The translations under genes and the position numbers were made by a program. A stretch of 36,382 bases of DNA, taken from Rhodococcus aetherivorans. GTDB taxonomy: Bacteria > Actinomycetota > Actinomycetes > Mycobacteriales > Mycobacteriaceae. Location: contig NZ_JAALEG010000065.1 of NCBI RefSeq assembly GCF_011058165.1, positions 1 to 36,382 of the forward strand, given 5' to 3'. The notes under the pieces were generated by a model. That model was given only the letters and a program-made list of their open reading frames with translations. It was not told the origin of the DNA and did not search any database. Below are positions 1 through 36,382 of this stretch, in pieces (position 1 is the first letter of the stretch; every line of letters begins with the position of its first letter).

Positions 1-1
1 T

Positions 2-1285
2 GCTGTTGTTTCCGCCGCCGTTTCCGTTGTCGTTGCTGGGCTTTTCGGGCTTGGGAGGCTTCTCCTCCGCCGGCGGTTGCGCCGGTGCCGGCGCCGGGGC
101 CGGTACGGGAAGGGTGGTGAAGACGGGCCCGGTGTCCACGGCCGAGGGGGTGGGCGAACCCACGCTGCCGACCGGTGTCGGGGCGGTGGCGGGAACGCTG
201 CTCGTCCCCGGCGTGGCGACCGGCGGTGTGTCGCCGCCCTGACCCCAGGCCAGCAGGAGGAGGGCGACCACCGCCGCGGCGGTGAGGCCGATTGCGAGCA
301 GGATCCGGCGGCGACCGGAGTCGGGCGCCGCGTCGAACGTCGACAGCGTCGGGACGGGCGCCGGCACGGGCGGCCCGGCAACGGTGAACCCCCGGGTCGG
401 CGCGTGGATCACCTCGGTCACCGGATCGGCGCGGTGCGGTTCCCGCAGTGCGGCCAGGTGCGGTTCCCGCAGTGTGGCCAGGTGCGGTTCCCGCAGTGCA
501 GCGAGCATGTCCCGGGCGCTCCCGAAGCGGTGCTCCGGTTCGCGTGCCATCGCACGCTCGATCACGGCCACGAGTGCGGGGTCGACGTCCGGTCGCGCGG
601 TGGCCAGCGGCGGCGGCCCCTGCGTGATCGCCCGCGCCAGGGCCAGCAGGTTGTCGTAGTCGTAGGGTTTCCGCCCGGTCAGCGCCTCGTACCCCACGGC
701 CCCGGCGGCATACAGATCGTCCGTCACGCTCGCCGGTGTGCCGGAGAGCCGATCGGGGCTCAGGTAGGCGACGGTGCCGACGAGTTCACCGGTACGGGTG
801 TAGTCCTCGCCGGCGCTCTTGGCGATACCGAAGTCGGTCACCTTCACCGTTCCGGTCTCGGTGAAGAGGATGTTGCCGGGCTTGATGTCGCGGTGGAGAA
901 TCCCGGCGTCGTGCGCCGCGGCGACCGCAGCCACCACGGCGATCAGTATCGCGCGCACCCGGTCCTCCGGCATCGGGCCGAGGGCGATCTCGTCGGCGAG
1001 GGTGCGGCCGGGCAGGCGTTCCATCACGATGTACGGAACTCCGGCGTCCTCACCGCTGTCGTGCACCGCGACGATGTGCGGATCGGTGAGGTTCGCCGCG
1101 GCTCGCGCCTCGGCTTCGAAGCGCCGGCGTACGTCGGGCTGGCGGCCGAACTCGCCGCGCAGCACCTTCACCGCGACGGGCCGCCCCAGCCGCGTGTCCC
1201 AGCCGTCGTGGATCTCGCCCATGCCGCCGCAGCCGAGCAGGCCGCGCAACTCGTAGCGGCCGGCGAGCAGTTCGGGAACGGGCAT
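2..1285 (-). CDS. Transmembrane Ser/Thr protein kinase (PknB-type), C-terminus beyond left edge
   Basis: Membrane-anchored eukaryotic-type Ser/Thr kinase; 428 codons are visible with no stop, so the 3' end lies outside the window. The kinase domain spans residues ~11-265: glycine loop near 18-25 (GCGGMGEI), catalytic Lys40 in AVK, HRDIKPGN with Asp133, and DFG Asp151, so it should be active. Three copies of an eight-residue unit (ALREPHLA) follow at ~263-286. A Thr/Pro-rich linker leads to one membrane segment at ~327-347, then an extracellular tail rich in Pro/Ala/Thr that turns into an Asn/Gly run at the edge. No PASTA repeats appear in the visible part. The ATG at 1285 opens directly into the PELLAGRYEL motif usual at the N-terminus of these kinases. 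The substrate is unknown. Confidence 0.93.
   Translation of the reverse strand, partial: MPVPELLAGRYELRGLLGCGGMGEIHDGWDTRLGRPVAVKVLRGEFGRQPDVRRRFEAEARAAANLTDPHIVAVHDSGEDAGVPYIVMERLPGRTLADEIALGPMPEDRVRAILIAVVAAVAAAHDAGILHRDIKPGNILFTETGTVKVTDFGIAKSAGEDYTRTGELVGTVAYLSPDRLSGTPASVTDDLYAAGAVGYEALTGRKPYDYDNLLALARAITQGPPPLATARPDVDPALVAVIERAMAREPEHRFGSARDMLAALREPHLATLREPHLAALREPHRADPVTEVIHAPTRGFTVAGPPVPAPVPTLSTFDAAPDSGRRRILLAIGLTAAAVVALLLLAWGQGGDTPPVATPGTSSVPATAPTPVGSVGSPTPSAVDTGPVFTTLPVPAPAPAPAQPPAEEKPPKPEKPSNDNGNGGGNNS
433..504 (-). repeat. Three tandem 24-bp repeats inside the kinase gene
   Basis: Three consecutive 24-bp units at 433-456, 457-480 and 481-504, each beginning ggtgcggttcccgcagtg. The first two differ at one base; the third differs only in its last six bases. 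On the minus strand they encode three copies of the octapeptide ALREPHLA (last copy ALREPHRA) between the kinase domain and the membrane linker. The unit is a multiple of three, so copy-number change would keep the frame. Confidence 0.9.
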
Positions 1286-1398
1286 GGTTCCAACGCTAGT
1301 GCGGTGCCGGGGGTGGTACCAGGCAAGCCTCGCCGGACGGCCGTCGTCATGCGGTCCGAGTCGTGTGGCGCGGCGGGACGCCGCCGTCCCGTGACCGG

Positions 1399-3003
1399 TC
1401 AGGTGGGGGTGCCGGCCGCGGCCGCGCCGCATCCGGCTGCTGCGGCGTCCCGCAGGTCGTCGACGGATACTCCCGCGACTGCCGCTGCGGCGGCCACCCC
1501 ACCGAACAGGGTGCCGACCAGCCCGTGCGACGGGCGCACCCCCGCACCGGCGTGGAACAGGCCCTCGACCGGTCCCGTCGCGCCGAGGCGGGTGAACGTC
1601 TGGCTCGGGGTGAACGCCGGGCCGTACGACACGCCGCCGGTGCAGCGCATGAAGCGTTCGTCGGTGACGGGAGTCCCCGTCTCCTCGTGGACGATGGCGT
1701 CGGCCAGGCCGGGAACCGTGCGTTCGGCCGACCTCACGAGCCGGTCGCGAAGCTCGCGTCGTCTCGCGTCGTAGCGCGCTGTCGAACCGCTTCCCGGTGT
1801 TATTCCCCACCAGGTGTGCTGTGCCGGGGCCGGGCCGATCAGCTGAACGTTGGTCTGCCCGGGCGCGCACAGCCGGGGGTTCTCCGGGTCGGCGAGGCTC
1901 GCGATCCACAGGCCGGCGGACGTGGACGAGGGAAGCTCACCCGCACGGAGCGCGGCGTACTCCGCATCGAAGTCGTCCGTGTCGGTGACGAGACGGGTCG
2001 CGTTCGGATAGCCCTCGGCGGCGAGGTCCCGGTCGAGAATCAGATAGACGACGGCGAGCGGCAGGGCCAGTTCGTAGCTGCGTACCCGCCGGAGGAGCCG
2101 GGAAGGCACACGATCCGGCGGCAGAAGCGACAGATACGTCTGCTGAATATCGACCGCCGACACGACCGCGGGGGCGAGAATCTCGCGTCCGGCCCCCGGA
2201 ACGGTGTCGAGCGATGCGTCCTGTGTTCGTACGCCGCGAACTCTGCCGTCGTCGACGAGAATCCGGCTCACCTCCGTGCCGAGCAGTACGTCGCCACCAT
2301 GGCCGCGCACCACCTCTGCCAGGCCCTCCGAGACGACCCGCGATCCGCCTTGCGGGTACGACAGGCCCTCGAGATAGGTGTGGATCATCCGGGCCGCCAC
2401 CGGCAGCGACAGCCGCGACGGCGCCACGGCCAGACTGCCGGTCGTCCAGCCGAGAAGTGCGGTGGTGAGTTGCGGGGAGGCGTGCAGATGGCGCAGGTAG
2501 CCACCGGCGGTCGCGCGTCCGTAGCGCAGCAGGCCGCGTAGCCGCCACGGCAGCTGTGGCAGCTCACGCAGGTGCGGCCGCTCCGCGATCCGTCCCAGCT
2601 CCTCGGTGAGCAGCTCGACGGTGGTGAGGAATTCGTCGATCGTGTGACGCTCTGCCGGAAATGCCTCGTACAGAGTGGCTTTGAAGGCATCCATGCCCTT
2701 CGGGACCGCCAGTTCGCGGTCGCCGTTCAGCAGCCGGAACATTCCTGCGGGATCGAACTCCCGGAACGTCACGTCCACACCCAACGGTCCGAGTGCGTGT
2801 CGCACCGGCGCCTCGGAGGTGTAATGCAGCCCGATGTCGAACTCGTATCCGTCGTGGGTGAAGGCGGACATGTGCCCACCCGGCTGGTTGCGGGCGTCGG
2901 CCACCAGTACCCGGCGCCCGGCGGCCGCCAGATATGCCGCGGCCGTGAGCCCACCGGGTCCGGCCCCGATGACGATCACGTCGTAGTCGTAACGCTCTTC
3001 CAT
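1399..3003 (-). CDS. FAD-dependent phytoene desaturase / retinol saturase-like oxidoreductase
   Basis: 534-residue flavoprotein of the CrtI/RetSat amine-oxidase-like superfamily. The N-terminus carries the dinucleotide-binding motif GAGPGGLTAAAYLAAAG from residue 13, followed by an acidic strand end and NQPGGH. The C-terminus has the second FAD contact typical of the family (FHAGAGVRPSHGLVGTLFGG). These enzymes desaturate, isomerise or saturate polyene or isoprenoid chains; the substrate cannot be read here, and no phytoene synthase or other carotenoid gene is nearby. The ATG at 3003 is preceded by GGAGGTCAGC, a clear ribosome-binding site; a longer in-frame extension lacks one. It is followed downstream on the same strand by the kinase gene, 113 bp away. 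Confidence 0.88.
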   Translation of the reverse strand: MEERYDYDVIVIGAGPGGLTAAAYLAAAGRRVLVADARNQPGGHMSAFTHDGYEFDIGLHYTSEAPVRHALGPLGVDVTFREFDPAGMFRLLNGDRELAVPKGMDAFKATLYEAFPAERHTIDEFLTTVELLTEELGRIAERPHLRELPQLPWRLRGLLRYGRATAGGYLRHLHASPQLTTALLGWTTGSLAVAPSRLSLPVAARMIHTYLEGLSYPQGGSRVVSEGLAEVVRGHGGDVLLGTEVSRILVDDGRVRGVRTQDASLDTVPGAGREILAPAVVSAVDIQQTYLSLLPPDRVPSRLLRRVRSYELALPLAVVYLILDRDLAAEGYPNATRLVTDTDDFDAEYAALRAGELPSSTSAGLWIASLADPENPRLCAPGQTNVQLIGPAPAQHTWWGITPGSGSTARYDARRRELRDRLVRSAERTVPGLADAIVHEETGTPVTDERFMRCTGGVSYGPAFTPSQTFTRLGATGPVEGLFHAGAGVRPSHGLVGTLFGGVAAAAAVAGVSVDDLRDAAAAGCGAAAAGTPT

Positions 3004-3047
3004 GCTGACCTCCGGATTGCGGGGAAATCGCCGGTTCGGGGCGCCGT

Positions 3048-3512
3048 TCAGTGGTGCCGGATCTCGCGGGTGGACGGGTGGCCCGCCACGTTGCGGACGA
3101 AGGTGACGAACGCGGCGACGATTCCGATGATGCTGCCCACGATTCCCAGTCCCAGCGCAATGCGCACCACGAGCGGCCAGTCGAACGAGGCGTCGCCGAA
3201 GTCGAACGGGAACACCTGCCAGATCCGCAGCAGCGCCAGCAGCGCGACCGCGGTGGTGACCACGTCTCCCAGCGCCTTGAACCAGACGGGATCCCACACG
3301 AAGTACAGGAGATTGGCGACCAGGCTCGCCAGGATCGAGGCATTGACGAAGCCGATGACCGACCGGGTGCCGTCGGTGAGGAATGGTACGGCTTCCCAGC
3401 CCGGCCACACGTTGGCGGCGTACAGCACCGCCGCATTGAGGAGCACCGCGACGAGATACCCGAATCGCCGGGCGGCGACCGGGGAGCGCGGACGGGTCGT
3501 GGTGGGTGTCAT
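3048..3512 (-). CDS. Small four-helix membrane protein, function unknown
   Basis: 154-residue integral membrane protein. Hydrophobic segments fall at about 16-35, 52-70, 80-98 and 113-137, with short charged loops and a basic, proline/threonine-rich N-terminus. I recognise no family motif. The ATG at 3512 has a GAGGGAGGTC ribosome-binding site just upstream. It lies 44 bp upstream of the FAD oxidoreductase on the same strand, so the two may be co-transcribed; a membrane partner for that flavoprotein is possible but is inference from position only. Confidence 0.82.
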
Positions 3513-3662
3513 GGCGACCTCCCTCGGGCAGGACCGTCTTCCACGCTAGCCCCGGCGTCCGGATCCGCGTCAGGGAAGAAGGTCCCCGGCTGGCCGATGA
3601 GTTTGCCGTCGCTCGGCGGTCGGAACAGGTGCAGCATCGTTCGCAGCGGAGGAGTGAGCACC

Positions 3663-4451
3663 ATGTTCGACCGTTCCCCAGCTTTTTCCGGCTTCGCCGT
3701 CGACGACGTTGCCGCGGCCGCGAAGTTCTACGGCGACGTCCTCGGCGTCTCCGTGTCCGAGGAGCACGGAATGCTCCACCTGCACCTCGACGGCGGCCGC
3801 GACACGTTGATCTATCCGAAGGAGGACCACACCCCGGCCACCTACACGATCCTCAACTTCCCGGTTCGCGACATCGAGAAGGCGGTGGACGAACTCGCCG
3901 CGCGCGGAATCCGGTTCGAGCGCTACGAGGGTGTCGACGGCAAGGGCATCTTCCGTCGGGTGGGCCCGCCGATCGCCTGGTTCCGGGACCCGGCGGGCAA
4001 CATCCTCGCCGTCCTCGAGGTGGACGAGGCCCCGGCCGACGAACAGATCCGCGCGCTGATCGAGGAACACACCGCGGCCCGCAACGCCAAGGATGTCGAT
4101 CGGCTCGCCGCGTGCTATATCCCCGGTGCGACGGTGTTCGATCTGGCGCCGCCGCTGCGCAAGTCCGCTCCCGACCCGCAGGCCTGGGCGTCGTGGTTCG
4201 CGGGGTTCGACGGCCCTCTCGACTGCGAAGTGCGGGATCTGCGCGTCGAGGCGGCCGGCGACGTCGCGTTCTGCCACGCGCTGTCGCGGCTGGGAGCGAC
4301 ACAGCTCGGTGGACCGCGATTCGACATGTGGTTCCGTGTCACGTTCGGTCTACGCCGCGTCGAGGGGTCGTGGCGGATCGCGCACGAGCACGAGTCCACC
4401 CCGTTCCATATGGACGGTTCCTTCCGGGCCGTCACGGACCTGCAGGAGTGA
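3663..4451 (+). CDS. VOC (glyoxalase-like) domain fused to SnoaL/ketosteroid-isomerase-like domain
   Basis: 262-residue two-domain protein. Residues ~1-120 form a vicinal-oxygen-chelate fold: a beta strand opening [20 protein letters not shown], and a closing strand [15 protein letters not shown] that supplies the usual metal-ligand Glu. Residues ~126-255 form a SnoaL-like NTF2 barrel with an N-terminal helix ([22 protein letters not shown]) and the strand [23 protein letters not shown] typical of DUF4440/SnoaL_3 proteins. Both folds bind small organic molecules; the reaction is unknown. GGAGG lies ~10 nt before the ATG. The gene is divergent from the small membrane protein and ends 5 bp from the convergent repeat protein. 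Confidence 0.9.
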
Positions 4452-4456
4452 CCGGC

Positions 4457-5311
4457 TCAGTCCGGTGGCTGCAGTTCGTGCCTGCCGCTGTTGCCCGTGC
4501 CGCCCGAGTTGCTGCGCAGCCACCGACCGGGCAGCTTGCCCGCGAGGTCGCCCAGTGGGCCCACCGCCCCGCGGAGCAGTTCGACGGTCTCCTGCAGCAC
4601 GTCGATGCTGGTGCTCATCCGCAGGATGCTGGGGGTGAGCTGCGCCAGCGTCTCGGACAGCGACACGATCTGATCGAGCGGACCGCCCTTGGCGAGGAGG
4701 CGCTCGAGGGCGCCCTGTTCGGCGAGGAGGGTGTCCAGCACTCCACCCCGCTCGAGGGCCCGCTCGAGCAGGCCGCCGGGCTGGAGGGCGATGTCGACGA
4801 TGCCGCCGGGGGCGGTGAGGCGTTCGACGGGCCCGCTCTCGGCGAGCAGGCGCTCGAGCGGGCCGCTGGGTGCGGTGAGACGGTCGAGGAGGCCGCCGTT
4901 CGACAGCAGGCGGTCCAGCGCCCCGTCCTCGGCGAGGATCTTCTCGAGCGGACCGCCGGGGGCGGTGACGCGGTCGAGGGCGCCGCCGGGCTCGAGGAGG
5001 CGGTCGAGGGGGCCGCCGGGTGCGGTGAGCCGGTCCACCGGCCCGCCGGGGGCGAGGAGGCGGTCCAGCGGTCCGTCGGGGCGCAGCGCCTGGCCGAGAG
5101 GACGGTCGTCGGCGGCGAGCACGGAGACCTGTTGCAGCAAGCCCAGCGGTCCCCGCGGATTCGCCACGCCGACCGCGCTCAACCCCGCGTACGTCCGGGG
5201 GGAAATCGCCAGGCGGACGGTGGCGATCGCGCCCTCCGCCACGCCCAGGGCCGAGTCCGCTGCGGCGAATCCGAGGCGGACGGGAAACGCGAGCGCGGAC
5301 GCCAGACTCAT
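4457..5311 (-). CDS. Decapeptide-repeat protein (14 exact 10-residue repeats), function unknown
   Basis: 284-residue protein whose core (78-217) is 14 uninterrupted decapeptides of consensus P-G-G-P-L-[DE]-R-L-L/T-A. Glycine falls at every tenth position from 80 to 210 without one insertion or deletion. Each unit carries two or three Leu/Val plus an acid-Arg pair, so each looks like a short amphipathic helix broken by Gly-Gly/Pro. The N-terminal ~45 residues are an Ala/Leu-rich helix with no signal peptide or clear membrane span; residues 218-262 form another amphipathic helical segment, and the tail is Ser/Gly-rich. The pattern is not PE_PGRS, pentapeptide or collagen. A helical surface-binding role (lipid droplet, membrane or granule) is only a guess. 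The ATG at 5311 was chosen; a GTG at 5332 is the in-frame alternative, and neither has a strong ribosome-binding site. Confidence 0.85.
   Translation of the reverse strand: MSLASALAFPVRLGFAAADSALGVAEGAIATVRLAISPRTYAGLSAVGVANPRGPLGLLQQVSVLAADDRPLGQALRPDGPLDRLLAPGGPVDRLTAPGGPLDRLLEPGGALDRVTAPGGPLEKILAEDGALDRLLSNGGLLDRLTAPSGPLERLLAESGPVERLTAPGGIVDIALQPGGLLERALERGGVLDTLLAEQGALERLLAKGGPLDQIVSLSETLAQLTPSILRMSTSIDVLQETVELLRGAVGPLGDLAGKLPGRWLRSNSGGTGNSGRHELQPPD
4661..5080 (-). repeat. 14 x 30-bp coding repeat (decapeptide array)
   Basis: Fourteen consecutive 30-bp units encoding the decapeptides of the preceding protein. At DNA level, strings such as gccgccgggggcggtgag recur with drift at third positions and in the variable residues. 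Conservation of unit length with divergent sequence suggests old duplication under selection for the 10-residue period, not recent slippage. Confidence 0.85.
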
Positions 5312-5372
5312 GCCTGTCACTGTAACCGGCACAACAGTCCGGCTCGGCGGGACGAGCCGTTACCGAAGGTCG

Positions 5373-5579
5373 TCAGGAGACGCGGAGCGTTCCGACCCGT
5401 ACGTACGTCTCGGTGCATCCGCAGCCGTGGGCGAGGTCGGAGCAGTCGACCACCAGCATGTGCCGCACGCGGGAGGTGTCGAAGCAGTCGGGTTCGGTGC
5501 ATTCCACGGGCACCGTCGCGTGCACGACGAGGGTGCCGTGACAGTGGTCGAGATCGGATCGGCACGCCCGGCACGTCAT
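5373..5579 (-). CDS. Small Cys/His-rich protein (putative zinc-binding), function unknown
   Basis: 68-residue protein with eight cysteines (3, 6, 13, 27, 32, 46, 53, 55) and five histidines (12, 14, 20, 40, 51). C3-x2-C6 with C13, C27-x4-C32, and C53-x-C55 could form two metal sites. There is no signal peptide, so the cysteines are probably cytosolic ligands, not disulfides. GGAGGTCCCGCCC precedes the ATG at 5579, a good ribosome-binding site. It stands alone between two minus-strand genes, 61 bp upstream of the decapeptide-repeat gene, with which it may share a transcript. I do not recognise a named family. Confidence 0.82.
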   Translation of the reverse strand: MTCRACRSDLDHCHGTLVVHATVPVECTEPDCFDTSRVRHMLVVDCSDLAHGCGCTETYVRVGTLRVS

Positions 5580-5670
5580 GGGCGGGACCTCCTTCGCGGT
5601 GGCTGTCTTCGTCCCGTAATAGCATCACGCGCCGACAAGGTGGTGGACGTGCGGGGCGTGTTACGCCGGA

Positions 5671-6855
5671 TCAGCGCCGCCTGCGCCGGGCGACGAGGGC
5701 GACGGCCAGCGCGCCGGCGATCACCCCGATCCCGGCTGCGACCCACCAGCCAGGTGTGCTGTCGGATCCGGGAACCGTCACGGCGACGGGTTCGGATGTC
5801 GCGCCCGCCGCGCCGGGCGCGCCCGAGTAGACCGCCGTGATCGTGTGGCTCCCGGCGCCGGAGACGCGGTGCTCGGTGGTGGCGCGGCCGTCGACGACCG
5901 CCACCGGTGGACCCAGGTCGGTGCCGCCGTCCCGGAACAGGATCGTGCCGCCGTCGACGTCCGGTGACACAGTCGCCGTGAGCGTGACGACCGTCCCGTC
6001 GTCGACCACGTCCGGGGCGTCGACGGTGACCGTGGCGGGCACCTCGGCGGTATCGGAGATGGTGATGGTCGCCAGCGGGCCGGCGCCGGCGTTGAGCGGA
6101 CCGGTCATGGTGTCCCGCGGCGAGCAGCGGGTCGGTCCCCACTGGTTGGTGCCGAGGAACGTGGCCTGGGTGAGCGAGGTGTTGTAGTTGGCGTCGTCGT
6201 CGACCAGGCCCGCGGCACCGGCCGTGCGGAGCATCGGCGTGATCACGCCCGCGTCGCCCGCGATCATGGTCACCTCCACCGCCGGCAGCCGGAACCAGCT
6301 GTCGCCGACGGGGCTGGGGGAGCCGTCGAGCTGCAGCTGCGTCTTCGGCGCCCGGATCCCGGCCTCGCTGTCGGCACCGGACATGGGGCTGTTGCCGATG
6401 ACCTCGTTGTTTCCGGACAGGCGCAGGATCGCGCCCGCCGGGTCGGGGACGCCGTCCTCGTTCACCCGCAGCACACCGGGCGGCACGTTGTCCAGGTTGA
6501 AGGCGGTGCCGGGTACGACAGCGGCGTCGACGAACGTCGCGTTGGCGGGAATGGCGAAGTCGTTCTTCAGGCGGGAGACGCTGCGGGTGGTGGCGCCGCG
6601 GCTCGAGTCGGGGTACGCGACGGGCGCCGTCTGGATGCGGTAGGTGAACCGCTCGCCGGGACGAACCCGGGCGGGCGCGTCCACCGTGGCCGACGACCCG
6701 AGCAGCTCGTCGACGTCGATCACCGACCGCACCCGGCACGCGATGCCGAACGAGACCTCGACCTCCTCCGCGGCCGCGGGCGGGCAGACCGCGATCAGGG
6801 ACACGGCGACGGCTGCGGCCGACGCCGCCCCGCGGCGCACCCACTTCGGCGACAC
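5671..6855 (-). CDS. Secreted, membrane-anchored surface protein with bacterial Ig-like domain
   Basis: 394-residue exported protein. Residues 1-29 are a signal peptide (basic KWVRRG, hydrophobic core, cleavage near PAAA-EE). A long beta-rich region follows (30-~270), then an Ig-like repeat of the Big family (~272-366, with TVTLTATVSP and the closing GSHTITAVYSG). A C-terminal membrane helix (~370-388) ends in five arginines: a tail anchor of sortase-like layout, but without an LPXTG motif. The GTG at 6855 is preferred because GGAGGAG lies 5 nt upstream; the in-frame ATG at 6885 would add ten residues before the signal peptide. It is divergent from phoP, 139 bp apart, so PhoP control is conceivable but not shown. 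Confidence 0.87.
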   Translation of the reverse strand: MSPKWVRRGAASAAAVAVSLIAVCPPAAAEEVEVSFGIACRVRSVIDVDELLGSSATVDAPARVRPGERFTYRIQTAPVAYPDSSRGATTRSVSRLKNDFAIPANATFVDAAVVPGTAFNLDNVPPGVLRVNEDGVPDPAGAILRLSGNNEVIGNSPMSGADSEAGIRAPKTQLQLDGSPSPVGDSWFRLPAVEVTMIAGDAGVITPMLRTAGAAGLVDDDANYNTSLTQATFLGTNQWGPTRCSPRDTMTGPLNAGAGPLATITISDTAEVPATVTVDAPDVVDDGTVVTLTATVSPDVDGGTILFRDGGTDLGPPVAVVDGRATTEHRVSGAGSHTITAVYSGAPGAAGATSEPVAVTVPGSDSTPGWWVAAGIGVIAGALAVALVARRRRR

Positions 6856-6860
6856 GGCGG

Positions 6861-6867
6861 CTCCTCC
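6861..6867 (-). promoter_or_regulatory. Ribosome-binding site that sets the GTG start at 6855
   Basis: The complement reads GGAGGAG, followed by 5 nt and GTG. It decides the start of the Ig-like surface protein, because the upstream in-frame ATG at 6885 has no comparable site. Confidence 0.75.
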
Positions 6868-6994
6868 CGGTGCGGACACGTCCATGATCCCCGATCGCCG
6901 TACTCCGACGGCCCGAATTCGGCAGGGCCGGCATACAGGAAGTTCCCAGGATTCTCGCAGCGGCATGCCAGAGCCCTCCGGGAGAATCGACGCC

Positions 6995-7702
6995 GTGACC
7001 GACAAGACCCCCGAAGCGCGGATCCTGATCGTCGACGACGAGCCGAGCATCGTCGAACTGCTCTCGGTGAGCCTGAAGTTCCAGGGTTTCGAGGTCGAGA
7101 CGGCGGGAAACGGCGCCGAGGGACTCGACCGGGCCCGGGCCTTCCGGCCGGACGCGGTGATCCTCGACGTCATGATGCCCGGGATGGACGGGTTCGGGAT
7201 GCTGCGCCGGCTCCGGGCCGACGGTTCGGACGCGCCGGTGTTGTTCCTGACGGCGAAGGACGCCGTGGAGGACAAGGTGTCCGGCCTGACCCTGGGTGCG
7301 GACGACTACGTCACCAAGCCGTTCAGCCTCGAGGAGGTCATCGCCCGGCTGCGGGTGATCCTGCGGCGGGCCGGCAAGGTGTCCGAGGACGAACGCTCGT
7401 CCCGCATCACCTTCGCCGACATCGAACTCGACGACGACACCCACGAGGTGTGGAAGGCCGGCAGGCCGGTGTCGCTCTCACCCACCGAGTTCACCCTGCT
7501 GCGGCACTTCATGGTCAACGCGGGCACGGTGCTCAGCAAGCCGCGGATCCTCGACCACGTGTGGAGCTACGACTTCGGCGGGGAGGTCGGCGTCGTGGAG
7601 TCGTACGTCTCCTACCTCCGCCGCAAGGTCGACACCGGGGACAAGCCGCTGATCCACACCCTGCGCGGGGTCGGGTACGTCATGCGGGAACCCCGCGAGT
7701 GA
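6995..7702 (+). CDS. phoP: Response regulator PhoP (OmpR family)
   Basis: 235-residue two-component response regulator, close along its length to mycobacterial PhoP, as recalled from that sequence (shared stretches include NIVELL-like start, SLKFQGFEVETA, DAVILDVMMPGMDGFG and THEVWKAGRPVSLSPTEF). The receiver has acidic pocket Asp14/Asp15, phosphoacceptor Asp58 and Lys108. The C-terminal winged helix ends in SYLRRKVDTG...LRGVGYVMREPR. In mycobacteria PhoP controls cell-wall lipids and stress genes; the target set here is unknown. The GTG at 6995 follows GGGAGA by ~9 nt; an in-frame ATG at 6965 is an alternative. The stop overlaps the phoR start. Confidence 0.95.
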   Translation: MTDKTPEARILIVDDEPSIVELLSVSLKFQGFEVETAGNGAEGLDRARAFRPDAVILDVMMPGMDGFGMLRRLRADGSDAPVLFLTAKDAVEDKVSGLTLGADDYVTKPFSLEEVIARLRVILRRAGKVSEDERSSRITFADIELDDDTHEVWKAGRPVSLSPTEFTLLRHFMVNAGTVLSKPRILDHVWSYDFGGEVGVVESYVSYLRRKVDTGDKPLIHTLRGVGYVMREPRE

Positions 7703-9108
7703 GCCGCATGCGGGCGCTGCCGCTGCGGTTGGCGCTGGTCGCGGCGCTGGTGTCGTTGTCGGGGCTGGGGCTGCTGGCGTCCGGGGTGGCGGTGACGTCC
7801 GCGTTGCAGGGTTCGCTCCTCGCCCGCACCGATCAGGATCTGCACACCGCGGCGCAGACGTGGGCCAAGCCCCCCGGTGCCGGCCGCGAGCTGCCGCCGC
7901 CGGACGCCCCGAGTTCGAATCGCCCGCCGAGCCCGTTCTATGTGCGGGTCGTCGACCCCGACGGGGTCGAGCGGTTCGTCGTCAACGACGAGTCCACGTC
8001 GCCGGCGCTGCCCGGCGAGCCGGCGGGGGAGCCGGTGACCGTGGGTTCCGTCGACGGTTCCGACGTGCGCTGGCGGGTGGTGTCGACCCGCAGCACCGCG
8101 GGCATCGTGACCACCGTCGGGGTCACGCTGACCTCGATCGAGGAGACCGTGGATCGGCTCGTCGTGCTGCAGGTCGGCATCGGCGCCGCGGTGCTGCTCG
8201 TTCTCGGGGTGGCCGGCTACTTCGTGGTGCGGCGCAGCCTGCGGCCCCTGGTGGAGGTCGAGCGCACCGCCGTGGCGATCGCGGGCGGGGATCTGCACCG
8301 GCGGGTTCCCGAACGGGATCCGCGCACCGAGGTCGGCCGGCTGTCGGTGGCGCTGAACGTCATGCTCAGCCAGATCCAGGCGGCGTTCGCGGCGACGGCG
8401 TCGTCGGAGGAATCCGCGCGCAGATCCGAGGAGAGGATGCGACGGTTCGTCGCCGACGCCAGCCACGAGCTGCGCACCCCGCTCACCACGATCCGAGGAT
8501 TCGCCGAGCTCTACCGTCAGGGCGCGAGCAGCGACACCGCGATGCTGATGGACCGCATCGAGAGCGAGTCCCGGCGCATGGGGATCCTCGTCGAGGATCT
8601 GCTCATGCTGGCCCGCCTCGACGCGCAGCGGCCGCTCGAGCGGAAGCCGGTGGACCTGCTGGCCCTGGCCGCCGACGCGGTGCACGATGCGCGGGCCGTC
8701 GCGCCCGATCGCGCCGTCGGGCTCGAGGTGTTCGACGGTCCCGGTACCCCGGAGGTGCTCGGCGACGACGCGCGGCTGCGGCAGGTCCTCGGCAATCTCG
8801 TCACCAACGCCCTCACCCATACCCCGGCCGACGCCCGCATCACCGTACGGGTGGGCACGATCGGATCCGATGCGGTGCTCGAGGTTCTCGACACCGGCCC
8901 CGGCCTGAGCGAGGCCGACCGTGCCCGGGTCTTCGAGCGGTTCTATCGCGCCGACACGTCGCGCACCCGATCGTCGGGCGGCAGCGGTCTCGGACTGTCG
9001 ATCGTCGCGGCGCTGGTGGCGGCCCACGGCGGCCGCGTGGAGGTGGAGTCGGCCGTGGGCGCCGGTTCCACGTTCCGGGTGCTCATCCCGCGGATGCCGG
9101 TGGAGTGA
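7699..9108 (+). CDS. phoR: Sensor histidine kinase PhoR
   Basis: 469-residue membrane histidine kinase, partner of PhoP. The GTG at 7699 overlaps the phoP stop (GTGA), implying translational coupling; an ATG nine bases later is possible. TM1 is at ~9-36, an extracytoplasmic sensor loop at ~40-155, TM2 at ~156-177, and HAMP at ~178-232. The dimerisation/phosphoacceptor helix carries His256 (DASHELRTPLTTIRGF). The ATPase domain shows the N box (GNLVTNALTHTP), DTGPGLSEADRARVFERFYR and GSGLGLSIV. All catalytic boxes are intact. The signal it senses is not evident from sequence. Confidence 0.95.
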   Translation: MSRMRALPLRLALVAALVSLSGLGLLASGVAVTSALQGSLLARTDQDLHTAAQTWAKPPGAGRELPPPDAPSSNRPPSPFYVRVVDPDGVERFVVNDESTSPALPGEPAGEPVTVGSVDGSDVRWRVVSTRSTAGIVTTVGVTLTSIEETVDRLVVLQVGIGAAVLLVLGVAGYFVVRRSLRPLVEVERTAVAIAGGDLHRRVPERDPRTEVGRLSVALNVMLSQIQAAFAATASSEESARRSEERMRRFVADASHELRTPLTTIRGFAELYRQGASSDTAMLMDRIESESRRMGILVEDLLMLARLDAQRPLERKPVDLLALAADAVHDARAVAPDRAVGLEVFDGPGTPEVLGDDARLRQVLGNLVTNALTHTPADARITVRVGTIGSDAVLEVLDTGPGLSEADRARVFERFYRADTSRTRSSGGSGLGLSIVAALVAAHGGRVEVESAVGAGSTFRVLIPRMPVE

Positions 9109-9161
9109 CGATCCGGCCCTCGGCTACGGTGACGTAACTGACTTTCGAGTAAGGAGACGTC

Positions 9162-10265
9162 GTGGGACTGTCGGGGACGGCGCAGCGCGCCCTGCGCAAC
9201 GCCTGGGCGCTGTTCGTCGGCGACGGAATCGAACCGCCGCACGCCACCGCGTCGGCCGTCGTCGCCGACGGACCGCACCGTACCCTGCGCCGCTACGGCG
9301 AGCCCGACGCGGGTGCCCCCGTCCTGCTCGTGCCCCCGCTCGCCGCGCCCGCACGCTGCTACGACCTGCGGCCCGGGCAGAGCCTCGTGCAGCACCTCGT
9401 CGACGCCGGCCGCAGCGTCCACGTCCTCGACTTCGGCACCATGGACCGTTCCGACCGGCATCTCGGCTTCGAGCACTGGGTCGACGACATCGTGCCCGAG
9501 GCGATCGCGCGGGTCTCCGAACTGTGCGGCGGCCGCGACGTCGACCTGGGCGCCTGGAGCCTCGGTGGGACCCTGTGCCTGCTCACCGCGGCCGCCCACC
9601 CCGGGCTGCCGATCCGCTCGATCACCGCGTTCGGCACGCCGATCGACTACGCGCGCATCCCCTTCCTGGGGCCGGCCCGCCACCTCGGACGCGCCCTGGG
9701 CGAGCCCGCCCTCACCGCCGTGACCCACCTGCTCGGCGGCGTGCCCGCCCCGCTGGTGCAGATCGGCTACCGGGCCACCGCCCTCGAACGCGAACTGACC
9801 CGGCCGTGGTTCGTCGCCTGCAACCTCGCCGACGCCGACACCCTGGCCCGGATGGAGGCGATCGACCGGTTCCAGGCCGACATGCCCGGCTACCCCGGCA
9901 GGCTGTTCCATCAGATGGCGATGCGCATCACGGTCGCGAACGATCTCGCGACGGGCCGGGTCCGCTTCGACGACCGGACGATCGACCTCGCCGACGTCTC
10001 CGTGCCCGTGCTCGCACTCGGCGGCAGCGACGACGTGCTCGCGCCCGTCCCGGCGGTCGAGGCGATCCGCCGGGTGCTGCCCGGCTCGCCCCACGTGCGG
10101 TTCGAGGTCGTGCCCGGCAGTCACCTCGGGCTGCTCGCCGGCCTCACCGCCCGCGGCACGTCGTGGGCGCACTTCACCGCGTTCCTCGACGACCCGTCGG
10201 CGCCGGTGCCGACGGGTCCCGGCGCGTCAGTCGGGGACGTTGTCCGCGTACCCGAGTTCTCGTAG
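9162..10265 (+). CDS. PHA-synthase-like alpha/beta hydrolase with Ser nucleophile
   Basis: 367-residue alpha/beta-hydrolase of the PhaC-related group: [30 protein letters not shown] and the [11 protein letters not shown] / [12 protein letters not shown] region resemble polyhydroxyalkanoate synthases. The nucleophile elbow reads GAWSLGG, with Ser133 where true PHA synthases have Cys. Asp290/291 (GGSDDVLAP) and His321 (PGSHLG) complete a plausible triad, so a hydrolase or acyltransferase activity is more likely than polymerisation. The GTG start follows AAGGAGA. The 3' end overlaps the convergent HIT gene by 39 bp. Confidence 0.85.
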
Positions 10266-10652
10266 CGCGGCCTTCAGCTTCGCCTGCGCCTCGTCGAGCG
10301 ACTCCGGCGACGGGTCCTTCTCGGCCTTGCTGATGTCGAAGTCGCCGAGGTCGTACGCCGGGAAGACGTGCAGGTGCAGGTGCGGCACCTCGAGGCCCGC
10401 GACGAGCAGGCCCGCGCGCGGCGCGTCGAACGCCGAGCACACCGCCCGGCCCATGATGCGGGCGACGTCGCCGACCTTGCCCCACACGTCGGCGTCGACG
10501 CTCTGCCAGTGGTCCACCTCCTGACGCGGCACCACGAGCACGTGGCCCTGGTTCACGGGGTTGATGGTCAGGAAGACGACGACGTCGTCGTCCTGCCACA
10601 CGAACCGGCCCGGCAGGTCGCCGGCGATGATCATGCTGAACACGGAAGCCAT
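10227..10652 (-). CDS. HIT-family nucleotide-binding protein (leaderless)
   Basis: 141-residue histidine-triad protein. The triad HLHLHVFP is at residues 91-98 (His91, 93, 95), and the usual upstream strand [14 protein letters not shown] is present. HIT proteins hydrolyse nucleoside phosphoramidates or similar mononucleotide conjugates. A HIT gene follows phoPR in mycobacteria (the Rv0759c type), which agrees with its place here. There is no Shine-Dalgarno before the ATG at 10652; instead TATTCT lies 7 nt upstream on this strand, which fits a leaderless message. The gene overlaps the 3' end of the PHA-synthase-like gene. Confidence 0.92.
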
Positions 10653-10659
10653 ACCGGGG

Positions 10660-10665
10660 AGAATA
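10660..10665 (-). promoter_or_regulatory. -10 element (TATTCT) for leaderless HIT transcript
   Basis: The complement reads TATTCT-N7-ATG, putting the expected transcription start at or next to the start codon. It is back-to-back with the P-loop kinase promoter. Confidence 0.5.
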
Positions 10666-10693
10666 GGCGGACCGCCGCGCGCGCCGCCTCTCG

Positions 10694-10699
10694 TATCCT
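10694..10699 (+). promoter_or_regulatory. -10 element (TATCCT) for leaderless kinase transcript
   Basis: TATCCT-N6-ATG with no ribosome-binding site between. Together with the HIT promoter it forms a 53-bp divergent leaderless pair. Confidence 0.5.
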
Positions 10700-10705
10700 C
10701 GTCGC

Positions 10706-11368
10706 ATGTCGTCGCCGCAGCCGCCCCGGACGGGCCCGCTGCGCGCGCTCGTCGCCGACCTGATCGACCGGCACCTGCGCATCGTCGCGGCGGGGGAGCG
10801 GCGCGTGGTCGGGCTCTGCGGGCCACCCGGCGCCGGCAAGAGCACCGCCGCCGACCTGCTCGTCGGCCTCCTCCGCGACGCGGGCATACCCGCCGCGGCC
10901 GCGCCGATGGACGGCTTCCACCTGTCGAACCACCGGCTCGACGCCCGCGGCACCCGATCCCGTAAGGGTGCGCCGGAGACGTTCGACGTCGCCGGGTTCG
11001 CGGCGCTGCTGCGCCGCATCCGCGACGACCGCACGGAGACCGTCCACGCCCCCGAGTACTCGCGCCGCCTCCACGAACCGATCGCCGCGTTCCACGAGAT
11101 CACCCCCGAGACCCGCGTCGTCGTCACCGAGGGCAACTACCTGCTCCTCGGCGACGGCGGGTGGGAGCGGATCCGCCCGCTGCTCGACCTCGTCGTCTAC
11201 CTCGACGCACCGGGCGACGAGCTCGCCGCCCGGCTCATCCGGCGCCATCGGGCCACCGGATCCACCGCCGAGCAGGCCGCCGAGTGGGTCCGCACGGTGG
11301 ATCTGCCCAACGCGCGCACCGTCGCGCAGACCCGCGACCGCGCCGACCTCGTGTGGTGCCCGGTGTGA
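10706..11368 (+). CDS. P-loop kinase, uridine kinase / phosphoribulokinase-like
   Basis: 220-residue small-molecule kinase. The Walker A motif GPPGAGKST is at residues 39-47. MDGFHLSN matches the substrate-binding DGFH motif of the PanK/uridine-kinase/YggC group, and [16 protein letters not shown] is the Walker B-like strand of the same family. Nucleosides, pantothenate or a sugar are the family's substrates; none can be assigned here. The enzyme is cytosolic. The ATG at 10706 lies 6 nt after TATCCT, so the mRNA is probably leaderless. Its stop is 89 bp from the purD start. Confidence 0.87.
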
Positions 11369-11444
11369 GGGGAACGACCGAGGCGCGGGAGCGGCCCGCT
11401 GGAGCCGCGCGGATGCGTCGGTCCGAGGCCCCGGACCGGTCCCG

Positions 11445-11450
11445 TAACCT
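11445..11450 (+). promoter_or_regulatory. -10 element (TAACCT) before leaderless purD
   Basis: TAACCT-N7-GTG with no Shine-Dalgarno, predicting transcription from the start codon of purD. Confidence 0.5.
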
Positions 11451-11457
11451 GTGCTGC

Positions 11458-12708
11458 GTGCGCGTACTCGTTATCGGCTCCGGTGCCCGTGAACATGCCC
11501 TCGTCCTGGCCCTGACCCGCGATCCCGGCGTGACGGCCGTGCTGGCAGCCCCCGGCAACGCCGGCATCGGCCGGATCGCCGAGCAGTTCCCGGTCGACGC
11601 CGCCTCCGCCGAGGAGGTCGTCGCGCTCGCGAAGGAACAGAACGTCGACCTCGTGGTCATCGGCCCGGAGGTTCCGCTCGTCCTCGGTGTCGCCGACGCC
11701 GTCCGCGCCGCGGGCATCGCCTGCTTCGGCCCGTCCGCCGCGGCCGCCCGCATCGAGGGCTCGAAGGCCTTCGCCAAGGACGTCATGCAGACCGCCGGGG
11801 TCCGCACCGCGCACAGCGAGGTCGTCGACAATCCGGCCGAGCTCGACGAGAAGCTCGACCGCTTCGGACCCACCTGGGTGGTCAAGGACGACGGGCTCGC
11901 CGCCGGCAAGGGCGTCGTCGTCACCACCGACCGGGCCGCCGCCCGCGACCACGCGGCGGAGATCCTCGAGAACGGGCACCCGGTGCTGCTCGAATCGTTC
12001 CTCGACGGCCCCGAGGTCTCGCTGTTCTGCCTCGTCGACGGCGAGACCGTGGTGCCGCTGCTGCCCGCGCAGGACCACAAGCGTGTCGGCGACGGCGATA
12101 CCGGCCCCAACACCGGCGGCATGGGCGCCTACACGCCGCTGCCGTGGCTGCCCGAAGGCATGGTCGACACGATCGTCGAGGACGTCGTCCGGCCCGTCGC
12201 CGCCGAGATGGTCCGCCGCGGATGCGGCTTCTCGGGCCTGCTCTACGCGGGCCTGGCCATCGGCAAGGACGGCCCGGCCGTCGTCGAATTCAACTGCCGC
12301 TTCGGCGATCCCGAAACCCAAGCCGTGCTCGCCCTGCTCGAGTCGCCGCTCGGGGAGGCGCTGAACGCGGTCGCGACCGGCACCCTGGCCGAGCTGCCGC
12401 CGCTGCGCTGGCGCGACGGCGCCGCCGTCACCGTGGTGCTGGCCGCCGAGTACTACCCGGCCAGCCCGCGCACGGGCGACGTCATCACCGGGGCCGACGC
12501 CGACGGGGTCCTCCACGCCGGCACCAGGCTCGCCGACGGATCGCTGGTCTCCGCCGGCGGTCGCGTGCTCAGCATCGTCGGCACCGGCGCCGACCTGACC
12601 GCCGCCCGCGACGAGGCCTACGCCACGCTCGCCGGCATCAAGCTGCCGGGGGGGCACTTCCGCAAGGACATCGGCCTCGCCGCCGTCGAGGGCCGGATCA
12701 CCGTCTGA
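11458..12708 (+). CDS. purD: Phosphoribosylamine-glycine ligase (GARS)
   Basis: 416-residue ATP-grasp enzyme for the second step of de novo purine synthesis: 5-phosphoribosylamine + glycine + ATP to GAR. The N-terminal Rossmann-like domain begins [14 protein letters not shown], the PurD hallmark. Also diagnostic are [10 protein letters not shown], the ATP-grasp lysine strand [16 protein letters not shown], the signature region [22 protein letters not shown], and the metal-binding NCRFGDPE. Length is normal for the family. The GTG at 11458 is chosen because it encodes the conserved start and follows a -10-like TAACCT; there is no ribosome-binding site. purB lies 2 kb downstream. Confidence 0.97.
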
Positions 12709-12744
12709 CCGTCCCCGGCCGCCGGTCGCGCCCGGGCCCGCGAC

Positions 12745-12750
12745 TACCGT
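12745..12750 (+). promoter_or_regulatory. -10-like element (TACCGT) before aminotransferase
   Basis: TACCGT-N8-GTG; the weakest of this window's leaderless-type arrangements, but there is no ribosome-binding site to offer an alternative. Confidence 0.35.
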
Positions 12751-12758
12751 CTGGTGAC

Positions 12759-13937
12759 GTGCGGAGCGAATCGCAGCGATCCCGGATCCAGACCTTCCAC
12801 GTCATGGACGTGTGGAAGGCCGCCACCGAGCGGCAGCGCACCCACGGCGACGTGCTGAGCCTGGCGGCGGGTCAGCCGTCCACGCCGGCACCCGCCCCGG
12901 TGCTGCGCGCCACCCACCGCGCGCTCGACGACGAGCTGCTCGGCTACACCGAGACGTTCGGGATCCTGCCGCTGCGCGCGGCGATCGCGGGCTACCACCG
13001 CGACCGCTACGGCATCGACGCCGACGCCGACGACGTGGTCGTCACCACCGGATCCTCCGGGGCGTTCACCCTGCTGTTCCTGGCCGCCTTCGACGTCGGC
13101 GACACGGTCGTCGTCGCCCGGCCCGGCTACCCCGCCTACCGCAACACCCTCGCCGCGCTCGGCTGCACGGTCGTCGAGCTGGACTGCGGGCCGCACACCC
13201 GCTACCAGCCGACCGTCGAGATGCTCGAGGCCCTCGACGGTCCGATCGCCGGACTCGTCGTCGCCAGCCCCGCCAACCCGACCGGCACCATGATCGAACC
13301 GGCCGAGCTGGCCGCGCTGGCCCGCTGGTGCGACGACCACGGCGCGCTGCTCATCTCCGACGAGATCTACCACGGCATCGAGTTCGGAACGCACGGTGCG
13401 CCCGCGACGAGCTGCGCGTGGGAGACCTCCCGCGAAGCCGTGGTGATCGGCTCCGTGTCCAAGTACTTCTCGATGACGGGATGGCGGCTCGGCTGGATGC
13501 TCGTGCCGGAGGGACTGCGCCCGCCGCTGCAGCGGCTGGCCTCCAACATGACGGTGTGCCCGCCGACGATCTCCCAGTACGCGGCCGTCGACGCGTTCGG
13601 CGCGGAGGCCCGGGCCGAACTCGACGGCCACGTCGCGCGGTACGCGGCCAACCGCGAGCTGCTGCTCCGGGGCCTGCCGGAGCTGGGGATCACCGAGCTT
13701 GCGCCCGCCGACGGCGCCTTCTACGTCTACGCCGACATCGGTCACCTGCTCCCGGCCGGCGAGAACTCCACCCGCTGGTGCGCCCGGCTGCTGCAGGAGA
13801 CCGGAGTGGCGCTCGCGCCCGGCGTCGACTTCGACACCGTGCACGGCGACCGGACCGTCCGGCTGTCCTTCGCCGGTTCCACCGCGGACGTGCGGGCGGC
13901 GCTGGAACGGCTGCGCGCCTGGTTGCCCACACCGTGA
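12759..13937 (+). CDS. PLP-dependent class I/II aminotransferase
   Basis: 392-residue fold-type I aminotransferase. GYTETFGILPLRAAIAGYHRDRYG and TTGSSGAFTLLF bind the cofactor phosphate, SPANPTGT carries the PLP-contacting Asn, SDEIYHGIEF supplies the Asp to the pyridine nitrogen, and SVSKYFSMTGWRLGW has the Schiff-base Lys235. The C-terminal Arg in RTVRLSFAG contacts the substrate carboxylate. It belongs to the aspartate/aromatic aminotransferase-like group (AspC/DapC/PatA); the amino donor is not determinable. The GTG at 12759 is selected as the in-frame start nearest the conserved N-terminus. It lies between purD and purB with its own likely promoter. Confidence 0.92.
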   Translation: MRSESQRSRIQTFHVMDVWKAATERQRTHGDVLSLAAGQPSTPAPAPVLRATHRALDDELLGYTETFGILPLRAAIAGYHRDRYGIDADADDVVVTTGSSGAFTLLFLAAFDVGDTVVVARPGYPAYRNTLAALGCTVVELDCGPHTRYQPTVEMLEALDGPIAGLVVASPANPTGTMIEPAELAALARWCDDHGALLISDEIYHGIEFGTHGAPATSCAWETSREAVVIGSVSKYFSMTGWRLGWMLVPEGLRPPLQRLASNMTVCPPTISQYAAVDAFGAEARAELDGHVARYAANRELLLRGLPELGITELAPADGAFYVYADIGHLLPAGENSTRWCARLLQETGVALAPGVDFDTVHGDRTVRLSFAGSTADVRAALERLRAWLPTP

Positions 13938-13951
13938 CGAAACCCGACAGA

Positions 13952-13963
13952 TAGGTCCTACCT
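13952..13963. promoter_or_regulatory. Candidate operator upstream of TetR gene
   Basis: TAGGTCCTACCT contains two overlapping palindromes: TAGG-T-CCTA, and AGGT-CCT-ACCT. It sits ~50 bp before the TetR start, where an autoregulatory site is expected. It is short, so chance is possible. Confidence 0.3.
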
Positions 13964-14012
13964 GCGAGTATTCGGGCCGTTTCCCTCAGGCGTGACCACC
14001 GGGACTGGCACC

Positions 14013-14639
14013 ATGACAAAGGTGTCGATCGCAGCCACCCCGAAGGGCGAACGGCGCCGCCAGGCGCTCGTCGAGGCGGCGGCCGACCTGATCCTCGAGG
14101 GCGGGATCGATGCCGTCCGGCACCGCGCCGTCGCGCACCGCGCCGGACTTCCGCTCGCCTCGACCACCTACTACTTCCATTCCCTCGACGACCTGATCGC
14201 GAGCGCGGTGCAGCACAACGGGCGGCGCGAGCTCGACGCGATGCGCTCGCGGGTGCAGTGCGTCCCGCCGAGCGACCGCAGCCCCGAGTCCACCGCGGAC
14301 CTGATCGTCGACCTGCTCGTCGGCCCCGGCGGGGTCGGCGAGATCGAACGCGAGCGCCTCATCGCCCGCTACGAACGGTGCGTCGCCACCGCCCGGCACC
14401 CCGAACTGCGCGACGTCCAGCATGAGTTGCGCGTGCAGATCGATCAGCTGCTCACGGACCTGCTGCAGCGGTGCGGGCGCTCGGTGCACGAGCCGCAGTT
14501 GCGGCGGCTCGTCGCGGTCGTCGACGGGGCCGTGCTCGGCGCGCTCGGCGATCTCGAGCCCGATCCGCGGGCCCTCGCGCGGGGCATCCTGCCCGACGTC
14601 GTGGAGCGGGTGGCACCGCCTGCCGAACAGGAGGCGTGA
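14013..14639 (+). CDS. TetR-family transcriptional regulator
   Basis: 208-residue repressor-type regulator. The N-terminal HTH (~10-56) reads RRRQALVEAAADLILEGG ... AVAHRAGLPLASTTYYFHSLDDLIASAV, the TetR signature; the C-terminal part is an all-helical ligand-binding domain. A TetR gene just before purB also occurs in mycobacteria (Rv0775), so the position is conserved, but its target and ligand are unknown. The ATG at 14013 is used; a GTG at 13992 would add seven residues (TTGTGT-type filler). The stop is 24 bp before purB. Confidence 0.9.
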   Translation: MTKVSIAATPKGERRRQALVEAAADLILEGGIDAVRHRAVAHRAGLPLASTTYYFHSLDDLIASAVQHNGRRELDAMRSRVQCVPPSDRSPESTADLIVDLLVGPGGVGEIERERLIARYERCVATARHPELRDVQHELRVQIDQLLTDLLQRCGRSVHEPQLRRLVAVVDGAVLGALGDLEPDPRALARGILPDVVERVAPPAEQEA

Positions 14640-14649
14640 CGGGGCGCCG

Positions 14650-14655
14650 TAAACT
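14650..14655 (+). promoter_or_regulatory. -10 element (TAAACT) before leaderless purB
   Basis: TAAACT-N8-GTG in the 24-bp gap after the TetR gene, giving purB a likely promoter of its own and a leaderless message. Confidence 0.5.
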
Positions 14656-14663
14656 GATGTCCT

Positions 14664-16085
14664 GTGAGTCGCATCCCGAACGTTCTTGCCACCCGTTATG
14701 CCAGCCCGGACCTGACAGCGCTGTGGTCGCCGGAGCACAAGATCGTGCTCGAGCGCCAGCTGTGGCTGGCGGTCCTCCGGGCGCAGGCGGAACTCGGGAT
14801 CGACGTCCCGCAGGAGGCCCTGGCCGACTACGAGCGGGTGCTCGAGCAGGTCGACCTCGAGTCGATCGCGGCCCGCGAGCGCGTCACCCGCCACGACGTG
14901 AAGGCCCGCATCGAGGAGTTCAACGCCCTCGCCGGCCACGAGCACGTGCACAAGGGCATGACCAGCCGCGACCTCACCGAGAACGTCGAACAGCTGCAGA
15001 TCCTGCGCTCCCTCGAGCACGTGCACGCCCACGGCGTCGCGATCGCCGCGCGGCTGGCCGACCGCGCCGCCGAGTACTCGGCGCTGGTGATGGCGGGCCG
15101 GTCGCACAACGTCGCCGCGCAGGCCACCACCCTCGGCAAGCGGTTCGCGTCCGCCGCCGACGAGCTGCTCATCGCGCTCACCCGGTTGCGCGAGCTGATC
15201 GCCCGGTACCCGCTGCGCGGCATCAAGGGCCCCATGGGCACCGCGCAGGACATGCTGGACCTGCTCGGCGGCGACGCCGGCAAGCTCGCGCGTCTCGAGG
15301 CGACGGTCGCCGAGCACCTCGGGTTCGCGAACGTGCTCACCAGCGTCGGTCAGGTCTATCCGCGCTCGCTGGACCACGACGTGCTCTCCGCGCTCGTGCA
15401 GGTCGCGGCCGGGCCGTCGTCGTTCGCGCACACCGTCCGCCTGATGGCCGGGCACGAGCTCGTCACCGAGGGCTTCCAGCCGGGCCAGGTCGGCTCGTCC
15501 GCGATGCCGCACAAGATGAACACCCGTTCCTGCGAGCGTGTCAACGGCCTGCAGGTGGTGCTGCGCGGGTATGCGTCGATGGCCGCCGAGCTCGCCGGCG
15601 CGCAGTGGAACGAGGGCGACGTGTTCTGCTCGGTCGTGCGGCGCGTCGCACTGCCCGACGCCTTCTTCGCCCTCGACGGCCTGATGGAGACGTTCCTGAC
15701 GGTCCTCGCCGAGTTCGGCGCGTACCCGGCGGTGATCGAGAAGGAGCTCAACCGCTACCTGCCGTTCCTGGCCACCACCAAGGTGCTCATGGCGGCGGTG
15801 CGCGCGGGCGTGGGCCGCGAGACGGCCCACGAGGTCATCAAGGAGCATGCGGTCGCCGTGGCGCTGGCGATGCGCGAGCAGGGCCGCGAGCCGGACCTGC
15901 TGGACCGGCTGGCCGCCGACGAGCGGCTGCCACTGGATCGAGCGGCTCTCGACGCCGCGCTGGCCGACCGGTCGGCGTTCGTCGGGGCCGCGGAGGCGCA
16001 GGTCGCCACCGTCGTTGCGGCGGTGCAGGACCTCGTCGAGCAGTACCCGGACGCCGCGAAGTACACGCCGGCGCCGATCCTGTAG
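14664..16085 (+). CDS. purB: Adenylosuccinate lyase
   Basis: 473-residue fumarase/aspartase-superfamily lyase acting twice in purine synthesis (SAICAR to AICAR + fumarate; adenylosuccinate to AMP + fumarate). Diagnostic: RYASPDLTALWSPEHKIVLERQLWLAVLRAQ at the start, KGMTSRDLTENVEQLQ, the histidine motif AGRSHNVAAQATTLGKRFA, and the signature GSSAMPHKMNTRSCER around residues 276-291, which holds the catalytic serine loop. It is a homotetrameric cytosolic enzyme; the length fits the mycobacterial type. The start is GTG. Confidence 0.97.
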   Translation: MSRIPNVLATRYASPDLTALWSPEHKIVLERQLWLAVLRAQAELGIDVPQEALADYERVLEQVDLESIAARERVTRHDVKARIEEFNALAGHEHVHKGMTSRDLTENVEQLQILRSLEHVHAHGVAIAARLADRAAEYSALVMAGRSHNVAAQATTLGKRFASAADELLIALTRLRELIARYPLRGIKGPMGTAQDMLDLLGGDAGKLARLEATVAEHLGFANVLTSVGQVYPRSLDHDVLSALVQVAAGPSSFAHTVRLMAGHELVTEGFQPGQVGSSAMPHKMNTRSCERVNGLQVVLRGYASMAAELAGAQWNEGDVFCSVVRRVALPDAFFALDGLMETFLTVLAEFGAYPAVIEKELNRYLPFLATTKVLMAAVRAGVGRETAHEVIKEHAVAVALAMREQGREPDLLDRLAADERLPLDRAALDAALADRSAFVGAAEAQVATVVAAVQDLVEQYPDAAKYTPAPIL

Positions 16086-16150
16086 GGATCGTCCGGAACG
16101 GGCTGCCGGGGGATTTGTCAGATGGGGGTAGCCGAAGTGCAGGGGAGAAG

Positions 16151-16774
16151 ATGTTGGCTGGGAAGCCGGGTAATGCCGTACGAATTCGGGATGCGGTGCG
16201 GACACGAGCCGCGCTGCTCGACGCCGCGACGGAGGTCTTCCTCCGCGACGGATACGCCGCGGCGGCGACCGAGGAGATCGTCGCTGTCGCGGGCGTGACC
16301 CGCGGGGCGCTCTACCACCACTTCGCGAACAAGCGGGACCTGTTCCGCGGCGTCGTGGAACGGATGCAGGTGGAGACCGAGGAGACGCTCGCGGCGATCG
16401 AGGGGAACGATCCGTGGGACTCGTTCACCGCGGCGGTGCTCGCCTCGCTCGACGTCGTGTACGACCCGGCGATCCGCCGATTGCTGCTCATCGAGGCTCC
16501 CGCGGTGCTGGGCTGGGCGGAGGTGCGGGAGGGGCACCGCAAGAACACCATCATGATCACCGAGCGCGCGCTGCGGGCCATCGCGCGGCGCAGCGGTGAG
16601 CCGGCCCCGCAGTCGTCGGCGCTGGCGCACATGATCGTCGCGGCCGTCGAGGAGGCCATGCTCTACCTCGCCCACAGCGACGACCCGGTCCGCGAACGGC
16701 CGGAGGTGCAGGCGCAGCTGCTGCAGCTCCTCGAGGGCGTCCGGCGGCCGGCACCCGTCCAGGAGAGTGCGTGA
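16151..16774 (+). CDS. TetR-family transcriptional regulator
   Basis: 207-residue TetR protein. HTH residues ~18-64 (TRAALLDAATEVFLRDG ... IVAVAGVTRGALYHHFANKRDLFRGVV) are canonical; the C-terminal helices resemble the TetR_C_33-like group with IMITERALRAIARR. GGGGAGA directly precedes the ATG, one of the few strong ribosome-binding sites in this stretch. Its stop codon overlaps the GTG of the HIT gene by 4 nt, so the two are co-translated; that regulator-HIT pairing is the only hint to its role. Confidence 0.92.
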   Translation: MLAGKPGNAVRIRDAVRTRAALLDAATEVFLRDGYAAAATEEIVAVAGVTRGALYHHFANKRDLFRGVVERMQVETEETLAAIEGNDPWDSFTAAVLASLDVVYDPAIRRLLLIEAPAVLGWAEVREGHRKNTIMITERALRAIARRSGEPAPQSSALAHMIVAAVEEAMLYLAHSDDPVRERPEVQAQLLQLLEGVRRPAPVQESA

Positions 16775-17199
16775 GCGACTGCGTGTTCTGCGCGATCGTC
16801 GCCGGCACCGCGCCGGCGAGCATCGTGCTGGACGAACCGGACGTGTTGGCGTTCATGGACATTCGCCCGTTCACACCGGGACACCTGCTGGTGATCCCGA
16901 AGCGTCACGCGTCCGGTCTCGCGCACCTCGATCCGCAGGACGGCGCGCGGGTGTTCGACGCGGGCCGGCGCATCGCCACCGCACTGCGCGCGAGTTCGCT
17001 CCCGATCGAGGGGGTCAACCTCTTCCTGGCCGACGGCGTCGCCGCCGGCCAGGAGGTGTTCCACGTGCACCTGCACGTCGTTCCGCGGCGTCGCGGCGAC
17101 GGGTTCGGGCTGCGGGCGGTGCCGCGCACGCCGAACCGCACCGTACTCGACGGGACCGCCGAGACGATCCGCGCGGCGCTGAGTGTGGGTTCCGATTGA
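16771..17199 (+). CDS. HIT-family hydrolase (second copy)
   Basis: 142-residue histidine-triad protein of the HINT/Ap4A-hydrolase-like branch. N-terminal CVFCAIV (Cys4, Cys7) is the zinc knuckle often seen in HIT proteins, GHLLVIPKRHASGLAHL is the conserved strand-helix, and FHVHLHVVPR holds the triad His98/100/102. It differs from the HIT protein at 10227 in having this Cys pair. The GTG overlaps the TetR stop (GTGA). The stop codon touches the stem of a strong terminator. Confidence 0.93.
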   Translation: MSDCVFCAIVAGTAPASIVLDEPDVLAFMDIRPFTPGHLLVIPKRHASGLAHLDPQDGARVFDAGRRIATALRASSLPIEGVNLFLADGVAAGQEVFHVHLHVVPRRRGDGFGLRAVPRTPNRTVLDGTAETIRAALSVGSD

Positions 17200-17230
17200 G
17201 GCCGGGTGAATCCTCCGGACTCACCCGGCC
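17200..17230. terminator. Bidirectional terminator hairpin between convergent genes
   Basis: Perfect 10-bp inverted repeat GGCCGGGTGA (17200-17209) / TCACCCGGCC (17221-17230) with an 11-nt loop. It begins right after the HIT stop codon, and its right arm includes the stop of the convergent small TM protein, so it can serve both. No U-tract, as usual in these genomes. Confidence 0.8.
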
Positions 17231-17409
17231 AGATCGTCCGGGCCCACTTCGTCGTCACGCCACGCCGACGCGCTGACGCCCTGGCCCGACCGCAGCCACA
17301 GGATGCCAACGGTCAGGGCCGAGGCGAGCGAGCCGACGAGGACGACAGCGCGGCCGGAACGTCCGCGCCTGCGGAGCCGGCTCACCGGGGAACGGGAGGA
17401 ATCGGTCAC
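17221..17409 (-). CDS. Small single-pass membrane protein, function unknown
   Basis: 62-residue protein: a basic cytoplasmic N-terminus (SRLRRRGRSGR), one hydrophobic segment AVVLVGSLASALTVGILWL (~27-45), and a short acidic tail (WRDDEVGPDD). The GTG at 17409 is preceded by GAGGGAGGAT, a good ribosome-binding site. I do not recognise a family; positive-inside topology predicts the N-terminus in the cytosol. Confidence 0.65.
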   Translation of the reverse strand: MTDSSRSPVSRLRRRGRSGRAVVLVGSLASALTVGILWLRSGQGVSASAWRDDEVGPDDLAG

Positions 17410-17775
17410 CGCACCATCCTCCCTCATCCCTGATGCGGCGGACATGTGCCCGATGGGCGCCTGCCCCGGCCGGCGACTGCATTGCCCTCGTCTCCCGGGC
17501 GCGGGAGACTGTCTGTGGACGGCGACCCGGCGAGTCGCAGGCGTTCGAGGAGGCGGTCGTGGAGTTGCAGATCGCGGCGGTCGACGAGCCGGACGACATG
17601 AACGTCGTCGGGAGATCGCCGGGATGATCGACGGGCGGCCGCCTGCCCGCGTGGAGTCGAGTTCCGACGTCGCCGACCGTAAAGCCCTGCTGCGCACGAT
17701 CGGCTACAAGCTGTGAGCGGCCCCGTGCCGGACCGTCGGTAACCGGGTGCCGAGCCCGCGCGAGAGGAGACGACC
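17410..17775. other. 366-bp stretch without a convincing gene; possible decayed fragment
   Basis: Holds the promoter side of the small TM gene, a perfect hairpin at 17490-17509, and two plus-strand fragments in different frames. One ends VELQIAAVDEPDDMNVV near 17627; the other runs IDGRPPARVESSSDVADRKAL to a stop at 17716. Read together they look like the C-terminal end of a frameshifted gene, but I cannot name it and chance ORFs are common at this base composition. The ribosome-binding site of the following hydrolase closes the stretch. Confidence 0.4.
17490..17509. other. Perfect 8-bp hairpin with GGCG tetraloop
   Basis: GTCTCCCG (17490-17497) / CGGGAGAC (17502-17509). Could be a terminator without a U-tract or a protein-binding palindrome; nothing adjacent decides. 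Confidence 0.5.
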
Positions 17776-18975
17776 GTGTCCGCTCGAAAGTCCGTACATC
17801 CGGGGATTCACGGATACGCGCGCAGCGACTTCGCGGCCGTACGGCAGGCGTTCGCCGAGAACTTCGCCCGCCGTGGGGAGTTGGGCGCTGCCTGCTGCGT
17901 CTACTACCGCGGCGAGAAGGTGGTCGATCTGTGGGGCGGGGTACGGGACAAGGCGACCGGCGAATCCTGGGAACGGGACACCATGACGCTGGTGTTCTCC
18001 GCCACGAAGGGGATGGCCGCCATGACCGTCGCGCTGGCCCATTCCCGTGGATGGCTCGATTTCGACGAGCGCGTCTGCACCTACTGGCCCGAGTTCGCGC
18101 AGAACGGCAAGGAACGGATCACCGTCCGCCAACTGCTGGCCCACCAGGCCGGGCTGTTCGGTTTCGACGAGCCGGTGGATGTCGGGGTCATCGCCGATCC
18201 GGACCGGCTGGCCGCGATCATGGCTCGCCAGAGACCGGAGTGGGAGCCGGGGGCGCGGCAGGCCTACCACGCGATCAGCCTCGGCTTCTATCAGGGTGAA
18301 CTCGTTCGCCGGGTCGACCCGCAGCACCGCACGCTGGGGCAGGTCTTCCAGGACGAGATCGCGACCCCGCTGGGGCTGGAGTTCTACATCCGTCTCCCGG
18401 CCTCCGTTCCCGACGCCCGACTTGCCCCGCTGGTGATGCGGAACCCCTTCCTGAACCTCGCTGAGCTGTCGCCGCGGCTGTTTCCGGCGTTCCTGAACAA
18501 GCGGTCGGTGTTCTACCGCTCGCTGGTCGCCAACCCGGGAACGCTCGTGGCAATGGACGCGGACACGATCTACGCACGCGATCTGGAGGCACCGTCCGGC
18601 GGAGGCGTGGGCACGGCACGCGCCCTGGCGCACGCCTACGGCGTCCTGGCCGCCGGCGGTGCGGAACTCGGCATGCGCCCGGACACGCTGCACGAACTGA
18701 CGGCCCCGCCGGTGCCGCCCCGGAACGGATTCCACGACGCGTGCATGCTCGGGGACATCCGGTTCTCCCTCGGTTTCATGCGCCCGAGTCCCGACTGGTC
18801 TTTCGGCGGGCCCCGGTCGTTCGGCGCGCCCGGTGCCGGCGGCTCCTTCGGCTACGCCGATCCGGATGCCGGGATCGGCTACGGCTACGTCTGCAACCGC
18901 ATGGGCAAGTCTCGAAACGATCCGCGCGACGTCGCTTTACGTGCCGCGATGACCCGCGCCGTAACGTCGACCTGA
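17776..18975 (+). CDS. EstB/LipD-type serine hydrolase (class C beta-lactamase fold)
   Basis: 399-residue penicillin-recognising-fold esterase. The SxxK motif is SATK at 75-78 (Ser75 nucleophile, Lys78 general base), preceded by WGGVRD and GESWERDTMTLVF. The second-motif tyrosine is Tyr164 (ARQAYHAISLGFYQGELVRR), and ITVRQLLAHQAGL is the family's connecting helix. The C-terminus has FGAPGAGGSFGYADPDAGIGYGYVCNRM, the third-motif strand. No signal peptide, so it is probably a cytosolic lipase/esterase, not a periplasmic beta-lactamase. GAGAGGAGA precedes the GTG. Confidence 0.92.
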   Translation: MSARKSVHPGIHGYARSDFAAVRQAFAENFARRGELGAACCVYYRGEKVVDLWGGVRDKATGESWERDTMTLVFSATKGMAAMTVALAHSRGWLDFDERVCTYWPEFAQNGKERITVRQLLAHQAGLFGFDEPVDVGVIADPDRLAAIMARQRPEWEPGARQAYHAISLGFYQGELVRRVDPQHRTLGQVFQDEIATPLGLEFYIRLPASVPDARLAPLVMRNPFLNLAELSPRLFPAFLNKRSVFYRSLVANPGTLVAMDADTIYARDLEAPSGGGVGTARALAHAYGVLAAGGAELGMRPDTLHELTAPPVPPRNGFHDACMLGDIRFSLGFMRPSPDWSFGGPRSFGAPGAGGSFGYADPDAGIGYGYVCNRMGKSRNDPRDVALRAAMTRAVTST

Positions 18976-18976
18976 G

Positions 18977-19003
18977 CCGGGGCGGTCGCGTACCCGGCCC
19001 CGG
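18977..19003. terminator. Candidate terminator between convergent hydrolase and MFS genes
   Basis: CCGGGGC (18977-18983) / GCCCCGG (18997-19003), 7-bp stem with a 13-nt loop, starting 1 nt after the hydrolase stop. No U-tract. Confidence 0.45.
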
Positions 19004-19049
19004 GGGGAATCGATCGAAAGACCCCTCCGGACAAGGTGTTCGGCGGATG

Positions 19050-20420
19050 TCAGGCCTTCGACAGCGCCGTCGGGTGGGGTTCGGTGTCGACGCCGGGGAT
19101 GCCGCGCCCGCGCAGGGAAGCCCCGGCCGTCTCTGCCACGAAGTACAGCGCGACGAGGCCGACGACGCATGCCCCCATCATGTAGAAGGCGGGCACCAGG
19201 TCGTTGCCGGTCCGTTCCACCAGCCACTCGTTGACCGCCGGTGCGGTCCCGCCGAACAGCGACGTCGAGACGTTGTAGGCGATCGCGAAGCCGGCGAAGC
19301 GCACGTGGGTGGGGAACATGGCCGGGAATGTCGCCGAGATGGTCGACAGCTGCAGGACGTACAGCAGACCGAGGACGGTGAACGCGACGATCGCCCACCC
19401 GAAGCTGATGCTCATGAGCTTGTACATGGGAACCGCGAAGAGCAGCAGGCCGCCCATCGAGATCGTCCACATCGGCTTGCGGCCGATCCGGTCGGACAGG
19501 GCGCCCGCGAACGGGATGACGGCCATCATCGCGAGCTGGCCGATCACGACGAGGAACAGCGACGCGGTGCTCGACAGTCCGATGCGGTTCTCGAGGTAGG
19601 TGGGCATGTAGCTCAGCAGGGTGTAGTTGCAGACGTTGAGGGCGACGACCAAGCCCATCAGGGTCAGGATGGGCCGCCGGTACCGCACGAGCAGGTCCTT
19701 GAACTGCGTGCCGGTGTCGTGCTCGACGGCGCCCTCGGCTTCGAGTTCCCGGAACACCGGGGTGTCGTCGAGCCTGGACCGCAGGTACAGGCCCACCAGG
19801 GCGAGCGGTCCGGCGACGAAGAACGGCAGACGCCAGCCCCACGTGCTCATGAACGCGTCGGTGGAGACCAGGTCGACGAACAACACGATGAGCGCGCCGA
19901 ACGAGAACCCGCCGAGGGTGCCGAACTCCAGGAAGCTGCCGAAGAACCCGCGCTTGCGGTCGGGGGAGTACTCGGCCATGAACGTCGCGGCGCCGCCGTA
20001 CTCGCCGCCGGTCGAGAAGCCCTGGATCATGCGCAGCAGAACCAGCAGCAGCGGCGCCCAGAACCCGATGGACGCGTATGACGGGACGGCGCCCAGCAGG
20101 ACGGTCGCGGTGCCCATCAGGATGATCGTGAGCGCGAGCACCTGCCGGCGGCCGAGGCGGTCGCCGAGGGGGCCCCACACCAGCCCGCCGAGGGGACGGA
20201 CGAGGAAGGACACGGCGAAGACGCCGAGGGTGAGCAGGGTTGCCGACTCGAGATCGTCGGGGAAGAACGCGTCGGCGATGTAGGTGGCGGTGTAGGCGTA
20301 CACGCCGTAGTCGAACCACTCGGTGAAGTTCCCCATGGCAGAGGCGCTGATGGCGCGCCGTAGATGCCCCGGTGGGACCTCCTGGGGCTCACCCTTCCGG
20401 CCGGCGTTGGTGGTGCTCAC
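19050..20420 (-). CDS. MFS transporter, metabolite:H+ symporter (MHS/ProP-like) family
   Basis: 456-residue, 12-helix permease. The N-terminal signature ISASAMGNFTEWFDYGVYAYTATYIA and the loop 2-3 motif GPLGDRLGRRQVLALTIILMG are typical of the MHS family (ProP, KgtP, ShiA). RMIQGFSTGGEYGGAATFMAEY is the helix-4/5 segment of the same family, and GALSDRIGRKP repeats the loop motif in the second half. These carry betaine, proline, dicarboxylates or aromatic acids with protons; the substrate is not assignable. GGGAAG precedes the GTG at 20420. A GlnR-like site lies 86 bp upstream, so import of a nitrogen compound is conceivable. Confidence 0.92.
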   Translation of the reverse strand: MSTTNAGRKGEPQEVPPGHLRRAISASAMGNFTEWFDYGVYAYTATYIADAFFPDDLESATLLTLGVFAVSFLVRPLGGLVWGPLGDRLGRRQVLALTIILMGTATVLLGAVPSYASIGFWAPLLLVLLRMIQGFSTGGEYGGAATFMAEYSPDRKRGFFGSFLEFGTLGGFSFGALIVLFVDLVSTDAFMSTWGWRLPFFVAGPLALVGLYLRSRLDDTPVFRELEAEGAVEHDTGTQFKDLLVRYRRPILTLMGLVVALNVCNYTLLSYMPTYLENRIGLSSTASLFLVVIGQLAMMAVIPFAGALSDRIGRKPMWTISMGGLLLFAVPMYKLMSISFGWAIVAFTVLGLLYVLQLSTISATFPAMFPTHVRFAGFAIAYNVSTSLFGGTAPAVNEWLVERTGNDLVPAFYMMGACVVGLVALYFVAETAGASLRGRGIPGVDTEPHPTALSKA

Positions 20421-20505
20421 GACACTTCCCTTCGTTCGGACAACCGTCCCTGCGTACCCACAGAGCGCACGCGGGATCCGGTCGATGCGACGATGGAGAG
20501 AGTTC

Positions 20506-20521
20506 GTTACTGTTCCGTAAT
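20506..20521 (-). promoter_or_regulatory. Candidate GlnR-type site upstream of MFS gene
   Basis: The minus strand reads ATTAC-GGAACA-GTAAC, matching the GTnAC-N6-GaAAC type of half-site pair (4/5 and 4/5) and an AC-N9-AC pattern. Located 86 bp upstream of the MFS start. Confidence 0.35.
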
Positions 20522-20587
20522 TGTTCTTCTGGGGTTTCCCGCATGGTGGACGCCGCCGCGCGCACGGGGGTGGGGGGTGCGAGCGGT

Positions 20588-21094
20588 TCAGTCGTGGTCC
20601 AGCGCGCCGGCCTTCAGCGCCGCGGCGTTGATGCGGGTGAGCACGTCGTGCAGTTCCTCCAGCTCGGCCAGGCTCACGCCGAGCTTGCGGACGACCGTCT
20701 CCGGGACCGTCGCGGCCCGCGCCCGCAGGGCCCGGCCTTCGTCGGTCAGGTCGACGACGAGTTGCCGCTCGTCCAGCGGGCTGCGGGTGCGGGTGATCAA
20801 CCCGGTCGACTCGAGCCGCTTGAGCAACGGCGACAGGGTGGGGGAGTCCAGCTGCAGGGCCCGGCCGATCTCCTTCACCGACATCGGGGCGTCGCCCCAC
20901 AGGGCCAGCATCACCAGGTACTGCGGGTGGGTCAGGCCGAGCGGCTCGAGCACCGGCCGGTACACCGAGAGCACCGCCCGGTTGGCGACGGCGAGCGCGA
21001 AGCAGACCTGACGGTCCAGGGCGAGCGGGTCGTCCGTCGCCCTCGCCGACCCGGCTTCGACCCCGGCCGACTGCGGGCGGGCCTCCGTGCTCAT
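20588..21094 (-). CDS. ohrR: MarR-family organic-peroxide sensor, OhrR-like
   Basis: 168-residue MarR regulator. LDRQVCFALAVANRAVLSVYRPVLEPLGLTHPQYLVMLALW closely follows the OhrR N-terminal region, with Cys31 at the position of the peroxide-reactive cysteine. The winged HTH (VKEIGRALQLDSPTLSPLLKRLESTGLITRTRSPLDERQLVVDLTDEG) is intact. OhrR represses the thiol peroxidase gene ohr; no ohr is in this window, so either it acts at a distance or on its neighbours. TAGCAT lies 7 nt before the ATG, again a leaderless layout. It is divergent from the Nit1C-type operon and upstream of the MFS gene on the same strand. Confidence 0.85.
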   Translation of the reverse strand: MSTEARPQSAGVEAGSARATDDPLALDRQVCFALAVANRAVLSVYRPVLEPLGLTHPQYLVMLALWGDAPMSVKEIGRALQLDSPTLSPLLKRLESTGLITRTRSPLDERQLVVDLTDEGRALRARAATVPETVVRKLGVSLAELEELHDVLTRINAAALKAGALDHD

Positions 21095-21101
21095 GGTCTC
21101 G

Positions 21102-21107
21102 ATGCTA
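21102..21107 (-). promoter_or_regulatory. -10 element (TAGCAT) for leaderless ohrR
   Basis: The complement reads TAGCAT-N7-ATG without a Shine-Dalgarno. Confidence 0.45.
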
Positions 21108-21204
21108 CCCAACCGGTGACCTGCCCACTGCGGTCGCCTGACACCCGCTGCCGCGCCTCCTCCCGGCGGCGGTGTTACGCGGCGATGACGGGATTCCGGC
21201 CGAT

Positions 21205-21253
21205 GTGAGCTCCACGAAATGCGGCGTTGTTCCAGGGGTGACCAACGCGAAAT
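21205..21253 (+). promoter_or_regulatory. Two GlnR-like half-site pairs upstream of the Nit1C-type operon
   Basis: GTGAG-CTCCAC-GAAAT (21205-21220) and GTGAC-CAACGC-GAAAT (21238-21253). Each matches the actinobacterial GlnR pattern GTnAC-N6-GaAAC at 8-9 of 10 positions; the two begin 33 bp apart, three helical turns. They lie 86-135 bp before the GTG of the first gene, a suitable place for activation under nitrogen limitation. Binding is inferred, not shown. Confidence 0.5.
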
Positions 21254-21339
21254 CGACTGCACGTCTACTGATTGCAGGCCGCAGCCGGGCGAGATCACCG
21301 GCGCGCCCGCCGAATCCACCGATCTCCGAGGAGAACTCA

Positions 21340-21864
21340 GTGACCGACATCGAGCAGACCATCGCCGACAACATCGCCAGGTCCCTGGCCGAGATCCCTC
21401 ATCCGGCACTGCCCAAGGGCACCAACCTCTACGGCTCGACCAAGATCTTCCCCGACTATCGGGCCGAGGACGGCGAGTGCTACTTCACCCTCGTGCACGG
21501 CATCGCCCACGAGTCGTCGGTGAGCTTCGTCGCGGTCCTGCAGGCCACGCGCGCGCTGCGCAAGGGCTTCGAGTCGGCCATCTACTTCTACGGCACCGGA
21601 GCGATGAATGCCGTTGCCACACGCGGCTTCCCGACGACAGGTGACAACGGGTTCCCGGGTGAGCAGAACATCAACGACGCGCTGACCACCTTCATCACGG
21701 AGGGCGGCCAGGTCTTCGTGTGCCGGTTCGGCCTCGCGCTGCACGGGCACCGGGAGGAGGACCTGATCGAGGGCGCCATTCCCGCCCACCCCCTGGACGT
21801 GCAGGACGCGATCATCCACTACGCCCGCAAGGGCGCCATCATCAACTCCACCTACATGGTCTGA
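21340..21864 (+). CDS. MSMEG_0572/Sll0783-family nitrogen-starvation protein
   Basis: 174-residue soluble protein that opens the operon. PALPKGTNLYGSTKIFPDYRAEDGECYFTLVHGIAHESSVSFVAVLQATRAL and the DsrE-like fold pattern (FESAIYFYGTGAMNAVA ... GGQVFVCRFGLALHG) are those of the MSMEG_0572/Sll0783 family. In Synechocystis, Sll0783 is induced by nitrogen starvation and needed for normal polyhydroxybutyrate accumulation; its chemistry is unknown. Cys residues are few, so a DsrE-type sulfur-carrier role is unsupported. GAGGAGA precedes the GTG at 21340. The next gene starts 11 nt after the stop. Confidence 0.88.
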   Translation: MTDIEQTIADNIARSLAEIPHPALPKGTNLYGSTKIFPDYRAEDGECYFTLVHGIAHESSVSFVAVLQATRALRKGFESAIYFYGTGAMNAVATRGFPTTGDNGFPGEQNINDALTTFITEGGQVFVCRFGLALHGHREEDLIEGAIPAHPLDVQDAIIHYARKGAIINSTYMV

Positions 21865-21875
21865 AGGGTGACACC

Positions 21876-22937
21876 ATGAGCGGTCTCTCGACCCGGGTCG
21901 ACCTGGCCGTCCGCGGCATCCGGTCCCTCGAGGCGCCGGTGCACAGGCGTTCCGGCGCCGGCCCGAGCGACGACGGGCACGTCCTGATCGGCGGGGTGGG
22001 CGGCGCGATCCCGATCCGGTCCGACAGCCCGTACACGGTGGACGGCACCCGGCTGCTGCTGGACGGAACGGACATGGGCCTCGACGTCGAGCCGGTGCGC
22101 CGGCCCAGGTTCTACGACCTGCAGACCGCGGACGGCGTCTCCTACGAGAAGATCGCCCGCCTGCACGGCGCCGACGTCCTGGCCACCACCGTGGTGCAGA
22201 CCTGTATCCGGTACGACCCCGACCAGCGCTGCCGCTTCTGCTCGATCGAGGCGTCGCTGGCGGCGGGTTCGACGGTCGCGGTCAAACGTCCCGAGCAGCT
22301 CGCCGAGGTCGCCGCGGCCGCGGTCCGCCTCGACGGGGTCACCCAGATGATCATGACCACGGGCACCTCCGCCGGGACGGACCGGGGCGCCCGCCACCTG
22401 GCCCGCTGCGTGCGCGCGGTCAAGGCGGCCGTGCCGCACCTCGCCGTCCAGGTGCAGTGCGAACCGCCCGGCGATCTCGCCACCCTCACCGACCTGCGCC
22501 GGGCGGGCGCCGACTCGATCGGCATCCACGTCGAATCCCTCGACGACGGCGTGCGCCGGCGCTGGATGCCGGGCAAGGCGGCGGTTCCGCTCGCCGAGTA
22601 CCGGGCGGCGTGGGCCGAGGCCGTGCGCGTCTTCGGGCGCAACCAGGTCTCCACCTACCTGCTCGTCGGACTCGGCGAGGACGCCGACGAACTCGTCGCC
22701 GGAGCAGCCGAACTCATCGCGATGGGGGTCTACCCGTTTGTGGTGCCGTTCCGGCCCCTCGCCGGCACCCTCGCCGTCGACGTCGACGGGGCGGCGGCCC
22801 CCGACGCGACGCTGCTCGAGGACGTCACCCGGCGCGTCGCCGCGCAGCTGCGGGCGGCGGGCATGGCCGGCTCCGACCAGAAGGCCGGATGCGCCGCGTG
22901 CGGCGCGTGCAGCGTGCTGCAGAACGCGGGAGGCTGA
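21876..22937 (+). CDS. Radical SAM protein, MSMEG_0568 family, with C-x8-C-x2-C cluster motif
   Basis: 353-residue radical SAM enzyme of the Nit1C cluster. The cluster-binding cysteines are in CIRYDPDQRCRFCSIE: Cys110, Cys119, Cys122, i.e. C-x8-C-x2-C, not the canonical C-x3-C-x2-C. Barrel strands follow (QMIMTTGTSAGTDRG, VQVQCEPPGDL, GADSIGIHVESLDD, VSTYLLVGLGED). The C-terminus ends with Cys339-x2-Cys342-x2-Cys345, which could bind an auxiliary cluster. The N-terminal ~80 residues are specific to this family. It presumably cleaves SAM to make a 5'-deoxyadenosyl radical; the substrate is unknown. One nucleotide separates its stop from the next ATG. Confidence 0.88.
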   Translation: MSGLSTRVDLAVRGIRSLEAPVHRRSGAGPSDDGHVLIGGVGGAIPIRSDSPYTVDGTRLLLDGTDMGLDVEPVRRPRFYDLQTADGVSYEKIARLHGADVLATTVVQTCIRYDPDQRCRFCSIEASLAAGSTVAVKRPEQLAEVAAAAVRLDGVTQMIMTTGTSAGTDRGARHLARCVRAVKAAVPHLAVQVQCEPPGDLATLTDLRRAGADSIGIHVESLDDGVRRRWMPGKAAVPLAEYRAAWAEAVRVFGRNQVSTYLLVGLGEDADELVAGAAELIAMGVYPFVVPFRPLAGTLAVDVDGAAAPDATLLEDVTRRVAAQLRAAGMAGSDQKAGCAACGACSVLQNAGG

Positions 22938-22938
22938 C

Positions 22939-24372
22939 ATGACATCCGAATCCGGTTCCCGGACCACCGAACTGTTCGACCCCGCGGTGCTCGCCGGTCC
23001 CGCACCGGCGCCGCCGCCCGGCTTCCTCGTGCGCGCGGCGGCCCACGCCGGCGACGTGGCCGCCTACCACCGGCTGCGCCGCGAGACGTTCGTGCTCGAG
23101 CAGGGACTGTTCGCGGGCAGCGACCGGGACGACCTCGACGACGATCCCCGCACCGTCGTCCTGGTCGCTGCCGCACCCGACGGCGCCGTCCTCGGCGGGG
23201 TGCGGCTCGCCCCGGCCACCGACGGCGTGGACCTCGGCTGGTGGACCGGCAGCCGCCTGGTCGTCGACAGCCGCAGCCGCCACGGCGGCGGCATCGGCCG
23301 GGCCCTCGTCCGCGCGGCCTGCGCGTACGCCGAGTCCCACGGCGTGCTGCGCTTCGACGCGACCGTGCAGGCACCCAACGAGCCGATGTTCACCCGACTC
23401 GGTTGGGTCCGCCGGGACGACGTCGTCGTCGCCGGTGCCCCGCATGTGCTGATGCAGTGGCCGCTCGACCGCATCGAACGGCTCGTCCGGTCCACGAAAT
23501 CGGTCCTGGCGCAGGTCTTGGCGCCGTTGGACCGGGATCCGGACGGGCTCGGTGGCAACGGGTTTCGTGGCGACGACGGTGCGCCCGTCCCCGGCAGCGA
23601 CCTCGTCGCGGCGTGCGACGCGATCGTGCCGGCGATGGTCCAGCGCGATCCCGAGTGGGCGGGCTGGTGCGCGGCCCTGGTCAACCTCAACGACCTGTCC
23701 GCGATGGGTGCGACGCCGGTCGGGATGCTCGACGCCGTCGGCGCCCCCAACCGCTCGGTGCTCACCCGCGTGCTCCGCGGGCTGGCGCACGCCGGCCGGA
23801 TGTGGAACGTGCCGATCCTCGGTGGCCACACCCAGCTCGGCGTCCCCGCCGCGCTGTCGGTCACCGCGCTCGGCGCGGCGGCCGAGCCGATCCCGGCGGG
23901 CGGTGGCTCCGCGGGCCACGACCTCCGCCTCACCGTGGACCTGCGCGGCCGGTGGCGACCGGGATACACCGGACAGCAATGGGATTCCACCTCGACGTGC
24001 ACGTCCGAGGAGCTCGCGCTGCTCGGGTCCTTCGTCCGCCGCGCGCGGCCGGCGGCGGCCAAGGACGTGAGCATGGCCGGACTCGCCGGCACCGTCGGGA
24101 TGCTGGCCGAAGCGAGCGGCGTCGGCGCCGTCCTCGACGTCGCGAGGATTCCCCGGCCGGCGGGCCCGACGATGGGCGACTGGATGGCGTGCTTCCCGGG
24201 CTTCGCGATGGTGACCGCGGACCGGCCCGGACGCCCCACGCCGCCGAGCGGACCGGCCGTGTCCGCGGTGTGCGGGGAACTGACCACACGACCGGGGGTC
24301 GGCCTGCGCTGGCCCGACGGCATGATCACGAACGCGGTGCACGGCACCGTCACAGGATTGGGAAGAGCATGA
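22939..24372 (+). CDS. GNAT acetyltransferase - AIR synthase-related fusion (MSMEG_0567 type)
   Basis: 477-residue two-domain protein. Residues ~28-180 are a GNAT fold: YHRLRRETFVLEQGLF, the acyl-CoA loop in SRSRHGGGIGRALVRAACAYAESHG (R/Q-x-x-G-x-G/A type), and FTRLGWVRRDDV. Residues ~185-477 resemble the PurM/ThiL/SelD ATP-binding superfamily: ALVNLNDLSAMGATPVGMLDAVG, ILGGHTQLGVPAALSVTALG and a glycine-rich C-terminus. In Nit1C clusters of cyanobacteria and pseudomonads the two parts are, as I recall, separate genes (the AIR-like part being Sll0787), so this is the actinobacterial fused form. The ATP-dependent substrate is unknown. It overlaps the nitrilase start (ATGA). Confidence 0.87.
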   Translation: MTSESGSRTTELFDPAVLAGPAPAPPPGFLVRAAAHAGDVAAYHRLRRETFVLEQGLFAGSDRDDLDDDPRTVVLVAAAPDGAVLGGVRLAPATDGVDLGWWTGSRLVVDSRSRHGGGIGRALVRAACAYAESHGVLRFDATVQAPNEPMFTRLGWVRRDDVVVAGAPHVLMQWPLDRIERLVRSTKSVLAQVLAPLDRDPDGLGGNGFRGDDGAPVPGSDLVAACDAIVPAMVQRDPEWAGWCAALVNLNDLSAMGATPVGMLDAVGAPNRSVLTRVLRGLAHAGRMWNVPILGGHTQLGVPAALSVTALGAAAEPIPAGGGSAGHDLRLTVDLRGRWRPGYTGQQWDSTSTCTSEELALLGSFVRRARPAAAKDVSMAGLAGTVGMLAEASGVGAVLDVARIPRPAGPTMGDWMACFPGFAMVTADRPGRPTPPSGPAVSAVCGELTTRPGVGLRWPDGMITNAVHGTVTGLGRA

Positions 24373-25316
24373 GCGAGATCGGAATCTCGGTCGCGGCGGC
24401 GGAATTCGGCCGCGACATGGAGCAGTCCTACGCGACGATCGCGGCACTGATCGACCAGGCCCGCGCCCGCGGCAGCGACCTGCTGGTGCTGCCCGAAGCG
24501 TGCCTCGGCGGGTACCTGCCGAGCCTCGGCGGTGGCGACGAGAGCGAGGCGGCGCGGGAGCGGCGCCTGCGCGCGCTGCCGCCGGCGCTCGCACTCGACG
24601 GACCGGAACTGCGGCGGGTCGTGGACCTCGCCGGCGACCTCGTGGTGACCCTGGGCTTCTGCGAGGCCGACGGGCCGACCCGCTACAACGCGGCCGTGAC
24701 GCTGCACGGCGACGGCATCCTCGGCTCCTACCGCAAGGTGCACCAGCCGCTGGGCGAGAACCTCTGCTACGACGCCGGCGACCGCTACGCGGCGTTCGAC
24801 ACGCCGATCGGCCGGATGGGCATGCAGATCTGCTACGACAAGGCGTTCCCCGAGGCCGCCCGCGCCCTGGCCCTCGACGGCGCGGAGATCGTCACGTCGC
24901 TGTCCGCCTGGCCGACGGCCCGGACCGCGCAGGCCGCGGCTCTCGCGGACGATCGGTGGACGCAGCGCTTCGACATCTACGACCGGGCCCGGGCCACCGA
25001 GAACCAGGTGGTGTGGGTGGCGTCCAACCAGGCCGGCACCTTCGGGTCGCTGCGGTTCGTGTGCAGCGCCAAGATCGTCGGGCCGGGTGGGGAGATCCTG
25101 GCGACCACCGGCACCGACCCCGGCCTCGCGTCCGCCCGGCTCGACGTGCGCGCCGAACTCGACGCGATCCGCGGCGGCGGCATGTACAACCTGCGGGACC
25201 GGCGGCCCGAGGTCTACGGCGACGTGGTGGCCCCCAACCTGGTGACCGGGACGCAGCTGAGCCGCGAGCAGCGGCCGGCGTCCCTCCGCGGCGCAGGTGT
25301 GCCGGCCCATGCCTGA
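24369..25316 (+). CDS. Nitrilase (Nit1 / sll0784 type), catalytic triad intact
   Basis: 315-residue carbon-nitrogen hydrolase. Triad: Glu43 in LPEACLGGYLPS, Lys123 in YRKVHQPLGE, Cys155 in MQICYDKAFPE. The Tyr after the catalytic Cys and the long N-terminal insertion after LPEACLGG fit branch-1 nitrilases of the Nit1 group, not amidases. Predicted reaction: nitrile + 2 H2O to carboxylate + NH3; in Pseudomonas, Nit1C nitrilase is tied to growth on cyanide as nitrogen source. It probably forms helical or dimer-based oligomers, as the family does. The start overlaps the GNAT-AIR stop, and its end overlaps the next gene by 8 nt. Confidence 0.92.
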   Translation: MSEIGISVAAAEFGRDMEQSYATIAALIDQARARGSDLLVLPEACLGGYLPSLGGGDESEAARERRLRALPPALALDGPELRRVVDLAGDLVVTLGFCEADGPTRYNAAVTLHGDGILGSYRKVHQPLGENLCYDAGDRYAAFDTPIGRMGMQICYDKAFPEAARALALDGAEIVTSLSAWPTARTAQAAALADDRWTQRFDIYDRARATENQVVWVASNQAGTFGSLRFVCSAKIVGPGGEILATTGTDPGLASARLDVRAELDAIRGGGMYNLRDRRPEVYGDVVAPNLVTGTQLSREQRPASLRGAGVPAHA

Positions 25317-25653
25317 AATGACCTACACGGTGCGGTGGCCCGACGGCCGCGCCGGCGAGTACTACTCGCCGTCCCTGGTGATGCACGACCATCTGACCGC
25401 GGGCGCGGAGTACGCCGTCCGGGACTTCGTCGACCGCACTCGCCTGGCCCTCACCGAGGCGAGCGAACGCGTGCGCGTCAAGTTCGGCATGTACTGCACC
25501 TCCGCGGCCGCGACACTCGCGGAGATCGAGGCGGCGGCCGGTCGTTACGAACCCGATGCCGTCGTGCGGGTGCTGGCCCTGGATCCGCCCACCGTCGACG
25601 CCGCGCCGGGCGGCGCCGGCGCAGCCCACCGACCGGAAGGAACAGTCCGATGA
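25309..25653 (+). CDS. MSMEG_0570-family nitrogen-starvation protein
   Basis: 114-residue small protein whose start, PEMTYTVRWPDGRAGEYYSPSLVMHDHL, is the hallmark of the MSMEG_0570 family found in Nit1C-type clusters. The first ~90 residues are compact, with alternating strands and helices and a single Cys63 (MYCTSAAATL); the last ~20 residues are Ala/Gly/Pro-rich linker. No enzymatic motif is visible. The ATG at 25309 is preferred over the in-frame ATG at 25318 because it keeps the family's PEM opening and the usual overlap with the nitrilase gene. Its stop overlaps the flavoprotein start. Confidence 0.83.
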   Translation: MPEMTYTVRWPDGRAGEYYSPSLVMHDHLTAGAEYAVRDFVDRTRLALTEASERVRVKFGMYCTSAAATLAEIEAAAGRYEPDAVVRVLALDPPTVDAAPGGAGAAHRPEGTVR

Positions 25654-26906
25654 TCGAGAACCGTGACGTCGTCGTCGTGGGCGGGGGCCAGGCCGGTCTG
25701 TCCGTCAGCTGGCACCTCGTGCAGCGGGGCATCGACCATGTGGTGCTCGAACGGGACGGCATCGCCCACGAGTGGCGCGACAGCCGGTGGGACAACTTCA
25801 CCCTCGTCACCCCCAACTGGCAATGCAACCTGCCCGGCTACAGCTACCGCGGCGACGATCCGGACGGGTTCATGACCCGCGACGAGACGTACGCGTTCGT
25901 CCGCGGCTACGCCGGCACCTTCCACCCGCCGGTGCGCGAGGGCGTCGCGGTCACGTCGGTGACGCAGGCGGCCGGCGGCGGCTTCGATGTGCAGACCACC
26001 GCAGGCCCGATCCGGGCGCGGCAGGTCGTCGTCGCCACCGGCGGCTACCACGAGCCCGTGGTGCCGCGGTACGCGGAGAAGCTGCCCGCGCACCTCACCC
26101 AGCTGCACTCCTCGCGGTACAGGTCGGCGTCCGCGCTGCCGGACGGTGCGGTGCTGGTGGTCGGCAACGGGCAGTCCGGCGCGCAGATCGCCGAGGACCT
26201 CATGCTCGCCGGCCGGCAGGTCCACCTGGTGACCGGGAGCGCACCGCGGGTGGCGCGGTTCTACCGCGGGCGGGACTGCGTGGCCTGGCTGCACGACATG
26301 GGCACCTATGACGTGCCCATCGCCGAACACCCCGGCGGAACCGCCAAACGGGAGAACACCAATCACTACGTCACGGGCCGCGACGGCGGTCGCGACATCG
26401 ACCTGCGGTCCTTCGCCCTCGAGGGGATGCGCCTCTACGGCAGGCTGCTCGGTGTGGACGACGGAGTGCTGCGTGTGGCGCCCACCCTCGGCGCGTCGCT
26501 CGACGCGGCCGACGCCGTGGCCGAGAGCATCAAGGACATGATCGACGACCACATCGCGCGGGAGGGCATCGACGCCCCGCCGGAGGAGCGGTACGTCCCG
26601 GTGTGGCGACCCGCCGAGGAACCCACCGGCCTGGACCTGGACACCGCCGGGATCGGCTCGGTGATCTGGTCGATCGGATTCCGGACGAACTACCGCTGGC
26701 TGCACGCCGGGGTCTTCGACGGTGCCGGTCTGCCGTGCCACAATCGGGGCGTGACCTCGGTGCCCGGCCTGTACTTCCTTGGCCTGCCCTGGCTGCACAC
26801 GTGGGGATCGGGACGGTTCGCCGGAATCGCCCGCGACGCCGAACACCTCGCGGACCGGATCGAGCTCGAGGCCGGACTGCGGGCCTCGATCGGCGCCCCG
26901 GCCTGA
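25650..26906 (+). CDS. Flavin-dependent monooxygenase-like protein (MSMEG_0569 family)
   Basis: 418-residue FAD/NADPH flavoprotein. FAD motif VVVVGGGQAGLSVSWHL at ~8-24; a second Rossmann motif VLVVGNGQSGAQIAEDLML at ~164-182 for NADPH. WRDSRWDNFTLVTPNWQCNLPGY and VVVATGGYHEPVVP are typical of the FMO/Baeyer-Villiger-like group; the C-terminus has VIWSIGFRTNYRWLH and GLYFLGLPWLHTWGSGRFAG, the MSMEG_0569 signature region. It likely oxygenates or N-hydroxylates a pathway intermediate. The ATG overlaps the preceding stop (ATGA); 10 nt separate it from the second nitrilase gene. Confidence 0.9.
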   Translation: MIENRDVVVVGGGQAGLSVSWHLVQRGIDHVVLERDGIAHEWRDSRWDNFTLVTPNWQCNLPGYSYRGDDPDGFMTRDETYAFVRGYAGTFHPPVREGVAVTSVTQAAGGGFDVQTTAGPIRARQVVVATGGYHEPVVPRYAEKLPAHLTQLHSSRYRSASALPDGAVLVVGNGQSGAQIAEDLMLAGRQVHLVTGSAPRVARFYRGRDCVAWLHDMGTYDVPIAEHPGGTAKRENTNHYVTGRDGGRDIDLRSFALEGMRLYGRLLGVDDGVLRVAPTLGASLDAADAVAESIKDMIDDHIAREGIDAPPEERYVPVWRPAEEPTGLDLDTAGIGSVIWSIGFRTNYRWLHAGVFDGAGLPCHNRGVTSVPGLYFLGLPWLHTWGSGRFAGIARDAEHLADRIELEAGLRASIGAPA

Positions 26907-26916
26907 CGGGCGCCGC

Positions 26917-27765
26917 ATGACGCGCATCGCCGCCCTGGCCGGTCACTTCGGACGCGACGTGCCGCGGGCCCTGCTCAAACTGGAGACCCTGATCGAGTCC
27001 GCGCGACGGGACCGCATCGAGCTGCTGGTGCTGCCCGACGCGTGCCTCGGCGGGTACATCTCGGACCTGCGCCGGCCCGACCCGGACGACCTGCCGCCCG
27101 CACTGTGGCGGGACGGACCCGAACTCGACGCGCTCGCCCGGATGGCGGGCGAGATGACCGTGTGCGTCGGCTACACCGAACGGGACGGGGATCTGCGGTA
27201 CAACGCCGCCGCCTGCGTCACCGGCGACGGGATTCTCGGCACCCACCGGAAGGTGCACCAGCCGGCCGGGGAATTCCTCGCCTACGCGCCGGGCGACCGG
27301 TTCGAGGCGTTCGACACCCCGGTGGGCCGCATGGGGATGCTGATCGACTACGACAAGACGTTCCCCGAGTCCGCCCGCACGCTGGCGCTGGACGGCGCAC
27401 GGATCGTCGCCGCGCTGTCGGCGTGGCCCGCGAGCGTCACCGACCGGGCGGCCCGGCTGCCGCAGGACCGGCAGTCCCGGCTGTTCGACCTGTACGACGC
27501 GGCCCGCGCCGCCGAGAACCAGGTCGTGCTCGTCTCGTCCAATCAGACCGGGATGCAGGGCGGCATGCGCTTCCTCGGGCAGGCGAAGATCGTCGGCCCG
27601 GGTGGCGAGGTGCTCGCCCGCACGGGCACCAAGGGCGGGCTCGCCGTCGTCGACATCGACGTCGAGGTCGAGGTGGAACGGGCCCGCCGGGTGCTGCACC
27701 ACCTGGCCGAGCGGCGCGTGGACACCTATCGGGGACTGCTCGACGAGAAGGGGGACATCGGGTGA
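26917..27765 (+). CDS. Nitrilase paralogue lacking catalytic Glu and Cys (probable pseudoenzyme)
   Basis: 282-residue carbon-nitrogen-hydrolase fold, clearly a paralogue of the nitrilase at 24369 (both share DGILG-x-x-RKVHQP, GRMGM, YDK-x-FPE, ENQVV and KIVGPGGE). Two of the three catalytic residues differ: the Glu position is Asp41 (LPDACLGGY) and the nucleophile Cys position is Asp144 (MLIDYDKTFPE, codon GAC at 27346-27348). Lys112 is kept. The reading frame is intact and in-operon, so the fold appears maintained: a regulatory or structural subunit, or a new activity, is more likely than a decaying gene. Hydrolysis of nitriles by the usual Cys mechanism should not be possible. The stop overlaps the next start (GTGA). 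Confidence 0.9.
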   Translation: MTRIAALAGHFGRDVPRALLKLETLIESARRDRIELLVLPDACLGGYISDLRRPDPDDLPPALWRDGPELDALARMAGEMTVCVGYTERDGDLRYNAAACVTGDGILGTHRKVHQPAGEFLAYAPGDRFEAFDTPVGRMGMLIDYDKTFPESARTLALDGARIVAALSAWPASVTDRAARLPQDRQSRLFDLYDAARAAENQVVLVSSNQTGMQGGMRFLGQAKIVGPGGEVLARTGTKGGLAVVDIDVEVEVERARRVLHHLAERRVDTYRGLLDEKGDIG

Positions 27766-28880
27766 GGATCGCTCTGCTCACGTACTCCACCAAGCCGCGC
27801 GGCGGTGTCGTCCACACCCTCAATCTTGCCGAGGCCCTGGCCCGGACGGGCCACGACGTCGCCGTGTGGACGCTCGGGCGCGGCGGCGACGACGGGTTCT
27901 TCCGCGCCGTCGACCCGGCCGTGCGGGTGCGCGTCGTCCCGTTCGCCGGGGTGGAGGGGGGGGGGGTCGGGGAGTGCATCATGCGTTCGATCGCCGCGCT
28001 CGGCGCGGCGTTCACCCCCGGCAGGTACGACGTGGTGCACGCGCAGGACTGCATCAGCGCCAACGCCGTCGGAAACCGGTGCATCCGCACGATCCACCAC
28101 CTCGACCGGTTCACCACGCCGCAGCTCGCCGCCTGTCACGAACGGGCCGTCGCCGAACCGTATGCGCGGATCTGCGTCTCGCGTGCGGTCGCCGAGGAGG
28201 TCCGCGCGGGCTGGGGTTTCACGCCCACGGTCATCGCCAACGGCGTCGACGCGCACCGCTTCTCGCGCGCCGAGCAGGACAGGGCGGCGCGGGCCCGGTG
28301 GCGGGCGCAGCTGGGGGAGTACGTGCTGGCCGTCGGTGGCATCGAGCCCCGCAAGGGCAGCATCGATCTGGTGGAGGCGTTCGCCCTGCTGCGCCGTGAG
28401 CGGCCCGGGATGCGGCTGGTGTTCGCCGGCGGCGAGACGTTGTTCGACTACCGGCCGTACCGAGCCGAATTCGACCGTCGCTGCGCGGAACTGGGCGTGG
28501 ATCCGACGATCCTGGGGACGGTGGCCGAGGACGCGCTGCCGGCGTTGGTCGCGCAGGCGTCGGTGTTCGCGTTCCTGTCCACGAAGGAGGGCTTCGGGCT
28601 CGCCGCGATGGAGGCCTTGGCCGCCGGAGTGCCCGTGGTGGCGCGGGATCTGCCGGTGCTGCGCGAGGTGTTCGGCGACACCGTCCGGTTCGCGTCGACG
28701 CACCGGGAGATGGCCGGCGCCCTCACCGAGCCGCCCGTCGCCGCGCGGACACACCGGGGGCGGGCGCTCGCCGCGGCCCACACCTGGGACGACGCGGCGG
28801 CCGCGCACCTCGCGTTCTACCGCTCCGTCGTGCACCTGCAACCCGCGGAGCACTCCCGGGATGCGGCCCGGGGTCAGTGA
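27762..28880 (+). CDS. GT4-type glycosyltransferase (MSMEG_0565 family)
   Basis: 372-residue GT-B glycosyltransferase closing the operon. The N-terminal half has RIALLTYSTKPRGGVVHTLNLAEALARTGHDV (acceptor-side glycine loop) and DVVHAQDC. The C-terminal half has VLAVGGIEPRKGSIDLVEAF, the donor phosphate-binding region, and EGFGLAAMEALAAGVPVVARDLPVLREV (EX7E motif, retaining GT4). No membrane segment, so it is cytosolic. It carries a run of 11 G at 27956-27966, translated EGGGVG, a potential slippage site. The GTG overlaps the nitrilase paralogue's stop; the 3' end overlaps the convergent response regulator by 7 bp. Its sugar acceptor is unknown, although a glycosylated product is implied. Confidence 0.9.
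   Translation: MRIALLTYSTKPRGGVVHTLNLAEALARTGHDVAVWTLGRGGDDGFFRAVDPAVRVRVVPFAGVEGGGVGECIMRSIAALGAAFTPGRYDVVHAQDCISANAVGNRCIRTIHHLDRFTTPQLAACHERAVAEPYARICVSRAVAEEVRAGWGFTPTVIANGVDAHRFSRAEQDRAARARWRAQLGEYVLAVGGIEPRKGSIDLVEAFALLRRERPGMRLVFAGGETLFDYRPYRAEFDRRCAELGVDPTILGTVAEDALPALVAQASVFAFLSTKEGFGLAAMEALAAGVPVVARDLPVLREVFGDTVRFASTHREMAGALTEPPVAARTHRGRALAAAHTWDDAAAAHLAFYRSVVHLQPAEHSRDAARGQ
27956..27966 (+). repeat. G11 homopolymer in the glycosyltransferase gene
   Basis: Eleven consecutive G at codons ~65-69, in frame as written. A gain or loss of one G would truncate the protein. Either a contingency (phase-variable) tract or a place for sequencing error; no other run this long was seen in the window. 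Confidence 0.85.
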
Positions 28881-29581
28881 CCGGCGGGCCGGTAGCGGCG
28901 GACCGGTCGGCCGGTGCCGCCGTATTCGAGACGCAGTTCGAGCAGGCCTGCGTCCAGGTAGTGCTCGAGGTAGCGGCGCACGCTCACCCGCGACAACCCG
29001 GCCAGCTCCGCGCACTCGGTGGCGGACAGTTCGCCGCGGGCGCGGACCGTGTCGAGGATCAGCCGGCCGGTTTCGGCGCTCAGACCCTTCGGCAGCCGTA
29101 CGGGTTCGGCGGCCTTGCCGCCGGCACCGAACAGGGAGTCGATGAACGTCTGGTCGGCGCTCGTCTGGGTCGCGAGCTCGTGCGCTCGGCGCCGGAAGTG
29201 CTCGAGCTTCTCCCGGAGCTGCGCGTACTCGAACGGCTTGACCAGGTAGTCGGTCGCTCCGCCGTGCAGGGCGCGACCGACGGTGTCGATCTCCCGGGCG
29301 GCGGTGATCATGATGACGGCGACGGCGTCGCCCTCGGCGCGCAGCCGCTGAAGGACGTCGAGTCCCGACATGTCGGGCAGGTAGACGTCGAGCAGGAGGA
29401 GGTCGGGTGCGGTGGTCCGCGCGGCGTCGAGCGCCTCCGCGCCGCTGTGTGCCACCGCGACCGTGGTGAATCCCTTTGTCCGGTCCACGAATCGACGGTG
29501 GATCTCCGCGACCATGAAGTCGTCGTCCACGACGACGACCTTGTGCGTCGCCGCCTCGTCCGATCCTGGACGGTCGTGCAT
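28874..29581 (-). CDS. CitB/DcuR-type response regulator
   Basis: 235-residue response regulator. The receiver has VVVVDDDFMVAEIHRRFVD (acidic pocket), phosphoacceptor Asp65 (LLLLDVYLPDMSGLDVL) and Lys115 (DYLVKPFEYAQLREKL). The C-terminal part is the short CitT/DcuR helix-turn-helix (TECAELAGLSRVSVRRYLEHYLDAGLLELRLEYGGTGRPVRRYR), not an OmpR winged helix. Two nucleotides separate it from its kinase upstream, so they form one operon. Divergent orientation of that operon to tctCBA points to control of the transporter. It is convergent with the glycosyltransferase gene. Confidence 0.94.
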   Translation of the reverse strand: MHDRPGSDEAATHKVVVVDDDFMVAEIHRRFVDRTKGFTTVAVAHSGAEALDAARTTAPDLLLLDVYLPDMSGLDVLQRLRAEGDAVAVIMITAAREIDTVGRALHGGATDYLVKPFEYAQLREKLEHFRRRAHELATQTSADQTFIDSLFGAGGKAAEPVRLPKGLSAETGRLILDTVRARGELSATECAELAGLSRVSVRRYLEHYLDAGLLELRLEYGGTGRPVRRYRPAGH

Positions 29582-29583
29582 GG

Positions 29584-31209
29584 TCAGCCATCCTTACTGC
29601 GCGGGATGTGGACGGTGAACAAGGCGCCGCCGGTGACCGGGGCATCGGAGACGGTAGCCGATCCGCCGTGCTGGGCGCTGACCAGTCGCACCAGCGCCAG
29701 TCCGACCCCGCGTCCCCCGGGCGTGTCGGGTTTGGACGTGACGCCCCGGGCGAAGATCTCCTCCCGCAGGGAATCGGGCACGCCGGGACCCGAATCGGCG
29801 ACCTCGACCGTGATGCCGTCGGAGTCGGTGATGCGGACGGAGATCCGCGCGTCCCGCCCGCCCTGCGACACGTCGACGGCGTTGTCGACGAGATTGCCGA
29901 GGACGGTGATGACGTCGGTGGCGAGTTCGGGGTCGAGGGCCCGCAGGCGCGAATCGGGCTCGAGGACCAGGGTCACTCCGGTCTCCGCGGCGAGCGATGT
30001 CTTCGCGATGAGCAGGGCGGCCACGGCGGGGTCGGAAATACGCTGCGTCACAGCGTCACTGATTTCCGCTCGGCGCCTGGTGAGAGTTCCGACGAAGTCG
30101 GTGACGGCGTCGTAGTCGCCGAGTTGGGTGAGCCCCGAGATGGTGTGGAGCTGATTGGCGAATTCGTGGGTCTGGGCCCGGAGGGTGTCGGTGACACTCT
30201 TGTGCGACGACAGCTGGCTCTGCAGCGACGCCAGCTCGGTGCTGTCGCGCATCGTGGTGACGGTGCCGATCCGCTGTCCCCGGCTCGTCGCGGTCCGGCG
30301 ACTGAGCGCCAGCACCCGGGACGCCGTCGACAGCACGACGTCGCCGCTGTCGTCCCCGCTGAGCAGGTACTGACGGACCGCGGGTTCGAGGTCGACGTCG
30401 TCGACGCGGCGGCCGACGGCGTCCGCGGTGAGGTCGAGCAGCTCCTGTGCGCTGTCGTTGAGAACGGTGATGACGCCCTCGGTGTTCACCGCCACCACGC
30501 CCTCGCGGATGTTGTGCAGCAGCGCCTCGCGGTGGTCGGCGAGGTTGGCGATCTCGGCGATCTCGAGCCCCCGGGTGTGGGTCTTGATCCGTCGCGACAA
30601 CAGCCACGAGCCGAGGAGCCCGAGCCCGGCGCCGATGCCGAGATACAGCAGCAACCGGGCTCCGGCGCTGCTGAGGAGGTCCCACAGGGACGGGTAGTCG
30701 TCGCTCACCGCCACGATCGCGAGCACGGACCCGGCCGGCGACAGGATCGGGACGTGTCCCGCGATGGCCCGACGGCCGTCGACGACCACGTCACCGGACC
30801 AGGCCCGGCCGGTGGCCACGTCGCTGGCCCCGAGTTCCGCAGCCGCGCCGAGCCGGGTCGGGTCCGACGACACGAGGACCGTGCCGTCGGCGGTCACGAT
30901 CTCGGCGAGCGTCGCCCCGGACAGGTTCACGGCGCGGTCCACTTCGGGCGCGAGAACCGTGCCGGCGGACGGTGCGGACAGCAGTTCCCGCACCACGGGC
31001 GTCGAGGCCACGTTCTCGGCGACCGCGATCATCCGCTGACCCTGCAGGTCGCGGAATCCGACGGTCGACTGGTGCACCGACACCGCGGCGACCGCCAGCA
31101 GCACCACCGCCACGACGGCGAGCTGAAGGAGCAGAACCTGCCCGGCGAGGCTGCGGATACGGAGGGGACGTGGTGACCACAATGAACTCAAGTTCCGTTT
31201 CGTACTCAA
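29584..31209 (-). CDS. CitA/DcuS-type sensor histidine kinase
   Basis: 541-residue membrane kinase. TM1 is at ~22-44, an extracytoplasmic PASC/CitA-like sensor at ~45-182 (GQRMIAVAENVASTPVVREL; VSSDPTRLG), TM2 at ~186-204, and a cytosolic PAS at ~225-325 (NIREGVVAVNTEGVITVLNDSAQELL). SPOB-like phosphoacceptor His348 is in TLRAQTHEFANQLHTISGL, and the ATPase has NLVDNAVDVS, VADSGPGVPD and GGRGVGLALVRL. This family binds citrate or C4-dicarboxylates outside the cell. The start is uncertain: the only in-frame candidates are TTG codons (31209 used; 31191 possible), with no clear ribosome-binding site. Confidence 0.9.
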   Translation of the reverse strand: MSTKRNLSSLWSPRPLRIRSLAGQVLLLQLAVVAVVLLAVAAVSVHQSTVGFRDLQGQRMIAVAENVASTPVVRELLSAPSAGTVLAPEVDRAVNLSGATLAEIVTADGTVLVSSDPTRLGAAAELGASDVATGRAWSGDVVVDGRRAIAGHVPILSPAGSVLAIVAVSDDYPSLWDLLSSAGARLLLYLGIGAGLGLLGSWLLSRRIKTHTRGLEIAEIANLADHREALLHNIREGVVAVNTEGVITVLNDSAQELLDLTADAVGRRVDDVDLEPAVRQYLLSGDDSGDVVLSTASRVLALSRRTATSRGQRIGTVTTMRDSTELASLQSQLSSHKSVTDTLRAQTHEFANQLHTISGLTQLGDYDAVTDFVGTLTRRRAEISDAVTQRISDPAVAALLIAKTSLAAETGVTLVLEPDSRLRALDPELATDVITVLGNLVDNAVDVSQGGRDARISVRITDSDGITVEVADSGPGVPDSLREEIFARGVTSKPDTPGGRGVGLALVRLVSAQHGGSATVSDAPVTGGALFTVHIPRSKDG

Positions 31210-31210
31210 G

Positions 31211-31226
31211 AGTGACGTGACTCACT
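31211..31226. promoter_or_regulatory. Inverted repeat in the 67-bp kinase-tctC divergent gap
   Basis: AGTGA-CGTGAC-TCACT: perfect 5-bp arms, 6-bp spacer, centred between two divergent operons. A plausible operator for the CitB-type regulator. Confidence 0.4.
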
Positions 31227-31276
31227 GACGGGTTCAGTATTGCCGAAGGTCACATTTTTCGGCGAAAGAAGGAACG

Positions 31277-32266
31277 ATGTCCAGGACAGCCGGCGGAGGC
31301 CGCGTACGTGCGGTCCTACTGCTCGTGCTCGCGGGGATTCTCGTTGCCGGATGCGGCGTCACCCGCGGCGAGGACGAGGGTCTGCACCGGGTGCGGATGA
31401 TGGTTCCCAACAGCCCCGGCGGAGGCTACGACCTCACCGCCCGGACGGCGGTGAAGATCATGGAGGACGACGGCATCACCGGCCGCGTGGAGGTCTTCAA
31501 CGTCATCGGCGCAGGCGGAACGGTGGCGATGGCCCGGCTCATGAACGAGGCGGGCAACGACGACCTCATGATGATGATGGGCCTCGGGGTGGTCGGCGCC
31601 GGCTACACGAACGGCTCGACGGCCCGGGTGTCCGACGCCACGGCCCTGGCCAGGATGGTCGAGGAGCAGGAGGGCATTCTCGTCCCCGCGGACTCGCCGT
31701 TGCGCACCGTCGACGACTTCGTCGCCGCGTGGCGCGCCGACCCGTCGGCGATCACGATCGGCGGTGGATCGTCACCCGGAGGTCCCGACCACCTGTTCCC
31801 GATGGAGACGGCACGTGCGGTGGGAGTGGATCCGAAGGCAGTGAACTTCGTGTCCTACGACGGCGGCGGTGATCTGCTGACCGCGCTGCTCGGCGAGAAG
31901 ATCACCGCGGGCACGTCGGGGCTCGGCGAGTACGTCGACCAGATCGAGGCGGGCCAGGTCCGGGTCCTCGCGGTGTCGGGCAACGAGCGCGTTCCCGGCA
32001 TCGACGCACCGACGCTCCGTGAGGCGGGCATCGATCTGACCTTCACCAACTGGCGCGGAATCCTTGCGCCGCCCGGAATTTCGGACGAGGCCAAGGCGGC
32101 AATGGTGGAGGCGCTCGCGAAGTTGCACGACACCCCGGCATGGAAGGAGGCTCTGGTGAAGAACGGGTGGAGCGACGCGTTCGCGACCGGACCGGAGTTC
32201 GAGCGGTTCCTCGAAGAGCAGGACGAGCGGGTTTCGTCCACGCTGTCCGAGCTGGGGCTCGCATGA
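31277..32266 (+). CDS. tctC: Tripartite tricarboxylate transporter substrate-binding lipoprotein
   Basis: 329-residue TctC/Bug-family binding protein. The N-terminus is a lipoprotein signal with lipobox LVAGC (Cys at ~26), anchoring it outside the membrane. MMVPNSPGGGYDLTARTAVKIM, NVIGAGGTVAMARLMNEA, WRADPSAITIGGGSSPGGPDHLF and FVSYDGGGDLLTALLGEKITAGTSGLGEY are the ligand-binding regions of the family. Ligands are carboxylates such as citrate, tricarballylate or aromatic acids; which one is unknown. AAGGA lies 4 nt before the ATG. The gene leads an operon with tctB, tctA and a universal stress gene. Confidence 0.95.
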   Translation: MSRTAGGGRVRAVLLLVLAGILVAGCGVTRGEDEGLHRVRMMVPNSPGGGYDLTARTAVKIMEDDGITGRVEVFNVIGAGGTVAMARLMNEAGNDDLMMMMGLGVVGAGYTNGSTARVSDATALARMVEEQEGILVPADSPLRTVDDFVAAWRADPSAITIGGGSSPGGPDHLFPMETARAVGVDPKAVNFVSYDGGGDLLTALLGEKITAGTSGLGEYVDQIEAGQVRVLAVSGNERVPGIDAPTLREAGIDLTFTNWRGILAPPGISDEAKAAMVEALAKLHDTPAWKEALVKNGWSDAFATGPEFERFLEEQDERVSSTLSELGLA

Positions 32267-32787
32267 GTACGCGGGCAGCGGCCGATGCGACGCCGGCCCG
32301 CCGGATGAAGGATCCGGCCCAGTTCGTCGTCTGCGGTGTGCTCGTGGCGGTGGGAGTCTTCCTGATCGTCGACGCGCTCACTCTGACAGCGGGTTTCGTC
32401 AAGATCGACCCGGTGGGGCCTCGGCTGTTCCCGATGGTCGTCGGCACCGGACTCGTCGTCTGCGCGGTGGCGCTCGCAGCGGCGATCCTGTGGGGATCGA
32501 CCGGCGAGGAGGACGGCGGAGAGGACGTGGACCTGTCGTCGCCCGGGGACTGGCGCACGGTCGGGCTGCTGGTCGCGTTGTTCGTCGCGACGATCGCCCT
32601 CGTCGGCCCGCTGGGGTGGGCGATCACCGGAACCCTGTTGTTCGCCGGCGCCGCGACGGTCCTGGGAAACAGGCACTACGTGCGCAGTCTCGTGATCGGG
32701 GCGGTCCTCGGGTTCGGCAGCTTCTACGCATTCTACGTCGGGCTCGGAATACCGCTGCCCGCAGGCATTCTGGACGGAATTCTGTGA
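32263..32787 (+). CDS. tctB: Tripartite tricarboxylate transporter small membrane subunit
   Basis: 174-residue TctB. Four hydrophobic segments: ~23-43 ([19 protein letters not shown]), ~58-80, ~98-120 and ~125-160. [22 protein letters not shown] is the conserved family segment. The acidic stretch [10 protein letters not shown] between helices 2 and 3 should be cytosolic. It forms the membrane complex with TctA. The ATG overlaps the tctC stop (ATGA), and tctA follows after 1 nt. Confidence 0.93.
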
Positions 32788-32788
32788 C

Positions 32789-34339
32789 ATGGACACATTG
32801 ACCTGGCTGCTGCAGGGGTTCGAGCAGGCGGCGACCCCGATGAACCTGCTCTACGCGTGTCTCGGTGTCCTGCTGGGGACCGCGGTCGGAGTACTGCCGG
32901 GCATCGGGCCCGCGATGACGGTGGCGCTGCTGCTGCCCGTCACCTACAACGTGAGCCCGAGCGCCGCGTTCATCATGTTCGCCGGCATCTACTACGGCGG
33001 AATGTACGGCGGGTCGACGACCTCGATCCTGCTCAACACCCCGGGGGAGTCGTCCTCCGTGATCACCGCGATCGAGGGCAACCGGATGGCGAGAGCCGGG
33101 CGCGCGGCGCAGGCCCTCGCCACCGCCGCCATCGGCTCGTTCGTCGCCGGATCGATCGGCACGATGCTGCTGGTGCTCTTCGCTCCCGCGGTGTCGCGCT
33201 TCGCCGTGACTCTCGGTGCGCCGTCGTATCTGGCGATCATGCTGCTCGCGCTGGTCGCCGTCACCGCCGTCCTCGGCAGTTCCAAGCTCCGGGGCTGCAT
33301 CTCGCTGTTCCTGGGCCTCGCGATCGGACTGGTCGGAATCGACTTCCTCACCGGGCAGCCCCGCGCCACCTTCGGCATTCCGCAGCTGTCCGACGGCATC
33401 GACATCGTCGTCGTCGCGGTCGCGGTGTTCGCGGTCGGTGAGGCGCTGTGGGTGGCCGCGCACCTGCGCCGCCGCCCCGCCGAGGTCATCCCGGTCGGCC
33501 GTCCGTGGATGGGCCGCAGCGACTGGAAGCGGTCGTGGAAGCCGTGGTTGCGCGGCACCGCATACGGATTCCCGTTCGGTGCGCTGCCGGCGGGTGGTGC
33601 CGAGCTGCCGACCTTCCTCTCGTACATCACCGAGAAGAAGCTGTCGAAGCACAAGGACGAGTTCGGCAAGGGCGCCATCGAAGGCGTCGCGGGACCGGAG
33701 GCGGCGAACAACGCCTCCGCGGCGGGCACCCTCGTGCCGATGCTGTCGCTGGGTCTGCCGACCAATGCGACCGCCGCGGTGATGCTGACCGCCTTCGTGT
33801 CGTACGGAATCCAGCCCGGGCCGACGCTGTTCGAGAAGGAACCGCTGCTGATCTGGACGCTGATCGCGAGCCTGTTCATCGGCAACTTCCTCCTGCTCGT
33901 CCTCAACCTTCCCCTCGCCCCGCTGTGGGCCAAGCTGCTCCGCACGCCCCGGCCGTATCTGTACGCCGGCATCCTGTTCTTCGCCGCGCTCGGCGCGTTC
34001 GCCGTCAACCTGCAGTGGCTCGACCTCGCCCTGCTGCTGACGTTCGGCCTGCTCGGGCTCATGATGCGCCGGTTCGGTCTTCCGGTCCTGCCGTTGATCA
34101 TCGGGGTGATCCTCGGGCCGCGCATCGAACGCCAACTCCGCCAGAGCTTGCAGCTCGGGGGCGGCGACTGGGGCAGCCTCGTCACCGAACCCGTCGCCAT
34201 CGTCGTCTACATCGTCATCGCACTGCTGCTCGTCGCGCCGCTCGCCGCCCGGTTCGTCCACTCGCGCCGGCCTGCCGTGATTCCGGCCGGCACCCCCGGT
34301 GACGACTCCAGCGAGACCCGAGAGAAGGCCCACGCATGA
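32789..34339 (+). CDS. tctA: Tripartite tricarboxylate transporter large membrane subunit
   Basis: 516-residue TctA with ~11-12 membrane helices. Family hallmarks: [78 protein letters not shown] and [26 protein letters not shown], the two pseudo-repeats carrying glycine/proline-rich ion or substrate loops. Sodium- or proton-coupled uptake of the carboxylate delivered by TctC is the known family role. Its stop overlaps the universal stress gene start (ATGA). Confidence 0.96.
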
Positions 34340-34728
34340 TCGTCGTCGGATTCACCCCGGACCGGTACGGCGGAGCCGCCGTCGACCACGGCATCGCCGA
34401 GGCCCGGTTGCGCGGCACCTCACTGCTCGTGATCAACACCTCCAGGGGCGATGCCCTCGCCGACCGGTCGTTCGCCGCCCGGGCACAGCTCGAGGCGCTG
34501 GAGGAGAAGTTGTCCGGAAGCGGCGTCGAGCACGAGATCAGGCAGACGGTCGGCGACGAGACCGTCGACGTGATCCTGGACGCCATGGAGCCCGACGAGG
34601 CGCAACTGCTGGTGATCGGGGTCCGCGACCGCACACCCGTCGGCAAGTTGCTTCTCGGCAGTACCGCCCAGCGGCTGCTGCTGTCCTGCCGCAAACCGGT
34701 GCTGGCGGTCAAGCCCGAGGAGGGGTGA
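34336..34728 (+). CDS. Universal stress protein (UspA family)
   Basis: 130-residue single-domain Usp. The Rossmann-like start [22 protein letters not shown] and the end [37 protein letters not shown] contain the nucleotide-binding G-x2-x-G-x9-G-S/T region of ATP-binding Usps, although the loop [15 protein letters not shown] replaces the usual second Gly with Asp. Translationally coupled to tctA, so it may tune transporter use to energy or stress state; that is inference from coupling. Family members are cytosolic dimers. Confidence 0.9.
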
Positions 34729-34758
34729 GGCTCCTCGCCGCTCCGGGGTAGCTCACCC
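34723..34758. terminator. Possible bidirectional terminator formed around two stop codons
   Basis: GGGTGAG (34723-34729) and CTCACCC (34752-34758) pair; each arm contains the stop codon of one convergent gene (usp and alkB). The 22-nt loop makes it weaker than the hairpin at 17200. Confidence 0.4.
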
Positions 34759-35421
34759 GCCGAGCCCGGTGACCCGCATCGTGAGGTTGAGCCGGCCCCG
34801 CGTCATCCCCGACGCGGGGTCGGCCGTGCCGGGAAAGACTTTGGGCACACCGTGATACGCGAACCGCGACGGACCGCCGAACACGAACAGGTCGCCGGAT
34901 TCGAGCCGGACGTCGCGGTGGGGCCGGCCGCGGCTCTCGGTGTTGCCGAACCGGAAGGTGCACGCGTCGCCGATGCTGAGCGACACGATGGGGGCGTCGC
35001 TGCGTTCGTCCTTGTCCTGATGCATGCCCATGCGGGCGTCGCCGTCGTAGAAGTTGATCAGCGCGGTGTCGGGAGTGTAATCGTCGCCGGCGTGCGGGTC
35101 GTCGTACGCGGCGACGAGGGCACGCCGCCCGAGGTCGCCCAGCCGGTCCGGGAAAGGGGCGACGGGAGCGTCGTTCACGTCCACCGCGGTGCGGGTGTAA
35201 CGGTACGGCGACCAGTGCCACCCGAGGCAGACGGTCTGCACCGACATCCGGCCCCCGCCAGGCAGGGCGGTGTGACGGATCGGCACGGGCCCGCGCGCCC
35301 AGTCCCGGCAGGCGGCGACGAGGCGGCGTTGCTCGTCGACGTCGAGCCAGCCGGGCACGTGCACGGCGCCCGGGGCGATCTCGACGCGGGCGCGCGGCAC
35401 GGGGAACAGGGCGTCGCTCAC
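34753..35421 (-). CDS. alkB: AlkB-type 2OG-Fe(II) DNA/RNA demethylase
   Basis: 222-residue dioxygenase. Iron ligands His134 and Asp136 (MGMHQDKDE) and His190 (RFAYHGVPKV); 2-oxoglutarate arginines in RGRLNLTMR (Arg210, Arg216). INFYDGDARMG and GDLFVFGGPSRF are the AlkB core strands, and MSVQTVCLGWHWSPYRYT is the nucleotide-recognition lid region. Expected reaction: oxidative removal of methyl groups from 1-methyladenine and 3-methylcytosine. The GTG at 35421 overlaps the upstream Ada-like gene's stop (GTGA), hence a coupled repair operon. It is convergent with the tct-usp operon. Confidence 0.93.
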   Translation of the reverse strand: MSDALFPVPRARVEIAPGAVHVPGWLDVDEQRRLVAACRDWARGPVPIRHTALPGGGRMSVQTVCLGWHWSPYRYTRTAVDVNDAPVAPFPDRLGDLGRRALVAAYDDPHAGDDYTPDTALINFYDGDARMGMHQDKDERSDAPIVSLSIGDACTFRFGNTESRGRPHRDVRLESGDLFVFGGPSRFAYHGVPKVFPGTADPASGMTRGRLNLTMRVTGLGG

Positions 35422-35678
35422 GGGTGCCGCCTCGTCTGCCATTCCCGGTAGCGCCCCGGAAGGCACACCGCGCACGGGCGGTATCCGGCTGCGACGGCAT
35501 CGGATTCGTCGGCGAAGAAGACCCGGTCCCGGACGTACCCGCCGCGGGCGATCGCCCGCAGCGCCGCGCGGCAGTCGAGGCGACCGTAGATCCGGCCGCG
35601 CCGGTGCCCACCGACGGACCCGGGGATCGGGCTGCGGTAGGGACGGCCGTCCGCGCCGAGCAGCGTGTAGCCGGTCAT
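35418..35678 (-). CDS. Stand-alone Ada-like zinc-binding domain
   Basis: 86-residue protein corresponding to the metal-binding N-domain of Ada: RIYGRLDCRAALRAIARGGYVRDRVFFADESDAVAAGYRPCAVC, with Cys36, Cys69 and Cys72. Ada uses four cysteines, the first also being the phosphotriester methyl acceptor; only three are here, so methyl transfer is doubtful and a DNA-binding or sensing role is as likely. Stop/start overlaps on both sides (ATGA upstream, GTGA to alkB) put it in one operon with two 2OG oxygenases. No HTH or methyltransferase domain is attached. Confidence 0.87.
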   Translation of the reverse strand: MTGYTLLGADGRPYRSPIPGSVGGHRRGRIYGRLDCRAALRAIARGGYVRDRVFFADESDAVAAGYRPCAVCLPGRYREWQTRRHP

Positions 35679-36382
35679 CGGGCGTCGTGCAGGACGAGGC
35701 CGAGGGTGCGGCGGACGCCGGCGCGGACGGTGCTGACCCCGTGCCGGACGGGGGAGCGGGTCCAGCCGCGCGCGGAGGGGGTGGGCCGGTCGCGGGTGGT
35801 GAAGATCAGCCCGTGACCCTGCTGCAGCACGGTGACGGTGCCGCGGGACTGTGCGCGGGCGCGTTGCTCGACGAGGAGGAACTCGCCGCCGAGGTGGTCG
35901 TGGCCGGGCCGGTCGAGGCCGATCACCACCTGCAGCGGGAACACCAGGTCGCCGTAGAGGTCGCGGTGCAGGGCGTTCCAGTCGCCGGTCGTGTAGCGCA
36001 GCAGGATGGGCGTCGGCCTGGCCTGTCCGGCGGCGTGGCAGGCGTCGAGCCAGTCGCCGAAGTCGTCGGGCCAGGGCGCCGGGTCGCCGAGCCGCTGCGC
36101 CCAGTCCCGTGCGACGGGCAGCAACCGGTGGTAGAACGCCGCGCGCAACCGGGTGATGCCCTCGGGTACGGGGTCGCCGAAGTAGCGGTAGGTGCCCTTG
36201 CCGAAGCGGTGCCGTTCCATGTCGATCGTGCTGCGGAAGCGGCGGTCGTCGTCCCACATCGCGGCGACGCGCGCGCACTCGTCCGCGGTGAGCAGCGGCC
36301 CGGTCTGCGCGCACCCCGCCGCGTCGAGTTCGGCGACGAGCGCCGGCCAGTCCTGAGCATCGACCCGCGCGGTGAGCGAGTC
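35675..36382 (-). CDS. 2OG-Fe(II) oxygenase, N-terminus beyond right edge
   Basis: At least 235 residues; the start lies outside the window. Iron motif HRD (His codon 35966-35968) in DWNALHRDLYGDLVFPLQVVIGL; distal His in SPVRHGVSTV (codon 35741-35743) and a following Arg-rich strand RAGVRRTLGLVLHDA for 2-oxoglutarate. GGEFLLVEQRARAQSRGTVTVLQQGHGLIFTTRDRP resembles prolyl-4-hydroxylase-like oxygenases that often sit beside AlkB. FRSTIDMERHRFGKGTYRYFGDPVP is a family-specific N-region. Its stop overlaps the Ada-like start (ATGA). The substrate is unknown; the operon suggests damaged nucleic acid or alkylated protein. Confidence 0.88.
   Translation of the reverse strand, partial: DSLTARVDAQDWPALVAELDAAGCAQTGPLLTADECARVAAMWDDDRRFRSTIDMERHRFGKGTYRYFGDPVPEGITRLRAAFYHRLLPVARDWAQRLGDPAPWPDDFGDWLDACHAAGQARPTPILLRYTTGDWNALHRDLYGDLVFPLQVVIGLDRPGHDHLGGEFLLVEQRARAQSRGTVTVLQQGHGLIFTTRDRPTPSARGWTRSPVRHGVSTVRAGVRRTLGLVLHDAR

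Follow-up and report, generated by a model that had tools for sequence, protein, structure and literature searches.

The carbon-nitrogen hydrolase-like protein encoded at 26917..27765 of the window (the whole 36,382-nucleotide stretch of Rhodococcus aetherivorans DNA that was analysed) has Asp in place of both the catalytic Glu and the nucleophilic Cys of the nitrilase superfamily, in which catalysis requires Glu-Lys-Cys. We call this protein A and its paralogue in the same cluster B. Judged from aligned orthologues, A is a pseudoenzyme, in that the loss of its catalytic residues is fixed across orthologues and intact relatives stand as outgroups. Our preferred reading, to which we assign a probability of about 0.55, is that A is an ancient pseudoenzyme that serves the enzymes of its cluster as a non-catalytic, ligand-binding accessory.

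A belongs to a cluster of eight genes that all lie on the plus strand and were assigned with NCBIfam cut-offs. Abbreviating the families to their MSMEG numbers, the order is 0572, 0568, 0567, B, 0570, 0569, A, 0565. The genes and the active-site codons of A are as follows.

21340..21864, + strand: MSMEG_0572/Sll0783 family protein (NitB-like; NCBIfam)
21870..22937, + strand: MSMEG_0568 family radical SAM protein (NitD-like; NCBIfam)
22939..24372, + strand: MSMEG_0567, GNAT and AIR-synthase-like fusion (NitE plus NitF-like; start picked by eye)
24369..25316, + strand: gene B, paralogue that retains all four residues (Glu, Lys, Glu, Cys); of MSMEG_0571 type judging by synteny
25297..25653, + strand: MSMEG_0570 family protein (NitG-like; the real start may be slightly downstream)
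25650..26906, + strand: MSMEG_0569 family flavin-dependent oxidoreductase (NitH-like; co-evolves with B)
26917..27765, + strand: gene A, nitrilase fold with catalytic Glu and Cys lost; MSMEG_0566 orthologue by synteny
27037..27039, + strand: Asp41 codon, position of the catalytic Glu
27250..27252, + strand: Lys112 codon, catalytic Lys kept
27271..27273, + strand: Glu119 codon, second active-site Glu kept
27346..27348, + strand: Asp144 codon, position of the nucleophilic Cys
27762..28880, + strand: MSMEG_0565 family glycosyltransferase, likely GTG start (NCBIfam)

The models for 0572, 0568, the MSMEG_0567 C-terminal and GNAT parts, 0570, 0569 and 0565 all score above their NCBIfam cut-offs, with the genes adjacent, and the sll0787 AIR model TIGR04049 falls below its own (164 bits; cut-off 321). 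The end of A, stop codon included, shares 4 bp with 0565 if the latter begins at its likely GTG.

A is an intact reading frame of 282 amino acids, which shares 54% identity with B, the next-best match in the same genome reaching 29%. At the positions of Asp41, Lys112, Glu119 and Asp144, B reads Glu, Lys, Glu and Cys. The substitutions, together with the retained Lys112, frame and fold, had been described in a sequence-only reading and are confirmed here. A matches the CN_hydrolase profile PF00795 with 130 bits against a gathering score of 23.2 and is thus a member. The predicted structure (mean pLDDT 92.4, pTM 0.92; pLDDT 87.6 for the B model) adopts the nitrilase alpha-beta-beta-alpha fold and keeps the nucleophile elbow, with helix 144-148 beginning at Asp144. 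Its top fold matches are PH0642, an archaeal nitrilase, plant N-carbamoylputrescine amidase and other C-N hydrolases. PH0642 (an archaeal amidase/nitrilase) and the plant enzyme are among the nearest solved relatives of A in both sequence and fold; they keep Glu-Lys-Cys, whereas A has lost Glu and Cys.

Family models do not place either paralogue among the classical Nit1C nitrilases. The Nit6803/NitC nitrilase model TIGR04048 gives 26.9 bits for A and 43.1 bits for B against a cut-off of 502.6, and A scores 19.1 bits against the aliphatic amidase model NF009802 (cut-off 427); none of these is a membership. The N-carbamoylputrescine amidase and archaeal nitrilase models each hit all 77 A and B members of alignment A1, with best E values of 1.8e-33 and 1.7e-31, but the window's A and B score far under the cut-offs of both. 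Of the earlier description of B as an active nitrilase, the intact catalytic residues therefore stand, and B is by sequence a C-N hydrolase that retains them, but the label itself is a guess given these low scores. A Rhodococcus plasmid record labels A 'carbon-nitrogen hydrolase family protein'.

By its gene content, the cluster is an actinobacterial relative of Nit1C (sll0783-0787, nitBCDEFGH), with which it shares the companion families 0572, 0568, 0567, 0570, 0569 and 0565. Nit1C has one subfamily-1 nitrilase according to passages of Podar 2005 (PMC1199592), and a Pseudomonas study of the cluster likewise describes one in its available text (PMC11049912); the window cluster instead carries two C-N hydrolases of another kind and lacks any TIGR04048 member. 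The proposal that this is a cyanide/nitrile operon is not supported for this actinobacterial version: no TIGR04048 protein scores above cut-off in any of 20 genomes carrying A and/or B, and for Mycobacterium smegmatis passages of PMC6039565 describe the operon MSMEG_0565-0572 ('gpr') as GlnR-induced on nitrogen starvation and required for peroxide resistance.

We infer from synteny in mycobacterial loci that A corresponds to MSMEG_0566, whose slot in the GlnR-controlled operon it shares (PMC6039565, PMC3662644, in part). Complete Mycobacterium/Mycolicibacterium loci are ordered 0572-B-0570-0569-0568-0567-A-0565, which matches the MSMEG locus numbering; L082, a record titled as a Mycobacterium MAG, has the Rhodococcus gene order. 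In passages of PMC6039565, MSMEG_0566 is termed a putative aliphatic amidase that may contribute to nitrogen assimilation, whereas Glu and Cys are both missing from the A rows of mycobacteria examined here. Excerpts of two expression studies report MSMEG_0566 up 8.94-fold and MSMEG_0571 48-fold upon nitrogen starvation (PMC4222082), and list both as changed, 2.96 and 4.06, upon nitrogen limitation (PMC4617892). A GlnR site is listed before MSMEG_0572 in part of PMC3662644. A candidate GlnR site with one mismatch lies at 21238-21253 of the window, before the first gene; with 17 sites of this kind where 19 would be expected, the window shows no enrichment of GlnR boxes besides this one near match upstream of the cluster. 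We recognised no published description of a Cys-less nitrilase-superfamily paralogue in this cluster in a full-text search, which reached little of the subscription literature.

To describe conservation, we annotated named loci and regions from further genomes using the eight cluster proteins of the window. The named loci are the best 80 of at least 403 confirmed; most come from Rhodococcus, Nocardia, Gordonia, Williamsia and Mycobacterium, and the others include one locus each under the titles Amycolatopsis and Aeromicrobium. The alignment of A comprises 103 clean rows, including the window and a few near-copies (L038 = L137). Two rows of a third type (L173 and L174) were left out of A, and five truncated or misaligned rows were left out of B, before counting. 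Asp144, Lys112 and Glu119 each occur in 103 of 103 clean A rows, and in 39 of 39 A rows that were read further, 20 of which come from genomes outside the 103. Position 41 varies: it is Asp in 96 of the 103 rows, Gly in 4, and His, Tyr and Gln in one each, with no Glu; the 39 separately read rows, which exclude the window, have Asp (32), Gly (5) or His (2). Among 112 B rows, 107 read Glu-Lys-Glu-Cys, and the other five are those truncated or misaligned. Since position 41 varies, the conserved feature is the Cys-to-Asp144 change and not an 'Asp pair'.

Four differences between A and B are fixed: Asp/Cys at 144, Gln/Trp at 186, Leu/Arg at 189 and Glu/Asp at 265. Compared with its intact sister clade (described below), the changes specific to A include Cys144Asp, the loss of Glu41 and His/Gln189Leu, and Gln186 is common to both. 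A has a median dN/dS of 0.209 (2213 pairs) and B one of 0.22 (2083 pairs), or 0.214 and 0.230 over the 1613 pairs common to both; the pairs, taken with dS from 0.15 to 1.2, are non-independent, and these values are a description and not a test. The other cluster genes give 0.261 (0565), 0.197 (0568), 0.295 (0569), 0.289 (0567) and 0.102 (0572). Taken within Nocardia, the R. opacus group, Mycobacterium or Gordonia, the two paralogues show about the same degree of conservation. The picture of a stable pseudoenzyme under selection is therefore upheld by Asp144 in every clean orthologue and a dN/dS like that of B. Because the catalytic residues were lost long ago, yet A is conserved like its intact sister, its role is probably non-catalytic.

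In a 63-row tree, A forms one clade of 24 rows (support 100/95), whose sister (98/86) unites five solo enzymes that come from distant actinomycetote genomes and are intact, reading Glu-Lys-Glu-Cys; B and the third type form the next group outward. A quick tree gives the same order, and in a tree without the solo enzymes A is again one clade, with L206 counted as A. All trees were computed with columns 41 and 144 included. That A is a single clade, sister to intact enzymes, indicates that Glu and Cys were lost once, early in A, with Asp144 fixed afterwards. The finding that would have spoken for recent loss, namely close relatives with Glu and Cys, did not appear; intact relatives occur only as the sister clade in distant genomes. 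No other cluster genes lie near the five sister enzymes in the stretches fetched (L229 begins near a contig end). The f89 clusters (L224, L225, L230) have one intact C-N hydrolase each and neither A nor 0565 in the stretches fetched (L224 begins at a contig end). In L222 of genome G772, the deepest A, Asp41, Lys112 and Asp144 are present, but Glu119 is replaced by Asp.

The third-type paralogues, L173 (from 7031, genome G060) and L174 (from 6907, genome G047), are nested in B and have lost the Lys/Glu loop; L173 retains Glu and Cys, and L174 has Asp and Gly there. By their sequences, these two illustrate how decay looks in this family. The A of L054, a record titled Kitasatospora arboriphila, groups with a Williamsia A, and the record may be mislabelled.

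In 100 of the 102 A-bearing loci that were annotated, 0565 follows A immediately. In a class-wide sample, with six candidates scored per genome, 49 of 393 genomes have a match; the A copy was read in all 33 that hold A, and 32 of these also hold B. B occurs without A in 16 of the 393 genomes, which were annotated and all hold 0565, and A without B in one. All 12 matching genomes in a sample of 61 relatives hold both. Genome G084 has A alone, with neither a B nor a 0565 protein above cut-off; this orphan (L157, 8342-9205; genome 98% complete) has Asp41, Lys112, Glu119 and Asp144. In G027 and G448, A and B are on separate large contigs. In L054, L058 and L107, B is absent from the cluster and present elsewhere with 0569 adjoining, in L107 just upstream on the same contig. 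In the f30 genomes without A, 0570 and 0569 are also absent in most.

Distances were correlated over 83 loci, giving 0.93 for B-0569, 0.75 for A-B, 0.80 for A-0565 and 0.72 for A-0572; after removing 0568 they become 0.79, 0.21, 0.33 and 0.41, respectively. On this measure, B is tied to 0569 and not specially to A. Between Nocardia and Mycobacterium, B (57%) and 0569 (59%) are less alike than A (71%), and therefore look exchanged together without A. B was apparently exchanged with 0569 in Mycobacterium and Gordonia with no matching change in A. No fusion of A with any neighbour, including B, which could hint at a partner, occurs in the scanned loci.

B-0570-0569 or B-0569 can travel as a module apart from the remaining cluster. 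In L159 (8018-9616), another FAD-type oxidoreductase frame, assigned by eye, lies between B and 0565, in the place that 0570, 0569 and A take in other genomes. Seventeen same-genus genomes (G001-G017) lack both A and B at a threshold of E <= 1e-40, while the matches to A in named Rhodococcus records reach about 75-81%; the cluster is patchy and also found on Rhodococcus plasmids. A selenocysteine read-through from B into 0569, proposed in passages of PMC6039565, is not a conserved feature: although B stops at TGA in 80 of 80 loci, just 25 of the 80 have an open, in-register frame.

The preferred reading can be put as a sequence of steps. After a lineage with intact relatives had lost the catalytic Glu and Cys in a single event, Asp was fixed at the Cys position, and strong selection continued on the fold, Lys112, Glu119 and Asp144. 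Lacking Glu and Cys, A cannot carry out the usual C-N bond cleavage by the established mechanism. The Asp144 carboxylate may pair with Lys112 and stand in for the lost charge, so that the pocket stays folded and charged, and A may still bind an amide- or nitrile-like pathway intermediate or product without turnover; we infer this binding from conservation. In that case A would assist the enzymes of the cluster without catalysis of its own, whether as a subunit, as a sensor or by handing over a compound, and candidate partners are B, 0565 or another protein. Some observations sit uneasily with this. The 16 genomes with B and 0565 but no A indicate that A is dispensable in some cluster versions, the lone A of G084 is unexplained by a purely accessory role, and Glu119 is Asp in the deepest A. 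Third-type paralogues without the Lys/Glu loop also persist in two genomes, and therefore retention alone is no proof.

A more specific form of the preferred explanation, possible but on balance unlikely, is that inactive A acts as a prozyme, forming a mixed dimer or oligomer with B and thereby activating or stabilising it. Helices 150-158 and 185-201 of A, which we take to be the nitrilase dimer helices that would mediate such contact, lie within strongly conserved segments, and B accompanies A in nearly all A-bearing genomes of both samples, even where the two are on different large contigs. Much of this co-occurrence is explained by genetic linkage alone, however, and the weak A-B partial correlation and the exchange of B with 0569, apparently without A, speak against a tight A-B pair, as do the genomes with only one of the two and the lack of an A-B fusion in the scanned loci. 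The earlier suggestion that A is a partner of B is possible, but co-evolution does not favour it. By analogy, dead paralogues kept beside live ones, as A is, activate trypanosomatid DHS and AdoMetDC; passages of PMC3663545 and PMC6221367 report complex formation and activation for these.

We consider it improbable that A is an enzyme with new chemistry, using Lys112, Glu119 and Asp144, for example in acid-base catalysis or with Asp144 as the nucleophile. The invariance of these residues in the 103 rows, the nucleophile elbow kept in the predicted model and a dN/dS equal to that of B would fit such an enzyme. Against it, the general-base position 41 is unconserved, and since 7 of 103 rows carry Gly, His, Tyr or Gln there, the Asp pair that had been proposed as a catalytic device is not supported; Glu119 is Asp in L222, and position 189, which is Arg, His or Gln in intact relatives, is Leu in A. 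No nitrilase-superfamily enzyme is known to function without the Cys. Reading A as a relic in decay, or as an artefact of annotation or sequencing, is barely credible: decaying paralogues do occur in the family, as L173 and L174 exemplify, but A keeps Asp144, Lys112 and Glu119 in 103 of 103 rows with a dN/dS of about 0.21. Decay specific to this strain is ruled out by the same rows and dN/dS and by the 39 rows read separately.

If the preferred reading of A as a non-catalytic binder is true, A would be a pseudonitrilase clade that is currently annotated as hydrolase or amidase, and a handle for fishing the intermediate and partners of the cluster's pathway. If A cannot hydrolyse, the interpretation of the M. 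smegmatis operon, in passages of PMC6039565, as including an aliphatic amidase that supplies nitrogen would be wrong, and models that count A as an ammonia source should drop it. A is also a well-resolved natural case of catalytic-Cys loss with intact outgroups, with orthologues in about ten named genera and further ones. We tentatively extend this, at somewhat less than even odds, to a class-wide actinobacterial pseudonitrilase clade whose Lys-Glu-Asp pocket may bind a nitrogen-starvation metabolite, with A in the role of sensor or prozyme subunit within the MSMEG_0565-0572 pathway.

Further genes flank the cluster. An OhrR/MarR-type regulator gene, which scores below the OhrR-model cut-off, lies at 20588-21409 on the minus strand, divergent to the cluster. 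As a conserved regulator it was rejected, with matches in 3 loci only and none adjoining the first cluster gene, in a scan in which most loci, named ones included, hold little upstream DNA. On the other side, 28874-34728 of the window encodes a DcuS/DcuR-like two-component system, a TctC-TctB-TctA tricarboxylate transporter set and a universal stress protein.
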